Assembly (NCBI GenBank): GCA_013388435.1
Contig: JACAFE010000087.1
Location: 1-41,278, forward strand
From: Nitrospirota bacterium
Lineage (GTDB): Bacteria > Nitrospirota > Thermodesulfovibrionia > Thermodesulfovibrionales > SM23-35
Direction: 5' to 3'
Length of the DNA: 41,278 nt
Under the pieces are notes generated by a model. The model was not told the origin of the DNA. It saw only the letters and a program-made list of their open reading frames with translations, and did not search any database. Below, piece after piece: positions 1-41,278 of this stretch. The position numbers and the translations under genes are program-made. The stretch's first letter is position 1. Each line of letters opens with the position of its first letter.

Positions 1-118
1 ATTGACCGAGTTTATTAAAGTCAAAGTTATTCCTTGCCTCTTTAAACTCAACCCACTCGGTTTCATCGGGCAATGATCTCAATTCATCCAGTAATCTTTT
101 GAGTTCTTCTTGAGTCAA
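1..118 (-). CDS. AlbA_2 (Schlafen-type) putative DNA-binding protein, N-terminal fragment
   Basis: Only the first 39 codons are inside the window; the gene runs off the left edge. The reading ends ...DETEWVEFKEARNNFDF.., and the W-x-E-F-K-E-A pattern near the N-terminus is typical of the AlbA_2/divergent-AAA family (Pfam AlbA_2), proteins often annotated as putative transcriptional regulators or RecG-like and common in defence islands. The start is a TTG, chosen because a perfect AGGAGG lies just upstream and no ATG exists in frame before it. The TTG overlaps the stop of a 33-codon remnant reading frame (TTGA), suggesting translational coupling to whatever gene originally preceded it. Family assignment rests on memory of the motif; function is unknown. 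Confidence 0.65.
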   Translation of the reverse strand, partial: MTQEELKRLLDELRSLPDETEWVEFKEARNNFDFNKLGQ

Positions 119-216
119 TTTTCCTCCTCTCCACCTATACCCATCCGGTATTTGATGTCGTAATTAACAATGAAATCAAGCTCCTCTTCTGTGAAACCAT
201 AATGACGGGCAAGGAG
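115..216 (-). pseudogene. C-terminal tail of an Eco57I-like DNA methyltransferase (remnant)
   Basis: Immediately after the Res stop codon (217-219) the same frame stays open for 33 codons and reads LLARHYGFTEEELDFI.. then ..NYDIKYRMG before its own stop at 115. The YGFTEEELDFI-x-NYDIKYRMG ending is what I recall as the usual C-terminus of Eco57I-type class I DNA methyltransferases. It has no start codon or ribosome site of its own. Its stop overlaps the TTG start of the next gene. I infer that a methyltransferase gene once occupied this place, coupled to the AlbA_2 gene, and was replaced up to about position 217 by the present mod-res cassette. Confidence 0.5.
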
Positions 217-2790
217 TTAACTAATGCCGTTTGTTCCTAATTTATCTTCTAAATCGCTCTTAAATTTTCCATCCAGTAATCTCCCATCTCTTAAATATTC
301 GAAAAATTCAGAATAGCTACAAGGACTCAAAAAGTGAAAGATATATTTCTGCTTTATCCCATTTTTTTCTAACTCAAGATTTAAATCTTCAAAATGTTGC
401 CTTGCCCATTTAAATTTTGCCTTATTTTCATCGGAATCGTCATTATCTGCTTTTACCTCAACAACAACGATATATTCAAAATCACCTCGTGTGATTTTTA
501 TAAAAAAATCAGGGTTGAATGTTTGTTGTTTTGGGTGTTCTCCTTTCCTCCATGAATACTCTATACTGTAAAATCCTTGGTCTCTCGACTTAAGCCAGCA
601 ATCAATATTCTCTGCGTTTTCTTTTTTGCAAAGATATTCAACAAATTTCCTTTCTGGTTCAGCATTAGTAAAAACTATGTTTAAGGGTGTCTTAAAAAGA
701 TAGTAGTTTATCTGTTTCTCTGCACTTTTAGGTAAAGATTCATCTTCTTTAATCACAAGAAGTATTTCTTTAGCCTCTTCAGTTAATTCATTTTCAAAAT
801 TGTCAGAGTAAAATACTGTACAACCATGTCTTAGGTTTCCAACAGCCATACTTTCTTTATCCATATTTGAGGTATTAATTAGAATAGGTTCACTTATTTT
901 CCTCATATTCACGAGAGTTTTACCTTTTTTCCTTAAGAGCGTCCCAAAGGCTTGAAGTATCTTCTGCTTGTTTTTTTCTACAAGACGGTCTCCTTTTATC
1001 CCAACCCTTTCCATAGATTTCTTAACTATATTTTTAATCACATCCTTTGGAGGTAAGTCATTTTTGGTATATTGGCCATCAGGCAATTTTAATATCTTTC
1101 CTTCCCACTCCCGTGTGCTGAATTCTTCATATATTTTATTAACCACCTCATCAACCGTATAAGTGCTGTATTCTATCAGCGTGTTTTTACTGTAAACTTC
1201 TCCTGCTAAGGTTGTGTATTCTGTAGTCTTTTCCTCATCCTCTATTTGAGAGACTAGTTCAATATATCCCTTTGAATAATCAAAGACCTCTGTATCCTTC
1301 TTCGCCTCTTTTTCTTGGGGGTCTTTCTCATAATTGATGTTATAAAGGATAAAATTATATCTTGCCCTATCACCATTATTTATAACTGAACTTGTCAGTT
1401 TCATCTCAATTTCTAAAATTTCATCAACAAGCCCTTTTATGTTCCTGCTCCACGCATCATGATTAAAGACTTTTACTCTTGGTTGTGGAGACTGGTATTC
1501 CGGTGGAATCCTCAACCCTCTACCCAATACCTGTGCTATCAGAATCTTGGAATTAAAAGCCCTGTCTTCCCACGGAACTATCTGAAAGACATTTTTTACA
1601 TCCCAACCTTCTGTGAGCATAGAGACCGATACAATCCATTCAGTTGGATCATCCTTATCGTCAACCTTTTGAAGTTTTGCTACATTAGCCTTATGGTCAG
1701 GTGAGGAGGTGACTATCAAAACCTTTTTCTCTACCTCTTCTCTTGATACTTCTTCTTTTTTAGAGAGGAATTCAATAAGATTTTCTGTAAGCCTTTTGGC
1801 ATTTGTTATGTCCTTTGTGATGAGGATAGTAATAGGCTTAACTCGTCTATACTTATTTTGATTTTCAATGTGATTATCATATATCTTCTGGAATTTCTCG
1901 TCTTGAGTAATGCTTTCGTCTCTACTTACATAATCGACCATCTTAACAATTCTGTCATCAACTGCCTGCCTTAAAGAATACCTGTATATAACATCATTAA
2001 AATACTCATCTCCTATATATGCTGTGCCTGTAAATCCCATAATATATTTAAATTTATACTCATCACTTAAAAGAAAACTTTTCCATTTTTTTATGCTCTG
2101 GCTTTCTTTATCTCTTCCAGTGACAGGGTTATAGGCATGGTGAATCTCATCGCACAGGATAAGTGTCCACATACCATTGCCACCTAAACTATCTCTGATT
2201 GAAGAACCTGTTCTCTCATACACAGCATGTATATTTTCAACACATATATCACCTTCTTTAATTGTGCTGTTTGCATCAATAATTCGGGGATTCTTGTATC
2301 TTGCACCTTCTGGAATTGTGAGTCTTAATTTACTGTCAACACTTAAAGATATAAACTTCTCCATTAGACCCTTTTCTATTGTAAGTGAGGGGCAGAGCAC
2401 AAGGACATTATCAACAAGTCCAATACCAAGCATAATCTGGGCAATACCATATATGACATAACTCTTTCCTGTTCCTGTTGCAAAGTCAATAGTGGCAGAT
2501 AATTTTGACGGGAGTTGAAAATGGTTTAAGTATTCATCAATATCTCTATAACGATTATGAAGTTCAGGGTTTTTATTCCAGTTTTCTTTGACAAGGTCTT
2601 CTATTGAATTATATTTGCCTGATGCAAGATAAATAATGGCATTTTCTATAGCCTCTTTCTGATACTGCCTATCGCCACATAAGACATCAAGAAATCTGTC
2701 CCATGCTGAAAGATCAAGCCTTGTTGGGTCATAAGATTTATTTACCTCAAGGACAAGATCCCTCGTTTTGTATGTTTTTATCTCCAGCAT
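217..2790 (-). CDS. Type III restriction endonuclease Res-like subunit (SF2 helicase + PD-(D/E)XK nuclease)
   Basis: An 857-residue DNA translocase-nuclease that would cut DNA unmethylated by its Mod partner. Helicase motifs appear in order: Walker A ATGTGKS (104-110), DEIHH (214-218, DEAH-type motif II), GFTGTA (motif III), and a motif V/VI block with LTEGWDVKNV and QVLGRGLRIP. The C-terminus carries a nuclease core, PD at 760-761 with EVK at 778-780, as in the Res family. The start ATG has AAGGAAG about 6 bases upstream, inside the last codons of mod, so the two are translationally coupled with a 3-base gap. It is the downstream gene of a mod-res pair. All catalytic motifs are intact, so it should be functional. 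Assignment as type III is by organisation and motif order; recognition sequence cannot be read. Confidence 0.9.
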   Translation of the reverse strand: MLEIKTYKTRDLVLEVNKSYDPTRLDLSAWDRFLDVLCGDRQYQKEAIENAIIYLASGKYNSIEDLVKENWNKNPELHNRYRDIDEYLNHFQLPSKLSATIDFATGTGKSYVIYGIAQIMLGIGLVDNVLVLCPSLTIEKGLMEKFISLSVDSKLRLTIPEGARYKNPRIIDANSTIKEGDICVENIHAVYERTGSSIRDSLGGNGMWTLILCDEIHHAYNPVTGRDKESQSIKKWKSFLLSDEYKFKYIMGFTGTAYIGDEYFNDVIYRYSLRQAVDDRIVKMVDYVSRDESITQDEKFQKIYDNHIENQNKYRRVKPITILITKDITNAKRLTENLIEFLSKKEEVSREEVEKKVLIVTSSPDHKANVAKLQKVDDKDDPTEWIVSVSMLTEGWDVKNVFQIVPWEDRAFNSKILIAQVLGRGLRIPPEYQSPQPRVKVFNHDAWSRNIKGLVDEILEIEMKLTSSVINNGDRARYNFILYNINYEKDPQEKEAKKDTEVFDYSKGYIELVSQIEDEEKTTEYTTLAGEVYSKNTLIEYSTYTVDEVVNKIYEEFSTREWEGKILKLPDGQYTKNDLPPKDVIKNIVKKSMERVGIKGDRLVEKNKQKILQAFGTLLRKKGKTLVNMRKISEPILINTSNMDKESMAVGNLRHGCTVFYSDNFENELTEEAKEILLVIKEDESLPKSAEKQINYYLFKTPLNIVFTNAEPERKFVEYLCKKENAENIDCWLKSRDQGFYSIEYSWRKGEHPKQQTFNPDFFIKITRGDFEYIVVVEVKADNDDSDENKAKFKWARQHFEDLNLELEKNGIKQKYIFHFLSPCSYSEFFEYLRDGRLLDGKFKSDLEDKLGTNGIS

Positions 2791-2793
2791 ATG

Positions 2794-4875
2794 CTACTTC
2801 CTTAATGTGAATACTTCTTTGAACTCATTACCATAGATATCAATATACACAACCATAATCTTTTCACCGCATTCTTCAACTGACAAGGGAATTATGATAT
2901 CCTCTTTATGTTTTAAGTCTTTTCTTATGTCTTCTTCTGTCTCTTCTTTTTTCTTTCCAATAAGGTCTTCTGCAAAATAAAAATCATCCATTACGAATAC
3001 ATTGCCATCATAATCCTTATCAATAAGCACCATTGCAATGGATTCAAAATTATTGAGCTCATTACCAGTTTCTTCCTCCAGATAGTTAGATAGAAACTTT
3101 TTTATATGAATCTCCACCTTGCCATTCTTTTTTACGAGCCTTGTCTCCACATCAGGTTGCCTGATAAAGTGAAAGCCTATTGCATCCTCAAGGTCATTCA
3201 CATTTCTTTTACTCTGGGGTTGCCTGAATTTTTTAAACTGCACCTTATGCAATTCTCTTATTATCTGATACGGAACTTTGAGGAAATAGTATCGTGTCTT
3301 TTCAATTTGATGATAATCTGTAATAAAGTCAACATAGTTGGCAGGTGCAATGATATAAAGCCTTTCACCTATCTTTTTACCAATATGAGAATGCAAATCT
3401 TCAAGGTATTCCTCATCAACCGCAGCATCTTTAAATTGCCAGTAAGGATAAATGATGCAATAATAGCCATCCTTTTTTTGCCCATCTATCTTAATACCAG
3501 CAATCCTTTTATCAATAGGCTCTACCTCAAAGAGATTCATAACAAACTTGATATAATCATCCTTTTTAAGTTCAAAGACCTTTTTCAGGTCATATAGCCC
3601 TGTGTTTACAGTTATAAAACTCCTTGCCTTTTTGCCATATTTTTTATTTGGATTTTCTAAATCCTTACTATCCTGAATTGTAAGAATTCTCTTTTGCATT
3701 GTATAGAAGGCAAGTTTTCCAATGTCACATACAATCCATCTCCTACCAAGCTTCTCAGCAACTGCAGCAGTAGTTCCAGAGCCAGCGAAGAAGTCAAGGA
3801 CAAGGTCATTAGGGTTGGTTGTTGATTTTATGATTCGTTCAAGAAGTTGTTCTGAGTTTTCAGTGGGATAATTTGTAGTGAAAGAATACCCTGGAATATC
3901 CGTAAATAAAGTATCTATTGGCGTTAAATTTGACTCTAAATATTGTGGGATTCCAATTTGCTTGTTACCAAATACATCAACGTACTCATAATCATCTTTT
4001 ATTCTAATTCGCTCTTCATTGTGAAGTTTATCAAATTTAGTCTGTGAAAAACGCCAGTGGTGTTCATTAGGGGCTATAAATTTTTTCCCTGCGATATAAA
4101 TTATGTTTTGTTTTTTATTTTCTTTAGGAGAAATAGCATTTATCCATTTTAGTTCCCTTCCTCGTTCCCTATATATTATATTGAAATCAGAATTATCCGT
4201 TTTTGAATAAAAGAGTATAATTTCATGAGCAGGATTAAATCTTTTATTTGCATTTGTTCCTTGGTAATTAACTCTTTTTAGCATAATCTCATTTCTAAAA
4301 TTTTCTCTTCCAAAAACCTCATCCATTATCACTTTTACATAATGTCCAAAATGGTAATCCTGTCTTACGAAAATACTTCCGTCATCTGCCAATATTTCTT
4401 TTGCCAAAATTAACCTTCTTCTTAAAAACTCCACAAACTCAGCACCTTTTGCCCTTGCACTGTATGCTTTTTGTCCTTTATTCGCATCATACTCATCACC
4501 TGTGCCAAAAGGTGGATCAATATAAATCAATTTTACCTTGCCCTTTACCTTGTCCTTTATCAGAGGGTCTTTATTCTCATAAACAGTCTTAAGAAATTGG
4601 AGATTATCACCAAAGACAATCATATTCCGCCATTCATCACTACCTGAAGGATAGTCTTCTCCATTAAAAACCTTCTCTACCTGTAATGGCACAGGAAAGA
4701 CCCCGTCCTCATTTGCAAGGACATCTTCCTTCCTCATCTTACCAGCATATACAAGTTCATATTCCTTCTGCTTTACAGGGAATAGCTTATACTTATAATC
4801 CTCAGGTATCTGCTCCCCTTTCTGCAGTTTTTCAATCAAAAACTGGATGTCGTATTCGTTTAAATTGTTTGTCAT
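2794..4875 (-). CDS. Type III-like site-specific DNA methyltransferase (Mod; adenine-N6, beta class)
   Basis: A 693-residue SAM-dependent DNA methyltransferase, expected to methylate adenine in an asymmetric site and to supply recognition for the Res subunit encoded next. The catalytic motif IV DPPF (120-123) comes before the SAM-binding motif FAGSGT (363-368), which is the beta-class order of type III Mod proteins. Motif X-like FGDNLQFLKTV lies near 88-98, and about 240 residues between motifs IV and I would hold target recognition. The start ATG has GAGGATC about 7 bases upstream. The gene lies 65 bp downstream of the subtilase gene and 3 bp before res. Nothing looks broken. Confidence 0.9.
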   Translation of the reverse strand: MTNNLNEYDIQFLIEKLQKGEQIPEDYKYKLFPVKQKEYELVYAGKMRKEDVLANEDGVFPVPLQVEKVFNGEDYPSGSDEWRNMIVFGDNLQFLKTVYENKDPLIKDKVKGKVKLIYIDPPFGTGDEYDANKGQKAYSARAKGAEFVEFLRRRLILAKEILADDGSIFVRQDYHFGHYVKVIMDEVFGRENFRNEIMLKRVNYQGTNANKRFNPAHEIILFYSKTDNSDFNIIYRERGRELKWINAISPKENKKQNIIYIAGKKFIAPNEHHWRFSQTKFDKLHNEERIRIKDDYEYVDVFGNKQIGIPQYLESNLTPIDTLFTDIPGYSFTTNYPTENSEQLLERIIKSTTNPNDLVLDFFAGSGTTAAVAEKLGRRWIVCDIGKLAFYTMQKRILTIQDSKDLENPNKKYGKKARSFITVNTGLYDLKKVFELKKDDYIKFVMNLFEVEPIDKRIAGIKIDGQKKDGYYCIIYPYWQFKDAAVDEEYLEDLHSHIGKKIGERLYIIAPANYVDFITDYHQIEKTRYYFLKVPYQIIRELHKVQFKKFRQPQSKRNVNDLEDAIGFHFIRQPDVETRLVKKNGKVEIHIKKFLSNYLEEETGNELNNFESIAMVLIDKDYDGNVFVMDDFYFAEDLIGKKKEETEEDIRKDLKHKEDIIIPLSVEECGEKIMVVYIDIYGNEFKEVFTLRK

Positions 4876-4940
4876 TTAAGATCCTCAAGGTATGTTATGC
4901 TTAGTTTTTCTATGTTCAAGATTAAGGAATATTTTCAATT

Positions 4941-7358
4941 TCATCTTATCCGAACCCTTTGCTGTATTTGCTCTCTTATACGATTGTAAATTTCTATGGT
5001 AGCTTCGTGTCTTATCATAACTGCAACTGCATAATTTTGAAAGTATTCTTTCTCTTTTAACCACTTGCCTTGAGATATAACTGAAAGTACAAGCGGTTTA
5101 TCTGTATCAATATCAGGCCTTTTCGAATAAACCTTGATCGCTTTTTGATGAATTGCCCTTTTTCTTATATTAACTCCAGGATGTAAGTCAATCTGTTTTA
5201 TTTTCAGTTCATCGGGAATCAATTCTTCAGTCTCTTCACTAATTTGGATAGTCTTATAACCTCTCTGTATTTCTTGAATATCAGAATTTTTAAATAAGTG
5301 GAATTCCATACTGACTCCCATATAGTCAATCCTGTTTCTTCTTATCGGTGGGTTATACACAAGAACCACTGAAATTTCCTTTTCACCTGGGGTTTCAATG
5401 AATTCTCTTGGTAAATAAAAATAATACAAATGAACACTATCTAATTTAATCCTATTCTCTGCGAAAAGCAAAACCCGATTACTATCAGAGGCTACAGCTG
5501 ACTCAAAGTTTGGTTTCCCATATCCATAGATTTTTAACAAGTCCATAAGGTTGACATCTGTATCATTAAATGATATTTTGTCTAAAGGCGATGGTCTATC
5601 AGAATGTATTCTTGCTGAGGCTATAAGTAAGGCTTTTATTAGATTTGTGGAATAATTAGGAAATTGATTGAAAAGTCTCGCTATGTAATGAGCAATTTTA
5701 GGTGCAGAAAAGCTTGTCCCATAGTCAACAGTAAAGAGTTTCCCATCTTCAATCCATTTAGGATTTAAAACAATAAGTTTGCCCCCGATATTTTCAGTTT
5801 TTCTCGGATCGAATGAAACATAAATTATGTTCCCTCCTTCTTCTACCAACTCTGGTTTAATCATTCCTTTGTATCCTGGACCTACACAAGTAAATGGAGC
5901 AGGATAATTTGTGAGTGCTGGTGAATAAAATATATCTCCCGGATCTCTATTGAGTGGCCCAAATTCTTGAGTGATAGAACCTACGGTGATTGCATAGGCA
6001 GAAGATGCAGGGTCTATAATTTTCACTTTCTCGTTTTCTTCAATTAAGTAATTAGGATACCTATCAGGAAAATCGTGAGGCTCAGGGTATAAATTGCCAG
6101 CAGATATCGTAAAGACAATATCAAGCTCCTTAGCAAGCTCATCTATTAAGGTTGCTAATGCAAATTGTCTTTTTTGTCCGAACATTTTTTTGTAATTATC
6201 TCCAAAGGAAATATTTACTACCTTACAGTTGTGATAATTTTTAGCAAGATATCTTACTGTTTTTTCCAGCTGATGCTCTAAAAGTTCATTTTCTTCATAC
6301 TTTGCCTCAAGCTCTCCAGTTATTAGATTTTCCTCTTTAAACATAACCTTCGCTGAAAGAATCCATATTTCATGCTTAAACCTCTTATCTTCGATACATT
6401 TCTTTATATCTCCAAAAAGGGCAATTCCTGCTACTTTTGTGCCATGTCCTACATCATCCTGGGGTTTATCTTCCTGAATTTTATTGTCGTAAAGTAAAGG
6501 AACGGCTATTTCGTCAGCAACTGCTTTTTCTAATAAAGGATGATTTGATAGAATTCCGCTGTCTAATATAGCAATAGCTGTAGCATTTCCAGGTGGAGGG
6601 TCCCCAACTTCAATTTTTTCATAAGGAATAGATAACATTTGATATGTTATGTAAGGTTTTGGTGGCCTATCAATTCGACTTATTTCTCTTAATCTTAGTA
6701 CCTCTTTAAAAATGGCTTTGTTTATTTTAACTCTTAATAAGCAAAGATTTTCTGTGATTAATTTATCTGTTACTTTTCCACCTTTATCCTCAATAAATTT
6801 TATAAAACCTGGTTTATTGTTTTCACCTTCTAAAAATTTTTCAAGCCTTTCGTCTTCCATCCTCCAAATCTCAACATCTAAATATGCTTCTTCTTTTTCC
6901 TGCAAAGGCTTTTCTTTAAGTTGTTCACCTATCTTTTCTTCTGGTGGAATAGGTTCAAAGGATTTTATTGCATCAAATTCCTTATATTTTTCCGTTTCAC
7001 CATATTGTTTCAATCTCTTTTTAGCTTCATCCAGATTTTCATCTTCTGCAAGTAAGATCCAATATCCTTTGCCTTCGGGTGAAGGAGAAATAACCTTCAC
7101 TTTATTTCTTTCCAAAAACTTTATAAATCCCTCTTCATCTACTCGCTGATTTAGATCGATTTTAAAAATGAGATTAGGATCAAAAAATTGTTCAAATTTC
7201 TGTTTATCACTATTGAAATCTTCCTTTATCATTCCAAGATTAGAAATTTGAAGTTCTGCAAAATGTTGCCTATCCTCACGTGGTTCTATTCTTCCACCGC
7301 CACGCTTTTTTCGTTTAAATTCTCCTTCATAAAATGGAAGTTTAATATGTTCTCTCAT
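4941..7358 (-). CDS. Subtilisin-like (S8) serine protease paired with an AAA ATPase
   Basis: An 805-residue peptidase. The catalytic triad is visible: Asp266 in AILDSGI, His305 in GHGTKVAG, Ser549 in YGTSFSAP, with the oxyanion Asn422 in SAGN. About 255 residues precede the protease core and about 240 follow it; neither part is one I can name. There is no signal peptide or membrane segment, so unlike most subtilases it should act in the cytoplasm. Its ATG overlaps the end of the ATPase gene by 17 bp, indicating coupled translation and probably a joint complex in which the ATPase delivers or gates substrates. Such ATPase-S8 pairs are widespread in bacterial genomes, often in defence-rich loci; the role in defence here is inference from the neighbouring restriction system. 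Confidence 0.9.
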   Translation of the reverse strand: MREHIKLPFYEGEFKRKKRGGGRIEPREDRQHFAELQISNLGMIKEDFNSDKQKFEQFFDPNLIFKIDLNQRVDEEGFIKFLERNKVKVISPSPEGKGYWILLAEDENLDEAKKRLKQYGETEKYKEFDAIKSFEPIPPEEKIGEQLKEKPLQEKEEAYLDVEIWRMEDERLEKFLEGENNKPGFIKFIEDKGGKVTDKLITENLCLLRVKINKAIFKEVLRLREISRIDRPPKPYITYQMLSIPYEKIEVGDPPPGNATAIAILDSGILSNHPLLEKAVADEIAVPLLYDNKIQEDKPQDDVGHGTKVAGIALFGDIKKCIEDKRFKHEIWILSAKVMFKEENLITGELEAKYEENELLEHQLEKTVRYLAKNYHNCKVVNISFGDNYKKMFGQKRQFALATLIDELAKELDIVFTISAGNLYPEPHDFPDRYPNYLIEENEKVKIIDPASSAYAITVGSITQEFGPLNRDPGDIFYSPALTNYPAPFTCVGPGYKGMIKPELVEEGGNIIYVSFDPRKTENIGGKLIVLNPKWIEDGKLFTVDYGTSFSAPKIAHYIARLFNQFPNYSTNLIKALLIASARIHSDRPSPLDKISFNDTDVNLMDLLKIYGYGKPNFESAVASDSNRVLLFAENRIKLDSVHLYYFYLPREFIETPGEKEISVVLVYNPPIRRNRIDYMGVSMEFHLFKNSDIQEIQRGYKTIQISEETEELIPDELKIKQIDLHPGVNIRKRAIHQKAIKVYSKRPDIDTDKPLVLSVISQGKWLKEKEYFQNYAVAVMIRHEATIEIYNRIREQIQQRVRIR

Positions 7359-8370
7359 ATTTAAGTACCCTTTTAGCAGCTATTCTCTTTTGTTGTTTTG
7401 ATATAGCATTTAAAACATCATTTAAACTCACAGTGTCTTTGCCATTTAATATTGCCATCTTTAGTGCTTCTTGGCAAGTTTGTTCAATATCCGCTCCTGA
7501 AAAACCTTCGCTCTTTTCTGAAAGTTTATCAAAGTCAAAATTCTTCTCTTTTTTTAAAACCCTTAGATATTTTTCAAAAATTTTCTTTCTTCTTTCTTTA
7601 TCTGGAAGGTCAAAATAGATAATTTCATCAAATCTTCTCCATACGCCAACATCAAGTAAATGAGGATGATTTGTAGATGCTATGATTAGACTATTGCCCT
7701 CATAGTTTTCAAGCATTAACATAAAATTATTGACTACCCTTTTAATCTCTCCATGTTCAGTAGGGTCGTCTCGTTGTTTACCAATTATATCAAATTCGTC
7801 AAACAGGACTACCCATTTACCTTTTTCAATAAAATCAAATATTTTTCTTAAGTTGGATGCGGTTTCTCCTAAAAATGATGATATTACTGATTCAAATCTT
7901 ACATAAACAAGAGGATAGCTAATAACTGAACTTAATATCTTTGCACTAAGTGTTTTCCCTGTTCCTGAGTGTCCATAAAAGAGTATTTTTTGTTTAGGTT
8001 TTAGACCATAAGTAGCTAAAATTTCCTCCATTTGCAATTCTTTTACTATTTGTTTCAATGTTTCTTCTGTTTCTATTGCTAATATCGCATCATTCCAATC
8101 CATGAAAAATTTTTTGACATCTAATAATCTAAATCCTTTTTCATTATCTCTGGGGATAGGCGGTAGTTGTGGAGTATAATTTATATTTGAAGCAAATGAA
8201 TTTTCTGTTAAAATACGCTTTAGTTGTGTAGCTAATAGATGATGTTTCTTCCTTTTCTCCTCATCTATTATTTCCCATGCGATTTTATAAAATGCCTCAT
8301 TGTTTTTTTCTATAAAGGCTTTAAAAATCTTTACTAATTTTTCAGAATTCATTTTATTTTCACCTTCCAT
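7342..8370 (-). CDS. AAA family ATPase (FtsH/SpoVK-like) partner of the S8 protease
   Basis: A single-ring AAA ATPase. Walker A GHSGTGKT, Walker B VVLFDEFD, sensor-1 ASTNHPH and the Arg-rich VGVWRRFD segment are present, followed by the helical lid with GFSGADIEQ. About 120 residues at the N-terminus form a separate family-specific domain. The first ATG abuts the radC stop (TAG-ATG), but a better start is Met7 at 8352, which has GGAAGGTG eight bases upstream; that would give 336 residues. The 3' end overlaps the protease start by 17 bp. The gene order radC, ATPase, protease is packed tightly enough to be one transcript. Likely job: substrate recognition or unfolding for the cytosolic subtilase. 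Confidence 0.9.
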   Translation of the reverse strand: MEGENKMNSEKLVKIFKAFIEKNNEAFYKIAWEIIDEEKRKKHHLLATQLKRILTENSFASNINYTPQLPPIPRDNEKGFRLLDVKKFFMDWNDAILAIETEETLKQIVKELQMEEILATYGLKPKQKILFYGHSGTGKTLSAKILSSVISYPLVYVRFESVISSFLGETASNLRKIFDFIEKGKWVVLFDEFDIIGKQRDDPTEHGEIKRVVNNFMLMLENYEGNSLIIASTNHPHLLDVGVWRRFDEIIYFDLPDKERRKKIFEKYLRVLKKEKNFDFDKLSEKSEGFSGADIEQTCQEALKMAILNGKDTVSLNDVLNAISKQQKRIAAKRVLKYERTY

Positions 8371-9033
8371 CTATTTTAACATCCCCTCTGCCTGAAAACT
8401 AAAATACCCGTTCCTGCTTGTAATTACATGGTCAATAACCTCAATCCCCACTATTTTACCAACTTCCACAAGTCTTTTGGTTATCTCAATATCCTGCTTG
8501 CTTGGTGTCGGGTCACCTGAGGGATGATTATGAACAAATATTATTCCTGCTGCCCTATCGCCAATAGCATCTGCAAAGACCTCTCTGGGATGGACAATGC
8601 TATGATTTAATGTCCCTATGAATACAGTCCTTTTTTGTATAAGATTTGACGCACCGTCTAATGTAAGACTTAAAAAATATTCCTGTTTTTTGTCTCTCAA
8701 CTCTTCGGTTAGACGCATAACATCATCAACATTCTTAACCTTTATTCCATCCTTTATTAGAAACCTCTTTGAAAACTCGATAGCTGCCATTATCTGACAC
8801 GCCTTCGCCAGCCCAACACCATCTATATACTTTAAACTCTCTAAACTTAAGTTATTAAAATCATTATGTGCCAGTTTTAAAATTTCCTTCGCAACTTCAA
8901 ATACATCCTTCCCTTTTATGCCACTACCAAGTAACACCGCTAAAAGCTCAAGGTTAGAAAGGGCTTTAACCCCTTTTTGCTCCATCTTTTCACGAGGCCT
9001 ATCAAATTTTGGTATAGATTTTATCTTTTTCAT
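8371..9033 (-). CDS. radC: RadC family JAB/MPN-domain protein (UPF0758)
   Basis: A 220-residue protein with an N-terminal helix-hairpin-helix-like region ([11 protein letters not shown] near 71-81) and a C-terminal JAB domain. The zinc-type motif is intact: His168-x-His170 in FVHNHPSGD, followed by Ser172 and Asp181. Despite the name, a direct role in RecA repair is not established; the family is frequent in mobile and defence islands. The start is an ATG with GAGGGG about 11 bases upstream, and that site lies inside a remnant of another gene (9041-9154). It is the first gene of the minus-strand run radC, AAA ATPase, S8 protease, mod, res. Confidence 0.9.
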
Positions 9034-9040
9034 TTAGCTG

Positions 9041-9154
9041 CCATCCCCTCAAATTAAAATATCCAACACAAAAATCTGATCTTCTGGACAATTCAAGACC
9101 CTGTTTTAAGGCTGGGAGGAGGTCGAGGTCTATGTTGTCAAAAATACGTGGCAT
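9041..9154 (-). pseudogene. N-terminal scrap of a PLD-domain helicase-type protein
   Basis: A reading frame begins with ATG at 9154 and gives [15 protein letters not shown].. then ..[13 protein letters not shown] (38 residues) before it runs into the radC start region and stops at 9002. The opening MPRIFDNI together with [11 protein letters not shown] is what I remember as the N-terminus of large SNF2/DEAD helicases that carry a phospholipase-D-like nuclease domain, a common defence-island protein. Everything after the first 38 residues is gone. The radC ribosome-binding site sits inside the scrap, so the junction looks like a deletion that joined the start of one gene to radC. Confidence 0.55.
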
Positions 9155-9271
9155 TAGAAAAGATACCCTTCACATGAATCTCTATCTCCAATACTATTCA
9201 TAGAGTTAAGTTTAATAACATTATCCTCTTAAAATCAATGTCTTTCGTATCAACCTTAAGGCATCCTGCTA

Positions 9272-9445
9272 ATGGCCATCCTCGTTATATTATTCATCGT
9301 GCTCGGGATACTCTACGAGGAAACAGAATTTAGGAATTTCTGTTTAGAACCTGCATTAGAGAAAAGAGGTATTATAAGGAAGCAACTTAATATGATTGAT
9401 AGTGAGTTTAAAGAAGATTTGCCAGAAATCAAAATAAAGGAATAG
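9272..9445 (+). pseudogene. Chimeric 57-codon frame beginning with an RND efflux-pump fragment
   Basis: The frame from ATG 9272 reads MAILVILFIVLGILYE, which resembles the conserved inner-membrane segment of RND multidrug pumps (AcrB/MexF type). At the Glu (about 9319) it changes to an unrelated sequence ..ETEFRNFCLEPALEKRG.. that ends at a TAG at 9443-9445 and which I do not recognise. The abrupt change suggests two fragments joined in frame. It is unlikely to make a useful protein. The RND match is short and hydrophobic, so it is only moderately safe. Confidence 0.4.
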
Positions 9446-9456
9446 GAGTAAGAAAT

Positions 9457-9590
9457 ATGCCTAAAAAATCAAGCTATGAAGAATTTGTGAGAAGGGCAAT
9501 AGATAGCCTAAGGGAAGAGGAGTATAAAGGCATACATAGTTGTGTATTCAGGATTTAATGACGCATTTAGGAGATACTTTAATAGAACCA
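9457..9590 (+). pseudogene. Frameshifted small conserved protein (GIHSVYSGFN type)
   Basis: ATG 9457, with AGGAG eight bases upstream, reads MPKKSSYEEFVRRAIDSLRE and continues to ..YKGIHS, then hits a stop at 9556. Skipping one base near 9541 restores VYSGFNDAFRRYFN, which joins smoothly to the first part. The combination GIHSVYSGFN-x-AFR-x-YF is a pattern I recall from a small conserved uncharacterised protein of roughly 70-80 residues. So the gene carries a frameshift and has lost its 3' end, where hemW sequence begins. Function unknown. Confidence 0.5.
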
Positions 9591-9602
9591 GAACTTTAAA
9601 AG

Positions 9603-10070
9603 CTTTATGTCCAGTCTCTTTTTAAGGAAATTGAATTAACTAAGGGAATACCCCATTTACTGAAAACCATTTATATTGGCGGAGGGACTCCTTCAAGCCT
9701 AACTATTGAGGCATTGCATTCAATCTTCTAAAAACTGAGAAATACTTTCAAAACAGAGCAGAATATAGAGTTTTCTGTTGAAGTAAACCCTGCGACTGTT
9801 CATGAGGAAAAGCTTAAAATATTTAGGGAATACGGCGTTAACAGATTGAGTATTGGCGTTCAATCATTCAATAATAGAGAGTTATCATTGTTAGGAAGGA
9901 TTCACAATTCTAAGGAAGCAATTAAAACAGTTGAACTTATTTATAATTCTGGCAGAAGTTATCTTACTTTGGAAAATGATGTTATTTTAATGTATGAAGA
10001 AGCAACAGAATTTCTTCATTCTAAAGGATTTAAAAAATATGAAATATCACTGCTGTCCAAAATAATCTAA
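9603..10070 (+). pseudogene. Broken hemW-like (coproporphyrinogen oxidase-like radical SAM) gene
   Basis: A single frame encodes recognisable pieces of HemW: IYIGGGTPSSLT, FSVEVNPATV, GVNRLSIGVQSFN with LLGRIHN, and finally YEEATEFLHSKGFKKYEIS. It lacks the N-terminal radical-SAM CxxxCxxC region, carries a stop codon TAA at 9729-9731 where the family continues, and jumps from the LGR-x-H region straight to the C-terminal part, so a large middle deletion has occurred. It cannot make an active haem chaperone. It sits among other fragments between the defence island and the redox operon. Confidence 0.8.
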
Positions 10071-10099
10071 ATTCATAAACTCTATCCGCATAAAATAAG

Positions 10100-10198
10100 G
10101 CTTTTGGACAAGAAAATAGCGATAAGTTTAAAGGTATATTAGGCAGTATTTATCAAATATTTGGTAAGAAAGAGTTATATCCTTCTCTGTCGGAATGA
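10100..10198 (+). pseudogene. Fragment of a RhuM/Fic-family protein
   Basis: A 32-codon open stretch reads AFGQENSDKFKGILGSIYQ and then IFGKKELYPSLSE before a TGA. The IYQ-x-F-x-x-K-E-L-YPS pattern is typical of the region just before the Fic/DOC core in RhuM-type virulence proteins as I remember them. The catalytic HPFxDGN motif and everything after it are absent. There is no start codon. It is the last recognisable scrap in the 9.0-10.2 kb graveyard. Confidence 0.5.
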
Positions 10199-10219
10199 TT
10201 TTCAATTGCATTTTTCGGG

Positions 10220-10642
10220 TTAATCAGTTTTTTTGATTTCATTAATCAGTTCAATAACTTTTTCTTTAATTTCATCCCTTGCACGTCTGAAGTCATTCAT
10301 TATATACTCTTCATTTCCCGAAGTTCCTACAGGGTCTTTTATAGGCCAGTGTAATCTTTTAATATTAGGGATGAATTTAGGACAAAATGTTTCTGCATAA
10401 CTGCATAATGTAATTACATAATCCATTTTCAAGAGTAAATCAGCGTCTATTTCTTTTGATTCCTGCCCGGAAATATCTATACCGATTTCTTTCATTACAT
10501 AAGCTGCTCTATGGTGAACGCCTGCTGCCATGATTCCAGCGCTGTACGCTTCTATGAAACCTCTGCCATATTCTCTTGCGAATCCTTCAGCCATCTGACT
10601 TCTGCAAGAATTTGCCGTGCATATAAACATTACTTTTTTCAT
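10220..10642 (-). CDS. arsC: Arsenate reductase, thioredoxin-coupled (low-molecular-weight phosphatase fold)
   Basis: A 140-residue protein with the P-loop C8-TANSC-R14 (CX5R) and two further redox cysteines, Cys80 and Cys87. That triple arrangement (C8/C80/C87) matches the spacing of the thioredoxin-dependent ArsC family, which reduces arsenate to arsenite. The start ATG has AGGGA about 5 bases upstream. The gene is the third of a minus-strand operon after a HesB-like selenoprotein and a thioredoxin-CcdA fusion, 21 bp behind the latter, so a membrane redox relay is encoded beside it. No ArsR, ArsB or Acr3 gene is nearby. A protein-tyrosine phosphatase role is less likely given the extra cysteines. 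Confidence 0.88.
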   Translation of the reverse strand: MKKVMFICTANSCRSQMAEGFAREYGRGFIEAYSAGIMAAGVHHRAAYVMKEIGIDISGQESKEIDADLLLKMDYVITLCSYAETFCPKFIPNIKRLHWPIKDPVGTSGNEEYIMNDFRRARDEIKEKVIELINEIKKTD

Positions 10643-10663
10643 ATTATCCCTGCGTCATGGCTA

Positions 10664-12133
10664 TTATTTATACCCAAGTTTTTTTGTAATCAATATTAAG
10701 ATAAGTGATATAACAAAAGCTCCGAAAAGGATAAGAAATGAAATTAATGTATTGCTCAATATTGTAGGATCAAACAAAAGAACCAGACCCAGTCCAAGCA
10801 TCATTAATCCAGAAATTAACTTTAGAACTCTTCCCTGCCATTCGCTTAACTGTCTTTTGCCGAGTGTTATTGTGAAAGTTATAACAATTAAAAATAAAGG
10901 GATTACATAAATAATGTTATAAAGTAAAAGATAAGCATAATATGTAAGATTACTAAGGTTGTTTAAAGTTAGTATTCTTGTAAAAACCATTGGAAAGCCG
11001 GCTGTGCATAATAATTCATAGGAATTAGCAGCTATTGCAAGTGCAGTAGTGCCTAAAATTATAGATATAAAAGAACTTGATTTAAGAAGTTTTCTCATTT
11101 TATCGAAAAGACCTGGTTTAGCACTATCGGGTATTGTTAATGAAATGCCTTTTTTGAAGATAAAAAAATCTTTAATATTAATAATTGCTATTAAAACAGC
11201 GATAATGCCTGCAATTATTGTGATAATCTGAACCTGTCCCATAATAAGAAAGAGATTTAGCCATGCAGCCATAAAAAGAAAATATATAAAACCTGAAAAG
11301 AATACAAAAATACCGCCTATTATCAGAATTTTCTGTCTGGATCTTGCATGTATAAGAAGTCCTAAAAGTGAAAAAAGTACAAAGAATGCACAGGGATTAA
11401 AGCTATCTAATCCAGCTATTATAATTGTTATAACAGGTAAAGAAAGTTTTGATGCATCTACCCTGCCTAACCATGGAATATCAACATTTCTGCTTCTTTC
11501 TGTACATTCAACCTCTTTGGTTGTTTCTCCTGTAATTTGTGTTTTTGCTATATTTTCTATTAAAATTTTGCCAGAGGCTATAAGTCCGGGGTCTATACAC
11601 TTTGCCTCAGAACATTCCTGAATTGCTTTCTCAATATCGTATTCATTATTTTTTGAAAAACCTATAAATGAATGTGTTCCAATGAATGTAACAGGTACAC
11701 CCGAGGTTTTTAATTTATAAGCTGTGGCAATTTTCTTGAGAAAATCTGCATTTTCTTTGTGATACCATACTTCGAAATCTTTAATTTCAAGGTTAAATTT
11801 GTCTTTAATTCTTGCAAAAAAGGTTTTTTCTTCTTTGCAATGAGGACATCCATCTCCCCAGAAAAAATAAATAATTACCTTATTCTTTTCTGGAGTATTA
11901 AATTTTTCTAAAACTGGGGAAATTTTTATGCTTTTTTTCTTTTCAGTGGTTTTATCTTGATTATTAAAATCTTTCTGAATATTATTTGGCTGAATAATAT
12001 TTGCATCTTCGATGCATTCTTTTGATTTTTCTGCATCAGGTGAACAAATGCCTTCATCGGTTGTAGTGATGAAAGCATATGAATATGTGTTGAAAGAAAG
12101 AATAAATAGGAAAACGAAAAATAGATATTGCAT
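10664..12133 (-). CDS. Exported thioredoxin-like domain fused to a CcdA/DsbD-type membrane redox transporter
   Basis: 489 residues. An N-terminal signal segment (about 1-20) is followed by a low-complexity linker, a thioredoxin-fold domain with CPHC at 96-99 and the cis-Pro loop SGVPVTF (about 144-150), then a polytopic CcdA-like domain from about 232. The two cysteines expected to carry electrons across the membrane are Cys248 in SFNPCAFF and Cys376 in YELLCTAGFP. Likely role: moving reducing power from cytoplasmic thioredoxin to the periplasm, for example to keep haem-attachment cysteines or other thiols reduced. It is 17 bp downstream of the HesB-like gene. The ribosome site is weak, suggesting dependence on upstream translation. 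The multihaem cytochromes next door are plausible clients. Confidence 0.85.
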   Translation of the reverse strand: MQYLFFVFLFILSFNTYSYAFITTTDEGICSPDAEKSKECIEDANIIQPNNIQKDFNNQDKTTEKKKSIKISPVLEKFNTPEKNKVIIYFFWGDGCPHCKEEKTFFARIKDKFNLEIKDFEVWYHKENADFLKKIATAYKLKTSGVPVTFIGTHSFIGFSKNNEYDIEKAIQECSEAKCIDPGLIASGKILIENIAKTQITGETTKEVECTERSRNVDIPWLGRVDASKLSLPVITIIIAGLDSFNPCAFFVLFSLLGLLIHARSRQKILIIGGIFVFFSGFIYFLFMAAWLNLFLIMGQVQIITIIAGIIAVLIAIINIKDFFIFKKGISLTIPDSAKPGLFDKMRKLLKSSSFISIILGTTALAIAANSYELLCTAGFPMVFTRILTLNNLSNLTYYAYLLLYNIIYVIPLFLIVITFTITLGKRQLSEWQGRVLKLISGLMMLGLGLVLLFDPTILSNTLISFLILFGAFVISLILILITKKLGYK

Positions 12134-12150
12134 AAATTTGGATTATTTTC

Positions 12151-12438
12151 TTAAGAACAAGAGCAAGCATCAACTCCTGATAAAAAGAAGCCTGTTTCAT
12201 CAGAATAATCAATAGTTACATTTGGAAACCAGAGTACTGCTTCATTTTGTAAAAAAACTTTAAGTCCATCTCTTTCAAGCGTAACATCTCCCTCTACAGC
12301 ATCCTTGACTATGTCCATAGTCAGAGAGGGGCTTCAACCACCGGGTACAGCCAGAATTCTTATGCCGTGACCTGCAAGATTTTGCTCATTTATAAAATCT
12401 TTAAATTTTTTTACAGCTGAATCGGATACATTTAACAT
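12151..12438 (-). CDS. HesB/IscA-like selenoprotein with in-frame UGA at residue 35
   Basis: Reading through one TGA gives a complete 95-residue A-type (IscA/HesB/ErpA-like) protein. The family uses three cysteines near positions 35, 99 and 101. Here the C-terminal pair is Cys92 and Cys94 (DACSCS), and the first one is replaced by UGA at codon 35 (12334-12336) inside VPGG-UGA-SPSL, where the family has GG-C-S. The start ATG 12438 has AAGGAGA seven bases upstream, and both halves are in the same frame with no other defect. HesB-like selenoproteins are an established bacterial family, so I read the UGA as selenocysteine, not a nonsense mutation. A hairpin fitting a bacterial SECIS lies just downstream of the codon. 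The gene leads the operon with the thioredoxin-CcdA fusion and arsC. selA, selB, selC and selD are not in the window. Confidence 0.82.
12307..12322 (-). promoter_or_regulatory. Candidate bacterial SECIS hairpin for the UGA at 12334-12336
   Basis: On the minus strand GACTAT-GGAC-ATAGTC forms a perfect six-pair stem with a four-base loop starting GG. The loop begins 18 bases after the UGA. As I recall the bacterial SECIS rules, the apical loop lies about 16-37 bases past the UGA with a G in its first two positions, which this meets. An outer partial stem (CCCTCT with AGAGGG) may extend it. The hairpin is inside the coding sequence, as is usual in bacteria. Confidence 0.65.
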
Positions 12439-12643
12439 TATAAATCTCCTTAATTTTATAAAATTACATATTAAATATTATGTCTATTTATAAGTTTAGA
12501 AGTCAATATAATTCCCAAAATAAGATTTTTTCGACAGTATGGTTATTACAACCTACTGACATCTTGAAAAGTAATAATTAAGAAAAGGTGATTTATTTAA
12601 GCATGGTAAGATATTAATTGACTTTAGTGGTTTATAATTGATA

Positions 12644-12663
12644 AATTAAGCTTAAGCTTAATT
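12644..12663. promoter_or_regulatory. Perfect 20-bp palindrome upstream of the cytochrome operon
   Basis: AATTAAGCTTAAGCTTAATT reads identically on both strands. It lies 37-46 bp before the first in-frame ATG codons of the cytochrome gene and within the 261-bp divergent region shared with the selenoprotein operon. Its position and symmetry suit a dimeric regulator's operator. No T-run follows, so a terminator is unlikely. The regulator is unknown. Confidence 0.4.
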
Positions 12664-12699
12664 GAGATATTTTTTATAACCTGTAATATTGCTTATATT

Positions 12700-13710
12700 A
12701 TGATGGATATGAGATTTAAAGAAATCTTATTATCAATAATTCTTTTATTTTTTTTACCCGTAATTTGCCAGAAGTCATATGCTACTGTTGGCGGAGATTG
12801 CGATGTCTGTCATAATCTCTATCCTGGAATGATGGAGAAGACTTATTCAAAAAAAGCATTCCAGTATGTTCTAAAAAACGAGTTCTGTGTAAACTGCCAT
12901 TCAAATATAACAAGTGACACTATAAAAATTCTCGGCGGAAATAGAGTTCCTGTGGTTTATAATAGCGTTCCTCCAATAAATTCTTTAGCTGGTGGAAATT
13001 TTTATTATGTTGGAAAGGATTTTGGTGACAGGAAGGGGCATAATGTCTATAAAATCGCTTCAAGTGATATGAAATTTAGAAATGAACCCCCGGGCTACAG
13101 CAGAAGAAACGACCATTCAAGTATAGGATATAATTTTAGAGAAAATTTAATGTGTGCAGGCTCAAATGGTTGTCATGGGGACAGAAATATTGAAGACCCA
13201 TTTTTGGCAATTATGGGAACTCATCATGCTATTGATAAACCAATCGATGGAAGCACAACTGCAAAAAGTTATAGATTCTTAAAAAATACATCTAATGAAA
13301 AAGGCGTAATAGGTTTAGAAGATAAAGACTGGAATCAAAAGGCAAATTCAAACAAACATAATGAATATTCAAAATCTATAGATGTTGTTTGTATTTCATG
13401 CCATGGTTCTTTTCATGATATTGAAAATAAACAGGGTGGCTGGTTCAGACATCCTGTTGGTGTTGCATTGCCTTTTAAGAAAGGATATGAAGATTATAAA
13501 ATATATAATATTGATGCACCTATTGCTCGTGAAATATTAAGTAACACTTCAAGTTCTGAGATAAATACAGGAAAGGATTCTGTAATGTGTCTTTCATGTC
13601 ATCTGGCACATGCAGGACCTTATGATTCAGCTTTAAGATGGGATTATGAAAACTTATATGCATCAGAAAACGGAAAAAGCGGTTGTCTAATATGCCATAT
13701 GGGAAAATGA
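12700..13710 (+). CDS. Exported multihaem c-type cytochrome (five CXXCH + one CX5CH)
   Basis: 336 residues with an N-terminal signal peptide ending near QKSYA, so the protein is periplasmic or beyond. Haem motifs: CDVCH 34-38, CVNCH 63-67, CISCH 231-235, CLSCH 297-301 and CLICH 329-333, plus CAGSNGCH 152-159, a CX5CH. There are many further His residues (GTHHAID, GHNVYK) that could be axial ligands. Three in-frame ATGs occur at 12700, 12703 and 12709; the last (MRFKEILLS) gives a clean n-region but none has a strong ribosome site. It is paralogous to the next gene, with which it overlaps by ATGA, and both keep the CX5CH. Likely role: extracytoplasmic electron transfer. I do not recognise a named family. 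Confidence 0.85.
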   Translation: MMDMRFKEILLSIILLFFLPVICQKSYATVGGDCDVCHNLYPGMMEKTYSKKAFQYVLKNEFCVNCHSNITSDTIKILGGNRVPVVYNSVPPINSLAGGNFYYVGKDFGDRKGHNVYKIASSDMKFRNEPPGYSRRNDHSSIGYNFRENLMCAGSNGCHGDRNIEDPFLAIMGTHHAIDKPIDGSTTAKSYRFLKNTSNEKGVIGLEDKDWNQKANSNKHNEYSKSIDVVCISCHGSFHDIENKQGGWFRHPVGVALPFKKGYEDYKIYNIDAPIAREILSNTSSSEINTGKDSVMCLSCHLAHAGPYDSALRWDYENLYASENGKSGCLICHMGK

Positions 13711-14924
13711 CACGGTTGACACAGTTTATACAGTTTACACGGTTCACACGGTTGATATGGTTCATACGGTTGACATGGTTTGAACAATTTAGTCAACCGG
13801 AGAAACAATATAAACCGAGTAAAATAAATAAATCGTGCAGACTGAGTAAACTATTGATCTTATGCTCTATGTTACTTGCTCTATGCTGTTTTTATTCTGA
13901 AGTTGATGCACGTGTGAAAGGAAAATGCAGGGATTGCCATTCAATGCATTACAGTAAAGAAGGGTTAGAAGTTACTTATGCATATCAACTTGGGCCTTTT
14001 CCATCAATGACAATCGGAGGTTGTCTCGGTTGTCATGGGCAAAATTCTTCTGGTACGGAAAATATTATTTTAAAAGGTAAAATGAGAGTTCCGCAGGTAA
14101 TTCATCATATGGAAGAAGGGGATCTTGCAGGTGGAAATTATTATTATGTTGCTGATCTATTCAGTAAAGACTATTCAAAAGGTCACAATGTTAAAGGAAT
14201 ATCTTTAATAGAAAAACCTCCAATGAATACACCCCCTGGTTTTATAGAGAGTGTAAATATTCCTGGTGGAACAGGTCCTTCTTCATGGCCATCTTTTAAA
14301 CAACTGACATGTTCTGGTACTTATGGTTGTCATGGTAACAGGACAATTGAAGATGAATTCGGAGCAATACATGGAGCTCATCATGAGGATGACTCAATCA
14401 TAGATGGCTCAACAGTTGGTAAAAGCTATAGATTTCTTTATGGAATTGTAGGAAAAGAGCATGAAAAATGGGAGTATCTTGCAACCGAGAATAATCATAA
14501 TGGTTATAAAGGGGATCAGAGCCATGATTCAATGAATACAATAAGCTATTTGTGCGGGGAATGTCATGGAAAATTTCATCCGAATCCAAATCTTGGCGGT
14601 AGCAAAGAAGTAGGTCATGCATATAATTCATTGTGGCGCAGGCATCCATCAGATATATCATTTAGCGGGGTTCACGGCGGATATATAGGTTCTGAATATC
14701 AGGGATATGTAAGTTATAATCTTCAATCACCTGTTGCTTATCAGAATCCTTCAGGGACTGAAAATATAGTGGACTCAGATAGCATTATAATGTGTCTATC
14801 ATGTCATAGAGCTCATGCAAGCCAATATTCTGATATACTTAGATGGGATTATTCAGAAGCTCAGGCAGGAAATCAGGATACAAAAAAAGGATGTCTTGTC
14901 TGTCATACCAAGAAAGCAAGATAA
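13707..14924 (+). CDS. Second exported multihaem cytochrome, paralogue of the preceding gene
   Basis: About 405 residues from ATG 13707, chosen because it overlaps the upstream stop as ATGA; an in-frame ATG at 13683 lies inside the upstream gene. Motifs in order: CRDCH, CLGCH, CSGTYGCH (CX5CH), CGECH, CLSCH, CLVCH. That is the same five-plus-one pattern as its neighbour, with shared blocks such as LAGGN-x-YYV, KGHNV, GCHG-x-R-x-IED, IDGS and LRWDY. The hydrophobic export core (LLILCSMLLALCC) is preceded by about 45 residues encoded partly by a 9-bp tandem repeat, an unusually long, Arg-rich and aromatic n-region. Translation is coupled to the first cytochrome, so the two probably work together in extracytoplasmic electron transfer. 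Confidence 0.82.
   Translation: MTRLTQFIQFTRFTRLIWFIRLTWFEQFSQPEKQYKPSKINKSCRLSKLLILCSMLLALCCFYSEVDARVKGKCRDCHSMHYSKEGLEVTYAYQLGPFPSMTIGGCLGCHGQNSSGTENIILKGKMRVPQVIHHMEEGDLAGGNYYYVADLFSKDYSKGHNVKGISLIEKPPMNTPPGFIESVNIPGGTGPSSWPSFKQLTCSGTYGCHGNRTIEDEFGAIHGAHHEDDSIIDGSTVGKSYRFLYGIVGKEHEKWEYLATENNHNGYKGDQSHDSMNTISYLCGECHGKFHPNPNLGGSKEVGHAYNSLWRRHPSDISFSGVHGGYIGSEYQGYVSYNLQSPVAYQNPSGTENIVDSDSIIMCLSCHRAHASQYSDILRWDYSEAQAGNQDTKKGCLVCHTKKAR
13712..13792 (+). repeat. Nine-unit 9-bp tandem repeat, read in frame
   Basis: Nine imperfect copies of a 9-base unit with consensus close to ACGGTTGAC (variants ACAGTTTAT, ACGGTTCAC, ATGGTTCAT, ACAATTTAG) run without gaps. The array starts five bases after the start codon of the second cytochrome. 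Because the unit is three codons, copy-number change keeps frame; it encodes triplets of the type Thr/Ile-Arg/Gln/Trp-Leu/Phe. Just after it, GTCAACCGG is the inverse complement of the CGGTTGAC in the repeat, so hairpins are possible. Confidence 0.85.
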
Positions 14925-15155
14925 ATCCAAAAGCACTTCTTTTTTAATTAACCCAAATAATGTAGATAACAAAAATAAATTTATTAAGTTATTGCCGAGA
15001 AACAACTCATGACCACCTGAAAAACCTGTTGGGTAAAAATTTTCATGGAAAACCCTGATATTTTTCTAAAAACTTTAAAATGAATTCAGTGTCTATATTT
15101 TTCAGATATTCTTTTTAGAAATGCGTATATGTCTTTTACTCTATTCTCTAAAACG
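14925..15155. other. Gene-poor stretch with possible minus-strand remnants
   Basis: No intact gene here. On the minus strand, open scraps without stops read DVLENRVKDIYAFLKRI (around 15100-15150) and TEFILKFLEKYQGFP (around 15050-15095) in different frames, which looks like protein sequence with frameshifts following the HepT stump. I cannot assign a family. No convincing terminator is seen after the cytochromes. Confidence 0.4.
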
Positions 15156-15269
15156 TCAAACTATATCATAATCTATTTTTCCCCTCGAATACTTCTTGTA
15201 TCTTTGTAATATTTTGAGGTATTTTTTGATGGCACTTATTTTATTTTCAATAACTTTTAAACTGCTCAA
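15156..15269 (-). pseudogene. Truncated HepT-like (HEPN/DUF86) toxin stump
   Basis: Directly after the nucleotidyltransferase stop, a TTG at 15269 opens a 37-codon frame: VIENKISAIKKYLKILQRY then KKYSRGKIDYDIV, stopping at a TGA. This matches the N-terminus of the HepT/DUF86 HEPN family as I remember it (the usual continuation is an RGAVERYL-type helix and an RX4-6H active site). The continuation is absent in every frame, so the catalytic half is lost. The order MntA-HepT is standard for this toxin-antitoxin pair. Confidence 0.5.
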
Positions 15270-15270
15270 C

Positions 15271-15663
15271 TTATGCCTCTGTCAATTTATATTTTAATAA
15301 GAGATTTTGAAAATCAAAATATTCATTCAAAATTTGAGGTTCGACAATAATCTTAAAAGGTTCGGTTTCGAATATCAATTTTCCTTCTTTAATAATGTTA
15401 TATTTCAATTCTGGCGATTCTGCCAAGTTTAAAATGACAATATCAATCTTGTCAGTCTTTAAAAGGCGACTTATTTTGTCAAACAGTTCAAACTTTATTT
15501 CATAAATTCTTTTTTTGTCTTTAGTATCAAAATAAATGGCAAAATCGTAATCACTCATATATGATTCCTTACAGATTGCTTTAGAGCCGAAAAAATATAC
15601 TAATTTTATTTCAGAATAGGCTTTAAAAATTGTATTTAATTTTTTTATGTATTTGTTATTCAT
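15271..15663 (-). CDS. MntA-type minimal nucleotidyltransferase (antitoxin of a MntA-HepT pair)
   Basis: 130 residues. The signature GSX10DXD is exact: Gly26-Ser27, ten residues, Asp38-Tyr39-Asp40, followed by the predicted third carboxylate in KIDIVIL. MntA proteins AMPylate and so inactivate their HEPN partner HepT. The HepT reading frame that follows is cut to about 37 codons, so this antitoxin appears orphaned here. It sits alone between the cytochromes and lysC, with an AT-rich flank on both sides. It could also be retained as an antidote against HepT elsewhere in the genome. Confidence 0.8.
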   Translation of the reverse strand: MNNKYIKKLNTIFKAYSEIKLVYFFGSKAICKESYMSDYDFAIYFDTKDKKRIYEIKFELFDKISRLLKTDKIDIVILNLAESPELKYNIIKEGKLIFETEPFKIIVEPQILNEYFDFQNLLLKYKLTEA

Positions 15664-16037
15664 AATCTTTATATATTTCTAATATTTTTTGAGACCGTAT
15701 TTGTTTTAACTTTTAAACATTTAATTCAATAAAATCTACTTTTTCTTATAAAAATCAAATAATTTCTGATATTTTGTAAGTTATTTTTGATTTATATTAC
15801 AGAATATTCTCCCATTTTTACAATAGAACCACAAAAAGCGAATAAGACCGTAAAGTGTAAGCACATGAGGAAAACATCAAAAACCTTAAAAATATAATTA
15901 CGTGAAGTTTAAAAAGGAATTCAGAGAATGAACAATGCGCGGAGAAATGCACTTTTGTTAATAAATCAATTCACCCCTTTTTATTTCAGATTGTTACATG
16001 TTATATTTATTACAAAAAATTAGTGAGGGTTAATTCT
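15664..16037. other. 374-bp AT-rich intergenic region before lysC
   Basis: I find no coding frame, RNA motif or strong hairpin. It must contain the lysC promoter, but no -35/-10 pair stands out. Two loosely similar pieces containing AGACCGTA (around 15691 and 15846) are present and are probably chance. Confidence 0.35.
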
Positions 16038-17282
16038 ATGTTGATAGTCCAAAAATATGGCGGAACTTCTGTTGGAAATATCGAAAGAATAAAAGCTGTG
16101 GCTGAACGCGTATCCAATACAAAAAAACAGGGTAATGATGTTGTTGTAATTGTATCTGCCATGTCAGGTGAAACTGACAAATTGATTAGCCTTGCAAATC
16201 AAATCTCGACAGAACCAGATGGACGCGAAATGGATCTTTTACTTTCTTCGGGTGAACGCATCAGCGCTGCTCTAACTGCTATTGCAATTTCAGAGCTCGG
16301 ATTTAGGTCAATGTCTTTTACTGGAAGACAGACAGGTATTATTACAGATGAAGCACATACTAAAGCCAGGATTGAGTATATCTCTGGTGAAAGGATTAAA
16401 AAGGCTATAAAAAAGGGAATTATTCCAGTAATCGCAGGGTTTCAGGGTGTTACAGAGACATCTGATGTCACAACATTAGGTCGTGGTGGCTCAGATCTTT
16501 CTGCTGTTGCAGTTGCTGCAGCATTAAAGGCTGACTTATGCGAGATTTATACTGATGTTGATGGTGTATATACAACTGACCCGAATATTGTGCCTGATGC
16601 AAGGAAATTGGATAAAATATCTTATGATGAGATGCTCGAACTGGCAAGTCTCGGAGCAAAAGTGCTTCAGACAAGGTCTGTAGAATTTGCAAAGAAGTAT
16701 AATGTTCCTGTTGTTGTAAGATCGAGTTTTAATAATAATCCCGGCACACTTGTTGTTAAGGAGGATAAGGATATGGAAAAGGTTGTTGTTTCTGGTGTAG
16801 CCTATGATAAGAATCAGGCAAAAATTACAGCTATAGCTGTACACGACAAACCTGGCGTCGCTGCAATGTTGTTTAAAGCTATCGCAGATGCGAATATAGT
16901 TGTTGATATGATAGTGCAAAACATAAGCAGTGATGGAAAATCTACTGATATTTCTTTTACAGTGCCTAAGACTGACAGCAAAAAAGCGTTAAAGATTACC
17001 GAAGAGATTGTTTCTGAAATAGGCGCAAAGGAAGTTAAACTAAGAGAAGACATCGCGAAAATATCGATTGTCGGAGTAGGTATGAGAACTCATTCAGGAG
17101 TTGCAGCTACTATGTTTGGAACGCTCGCAAAACATAATATAAACATAATGATGATTAGCACATCTGAAATCAAAATTTCCTGTATTATTGATGTGAAATA
17201 TACAGAGCTTGCGGTAAGGATATTACACGATGCATTTGGGTTGAGCAGGAATGTAAAAACAAAATCAAAAAAGAAGCTTTAA
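16038..17282 (+). CDS. lysC: Aspartate kinase (monofunctional, ACT-regulated)
   Basis: 414 residues from ATG 16038, preferred over the GTG at 16023 because GAGGG sits eight bases before it and the protein then starts [13 protein letters not shown] as the family does. The kinase domain includes [25 protein letters not shown] and [14 protein letters not shown]. Two ACT domains follow from about residue 250 and would bind lysine and/or threonine. It phosphorylates aspartate, the first step toward lysine, threonine, methionine and isoleucine. An internal ribosome site near codon 246 suggests a separate beta subunit. It is followed after one base by cimA, which makes sense as both feed amino-acid synthesis. 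Confidence 0.95.
16758..16775 (+). promoter_or_regulatory. Internal ribosome-binding site and start inside lysC
   Basis: AAGGAGG followed by eight bases and ATG (16773) occurs in frame at codon 246. The product would begin [15 protein letters not shown] and consist of the two ACT domains only (169 residues). Bacillus subtilis aspartokinase II is known to make its beta subunit from an internal start at nearly the same place. The site is stronger than the one before the gene. Confidence 0.6.
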
Positions 17283-17283
17283 A

Positions 17284-18849
17284 GTGAGAAAAATAGAAAT
17301 ATATGATACAACTTTGAGGGATGGTGCGCAGACAGAAGGCATTGCTTTTTCTGTTGATGACAAACTTCGTATTACTGAAAAATTGGATGAACTTGGGGTT
17401 CATTATGTAGAAGGTGGATGGCCTGGTGCAAATCCAAAGGATCTTGAATATTTCAGAAAAGCAAAAAAGCTGAAACTCAAGTCAGTCAGGGTAACAGCAT
17501 TCGGAAGCACACACAGACCCAAGCATAAGCCTTCTGACGACTCGATATTCAAATCCCTTATAGAATCAGAAGCACGTATAATAACAATATTTGGCAAGAC
17601 ATGGGATTTTCATGTTAAAGAAGCCTTGAAAATCAGTCTTGAAGAAAATCTTGAGATAATTTATAACTCGGTTGCTTTTTTGAAAAAATATGCGGAAAAG
17701 GTATTCTTCGATGCTGAACATTTTTTTGATGGTTATAAAGATAATCCCGAATATGCACTTAAGTGTTTGAAGGCAGCTCAGGAAGCAGGTGCAGACTGTA
17801 TAATTCCCTGTGATACAAACGGTGGCACTTTGCCCTCTGATATAAAAAGAATTTTCCTTGAGGTAAGTCCCCAAATATACGTTCCTTTAGGAATACATGC
17901 TCATAATGATTCAGAATGCGCTGTTGCAAATTCAGTTGTTGCGGTTGAGCAGGGAGCATCACAGGTGCAGGGTACAATTAATGGTCTCGGTGAAAGATGC
18001 GGTAATGCAAATTTATGTTCTGTAATCCCGAATCTTCAGTTAAAAGCAGGCTTTGACTGTATTAAACTTGAACAATTAAGGAAGCTAAGAGAAGTAGCCC
18101 GTTTTGTTAATGAAATCGCAAATATCAGACATTTTGCAAGACAGCCTTTTGTAGGAGATAGTGCTTTTGCGCATAAAGCCGGAATTCATGTAAGCGCAAT
18201 CAGAAAACGTCCAGAGACTTATGAGCATATTAACCCTGAGCTTGTCGGGAATTTGCAGAGAGTCTTAATTTCAGACCTCGCAGGTAAAAGCAATGTTCTC
18301 AGAAAAGCAGAGGAATTTGGCATCAATCTTTCACCTGATTCACCTCAATTGCAGGATATTGTTACGACACTTAAAAATCTTGAAAATGAAGGATTTCAAT
18401 TTGAAGCTGCGGAAGCATCATTTGAACTTCTTATGAAAAAAGCCTTAGGACTTCATAAAAGATTTTTTGACCTTATTGGCTTCAGGGTTATTATCGAAAA
18501 AAGAAAGGAAAACGAAGAGGCGATTAGTGAAGCAACGATTATGGTAAAAGTAGGAGGAAGGATAGAGCATACTGCTGCTGATGGAAAAGGGCCTGTAAAT
18601 GCGATTGACAATGCTTTGAGAAAGGCTCTCGATAAATTCTATCCAGAACTCAAAAGTGTTAAATTGCATGACTATAAAGTACGTGTAATTACTGCAGGAA
18701 AGGGCACATCTGCGAAAGTCAGAGTTTTAATTGAATCAGGCGATGAAGAAGAACGCTGGAGTACAATAGGTGTCTCAGAAAACATAATAGAAGCATCATA
18801 TCAGGCTCTCGTTGACAGTATTGAATATAAATTATTAAAAGAACAATAG
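17284..18849 (+). CDS. cimA: (R)-citramalate synthase
   Basis: 521 residues. It condenses pyruvate with acetyl-CoA to citramalate, the entry to the threonine-independent isoleucine route. The N-terminal HMGL-type barrel shows YDTTLRDGAQTEG, EGGWPGANPKD, the metal-site HAHNDSECAVAN and NGLGERCGNANL. The C-terminal LeuA-type regulatory domain (from about 390) would sense isoleucine. The GGWPGANPKD element and length around 520 separate this group from isopropylmalate and homocitrate synthases. The start is GTG one base after lysC's stop, so the two genes form an operon. An AT-rich palindrome follows its stop. Confidence 0.93.
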   Translation: MRKIEIYDTTLRDGAQTEGIAFSVDDKLRITEKLDELGVHYVEGGWPGANPKDLEYFRKAKKLKLKSVRVTAFGSTHRPKHKPSDDSIFKSLIESEARIITIFGKTWDFHVKEALKISLEENLEIIYNSVAFLKKYAEKVFFDAEHFFDGYKDNPEYALKCLKAAQEAGADCIIPCDTNGGTLPSDIKRIFLEVSPQIYVPLGIHAHNDSECAVANSVVAVEQGASQVQGTINGLGERCGNANLCSVIPNLQLKAGFDCIKLEQLRKLREVARFVNEIANIRHFARQPFVGDSAFAHKAGIHVSAIRKRPETYEHINPELVGNLQRVLISDLAGKSNVLRKAEEFGINLSPDSPQLQDIVTTLKNLENEGFQFEAAEASFELLMKKALGLHKRFFDLIGFRVIIEKRKENEEAISEATIMVKVGGRIEHTAADGKGPVNAIDNALRKALDKFYPELKSVKLHDYKVRVITAGKGTSAKVRVLIESGDEEERWSTIGVSENIIEASYQALVDSIEYKLLKEQ

Positions 18850-18857
18850 CGTTATAG

Positions 18858-18873
18858 AAGAATATATATTCTT
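18858..18873. terminator. AT-rich palindrome after cimA, weak terminator candidate
   Basis: AAGAATATATATTCTT is a perfect 16-bp palindrome nine bases past the cimA stop, followed on the plus strand by ATTGTATTTTTAT. The stem contains only A-T pairs plus two G-C pairs, so it is a weak terminator at best. It lies between the convergent genes cimA and ymdB. Confidence 0.3.
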
Positions 18874-18971
18874 ATTGTATTTTTATATAAATATCTCACA
18901 ATAAAAGCATTAGATGACATAAAAAAAACTTTAAAAGATTTTAATAGCAAAGAAAGTAGAATTGTCATAAC

Positions 18972-19754
18972 TTACGGGTAGTTTAGTTGTAATCTCTGGA
19001 TGGCAGTTGCTTTTCCTGTTTCTTCATTAATTTCTAAAATTACTGCCGAAAATGTACAATTTCCCTTTGCAACTTCAAATCGCATAGGCATATTTGTTAG
19101 AAATCTTTGTATGATTTGCTCTATTTCTATGCCGATTATAGAATGAGTCGGACCTGTCATCCCAACATCAGTAATATAAGCAGTTCCACCTGGAAGTATT
19201 TTTTCGTCAGAAGTTTGAACATGTGTGTGCGTTCCTATAACTGCGCTTACATTGCCATCAACATAATAACCAAATGCAATCTTTTCAGAGGTGGCTTCAG
19301 CGTGGAAATCTACTATGATAATATTGGTTTGCTCTTTTAGCTTTTCTATTTCTTCTTTACCTTTTCTGAAAGGGCAGTCTATGTTTGACATAAACACTCT
19401 GCCTGAGAGGTTAAGCACACCAATTTTTTTGCCATTGCTGATTTGTGTGATGACACTGCCATAACCAGGAACACCGGGTGGATAATTTGCTGGTCTTATT
19501 ATTCTATCAATTTTTGATATTTGTGGAATAAATTCTTTTTTATCCCAGACATGATTGCCAGTAGTAATAACATGAATCCCGATATTAAACAAATCATTTG
19601 CAATTTTTTCAGTTATCCCGAAACCACCTGCTGCGTTTTCGCCATTTGCAATGACAAAATCTATCTTAAATTTATCTATTATTGAAGGCAGTAATGCTTT
19701 TACAGCATTTCTGCCTCCTTTTCCAACTATATCTCCGATAAAAATTATTCTCAT
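18972..19754 (-). CDS. ymdB: YmdB family metallophosphoesterase
   Basis: 260 residues, matching the YmdB family (about 260-265), a dinuclear-metal cyclic-nucleotide phosphodiesterase. Metal motifs are visible: GDIVGKGGR near the N-terminus (Asp8), NGENAAGG, TGNHVWD, DFHAEATSEK and GTHTHVQTSD. In Bacillus subtilis YmdB hydrolyses 2',3'-cyclic nucleotides and its gene sits next to rny, as here. The ATG directly follows the rny stop with no gap, so the two are cotranscribed. Role: RNA turnover or cyclic-nucleotide signalling; the exact substrate in this organism is not readable from sequence. Confidence 0.92.
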   Translation of the reverse strand: MRIIFIGDIVGKGGRNAVKALLPSIIDKFKIDFVIANGENAAGGFGITEKIANDLFNIGIHVITTGNHVWDKKEFIPQISKIDRIIRPANYPPGVPGYGSVITQISNGKKIGVLNLSGRVFMSNIDCPFRKGKEEIEKLKEQTNIIIVDFHAEATSEKIAFGYYVDGNVSAVIGTHTHVQTSDEKILPGGTAYITDVGMTGPTHSIIGIEIEQIIQRFLTNMPMRFEVAKGNCTFSAVILEINEETGKATAIQRLQLNYP

Positions 19755-21323
19755 TTATTTAGCATATTCGATATAGCGGGATTCTCTAATAACAGTGACT
19801 TTAATTTGTCCGGGATATGTCAGTTCTGATTCTATTTTTTTTGCAAGTTCTCTCGATATCATAGCAGATATTTCATCAGTTACATCTTCAGGTTTAACAA
19901 TAATCCTTATTTCTCTACCAGCCTGAATTGCATAGCATTTGTCAACGCCTTTATATGACAGAGCCATTTGTTCAAGTTTTTCAAGACGTTTAAGGTAATT
20001 TTCTATGCTTTCTTTTCTCACACCCGGACGTGCAGCTGAAAGAGCGTCAGCAGCAGCGATTAATGCTGCTTCAACAGTCAGGGGTTCGCCTTCGCCATGA
20101 TGAACAAGTATCGCATTTATTACTTTAGGATTCTCTCCATATTTTTTTGCGAGGTTCATTCCTATCTCCTGATGTGAGCCTTCGATTTCATGATCAACCG
20201 CTTTCCCGATATCATGTAATATTCCTGCTCTTTTTGCGAGTTTAACATCGACTTTTAATTCACTTGCCATCATTCCTGCAAGATATGCCACTTCTCTTGA
20301 ATGCTGAAGTACATTCTGTCCGTAAGATGTTCTGTATTTTAATCTGCCGATTAACTTTACAAGTTCAGGATGTATGCCTGAAAGTCCAAAATCGAAGACA
20401 GCTTTTTCACCTTCTTCTCTAATGTGAGCTTCGACTTCTTTTTTAACTTTCTCTACTATTTCTTCGATTCGGGTAGGATGTATTCTTCCATCTGTAATCA
20501 ATCTTTCAAGGGAAAGACGCGCTATTTCGCGTCTGACAGGATCGAAAGCTGAAAGAGTAACTGTCTCAGGGGTGTCATCTACAATTAGATCAACTCCTGT
20601 TGCAGCCTCAAGTGCCCTGATATTTCTGCCTTCTCTCCCGATAATTCTTCCTTTCATTTCATCATTGGGAAGGCTTACAGATGTTACGGTTGAATCGCTG
20701 ACATAATCACTTGCGTATCTCTGAATTGAAAACCCTATAATTTCTTTTGCTTTTTTCTCGGCATTTTCTCTTGCTTCATCCTCAATTTTTTTGGCAAGCC
20801 TTGCGGCTTCAAATTTGGAATCTTCTTCTACTTTCTTCAGGAGTTCCTGTTTTGCTTCTTCAGAACTTAACCCTGATAATTTCTCGAGGAGTTCGGTTTG
20901 ATCCTTAAGTAATTTAGTTACTGTATTTTCTTTTTCCTGAATTCCACGTTCTCTTAAATTAAATTCTCTTTCTCTTTTAGAAAGTTCTTGTTCTCTTTTT
21001 TCGATTTGTTCATATTTTTTATCAAGTATTTCTTCTTTTTGTCTGAGCCTCTTATCAAGATGATTGAGTTCTGAGCGTCTTTCTCTTATTTCTTTTTCAG
21101 CTTCTGCTTTTAACTGATAGACAATGTCTTTTGCTTCAACGTGTGCTTCTTTTCTGATACTTTCTGCTTCTTTTTGAGCTTCTTCAATTATTTTTGCCCT
21201 TTGTTTTTCAATTTCGAGTTTTTGATTTTTTATTTTAGACTGCAAAATGAAAAACAATACAAGTCCTGATATAAGACCTGCAACTATTCCGATTAGAATA
21301 AAAATAATATTTGAACCGAGCAT
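19755..21323 (-). CDS. rny: Ribonuclease Y
   Basis: 522 residues with the full RNase Y layout. An N-terminal membrane helix (about 5-27) is followed by a long charged coiled coil (about 30-200), a KH domain with [10 protein letters not shown] at 225-234, and an HD domain with [10 protein letters not shown] (341-350) and HDIGK (370-374). The enzyme is a membrane-anchored endoribonuclease that starts mRNA decay. The start codon has a GGAAGGGGG stretch upstream. Upstream on the same strand lies a likely 6S RNA gene, and ymdB follows at once. Nothing unusual in the protein. Confidence 0.96.
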
Positions 21324-21558
21324 CTATAATTAAACCCCCTTCCTCAGAATTTCCCCATAAGATGAGGGATTGAAATTTGAAGCATTACACTCCATCTTGT
21401 TTTTTTAATTTAGGGGCCGGGGTATGACTTTAGTAGATCATAGAGGAGGAGAGAAAGACGGTGTTTTAAACAAAAATTTCCATTTTTTCTCTATTTTATA
21501 AAAGAATTCTTTATTTCTCCTCAATAAATTTGTCATAACAACCAGCCTGTTAAGTATT
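21324..21558 (-). other. Leader region between the 6S-like RNA and rny
   Basis: About 235 bp. A minus-strand frame of 32 codons from ATG at about 21536 reads MTNLLRRNKEFFYKIEKK.. and ends near 21438; it has no convincing ribosome site and I do not recognise it. Near rny, CCTCA and TGAGG can pair around the ribosome site region, which might modulate rny translation. The AAAGAATTCTTT palindrome could mark the end of the upstream RNA, but it has no good U-run. Confidence 0.3.
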
Positions 21559-21733
21559 CCCACCCTGCCGTGTAAAGCGAAATTAGATCCCATTTTTGTT
21601 ATAAGTGGGTGCCCTGAAAGGACCCGCAGGCTTCCCAGTATTAAACAGGGCATGCACAAAAGGCCTTTACACAGGCTCCCAAAAGATCTAATTTGCCGGA
21701 TCAACATGTTCGCCTTATCACCAACAGGGCAGG
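21559..21733 (-). ncRNA. ssrS: Likely 6S RNA (RNA polymerase regulator)
   Basis: A 175-base minus-strand segment without a gene folds as a long rod. The ends pair over nine positions (CCUGCCCUG with CAGGGUGGG, including G-U). Inside, AAATTAGATC pairs perfectly with GATCTAATTT, then a wide bubble, then TGCCCTG with CAGGGCA near the tip. Size and shape (about 180 bases, closing stem, central bubble, terminal stem) are those of 6S RNA, and motifs such as GGGAGCC and GGAAGCCTGCGGG resemble the family. It lies just upstream of rny. 6S RNA mimics an open promoter and holds sigma-70 holoenzyme in stationary phase. A plausible promoter (TTGCCT, 16 bases, TATATT at 21791-21796) lies upstream. A covariance search was not possible. 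Confidence 0.62.
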
Positions 21734-21849
21734 TAAATTGTTGCCCTGAAATGTATTCCTCCTGAATTAGTTATTTACTATTAGAATTAGAATATACTAA
21801 AAAAGCATTTTTAGGCAAGAAGAAAATTTTAAAATTAAATGATATTAAG

Positions 21850-22494
21850 TTAGTTTTTTGAAGCAGTTTTCGGAATAATATAAGTGCAGGAAGGATGACC
21901 ATCAATAATGCATTCCTGACGTGTTAAATCCTTACTGATAAGTTCTTTAAACATCTGTAAATCGTGTTTGCAAACTTCTTTATATATTGAAGCAAGTTTA
22001 TATATGGGGCAATTATATAATTTCAGAGTATAATGATTATTGGAATCATTTAATTCTGCAAAATATCCTTCATTTTCAAGAATATCCCTCATTGCTAATA
22101 CTCTTTCCGGAAGATTCTTCTTGTCGCCTATGATTTCTTTTACTTCTTTAATTATCCTGTTTTTCCGCCATTTGAATATCTCGTCTATTTTTTCTCTACC
22201 TTCATTTTTTTCAATATCATGGAAGAGGTTCAGAATAAGTTTATCGTATTCTTTAGGGAAAAGGTCGTTTGCTTTTTCTGATAATTTATAAAGGAATGCG
22301 GGTCTTCCTATTCCCTGTCTTTTTGTTATATATTCAATCAATCCGCGCCTTTCCAGTGAAAGAAGGTGCTGTCTTATGCCCATTGAAGTGATATTCAATT
22401 CTTTGCTGAGTTCTTCGATAGCAAGAGGGCCTCTTTTTTTAAGAAGAAGAATTATTTTTTCGCGTGTTGGATTTTCATTTAATACTGCCCACAT
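21850..22494 (-). CDS. SufR-like Fe-S winged-helix transcriptional regulator
   Basis: 214 residues. The N-terminal winged helix spans about 1-75, with the recognition region ITSMGIRQHLLSLERRGLI and a GRPAFLYKLS wing, as in the DeoR/ArsR-like SufR group. The C-terminal part has four cysteines, Cys162, Cys175, Cys195 and Cys203; Cys162 and Cys175 are separated by 12 residues as in SufR, where such residues hold an Fe-S cluster. It would sense iron, oxygen or redox state and control cluster-assembly genes. No suf or isc genes are in the window, though a HesB-like carrier is 9 kb away. The gene stands alone, 58 bp or more from its neighbours. Confidence 0.75.
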   Translation of the reverse strand: MWAVLNENPTREKIILLLKKRGPLAIEELSKELNITSMGIRQHLLSLERRGLIEYITKRQGIGRPAFLYKLSEKANDLFPKEYDKLILNLFHDIEKNEGREKIDEIFKWRKNRIIKEVKEIIGDKKNLPERVLAMRDILENEGYFAELNDSNNHYTLKLYNCPIYKLASIYKEVCKHDLQMFKELISKDLTRQECIIDGHPSCTYIIPKTASKN

Positions 22495-22563
22495 GTTTTT
22501 TTATAACATAAATTTTATAGTTTTGTAAATAATATTAATAAAATATTTCATATTATCTTTTGC

Positions 22564-23508
22564 TTACTTAATATCTGTCTGTTCAACAATTTCAATCCTG
22601 TTTCTACCTTTGTTTTTTGCTTTATATAAGGCAATATCAGAAGCGTCAATAAGTTTCTCGGCGCTATTAATTTTGAGTTCAGGAATCGTTGCAATTCCTA
22701 TGCTTGCTGTTATCTGTTTATTGATACCAGTGTATTTGAATTCGGAAATTGACCTTAAAATTCTTGAGGCAACAATAAAAGCATCTTCTTTTTTAGTGCC
22801 GGGAAGAAGGGCTACAAATTCTTCACCTCCCCATCTTGCAATAGTATCAACTTTTCTGAGGCAGTTTTTTATGTTCTGGGCAATCTCTTTTAATACTATA
22901 TCACCTGCGCTATGACCAAAATTATCATTTATATCTTTAAAGTGGTCAATATCAACCATCAGACAGGACAAAGGAGAATTATATCTTAAAGTTCTTGCAA
23001 ATTCTTTTTGAATGATAAGGCTAAAGTGTCGTCTATTGTATATTTCTGTTAAAGGGTCTGTTATCGCAAGAATTTCTACTTTTGATAATACTTCTTCGAG
23101 CTGGCGGTTTTTTTCTTTAAGTTCATCTCTTAAATATTTTGTTCTTAATGAAGCGTATATTCTTGCATTGAGTTCTATTTCATTATAAGGTTTTGGTAAA
23201 TAGTCATCAGCCCCAGCTTCGAGACCATCGACTCTTTCCATAACTGAGCCTTTGACAGTAAGCATAATAATCGGGATACTTCTCGTGTCTTTATTCAATC
23301 TTAACCACCTGCAGACTTCACTACCGTCCATGTCAGGTAAAATTCTGTCAAGTAAAATAAGTTCTATATTTTCGGTTTTGGCGATTTTTAAAGCTGATTT
23401 GCCATTTTCAGCTAATATTACATCATAACCACTTGCTTCAAGATATTCTCTTGTTTTTTGTGCCTGAATTTTATCATCTTCAACAAGAAGTATTGATGCT
23501 TTTGCCAT
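22564..23508 (-). CDS. Response regulator diguanylate cyclase (REC-GGDEF), copy 1
   Basis: 314 residues. The receiver domain (about 1-125) has the acidic pair in VEDDK, the phospho-acceptor Asp54 in LLDRILPDM and the Lys in LPKPYN. A short coiled linker leads to a GGDEF domain with RWGGEEF, the active form of the A-site. RKVD, five residues before GGEEF, is the RxxD inhibitory I-site, so product feedback by c-di-GMP is expected. It would make c-di-GMP when phosphorylated by an unknown kinase. A close paralogue lies 209 bp upstream on the same strand; no histidine kinase is adjacent. Confidence 0.93.
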   Translation of the reverse strand: MAKASILLVEDDKIQAQKTREYLEASGYDVILAENGKSALKIAKTENIELILLDRILPDMDGSEVCRWLRLNKDTRSIPIIMLTVKGSVMERVDGLEAGADDYLPKPYNEIELNARIYASLRTKYLRDELKEKNRQLEEVLSKVEILAITDPLTEIYNRRHFSLIIQKEFARTLRYNSPLSCLMVDIDHFKDINDNFGHSAGDIVLKEIAQNIKNCLRKVDTIARWGGEEFVALLPGTKKEDAFIVASRILRSISEFKYTGINKQITASIGIATIPELKINSAEKLIDASDIALYKAKNKGRNRIEIVEQTDIK

Positions 23509-23717
23509 TTTATCCCTTTAAAAACATAGATATTATGTATAACATGTCTGGTATAAAAGATATACTATTTTATATATTTTATCAATCTTAATTTATTCTA
23601 TTGCTTAATTAATCCTGCGTCCGCATTATTTCAATTGCATTTTTTGGCTAATATTAAAGAGGTTTAATTTAGATTATTTTAGATATTTAAATGTGAGGTT
23701 ACGATTTAAGTGTCAGT

Positions 23718-24647
23718 TTACTCTGAAATAATAACTCTGTTGCGGCCCTGTTTTTTTGCTTCATACATAGCAGTATCAGCTTTGTGTATCAATTTTTCAG
23801 CATTATTAATAGATTCATCAGGTATGCTTGCAATTCCTATACTTACTGTGACAGGTCTGTTAATACCTTCGAATTTATTCTCGGAAATGGTTTTTAGAAT
23901 TCTATTTGCAGCGATTAAAGTATCTTCTTTTGTTGTCCTCGGTAAAATAGCTATGAATTCCTCGCCGCCCCAGCGCGCAACCACATCTACTTTGCGAAGA
24001 TTATTTTTTATTATTGAAGCAATTTCTTTTAAAACTGTATCTCCAGTTTTATGCCCAAAATCGTCATTAACACTTTTAAAGTGGTCAACGTCTATCATCA
24101 TACATGAAGCTGGAGTTTTATAACGCAAAGTATTTTCGAATTCTTTTTCAATAACAGATTCAAAATACCTTCTGTTATAAATTTGAGTCAGAGAATCTGT
24201 TATAGCAAGAATCTCAAGTTTTGTGAGTAAATCTTCAAGTTGTCTGTTTTTTTCACGCAGTTCGTCCTGTAATGATTTTGTACGAAGACATGCATATATG
24301 CGGGCGTTCAATTCAGGTTCATTAAATGGTTTTGTGAGATGGTCGTCAGCTCCTGCAGTAAGACTTGCAACTTTATCAGATGTAGAACCTTTTGCAGTGA
24401 GCATAATTATAGGGATTCCCCTTGTGTCTTGATTTAATTTAAGCCAACGGCATACCTCATTGCCACTCATATCAGGCAAAATAAGATCAAGAACAACCAA
24501 ATCAATATCCTGGGTCTTTACTGTTTTTATGGCAGATTTTCCATCTTCAACCCAGGTGACTGCATAACCACATGATTCAAGATATTGCTTTGTTGTTAAC
24601 CCCTGAACTTTATCGTCTTCTACAAGTAATATTTTGGGTTCGGGCAT
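23718..24647 (-). CDS. Response regulator diguanylate cyclase (REC-GGDEF), copy 2
   Basis: 309 residues with the same architecture as the downstream gene: acidic pair in VEDDK, Asp54 in VLDLILPDM, the Lys in LTKPFN, active-site RWGGEEF and the I-site RKVD five residues before it. The two copies align along their whole length without domain differences, so they derive from a tandem duplication followed by divergence. A 209-bp gap between them leaves room for separate promoters. The gene is divergent from the NagZ-like gene, with a long hairpin in the region between. Confidence 0.93.
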   Translation of the reverse strand: MPEPKILLVEDDKVQGLTTKQYLESCGYAVTWVEDGKSAIKTVKTQDIDLVVLDLILPDMSGNEVCRWLKLNQDTRGIPIIMLTAKGSTSDKVASLTAGADDHLTKPFNEPELNARIYACLRTKSLQDELREKNRQLEDLLTKLEILAITDSLTQIYNRRYFESVIEKEFENTLRYKTPASCMMIDVDHFKSVNDDFGHKTGDTVLKEIASIIKNNLRKVDVVARWGGEEFIAILPRTTKEDTLIAANRILKTISENKFEGINRPVTVSIGIASIPDESINNAEKLIHKADTAMYEAKKQGRNRVIISE

Positions 24648-24775
24648 GATTACCTCAAAAAGAATTCATATTTAAAGTATTCAAGAAAATATAAGCAATA
24701 ATAAAGTTGTTCATTTAATATGAATTTGAGTTATAAGTAACGTATTATAACAAAATAAAATTAATTTGTTTAACT

Positions 24776-24819
24776 AAAATGCAGATAACAAAATAATTTA
24801 TTTTTGTTATCTGCATTTT
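24776..24819. repeat. Long hairpin (18-bp perfect stem) in a divergent intergenic region
   Basis: AAAATGCAGATAACAAAA (24776-24793) is the exact inverse complement of 24802-24819, with an 8-base loop; a T-run follows on the plus strand and an A/T tract on the other. It lies only 27 bp before the NagZ-like gene start. It could be an intrinsic terminator or attenuator for plus-strand RNA, or a regulator site, but no plus-strand gene ends upstream. Confidence 0.6.
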
Positions 24820-24846
24820 TTAGGTTAAGATAATAAGGGATTTATA

Positions 24847-26352
24847 ATGATGAATTTTAAAAAATTGTCTTTGTCAAAAAAGCTTTATCAATTAATCATT
24901 CATAGACTGGACGGGAATCAAATCAATTCCAGTTCGTATAGGACATATATTTATTCTTTAATCCAGAAGGGTATTGGCGGATTTATACTTTTTGGAGGGC
25001 AAAAAGATAATATAAGAAATTTTATTTTGGAGCTTCAGTCATATTCTGAAATCCCCTTGTTTATCGCATCAGATATTGAAAGGGGTGTTGGCCAACAGGT
25101 TTTAGGCTGTACCAATTTTCCATGCCAGATGGCTATAGCCGCTGCTATTAATACAAATTCAAAAGAAGATAGTTTGTTATTAGAAAGCATGCTTAAGGCA
25201 ATTGCAACTGAAGCTCATTATATAGGTCTAAACATGCCTCTGATTCCAGTGCTTGATATTAATCTCAATCCTGATAACCCGATAATATGCACAAGAGCAT
25301 TCTCTGATAACCCTGAAAAAGTATCATGGTTTGGCAATAAATATATAAAAATATTAGAAGAAAATGGCTTGATAAGCTGTGCCAAACATTTTCCCGGGCA
25401 CGGAGACACATCCGAAGATTCTCACCTGAATCTTCCGGTTATAAAAAAATCCATGAACGAACTTATGAATATAGAACTTAAACCTTTCAAGGAAGCTATC
25501 AAACAGGGTGTAAGCAGCATAATGATTGGGCATCTTTTATTGCCTGAAATTGACAATATGCCCGCAAGCTTATCATATAATGTAACAACAAATTTGTTAC
25601 GCAATAAAATGGATTTTAATGGACTTGTTTTATCAGATGCACTTAATATGAATGCTTTAAAGGATATTGAAAATATATCTGCTTTATGTGTCAGAGCAGG
25701 TGCGGATATACTTCTTCACCCTGATGACCCGGATATTACCGTGAAGGAACTTTTATCTGCTATTGAGTTGAAAATAATATCTGAACAGCTTATAGACAAA
25801 GCGGTAAATAGAATTTTAAATGCAAAACAAAAAATGAAAAGGATTATAAAAAATGTAATTGATTATAAATTTCATAAAGAATTATCATTTCAAATTGCAG
25901 AAAAGTCGATCACATTTGTTAAAAACACAAAGGGCATAATACCAATTGAAGAAAATGAAAATATATCTATTATACTCGCAGGAGATGAAGAATATTTTAA
26001 TGATTGCCATTTTAAAAACGCTTTTAGCAAAGTTTATACATTAAAAGATATAAAAGACATAATTATAAAGAACACAGAAAAAATTATTGTTACCATATTT
26101 ACGAGTGTATCCGCATGGAAAGGCAGTTCGGGTATTGCAGATATTGAGAAAGATTACATAAGAAGATTAATCATGAAATCTTCATGTTCAATAATAATTT
26201 CTTTTGGAAGTCCATATGTTTTAAGACATTTTACAGATGCAGATATACTGATTGCTGCTTATGAACCATCGCTTCAGGCTCAAATATCAGTTTTAAACTG
26301 CCTCTCAGGTAAAACAAAATTTACAGGAACACTGCCTGTTACATTATTCTGA
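24847..26352 (+). CDS. nagZ: Glycoside hydrolase family 3, NagZ-like beta-N-acetylglucosaminidase
   Basis: 501 residues. The catalytic barrel (about 1-340) has GGFILFGGQ, the NagZ loop KHFPGHGDTSEDSH (180-193), whose His/Asp dyad acts as acid-base, and the nucleophile Asp264 in LSDALNMNAL. About 150 further residues form a second GH3-type domain, as in the longer NagZ of Bacillus rather than the 340-residue enterobacterial form. No signal peptide is seen, so it should work in the cytoplasm on muropeptides during peptidoglycan recycling. AAGGGA stands 7 bases before the first ATG. The next gene begins 6 bp after its stop. Confidence 0.85.
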   Translation: MMNFKKLSLSKKLYQLIIHRLDGNQINSSSYRTYIYSLIQKGIGGFILFGGQKDNIRNFILELQSYSEIPLFIASDIERGVGQQVLGCTNFPCQMAIAAAINTNSKEDSLLLESMLKAIATEAHYIGLNMPLIPVLDINLNPDNPIICTRAFSDNPEKVSWFGNKYIKILEENGLISCAKHFPGHGDTSEDSHLNLPVIKKSMNELMNIELKPFKEAIKQGVSSIMIGHLLLPEIDNMPASLSYNVTTNLLRNKMDFNGLVLSDALNMNALKDIENISALCVRAGADILLHPDDPDITVKELLSAIELKIISEQLIDKAVNRILNAKQKMKRIIKNVIDYKFHKELSFQIAEKSITFVKNTKGIIPIEENENISIILAGDEEYFNDCHFKNAFSKVYTLKDIKDIIIKNTEKIIVTIFTSVSAWKGSSGIADIEKDYIRRLIMKSSCSIIISFGSPYVLRHFTDADILIAAYEPSLQAQISVLNCLSGKTKFTGTLPVTLF

Positions 26353-26358
26353 ATTTTA

Positions 26359-27237
26359 ATGAAAATTAGACTTGATATTATTAAAAATGAAGGAGATAAA
26401 AGCAAATACGCTATTGTATTGGTTCATGGACTCGGTATGGATAAGAATATATGGTTCGATCCGTCAAAATCGAGAATTCTCGGCGGCATGTTTCCACTAA
26501 AAATTCTTCTTAAAAAATATCCGTCATTTAAGACTATTTTCCATGATTTAAAAAAATATAATTATCCTTTAATAACATGGAGTCAAAGAAATCCTGCCGG
26601 AGAAATTGACAAAGTCGTGAAAGAATTGAATGAAATTATGTCTATTGCCTCTAATATGACAGAAAAAGGAATAATTATTATTTGTCACAGCAGGGGAGGG
26701 CTAATTGCAAGAAAATATCTTATGAATTCTGTTGCACCTGTCAAAGCATTGATAACAATTTCAACTCCTCACAAAGGAAGTTCATTAGCAAGGGTTTCAA
26801 AATATCTTTCGCCAGTTGTTTCTTTATTTTTACAATTTATTCCTGAAGGAAGAAGAAACTCTACAAAAAGTGCGGTTGGAAAAATTATGCAATTTTTAGG
26901 AAGCAAAGCTTTAAAGGAGTTGCTCCCGGATTCAAAATTTTTTCAATCCCTGAAGGATTTTCCGGTCGGGGGAGTAAATTATTTTTCAATAGGGGGCTCA
27001 ACACCAACATTATTTAAATTATCCAGGATATCATTTCCTGATATTTTAGAGAAAATAATTCCTGCAGGGTTATGCCCCGATGAATTCAGGATAGATAAAG
27101 GCGATGGACTTGTTACAGTTGAAAGCTCAAAATTGTTATGGGCACAGGCGCATGTTAATTTCCCTTGTAATCATGTGAGCATTTTGTTCGATAAACAGGT
27201 CAGGAATTATATTATGAAAATAATAAAAGAAATGTGA
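26359..27237 (+). CDS. Alpha/beta hydrolase (lipase/esterase-like)
   Basis: 292 residues with an alpha/beta-hydrolase pattern: the oxyanion loop LVHGLGMDKN (21-30), the nucleophile elbow IICHSRGGLIARKYL with Ser111, and a likely catalytic His in CNHVSIL near the C-terminus. The elbow is C-H-S-R-G-G, as in PGAP1/triacylglycerol-lipase-like proteins acting on lipids or esters. No signal peptide. It is cotranscribed with the NagZ-like gene (6-bp gap) and followed by a strong terminator. Substrate unknown. Confidence 0.8.
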   Translation: MKIRLDIIKNEGDKSKYAIVLVHGLGMDKNIWFDPSKSRILGGMFPLKILLKKYPSFKTIFHDLKKYNYPLITWSQRNPAGEIDKVVKELNEIMSIASNMTEKGIIIICHSRGGLIARKYLMNSVAPVKALITISTPHKGSSLARVSKYLSPVVSLFLQFIPEGRRNSTKSAVGKIMQFLGSKALKELLPDSKFFQSLKDFPVGGVNYFSIGGSTPTLFKLSRISFPDILEKIIPAGLCPDEFRIDKGDGLVTVESSKLLWAQAHVNFPCNHVSILFDKQVRNYIMKIIKEM

Positions 27238-27246
27238 ATATTTTGT

Positions 27247-27288
27247 AACAAAAGAAGGATAAGCAGTTTAACTTACCCTTCTTTTGTT
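27247..27288. terminator. Bidirectional intrinsic terminator
   Basis: AACAAAAGAAGGATAAG (27247-27263) pairs with 27272-27288 over 17 positions with one mismatch and an 8-base loop. The outer arms supply A- and T-rich tracts on both strands. It lies between the convergent alpha/beta hydrolase (plus) and TonB receptor (minus) genes, so it can stop both. Confidence 0.8.
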
Positions 27289-27301
27289 AATAGTGTCAAT
27301 A

Positions 27302-29167
27302 TTAAAAACTAAAACTCATGCCAGCTGAAAATTGGACTGGTGGCATCGGGTAATCTTTAAGGGTTTCAAAATTTCTATCAAATATATTTTTACCGACAAT
27401 AAAAATTTCTGCAGGAATTTTCCAGATATTCAATTTTTGAGCAATTTTTCCATCAAGAAAGAAATAGCAACCCGGGTCTCCTTTTTCTACTTTATAACGG
27501 TGTACGTAACTTCCTTCAAGAGAAATAGTATTTCCCCTGAAAGGATGAAGGGAAATATTTCCTTTAATCTGATGGCGGGTGCTGAAACGTAATTTTTTAT
27601 CAAGATTTCTATCTTGAGGGTCCATAAAAGTATAACTTAGACCAATGTCAATTAAATCAAAATGTAAATTGCTTTCTGTTTCAAATCCAATGACACGGGT
27701 TTTTGAAATATTTACAGGAGACCATTTAAAAGGACTTGTTTCCTGCCATTGTATAAGGTCTTTTGATTGTTTCAGAAAGCCAACTGCTCTTATATTGGCA
27801 AAGCTACCAAAAAATTTTTGAATATTTACTTCATATTCTGTTGATTTCTCTGACTTTAAATCTGGATTGCCCTCTGCCCATCCGGTATCAGGCCAATAGA
27901 GCGCGTTCATTTCAGGAACACGGAAGCCCTGTCCTGCTGAAAAGGAAATATTTGTCTGGTAAGGCAATTTTATTAATAGAGAAGCTTTCGGGCTGAATCT
28001 ATCCTCTGATGAAATAGAATCATATCTTAGCCCGAGGGTCAATATCAAATATTTCTTCAAAAAAGTTTCGTTTTGCAGAAATATTCCTTTTCTTGTCCTG
28101 CTATGTCTTCCTATTGAATCATTCTCGTTTAGATTATTAGTGCTGTCAATATCCTCTTCAAGAATTTCGATTCCACCAGTAAAAAGATTGGCTGATCCGA
28201 TATACATACTATGCTGAAGGTCAAATCCGAGAACATGATTTTTATGAATATTATCTTCAAGTCCGGGATTCATATAATCAATTGTTGAGTTATGACTATA
28301 AATTTTCATGACAGAGTCTTTATATTTGATATTTATCCCTGCAAGAAAATTCTTATCTTTTTCATTTGCTTTTGGTGTAAGCCATGACAATGAACCCGGA
28401 ACACCTGCATCTCTGAAATTATAATCAAAGGAAATGTCAGCCCTGATATCTTTTGAAATATCGTAGGCTATCTTAATACTTGCAGATTCTGAATCATATT
28501 CGCTGTTTTCTCTAAATCCTGCTGATGTATTTTTGGATAAAGAAAGATAAAAACCAGCTTTATTAATACGCTGTGATGTGTTGAAGTTTAATTCTTTTGT
28601 GACAAATCTTCCATAAGATGCAGAAAAGCTTGTTTTTGCCTGCTCAGGTATCCGGGTAATAATATTTATTACTCCGCCCATAGCATCTGCGCCATATAAC
28701 GCTGATGAAGCACCCCGCAATATTTCTATTCTCTCAATATTTTCAATCGGAATAGAAAGAGCATTTATGTCAACCTGTCCATCACCCGGCTTATTAAGTC
28801 TTTTACCATCAATAAGTACGAGTACCTGTGCTGATGTTGAAGCTCTTAGACTAATACTTGCTGAGGAGCCTTTATTGCCATATTCAAAAAGATGCAGTCC
28901 AGTAACATTTTTTAAAATTTCAGAAATGTTAGTATAACTGCCATTTTCAATTTGCTTTTTTGTTATAACAGTAATGTCATTGGGAATATCATATAGTGGT
29001 TCTTCAATTTTTGTTGCAGTAACTACAATTTCTTCCAGTGAAATGTTTTTCTCTTCTCCAAATACTGAAATAACAAATGTGAAGTAAGAAGTGAAAACCA
29101 GCAAAACAAAAATAATTATTTTTAAAAACTGACGACTCATAACTGATGAATGATAATTTTCTTTCAT
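27302..29167 (-). CDS. btuB: TonB-dependent outer-membrane receptor, BtuB-like (cobalamin)
   Basis: 621 residues. An N-terminal export signal (about 10-37) is followed by a TonB-box-like EEIVVTATK, a plug domain with RASTSAQVLVLIDGKR and RGASSALYGADAMGGVINI, and a beta-barrel ending in a terminal Phe (GMSFSF), all standard for TonB-dependent receptors. The size matches BtuB (about 600). A cobalamin riboswitch lies directly upstream on the same strand, and a BtuFCD transporter with its own riboswitch is next, so the ligand is almost certainly a corrinoid. GGGAGG stands 5 bases before the ATG. Confidence 0.9.
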   Translation of the reverse strand: MKENYHSSVMSRQFLKIIIFVLLVFTSYFTFVISVFGEEKNISLEEIVVTATKIEEPLYDIPNDITVITKKQIENGSYTNISEILKNVTGLHLFEYGNKGSSASISLRASTSAQVLVLIDGKRLNKPGDGQVDINALSIPIENIERIEILRGASSALYGADAMGGVINIITRIPEQAKTSFSASYGRFVTKELNFNTSQRINKAGFYLSLSKNTSAGFRENSEYDSESASIKIAYDISKDIRADISFDYNFRDAGVPGSLSWLTPKANEKDKNFLAGINIKYKDSVMKIYSHNSTIDYMNPGLEDNIHKNHVLGFDLQHSMYIGSANLFTGGIEILEEDIDSTNNLNENDSIGRHSRTRKGIFLQNETFLKKYLILTLGLRYDSISSEDRFSPKASLLIKLPYQTNISFSAGQGFRVPEMNALYWPDTGWAEGNPDLKSEKSTEYEVNIQKFFGSFANIRAVGFLKQSKDLIQWQETSPFKWSPVNISKTRVIGFETESNLHFDLIDIGLSYTFMDPQDRNLDKKLRFSTRHQIKGNISLHPFRGNTISLEGSYVHRYKVEKGDPGCYFFLDGKIAQKLNIWKIPAEIFIVGKNIFDRNFETLKDYPMPPVQFSAGMSFSF

Positions 29168-29225
29168 TTTTCCTCCCGCGAGAAATATTCAAGATAAAAC
29201 GGTTTAATAACCGCTGTTTCTTTTT

Positions 29226-29455
29226 ATCTGAACAGGTTTTCCGGCTCAGGGCAATTTTAACTTCCTACTTACCCACCTTCCCATCCTTTGACATGTTAAG
29301 GACAGTGGTCTTCTTTTAGTTCGTAGTTTGGAGATTTATGTCCATTATTTTTTTATCTCTAATAGCAATGAACCATGAACTAAAAAGGGCTTTCGTTCCC
29401 TTCACGGCTGCGGGGCAGCGGAGGATTGTTACCTCACTTCCCTGACTTTCAGATA
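29226..29455 (-). promoter_or_regulatory. Cobalamin riboswitch controlling the BtuB-like receptor
   Basis: The minus strand contains the class hallmarks in order: GTCAGGGAAGTGAGG, CGCTGCCCCGCAGCCGTGA, GGGAACGAAAGCCC, CCACTGTCC, GGATGGGAAGGTGGG, AAGTAGGAAG and GAGCCGGAAAACCTG. A long variable arm closed by AGTTC/GAACT is inserted. About 25 bases after the aptamer, CGGTT-ATTA-AACCG followed by TTTTAT could act as a short terminator, just before the receptor's ribosome site. Binding of adenosylcobalamin would shut off receptor expression. Confidence 0.93.
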
Positions 29456-29504
29456 ATGTAAATATTAAAACTCACATTCAATAATCATGGATTTAAAAAT
29501 GCTA

Positions 29505-29564
29505 TCACCTCCTCTCAAAAATTAATGCTTCCATAAGTATTTTTCTTGCTACTTCGTGCCTCAC
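29505..29564 (-). CDS. Possible 19-residue ORF between btuD and the riboswitch
   Basis: GTG 29564 opens a short frame (VRHEVARKILMEALIFERR) ending at TGA 29505. It overlaps an AGGAGGTGA ribosome-site-like sequence near its end, after which no clear start follows. It could be a remnant of a gene lost between btuD and btuB or chance; I do not recognise it. The rest of the 140-bp stretch must hold the promoter for the riboswitch RNA. Confidence 0.2.
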   Translation of the reverse strand: MRHEVARKILMEALIFERR

Positions 29565-29595
29565 CTATGATAAAAATTATTAATATTCAATCCAC

Positions 29596-30432
29596 TCAAC
29601 ACATCTCTCCTTTCTTTTGCCTTTCTTCTTCAGAGACCAGAAAAACATAAGGTTTAGAAGATATTGGGTTTTCTCTTACTACTACAATTGTTTTATAAAC
29701 CTCTTCTATAATCTGATAAGTTAATACTTCAGAAGGAGAACCGCATTTATGTAAAGTTCCATTATTGAGTAGAATTAGTCTATTACAATACTGACTTGCT
29801 AAATTAAGTTCATGAAGGACTATAATAACCGTAAGCCCATTTTTATTCAGCCTTTTAATAAGATCCAGTATTTTTACTTGATGAGCTATATCTAAATGAC
29901 TGGTAGGTTCATCCAATAAAAGTAATTCTGGTTCTTGCGCAAGGCTTCGGGCAATAACCACAAGCTGTTTTTCACCTGCGCTTAAATCTCCAAAAAATCT
30001 TTCCTTGAGATTATAAGTACCGGTCAAATCCATTGCTCTATGCGCAATTTCTTCATCAAGTTTAGTTTCCAAAAATTGCAATCTTCTGCGATGAGGAATT
30101 CTTCCTAAAAGAACAAATTCCTCAACAGTCATAACATTTGCCGTTGAAATTTGGGAAACAACTGCTATTTTTTTTGCCAGCTCTTTAAAATTAAACTTTT
30201 CTATATTCTTTTTTTCAAAAAGAATTTTACCTTTTTCTGGTTTGATAACACGGGTAATTGCTCTTAAAAGAGTTGTTTTCCCTGAGCCGTTTGGACCGAT
30301 TATTCCAATAAGTTCTCCCTTTTCAACTTTAATGTTTATATCTTTCAAAAGAAATTTTGAATTATATCCGCATGTCAAGTTTATTAATTCAAGCATAATT
30401 AAAAATACCCTTGCACTGGAGTGCCAGAGCAC
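29596..30432 (-). CDS. btuD: Cobalamin ABC transporter ATP-binding protein
   Basis: The FecCDE/BtuD-type ATPase: Walker A IGPNGSGKTT, Q-loop VVSQIS, signature LSAGEKQ, Walker B LLLLDEPTSHLD and the switch His in VLHELN. The open frame starts with GTG at 30432, but ATG 30396 (MLELINLTCGYNS) is the likelier start since the family begins there and a hairpin occupies the sequence before it; that gives 266 residues. It couples ATP hydrolysis to corrinoid import through BtuC. It is the last gene of btuF-btuC-btuD. Confidence 0.92.
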   Translation of the reverse strand: MLWHSSARVFLIMLELINLTCGYNSKFLLKDINIKVEKGELIGIIGPNGSGKTTLLRAITRVIKPEKGKILFEKKNIEKFNFKELAKKIAVVSQISTANVMTVEEFVLLGRIPHRRRLQFLETKLDEEIAHRAMDLTGTYNLKERFFGDLSAGEKQLVVIARSLAQEPELLLLDEPTSHLDIAHQVKILDLIKRLNKNGLTVIIVLHELNLASQYCNRLILLNNGTLHKCGSPSEVLTYQIIEEVYKTIVVVRENPISSKPYVFLVSEEERQKKGEMC

Positions 30433-30438
30433 TGTGCA
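30412..30438. repeat. Hairpin between btuC and btuD
   Basis: TGCAC-TGGA-GTGC-CAGA-GCAC-T-GTGCA folds into a two-part stem with a four-base loop, 16 bases before the likely btuD ATG. No U-run follows on either strand, so it is probably not a terminator; it may protect or process the transcript. Confidence 0.5.
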
Positions 30439-30492
30439 GTAGTTAAAGAGATTTGTAGATTTTTTAAAATAAATTGGAGATCTTGAAATCTT

Positions 30493-31491
30493 TCATGCTC
30501 TCTTTGATAAAGCATAAACAAAAAGACAACCTCCTAATATGCCTGTAATTACTCCAACTGGCAATTCTATTGGAGAAATAATGGTTCTTGCTAATGTGTC
30601 ACAGATGATTAAGAAACTTGCTCCAGAAAGGAACGAGCAAATTAAAAGAATTCGGTGATCGCTTCCTGCAAATATTCGTAAAAAATGTGGAACCACCAAT
30701 CCTACAAAACCAATTATTCCAGCTACTGATACACTGCAGCCTGTAAGCAATGAAGCAAGAACAAATAAAATCTTTTTGGTTCTTTCTACATTTACACCTA
30801 AATGTAATGCTTCTTCTTCTCCCAAAGATAAAGCATTAAGCTGTATAGAAAATTTATAAGAGATAAACAATCCCGAGATTGATATTAAAGCTGCTAATTT
30901 TATAAGGAGCCAGTTTGTCTCTTCTAACGAGCCCATTATCCAGAAGATAATTCCATGAATATCCTCTGTGCGAGATATAGCCATGATAAACATAATTAAA
31001 GATGAAGAGATAAAACTTATCATTACACCTGTTAAAAGAAGTCCTTGAATTTTTAATATGCCTTTTCTGATGCTTAAAGAATATACAAGCAAAATAACTA
31101 AAATAGCACCCAAAAATCCAGAAATTGGCAGGGTAGAAATCCCTAATGTTTGGTATAGATGAAATATGATATTTAAACATACTCCTAATGCAGCCCCACC
31201 AGAAATGCCGAGTGTGTAAGGCTCAACTAAAGGATTACGAAACATTCCTTGAAGAATTACTCCTGATAAACTCAATGCACCGCCTACAGCAAAACCCAAA
31301 ATAATGCGGGGCAGACGAATGTCAAAGAGGATACTATATTCGGTAGTGCCTTTGCCCTCTAAAATTAAAGGAATGATTTGATTAACAGGTATTCCGGCAG
31401 AACCAACAGACAAAGAAAAGATACTTATTCCTGAAAGAATACCTCCCAAAACCGATACCCAAATTAGCCAGTAGATTAATTTATTTCTCAT
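30493..31491 (-). CDS. btuC: Cobalamin ABC transporter permease (FecCD family)
   Basis: 332 residues and about ten membrane helices. Family motifs include RLPRIILGFAVGGALSLSG near 59-77, NPLVEPYTLGISGGAALG, GSLEETNW and GFVGLVVPHFLR. It forms the inner-membrane channel of the corrinoid importer. Its start overlaps the end of btuF by 11 bp, so the two are translated together. A cobalamin riboswitch heads the operon. Iron-siderophore permeases share the fold; the riboswitch decides for a corrinoid. Confidence 0.92.
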   Translation of the reverse strand: MRNKLIYWLIWVSVLGGILSGISIFSLSVGSAGIPVNQIIPLILEGKGTTEYSILFDIRLPRIILGFAVGGALSLSGVILQGMFRNPLVEPYTLGISGGAALGVCLNIIFHLYQTLGISTLPISGFLGAILVILLVYSLSIRKGILKIQGLLLTGVMISFISSSLIMFIMAISRTEDIHGIIFWIMGSLEETNWLLIKLAALISISGLFISYKFSIQLNALSLGEEEALHLGVNVERTKKILFVLASLLTGCSVSVAGIIGFVGLVVPHFLRIFAGSDHRILLICSFLSGASFLIICDTLARTIISPIELPVGVITGILGGCLFVYALSKRA

Positions 31492-32341
31492 ATGTGTGTG
31501 GATGTAAAATATTAACCATTTCTTTTAGAGTATCAACAAAACTTACAGGAGTAGGGCTACAGAATCTATCAGAATCAACAATATAGATTCTATTGTTTCT
31601 TACCGCACTTATAGTCTTATATTTCTGCCAGATTTTCTTTTCTTCTTTGCCAACAATACCCATTGTAGTAATAATAATTACATCCGGATTTTGTTTAAGC
31701 ACCTCTTCACGGCTGTAAAGACCTGTCTTTGAATCAACAACAATATTTATTCCGCCAGCAGATTCAATCAAATCATTTACAAAGGAATCTTCCGGCGCTA
31801 CCCATAAAGGTTTAGCTCCTACCTGAACAAGCACCTTAGGCTTTGGCAATTCCTTAACCTTTTGTTTAAGAGAGGATACAGTTTTTTTTGCTCGGTAAAC
31901 AATTTCCTCTGCTTTTTTTTCTCTGCCCACAATTTTGCCTAATTCTAAAAACTGCTCACAAATTTCACGGAAATTTTTTGCTGAAGGAAAAGTAATCACT
32001 TTTATTCCCAGATTTTTCAACTTTTCTTTTGCCTTTGGATTTGTTAAGGAAGTTGCAAGGACTAAATCAGGCTGAAGGCTAATTACCTTTTCTATGTTCA
32101 CTTCTATTATTGTGCCTACTTTTTGTGCCTGAATAGGCTTTTTACAGTAAGTAGTGACCCCGATAATCCTGTTTTCAATTCCTAATAAATAAAGTTCTTC
32201 AGTTATAGAAGGCGCTAATGAAATTATTCTTTGGGGATAAGTCTGAGACAGGACTTCATGTTGATAGAGCAAAAGTCCAATGGAAATTATAAGGAAAATA
32301 TAAAAGACTTTTACAAAAATATTAGAAAAAATTACTTTCAT
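31481..32341 (-). CDS. btuF: Cobalamin-binding periplasmic protein
   Basis: 286 residues with an N-terminal hydrophobic export segment (about 8-30), then a class III solute-binding fold: QRIISLAPSITEELYLLG, RIIGVTTYC, LQPDLVLATS and the hinge helix after GKIVGREKKA, with VQVGAKPLWVAPEDSFVND in the second lobe. It would carry corrinoids from the BtuB-like receptor to BtuC. It is the first gene after the second cobalamin riboswitch. GGGTGGA precedes the ATG. Confidence 0.9.
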   Translation of the reverse strand: MKVIFSNIFVKVFYIFLIISIGLLLYQHEVLSQTYPQRIISLAPSITEELYLLGIENRIIGVTTYCKKPIQAQKVGTIIEVNIEKVISLQPDLVLATSLTNPKAKEKLKNLGIKVITFPSAKNFREICEQFLELGKIVGREKKAEEIVYRAKKTVSSLKQKVKELPKPKVLVQVGAKPLWVAPEDSFVNDLIESAGGINIVVDSKTGLYSREEVLKQNPDVIIITTMGIVGKEEKKIWQKYKTISAVRNNRIYIVDSDRFCSPTPVSFVDTLKEMVNILHPHTYEK

Positions 32342-32424
32342 CTTCCACCCTCGTGAAATTCTTTTTCTGGTTTAGGGTTCCGGGTTAAATTAGGAACTTT
32401 TAACCAAAATATGATTCTAAGAAA

Positions 32425-32640
32425 TCTGGATAGGTCTTCCGGCTTAGGGCGGTTTATCAGTTTCCTACTTGCCCACCTTCCCGTCCTTTGACAAACTCAG
32501 GACAGTGGCTTTAATTAGTCTCAATCATTGGTCATTAGTAATTGACTAAATGACTCTTATCGGGCTTTCGTTCCCTTCACGGCTGCGGGGCAGCGGGAGA
32601 ATTGCTAAAAAGCTCACTCCTCTTCCCTGACTTCCGAATA
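32425..32640 (-). promoter_or_regulatory. Cobalamin riboswitch controlling btuFCD
   Basis: The same conserved blocks as the switch at 29.3 kb are present: GTCAGGGAAGAGGAGTGAG, CGCTGCCCCGCAGCCGTGA, GGGAACGAAAGCCC, GCCACTGTCC, GGACGGGAAGGTGGGC, AAGTAGGAAA and AAGCCGGAAGACCT. The variable arm differs (an AGTC/GACT closed stem). About 85 bases separate it from the btuF ATG. Corrinoid binding would lower transporter expression. Confidence 0.94.
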
Positions 32641-32692
32641 TTTTATAACATATAGTATAAGTAATTTTCAATCGCTGGAAAAAACTACGGAA

Positions 32693-33094
32693 TTATTTGG
32701 GTTTGTCTGTTGATGTTAGTTTATCCATGATTTTGGCTTCATATTCTGGGAAATCTTCAAATGTTAGCGGCTTTTTACGGTTAAGATTGACTTTTAAGAG
32801 TTTGAAATTGAGTTCTCTTATTTTCTTCAAACGTTCTTTATCATCATCAATCGTATTGATTAAAGCACACATGTTCATAATTTCTTTTCTTTCTTCAAGT
32901 TCAGGAGGAATACAACCAGCATTTTTTAAAAATTTATATGCAATTCTTAAATCTTCAGGAATCCATGTATCATCTTCAATCTCGATAGGTTTTCCCATAT
33001 TTTCAAGATTGTCAAATTCACCATTTGCCATTGCTTCAATGATTCGTCTTTCGGCTATTTTCCAGAATATTTCCATAATAATTACATTATACAA
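32693..33094 (-). CDS. DUF1992 (DnaJ-homologue subfamily C28-like) protein
   Basis: 133 residues from TTG 33094, but ATG 33076 (MEIFWKIAERRI) is the likelier start. The core AERRIIEAMANGEFDNL, GKPIEIEDD and PEDLRIAYKFLKNAG is the DUF1992 signature. The family lacks a J domain despite its name, and its function is unknown. TATAAT lies only nine bases before the ATG, so the message may be leaderless. It is divergent from the MoxR gene. Confidence 0.85.
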   Translation of the reverse strand: MYNVIIMEIFWKIAERRIIEAMANGEFDNLENMGKPIEIEDDTWIPEDLRIAYKFLKNAGCIPPELEERKEIMNMCALINTIDDDKERLKKIRELNFKLLKVNLNRKKPLTFEDFPEYEAKIMDKLTSTDKPK

Positions 33095-33186
33095 AAAACA
33101 TAGTATTTAAAAAATACCTCTAATGAACCCGAATGATATTTAGAATTAAACTTGTTATTACAGTATTAATGCGATAAAGTATAAAT

Positions 33187-34110
33187 ATGGGCAATGATTT
33201 ACTTTATAAACTTCAAAGTCAGATTGAAATTGTCATAAAGGGTAAGAGTAATGTTATAAAAAAGGCTTTTATAACATTATTATCAAAAGGGCATTTGCTT
33301 ATTGAAGATATTCCGGGTGTTGGAAAAACAACTCTTGCTTATACAATCGCAAAATCAATAAATTGTTCATTTCAGAGGATACAATTCACGAGTGACTTGC
33401 TTCCTACGGATATAATCGGAGTGAATATTTATAATCAAGAAACAAGAGAATTTGAATTTAGAAAAGGACCCATTTTCTCAAACATTGTACTTGCTGATGA
33501 AATTAACAGAACAAATCCCAAGACACAATCAGCTTTACTTGAAGCAATGAATGAAAGAAGGGTATCGATTGAGAGAAAGACTTATTTATTACCAGAACCT
33601 TTTATGGTAATAGCTACACAGAATCCTATCGAATATCATGGAACATTTCCATTACCCGAAAGCCAGCTTGACCGTTTTATGATGCATATAAAAATTGGAT
33701 ATCCGGATGAAGAATACGAAAAACAAATTTTATTACAGCCGTCGCCAATTGAGATTGCTGATAAAATAAAGCCGATTATTACCTCGGCGGATATTATCAG
33801 AATGCAAAATGAAATTGACAATGTAACGGTTGAAGAAAGCCTTCTTGATTACATTATGTCAATTATTACTGAAACAAGAAAAGATGATAGGATAAGACTC
33901 GGGGTTAGTCCGAGAGGAGGCCAATTCCTGTTGCGTTCCTCGAAGGCATCTGCATATTTTGACGGAAGAAATTATGTTTTGCCTGGTGATATAAAGGAAC
34001 TTGCTCCATTGGTTTTTGGACACAGAATTATACTGAAGACAAAATCTTATATTTCTGATGCTGAAAAAGTAATAGAAGATATACTTGATAAAATCCCTGT
34101 TCCCTTATGA
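33187..34110 (+). CDS. MoxR family AAA ATPase
   Basis: 307 residues. Walker A DIPGVGKTTL (41-50), the MoxR block QFTSDLLPTDIIG, Walker B LADEINR, sensor ATQNPIEYHGTFPLPE and the SQLDRFM arginine region are all present. MoxR ATPases act as chaperones that help load cofactors or assemble complexes, usually with DUF58 proteins. The DUF58 gene follows with an ATGA overlap and then a transglutaminase gene, the standard MoxR-DUF58-TgpA arrangement. The client of this set is unknown. Confidence 0.94.
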   Translation: MGNDLLYKLQSQIEIVIKGKSNVIKKAFITLLSKGHLLIEDIPGVGKTTLAYTIAKSINCSFQRIQFTSDLLPTDIIGVNIYNQETREFEFRKGPIFSNIVLADEINRTNPKTQSALLEAMNERRVSIERKTYLLPEPFMVIATQNPIEYHGTFPLPESQLDRFMMHIKIGYPDEEYEKQILLQPSPIEIADKIKPIITSADIIRMQNEIDNVTVEESLLDYIMSIITETRKDDRIRLGVSPRGGQFLLRSSKASAYFDGRNYVLPGDIKELAPLVFGHRIILKTKSYISDAEKVIEDILDKIPVPL

Positions 34111-35111
34111 AACTTACAAAAGAAGGCAGGAGGCTTGTAATTGCTGCAGTGCTTATAAGCATTACTGCTTTTAACACAGGGAACAATCTGATTTATCTTG
34201 TGCTTTCGCTTTTGCTGTCCATTATTTTTATATCGATTATTCTTCTTAAAAATAATATGAAAAGCCTTTCGTTGAATGTAATTCAAAATAAACCTATTTT
34301 TGCAAATACACCTTCTGAGATTTTACTGAAATTAAAAAACATGAAAGGTTTTTATACATATTCTATAAAAGTTATGTCATCGTTTGTCATCAAAGAAGGC
34401 TTATATTTTTCTAAAATACCACCGTATAAAGAACTATCCAGAAATGCCATGGTTATTTTCAATAGCAGAGGATTATATAAACATGGTGATTTTTATCTTG
34501 AATCAGGCTATCCATTCATTTTCTTAAAACAATCGATTTTATGCAATGTTAAAGGAGAAATAATTGTTTACCCTGAAATTAAAGAACAGTCACATTTCTT
34601 GCAATCTTATATTAAAGAAGGACAGGAGAGCATTAATCAAAGGATAGGCGTGGGCGAAGATTTTTCAATGGTTAGAGAATTCAGATATGGTGATGATAGC
34701 CGGCGAATACACTGGAAAGCATCTGCCAAAACAGAAAAACTTCTTGTTATGGAATATGATGCTTCAGAGATTAGAAAATTGACTATAATTCTTGATAACC
34801 TTAATGTTCCAGATAAAAATGATTTTGAAAAAGCTGTTTCATTTGCTGCATCTATTGCTGATTATTATATATTACAGGGTTATTATGTAAGACTATTGAC
34901 ATGCGGGAAAGTTGTTCCGTTTGGCACGGGTCAGGAACAATTATTCAAGATACTTGATGTGCTTGCTATTATTGAAAGTAAAAACATATGGGAATGCCCG
35001 ATTACTTTTTATTCTGATGGTATTACTTTCTTGATTCTTAACTCGCGTGAGTCATCAATGAAAAGATTAGTTTCATCAGCAGATAGAGTATTTTATGCTC
35101 CGGAATTATAA
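34107..35111 (+). CDS. DUF58 domain membrane protein
   Basis: 334 residues with two N-terminal membrane helices (about 10-50) and a DUF58 core marked by REFRYGDDSRRIHWKASAK near 190-210 and a vWA-like region following (LTIILDN). These proteins are usual partners of MoxR ATPases. The start overlaps moxR by ATGA, and the 3' end overlaps the next gene by 17 bp, so all three proteins are translated as a unit. Confidence 0.9.
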   Translation: MKLTKEGRRLVIAAVLISITAFNTGNNLIYLVLSLLLSIIFISIILLKNNMKSLSLNVIQNKPIFANTPSEILLKLKNMKGFYTYSIKVMSSFVIKEGLYFSKIPPYKELSRNAMVIFNSRGLYKHGDFYLESGYPFIFLKQSILCNVKGEIIVYPEIKEQSHFLQSYIKEGQESINQRIGVGEDFSMVREFRYGDDSRRIHWKASAKTEKLLVMEYDASEIRKLTIILDNLNVPDKNDFEKAVSFAASIADYYILQGYYVRLLTCGKVVPFGTGQEQLFKILDVLAIIESKNIWECPITFYSDGITFLILNSRESSMKRLVSSADRVFYAPEL

Positions 35112-37008
35112 TATATTAACAGCTGTAATTGCTCTTACAGGAAGCTTAAGTCTTTTTATATCAGGGGAAATAAATCCGATTTTTTCCTTTAGCCCTGTTT
35201 TGATGATATATGGATATTTTCGTCTTGTAAAAAATAAACCACAGGCGCCAAAGTGGACTATAAATGTACTCTCGATTACAACTCTAATTATTTTCTTGCT
35301 GGATGCATTTATTGCTTCGGATGATTATCTTGTAAGTGTTGCGAATCTTACAATATTATTTCAGGCGATAAAAAGTTTTGATTTAAGAGAGCCATGGGAT
35401 AACCTGCAGGTTTTCTTTATGTCTTTATTGCAATTGATAATAACATCAGAATTTACAAATTCAATATTGTTTGGTGGAATATTTATTGTATTTTTATCAT
35501 CATCTGTAAGCGCTATTATACTGGCTCATTTTATAAAAACCGGTTCCGGAGAGAAAATAGTTCTTGCAAAACCAATGGTTTTCATTACCCTTATAACTTT
35601 TTTTCTTACAACACTCTTGTTTATAAGTATTCCAAGAATAGCAGGTGGGTTTTGGGGTAAGGGTCATAAAAAAGGCATAAAAACTGCGGGATTTTCTGAG
35701 AGAGTAGATTTTGGGTCGTTTGGTACTGTGAAACTCGACCCGACAATTGTAATGCGTATTGAATTAAGCGGGATTGAAAGAAGAGATCTTTACTGGAGAG
35801 GTATGACACTTGATTATTTTAATGGAGTAATGTGGGAAAATACAGAAAGCGAAAGAAGATTAATATATAAACGTGAAGGGTTTTTTACAATAAAACCTTA
35901 TAAAAAACAAAATGTAACAGTACAAAAAATTTATCTTGAACCAATTGATACCGAAATACTTTTCGGACTTCCTTCAATTACAGCGATTGAAACTAACAGT
36001 AGAATCATTTCAGTGGATGGAACAAATACGATATATATTCCAATGAAAAAAAACAAACAGTTCTTTTACACTGCATATAGTGTTGATGAACCAGTTTATT
36101 CAGGCTTTATAGAGAAAAAATATATTCAGTTGCCTGAAGGTATGGGGAGAATCTCAGAGCTTGCAAGGAATATAACAAAAGGCAAAACCAGAACTTTGGA
36201 TAAAGTTATTGCAATAGAAAAACATCTTAAAGAAAGATATACTTATACACTTACTGTTCAGAAGCCTCCTCGGGGTGTGAATCCAATTGAAGATTTTTTA
36301 TTCAGGACGAAAAAAGGTTACTGTGAGCATTATGCAACTGCAATGGTACTCATGCTCAGGTCAATCGGAGTCCCCTCACGTATTGTGACAGGATTTTATG
36401 GAGGTGAGATCAATTCCTACGGCGGTTATTTAATAGTCAGGCAGAGCAATGCACATTCGTGGGTAGAAGCAGTTATAGACAATAAATGGCAAAGATTTGA
36501 TCCAACTCCTGCAATTTCAATTGAAAAGCCATCAATAATAATACTTTATCTTGACACATTGAAAATGCAATGGAATAGATATGTTGTATCATTCAGTTCT
36601 TCGGATCAGAGAAACATTTTGCGTTTATTTGCATTTACACTTAAAATTCCTGATATGCCTGATTTCAGACTAAGGAGTATCAGGGATATTTTGGCATTAT
36701 TTTTAGTTGCTTTTATAATGAGCACAATAGCGTTTTTGATTTATAAATCTTTAAAGAGAGAACATTATGCCTATCCGACAATTCAATATCTAAAAGCAGT
36801 CAAAATATTAAAGAAAAAAGGAATAAAAGTAACGGATACAATGACCTCAACGGAAATTAAAAGTATTTTTGTTGAAAATAGTCTAAAAGAAAAAATAGAA
36901 GAATTAATTACAATGTATGAAGAGCATAGATTCGGGGGAAAAATATTAACTCCTGATGATAAAAAAAGATATAGAGATCTTGTAAGGGAGATAGAATTGT
37001 TAAAATAA
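35095..37008 (+). CDS. Membrane transglutaminase-like protein (TgpA family)
   Basis: 637 residues. Several membrane helices fill about 1-185 (DUF3488-like), an extracytoplasmic transglutaminase-like domain follows, and a further helix lies near 525-550 before a cytoplasmic tail. The papain-like triad is intact: Cys410 in GYCEHYAT, His454 in NAHSWVEA and Asp469 in FDPTP. It is the third gene of the MoxR-DUF58-TgpA operon. In the one well-studied case (Pseudomonas) TgpA is needed for growth; the substrate is unknown. Confidence 0.92.
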   Translation: MLRNYNILTAVIALTGSLSLFISGEINPIFSFSPVLMIYGYFRLVKNKPQAPKWTINVLSITTLIIFLLDAFIASDDYLVSVANLTILFQAIKSFDLREPWDNLQVFFMSLLQLIITSEFTNSILFGGIFIVFLSSSVSAIILAHFIKTGSGEKIVLAKPMVFITLITFFLTTLLFISIPRIAGGFWGKGHKKGIKTAGFSERVDFGSFGTVKLDPTIVMRIELSGIERRDLYWRGMTLDYFNGVMWENTESERRLIYKREGFFTIKPYKKQNVTVQKIYLEPIDTEILFGLPSITAIETNSRIISVDGTNTIYIPMKKNKQFFYTAYSVDEPVYSGFIEKKYIQLPEGMGRISELARNITKGKTRTLDKVIAIEKHLKERYTYTLTVQKPPRGVNPIEDFLFRTKKGYCEHYATAMVLMLRSIGVPSRIVTGFYGGEINSYGGYLIVRQSNAHSWVEAVIDNKWQRFDPTPAISIEKPSIIILYLDTLKMQWNRYVVSFSSSDQRNILRLFAFTLKIPDMPDFRLRSIRDILALFLVAFIMSTIAFLIYKSLKREHYAYPTIQYLKAVKILKKKGIKVTDTMTSTEIKSIFVENSLKEKIEELITMYEEHRFGGKILTPDDKKRYRDLVREIELLK

Positions 37009-37028
37009 AATTAAATTATTTTTAAATT

Positions 37029-38201
37029 ATGGAAAGAACTAAAATAATAATAACCTGTGCAAAGGGTATCGCTCCTTTTTTAAAGGAAGAAATTTTGAAG
37101 CTCGGATTTTCTGTAGTCTCGGAAACAGTCACGAGTGTAATGACAGAGGGCAATATAGAGGATGCCATGAAGCTTAATCTGTGGCTGAGAACAGGACATA
37201 GGGTGCTTTTTTTGATAAGAGAATTTTTTTCAGAAGATCCCGATGAACTTTATGATAAATTAATCGAAATTCCCTGGGAAAATTATATATCTGAAGACGG
37301 GTATTTTTGCGTAACTTCAAGTGTAGACAATCCAACTATAAAGGACTCGAGATATGCGAATGTTAAGTGTAAAGATGCAATAGTAGATAGAATACGTTTA
37401 AAAAAAGGAAAAAGGCCTGATTCTGGTCCTGAAAGAAATTCGACTGTAGTTAACCTTTACTGGAAGGATAAATATTGTTCTGTTTATCTTGACACATCAG
37501 GCGAAGCATTATCCAGGAGAAATTACAGAAAAATTCCTTTTAAAGCTCCTATGCAGGAAACTCTTGCATCTGCTGTAATCATGGCAACTAAATGGGATGG
37601 TAAAAGCCATTTTGTAAATCCAATGTGTGGAAGCGGAACACTTGCAATTGAAGCTGCTCTTATGGGCATTAATAAACCTCCGGGAATTCTCAGGAGTAAT
37701 TATAGTTTTATGCATCTGAAAGGATTTAAATCAAATTACTGGAATCAATTAAGAATAGATGCAAAAAAGAATACTATGAAAAAACTAAATTGTAAAATTA
37801 TAGCTTCTGATATAAGTGAAGAAGCTGTTTCTGCTGCGATTAAAAATGCAAAAACCGCAGGTGTTGAACAACTTATTGAATTTTTGGTGTGTGATTATTC
37901 AGAGACAGAAATTCCTGAAGGTGAAGGAGTTGTGATACTCAATCCTGAATATGGTGAAAGAATGGGAAAAGTAAAAGAACTTGAGACTGTATATAAAGGC
38001 ATAGGTGATTTTTTTAAACAGAAATGTACAGGATATAAAGGCTATATTTTTACAGGGAATCTTGATCTTGCAAAAAAAGTAGGATTAAAAACTTTTTGCA
38101 AAATCCCTTTCTATAATGGTGATATTGAATGCCGTCTTCTCGGCTATGAGTTATATAAAGGAAGTAAAAAGAAGCAAAAAGAATTGTTATTCTATACATA
38201 A
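37029..38201 (+). CDS. THUMP-domain class I RNA methyltransferase (RlmL/YpsC-like)
   Basis: 390 residues. A ferredoxin-like/THUMP region fills about 1-160 and binds RNA; the Rossmann domain follows with [17 protein letters not shown] (197-213) for SAM. The catalytic motif reads [11 protein letters not shown] (303-313), NPEY instead of the NPPY of characterised guanine-N2 methyltransferases such as RlmL. It likely modifies 23S rRNA. It lies 20 bp after the transglutaminase gene. Its 3' end overlaps the convergent pcm gene by 10 bp. Confidence 0.85.
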
Positions 38202-38854
38202 TAGTCTTCATCTTTCTGCCAGCCATGTTTCCCAATTAAAGGCACAAAAACACATGGAGTATGTGTTTCTTTTTCGAGTTTCCCTTTTGCTTTTATGACT
38301 TTAAGAAGAACCTGTGAAAATCTGTCTCCAACAGGCGCAACTATTATTCCATTGTCATCTGATAGTTGCTCAATCAAAGGCTGGGGTATTTGAGGTGTTC
38401 CTGCGGTTATAAGGATTCTGTCAAAAGGTGATTCTTCTTCCCATCCCAATGTCCCGTCACCTGTTTTTATGAACACATTTTGGTAAGAAAGCGAACTTAA
38501 GATATTTTTTGCCCTTTCTGCAAGTTGTTCGATGCGTTCAATAGAATAAACATTTTTTGCAAGTTCAGCAAGAATTGCTGTCTGGTAGCCTGAACCAGTT
38601 CCTATCTCAAGTATTTTTTCGTCACCCTTTAGTTCAAGAAGTTCTGTCATTATTGCTACCATATACGGCTGGGAAATTGTCTGGCCTTCACCAATTGAAA
38701 GAGCCATGTCATCATAAGCTCTCGGTTGTATATGTTCTGGTACAAACAGATGTCTTGGAACTTTTCTCATAGCATCAAGAACACGTTCATCGCTAATTCC
38801 GCGAGGTATTAGCTGAGTTCTAACCATGTATTCTCTTAATTCCTTGAAATCCAT
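38192..38854 (-). CDS. pcm: Protein-L-isoaspartate O-methyltransferase
   Basis: 220 residues, usual length. It repairs isoaspartyl residues in aged proteins using SAM. Diagnostic blocks: [34 protein letters not shown] and [18 protein letters not shown] (81-98), then [14 protein letters not shown]. Its ATG overlaps the upstream stop as TGATG. It belongs to the minus-strand operon surE, FAD oxidoreductase, pcm; the surE-pcm pairing is common. The 3' end overlaps the convergent RNA methyltransferase gene by 10 bp. Confidence 0.95.
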
Positions 38855-40239
38855 CAGTTGCTCATCCTTTTCAGAATTTCTCTTGCTGCAATTACTCCTG
38901 AAGCAGAAGCCTGTATCAGTCCCCTGCTCACCCCTGCACCATCACCTATTGCAAAAAGATTTTTAATTTCGGTTTCGAGTTGATTGGAAAGTTTCAATTG
39001 TATTGAATAAAATTTTACCTCAACTCCATATAAAAGTGTATTTTCAGAGTTGACACCTGGTGCGATAAAATCAAGAGCCTCAAGCATTTCTGTTATATCT
39101 GTAATGTAACGATATGGAAGTGCAAAGCTTAAATCTCCCGGAGTAGCATCAGACAATGTTGGAATAACTCCTCCTTTTTCAATTCTTTCAGCAGTTGACC
39201 TTCTACCATTTCTTAAGTCACCCAGACGCTGTATCAATACGCCTTTACCGAGTAAATTGGCAAGTCCTGCTATATATCTTCCATAAGATATAGGGTCTTT
39301 AAAAGGCTCTGTAAATGTAGTACTCACCAGTATCGCAAAATTTGTATTTGATGTTTTTTTATCTGTATAACTATGACCATTAACTGTCCATATACCTTTT
39401 AGATATTCTTTTACGACCTCACCATAAGGATTTACACAAAAGGTCCTTACACGGTCATTGAATTTTTTGGAATGGAAAATGAGTTTTGGTTCATATGTAA
39501 TTTCTGTTATTTTCTCGAGTACATTTGCCGGTAATTCAACTCTAACACCAATGTCAACTGGATTTTGAAGCACGGAAAGTTTTAAACGTTTTACCTCTTT
39601 TTCAAGCCATCTTGAACCTTCACGGCCAGGCGCAAGAATTAAGTATTCAGAAAGATATTTTGTGCCATTTTTAAGTTTTATACCATATGTCCTGTTTTTT
39701 TGTGTCAGGATCTTTTCGGCTTCAGATAAAAATAGTATATCTACTTTGTCTCCAAGATATGTTTTTATATTTTCAAGAACAATTCTGCATCTGTCAGTTC
39801 CTATATGTCTTATTTTTGATGGTATTAAAGATAGATCATATTTTAAGGCAATTAAAGAAAGATTTTTAATTGCTTCTTCATCCTCTCCATAAATATGGTC
39901 TGGAGCACCATATTTAATATAAATACTATCAGTGTAGTTTATTAAATTTTCAAGTGAGTTTTTATCAATATATCTTGAAAGAAAACCTCCTATATCAGCC
40001 GAAAGTGTAAGCTTCCCGTCGCTAAAAGCACCTGCTCCTCCCCAGCCGCTAAGAAGAGCGCATTCTGGACAGGTTATACATTTGGTTTTTTTGACTTTCA
40101 TTGGACAGATTCTATTATGAATATCTTTGCCTTTGTCTATCATTAAAATATTTATGTTATTATCTTTTTTGAGAAGTTCGAGAGCAGCAAATATACCGGC
40201 AGGGCCTGCACCTACAATTATGACATCATATCTGTTCAT
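38854..40239 (-). CDS. FAD-dependent dehydrogenase (COG2509-like)
   Basis: 461 residues. The N-terminal dinucleotide fold has GAGPAG (10-15), and a C-terminal [17 protein letters not shown] segment completes the flavin site. A cysteine cluster, Cys45, Cys54, Cys57 and Cys60 (KCITCPEC), lies before the [13 protein letters not shown] motif and could bind metal or take part in thiol chemistry. The family is uncharacterised and its substrate unknown. The stop overlaps pcm (TGATG), and surE ends 3 bp before its start, so all three are one operon. Confidence 0.88.
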
Positions 40240-40242
40240 ATA

Positions 40243-41022
40243 TTATATTTCGATCATAAATCTATTTCTGAGAAATTTTAGGGCATCATAATTTGTCAGA
40301 TCAAGATGAATCGGAGTAACTGAAACATAGTTATCCAGAATAGCCTGTATATCGGTATCTTCACCATGTTCCCAGTATGGCATCCCGCCGCCTATCCAGT
40401 AATGCTTTTCTCCGTGGGGATCGAATGTTTCATGAATAGAACCATCATATATCCTTTTGCCCTGACGTGTAAGTTTAAATCCTTTAAGATTGTTTAATGG
40501 AATATCAGGTACATTTACATTGAGAAATGTGTCATAAGGAAGGGAATTTTCGAGTATATACTTACCGATTTTAACTGCAATTTTTGCAGCAGTATCAAAA
40601 TTAAATGGACGGACATTTTTTTTATTTAATGCAAGAGAGATAGCAAACGAGGGGATACCCATTATAGTGCTTTCAATGGCAGCCGAGACAGTGCCTGAAT
40701 AAGTTATATCATCGCCAAGATTTGCTCCTTTATTTATTCCTGATACAACAAATGCTGGTTTGTCTGGCAAAATTTTGTTTATGCCAACAGCAACACAATC
40801 AGTAGGAGTGCCATTCAAACTATATATGTGGTCTTCGAGTTGTTCAGCTTTCAAAGGTCTGTGCATTGTTAAAGCATGACTCACAGCACTTCTTTCTCTG
40901 TCTGGAGCAACAACATAAACATCACCAATTTCTTTCATTATATTATAAAGTGAAATAATACCGGGTGAATGAACTCCGTCATCATTAGTAACAAGAATTA
41001 TATTCATAAAATATTGTATCAA
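40243..41022 (-). CDS. surE: 5'/3'-nucleotidase SurE
   Basis: The likely start is ATG 41007 (MNIILVTNDDG), giving 254 residues; the open frame extends five codons further to TTG 41022. Metal ligands Asp9-Asp10 (VTNDDG), Ser in RERSAVSHALT, and Asn in SGINKGANLGDD are present. SurE dephosphorylates nucleoside monophosphates in stationary phase. TACAAT lies close before the ATG, so the leader is very short. It heads the operon with the FAD dehydrogenase and pcm. Confidence 0.95.
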   Translation of the reverse strand: MIQYFMNIILVTNDDGVHSPGIISLYNIMKEIGDVYVVAPDRERSAVSHALTMHRPLKAEQLEDHIYSLNGTPTDCVAVGINKILPDKPAFVVSGINKGANLGDDITYSGTVSAAIESTIMGIPSFAISLALNKKNVRPFNFDTAAKIAVKIGKYILENSLPYDTFLNVNVPDIPLNNLKGFKLTRQGKRIYDGSIHETFDPHGEKHYWIGGGMPYWEHGEDTDIQAILDNYVSVTPIHLDLTNYDALKFLRNRFMIEI

Positions 41023-41111
41023 AAATGAACAGCAACATGTAATAAGAATAAACCCGGGTGATGCTGATAGAATTTATAGCTTGTTAATAACTAATAACAT
41101 AATCAAATGTC

Positions 41112-41270
41112 AATAACTCAATTTGTGAAACAAAATCACGGGTCTCTTTATACTGAGGCTGAAGTCGAAGCGTAAGCCTCAGAGATAAAATAGGTAGCTA
41201 CATCAAAATATAAGATAAAGCCATGTTTTTATACAAAGGTAGTTTATTTTGTTTCATAAATTGAGTTATT
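41112..41270. mobile_element. MITE-like 159-bp element with 25-bp terminal inverted repeats
   Basis: The left end (41112-41136, AATAACTCAATTTGTGAAAC..) matches the inverse complement of the right end (41246-41270) at 24 of 25 positions. There is no coding sequence inside. A central hairpin, CTGAGGCT (41153-41160) with AGCCTCAG (41175-41182), extends outwards through TTTAT/ATAAA. Target-site duplication is not clear (at most TC). Such a structure fits a miniature inverted-repeat element mobilised by a transposase elsewhere, or an intergenic palindromic repeat family. Confidence 0.7.
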
Positions 41271-41278
41271 TCTATAAA

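Follow-up and report, generated by a model that had tools for sequence, protein, structure and literature searches.

The window, that is, the whole stretch of 41,278 nucleotides that was analysed, carries on its minus strand a hesB-like gene with an in-frame UGA codon, together with putative signals for its translation and two genes that follow it in the order hesB, 489-aa protein gene, arsC:

12151..12438, minus strand: hesB/iscA-like gene of 95 codons, predicted to encode a selenoprotein (ATG at 12438; TAA at 12153..12151)
12336..12334, minus strand: in-frame UGA, codon 35, predicted selenocysteine (Sec) in the position where A-type carriers have their first conserved metal/cluster ligand
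12445..12451, minus strand: Shine-Dalgarno sequence AAGGAGA, as read from the sequence
12306..12323, minus strand: putative apical hairpin of a bacterial SECIS, 7 bp, GGAC loop at 12316..12313, spacing of 17 nt from the UGA
10664..12133, minus strand: 489-aa protein, weakly thioredoxin-like in one domain (CPHC motif), whose C-terminal half is apparently membrane-spanning
10220..10642, minus strand: ArsC, thioredoxin-type arsenate reductase (LMWPc fold), 82 bits

Translation of 12438..12151 gives MLNVSDSAVKKFKDFINEQNLAGHGIRILAVPGG-U-SPSLTMDIVKDAVEGDVTLERDGLKVFLQNEAVLWFPNVTIDYSDETGFFLSGVDACSCS, where the UGA at codon 35 is the single in-frame stop before the TAA. From base composition, the chance that a 95-codon frame contains exactly one stop, and that this stop is a TGA, is about 0.001. 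An earlier, sequence-only reading had placed a 95-residue A-type Fe-S carrier at the same coordinates without naming a strand, and had pointed to a UGA at the conserved metal-binding Cys, to the retained ligands Cys92 and Cys94, to a strong ribosome site and to the absence of other lesions. The coordinates are right and refer to the minus strand, the alignment bears out that the UGA takes the place of the first conserved Cys and that both C-terminal ligands are kept, the ribosome site is the AAGGAGA listed above, and no further internal stop occurs.

The same reading had seen an operon with a CcdA-thioredoxin fusion and ArsC. Here ArsC stands, but the fusion is not confirmed: the thioredoxin half of the 489-aa protein is weakly supported by a sub-threshold match, and the C-terminal half, which CcdA would occupy, is not recognised by Pfam. 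The gene for this protein adjoins hesB also in the sister species, with 84% identity. On the other side, two adjacent multihaem c-type cytochrome genes (window 12700-14924) are divergent from hesB, and they adjoin it in the sister species as well. Elsewhere in the window are a 6S RNA (21553-21738, minus; Rfam, 81.8 bits) and two cobalamin riboswitches (29214-29484 and 32411-32653, minus), which precede a TonB-dependent-receptor-like gene and a periplasmic-binding/ABC-transporter-like set.

The product passes the cut-off of Pfam Fe-S_biosyn (PF01521) with 31.4 bits against 26.3, and an AlphaFold model made from 15 clade sequences (mean pLDDT 90) superimposes on E. coli IscA (1r94/1s98) with a TM score of 0.77 (Foldseek E 2.6e-7 to 1r94). 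Profile, predicted fold and the three ligands U35, C92 and C94 together place it in the superfamily of A-type Fe-S carriers. When the gene is scored with the curated models for HesB-like selenoproteins, it reaches 18.3 bits with TIGR01911, where the cut-off is 66.35, and 38.5 bits with NF038090 (IscA_HesB_Se), where the cut-off is 85. The claim that it belongs to a known HesB-like selenoprotein family is supported as to kind, but the existing curated models do not take it in; since both cut-offs are missed by a wide margin, the gene is, as judged from these scores, a member of a distinct subfamily of HesB-like selenoproteins. Four further clade members likewise lie under the curated NCBIfam cut-offs, so that all five members scanned are below, from which it follows that genome annotation probably overlooks genes of this clade or reports them as truncated. 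In a tree, which is unrooted and built from few alignment columns, the branch that sets the clade apart has a support of 100/100; no conclusion is drawn from the E. coli IscA row in this tree.

Conservation of the UGA and of the hairpin

When 176 genomes of the same order were searched, 16 strong matches (E < 1e-21) were obtained, the window's gene included. Fourteen of these have one internal stop, which is always a TGA and always at the identical codon, and the remaining two have none and read Cys-Cys there. Among all clade members examined, 19 have UGA at codon 35 and 8 have Cys. The expected replacement of Sec by Cys is therefore seen among the homologues, and the scattered stops that would go with decay are not: in every relative this codon is either the one in-frame UGA or a Cys codon. 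A wider scan of contigs extended the clade, with UGA or Cys, to metagenome-assembled genomes (MAGs) labelled Actinomycetes, Thermoleophilia, Deltaproteobacteria and Elusimicrobia; no relatives were found on viral contigs, and on plasmids there was a single distant match. Comparison with the sister species gives dN 0.030 and dS 0.69 for the whole gene, and dN 0.033 and dS 0.71 for the part after the UGA. Purifying selection acts on the gene before as well as after the UGA, and from the low dN in relation to dS, also in the downstream part, it follows that the full-length protein is maintained.

The published model of the bacterial SECIS has a loop of 3-9 nt, a stem of 4-16 bp and a spacing of 16-37 nt, with G in the first two loop positions and a minimum free energy of -7.5 or lower (PMC13188914). 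The hairpin of the window, with a stem of 6-7 bp, the 4-nt loop GGAC and 17 nt of spacing, lies within these limits for loop length, stem, G position and spacing, and its folding energy goes from -8.8 kcal/mol (38 nt) to -14 kcal/mol (48 nt), with -5.4 kcal/mol for the isolated 18-nt hairpin. In this one sequence, the folding is no better than chance (z = -1.07) and was rejected as proof of a SECIS. Moreover, all six pairs arise in about 17% of synonymous recodings of the window's gene, because the peptide Leu-Thr-Met-Asp-Ile-Val already fixes most of them. Of the earlier claim of a six-pair hairpin with a GG-starting loop at SECIS distance, the anatomy is therefore upheld, but not the significance in a single sequence.

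The significance of the hairpin comes instead from its conservation across the clade, which, by comparison of sequences, is decisive. All 19 UGA genes have the six pairs and the GG-starting loop, whereas a single one of the 8 Cys homologues has them (Fisher P = 9e-6, with related sequences treated as independent). The predicted helix is paired in 99% of cells at its true register and in 14-44% when the register is slid. To exemplify how pairing is retained, consider the one pair that covaries. In three sequences it is A-U, written by a Thr and a Val codon, in most it is G-C, written by two Ala codons, and in one sequence there is the intermediate G-U, with an Ala and a Val codon. As read from these codons, the swap between A-U and G-C is compensatory and passes through changes of the encoded amino acids.

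From this the standing of the simplest alternative can be assessed, namely that the gene is a pseudogene or contains a sequencing error, with the UGA as a genuine nonsense mutation. An automatic reading does give a frame of 34 codons, and the hairpin by itself is not significant in one sequence. However, 19 examined genes from many genomes, some of them MAGs assigned by label to other phyla, share the UGA at this codon. This conservation, together with the conserved hairpin, the low dN/dS after the UGA and the lack of any other lesion, leads to rejection of this alternative, to which a negligible probability is assigned. It is, on the other hand, highly probable from the sequence comparison that the gene encodes a protein of the HesB/IscA fold with its UGA recoded as Sec.

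Selenocysteine machinery and the selD gene

The genome to which the window belongs (G000) has 2.15 Mb and is 98% complete, and that of the sister species (G092) is 96% complete. The sequence-only reading had made its case dependent on selenocysteine machinery in the genome, and most of this is there: selA (631 bits), SelB, and a tRNASec with UCA anticodon and G73, which resembles that of relatives; the part that is missing is selD. Between the two species SelA has dN 0.043 and dS 0.55 and is under purifying selection, and inspection of its invariant columns for changes that would signify altered function revealed nothing unusual. Both genomes also conserve a second UGA gene, which encodes a peroxiredoxin (FTFV-U-ATEL). 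Further loci that enter the argument are:

G000 C65:122619-123224 (L119), minus strand: UGA peroxiredoxin, with hairpin-like sequence downstream
G092 C45:33473-34078 (L076): UGA peroxiredoxin of the sister species, likewise with hairpin-like sequence downstream
G000 C20:13633-15489 and 15540-15631 (L001, L010, L051), in the sister species L115: selC*-tRNACys/selB* cassette
L051:10587-12628 and L115:5055-7096: yedF loci

The UGA peroxiredoxin gene adjoins arsC in the sister species and lies on a different contig in the window's genome.

Neither assembly of the genus yielded a selD gene. The proteins of the AIRS family in both genomes are accounted for as PurM, PurL, HypE and ThiL, and weak selD matches on contigs C61, C59 and C63 came from sequences that turned out to be ThiL, HypE and PurM. 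In the other genomes of the family, selD is above the cut-off in 17 of 18, the last one having fragments, and it is found in 118 of 126 good assemblies of the order, with about 6% lacking a match. A relative has selD immediately ahead of yedF; in both genomes of the genus the yedF(-csdA) cluster lies inside contigs of 52-53 kb and is without selD, nor is a UGA-interrupted selD hidden in the gap upstream of yedF. The genus keeps selA, tRNASec and the UGA genes in both genomes, and selB is confirmed in that of the window. An assembly gap is a possible cause of the absence, while true loss or relocation of selD is plausible, because two genomes out of two lack the gene and the locus has changed. 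If the gap in the pathway is real, it raises the question of how selenium is activated for Sec.

In the window's genome, a second selB lies directly downstream of a tRNASec-like tRNA, which at first could be taken for a second decoder of UGA. This is ruled out by its anticodon GCA and its discriminator U73, which identify it as a selC*-type tRNACys. Such selC*-tRNACys/selB* cassettes are of an already described kind (PMC7609411); the tRNA on C20 departs from the description of the selC* class in that its T-stem, as read here, has 5 bp and lacks the A51a bulge. A second tRNASec-like gene also occurs in several other genomes of the family.

Suppose now that the UGA is recoded in this genus, but not as Sec: Cys or Ser would then be inserted, for example by altered charging or by a selC* tRNA of the Cys type that is served by a SelB of its own. 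The absence of selD from both assemblies, and from the yedF cluster where the relative has it, would fit, as would the Cys-type tRNA (GCA, U73) with its adjacent second SelB, and selC* tRNAs that carry a UCA anticodon have been described as a class (PMC7609411). However, with its GCA anticodon the Cys-type tRNA of this genome reads UGC and UGU and not UGA, the tRNA with the UCA anticodon has G73 and is like that of relatives, and SelA is intact and conserved. SelA is not known to have a use without selenophosphate. Recoding as an amino acid other than Sec is accordingly given a small probability.

Linkage to arsenic-resistance genes and the proposed role

Linkage was scored as the presence of arsD, arsA, arsC or ACR3 within 4 kb of hesB. 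By this count, arsenic genes are near 14 of the 22 clade loci and near none of 16 loci from two other UGA-HesB subfamilies of the same order (Fisher P = 3e-5, with related loci treated as independent). The other eight clade loci lack all four genes within 4 kb, some of them on short contigs. Five loci (L124, L127, L129, L134 and L136) have the order arsD-hesB-arsA, a sixth (L133) reads arsR-ACR3-usp-arsD-hesB(Cys)-hesB(U)-arsA, and at L122, L125 and L132 hesB is beside arsC and/or ACR3; the neighbour families were verified by Pfam (ArsD 133 bits, ArsA 523 bits). An ArsC homologue is found at most 4 kb from hesB in 7 of the 22 loci, the window included. In the window itself arsC is the only linked arsenic gene, with an ACR3 arsenite exporter elsewhere in the genome, and this ArsC neighbour reflects the wider link of the clade with arsenic-resistance genes. 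No paper that links HesB selenoproteins to ars operons was found in the open-access literature.

The two other UGA-HesB subfamilies (L060-L066 and L067-L075), which are without arsenic genes within 4 kb, have the motifs GG-U-STSYGLD and GG-U-GCGPSYGIG and conserved hairpin-like sequences of their own, CCCCUGGAAGGGG and CCUAUGGAAUAGG. Paired hesB genes, one with UGA and one with Cys, stand among ars genes at L056 (G091 C143) and L057 (G004 C28), where a gene duplication with Sec/Cys divergence is possible. The record DYFC01000047.1 (L121, sister genome) is titled Nitrospira japonica, a name that looks wrong, its relatives in the present search being mostly Thermodesulfovibrionales-type MAGs.

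According to the mechanism proposed here, SelB and Sec-tRNASec(UCA) would bind the hairpin just downstream, and the UGA at codon 35 would be read as Sec. The product would then have 95 residues, with Sec35, Cys92 and Cys94 as a three-ligand site, where Sec would give a tighter or more redox-active ligation. The site may bind a thiophilic metal(loid), for which As(III) is the obvious candidate; alternatively, the protein may carry, deliver or repair Fe-S units, or protect Fe-S proteins, under arsenic stress. In arsenic-binding proteins As(III) is usually coordinated by three thiolates, and from this follows that one selenolate and two thiolates would make a reasonable As(III) binder. An arsenic-linked function, to which gene neighbourhood and conserved ligands point, is put forward tentatively, with a probability somewhat below one half, and the exact chemistry of the site is more doubtful still. 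Recurrence in the arsD-arsA slot offers As(III) handling as a concrete and testable candidate function, and it may also explain why selenium, a strong binder of arsenic, is favoured.

A-type proteins are in general Fe-S carriers, and the protein could be an ordinary one that happens to contain Sec, with the arsenic link incidental or due to hitch-hiking on mobile ars islands. Its fold and ligands are those of the A-type, and at 8 of 22 loci the arsenic genes are lacking nearby. This is a serious candidate, though one short of an even chance, and three observations speak against it: the arsD-arsA slot recurs in several genomes, some of them MAGs with labels other than Nitrospirota, arsenic genes are absent at all 16 other UGA-HesB loci, and there is an independent precedent in the HesB-like orf7 of the ars1 operon of Bacillus sp. 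CDB3 (PMC4562236). That the gene product is a Sec-recoded protein of the HesB/IscA fold from a clade that travels with arsenic-resistance genes is, as an overall explanation, considered probable. The much more specific picture, in which a Sec-Cys-Cys As(III) metallochaperone or scavenger of ars operons is combined with a genus that lacks SelD and uses an undescribed route of selenium or of filling the UGA, is very unlikely to hold in all its parts.

Comparison with known systems

HesB-like selenoproteins were found in 11 cases in a bacterial survey of 2006 (PMC1794560), and according to a review of 2026 they still belong to the many selenoproteins whose function is unclear (PMC13188914). With those described by TIGR01911 and NF038090, the present clade shares the A-type fold, the predicted Sec in place of the first ligand Cys, behind a Gly-rich turn, and a putative bacterial SECIS directly 3' of the Sec codon. 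It differs in its motif, which is GG-U-x-P-S-L-[TA]-M-D-I and not the UxGP listed for HesB-like selenoproteins, and in its neighbourhood of arsenic genes.

The predicted fold is also that of E. coli IscA and SufA, H. influenzae HI1723 (2apn) and A. aeolicus AQ_1857 (1nwb), with TM scores of 0.64-0.77, and these proteins share the sequence profile match and the three-ligand plan C-x(n)-C-x-C. They differ in that they are all-Cys, general Fe-S assembly proteins, with an identity of about 22-33%.

A likeness in gene context is offered by the HesB-like orf7 of Bacillus CDB3, whose operon also contains arsD and arsA. This gene is from another phylum, has a different gene order and was compared by description; the excerpt of that description does not mention a selenoprotein (PMC4562236). 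The ArsD metallochaperone, finally, resembles the proposed product as a small protein with a Cys-rich site and a gene adjoining arsA. This likeness is a functional analogy only, since ArsD belongs to an unrelated family, and arsD occurs together with hesB instead of being replaced by it.
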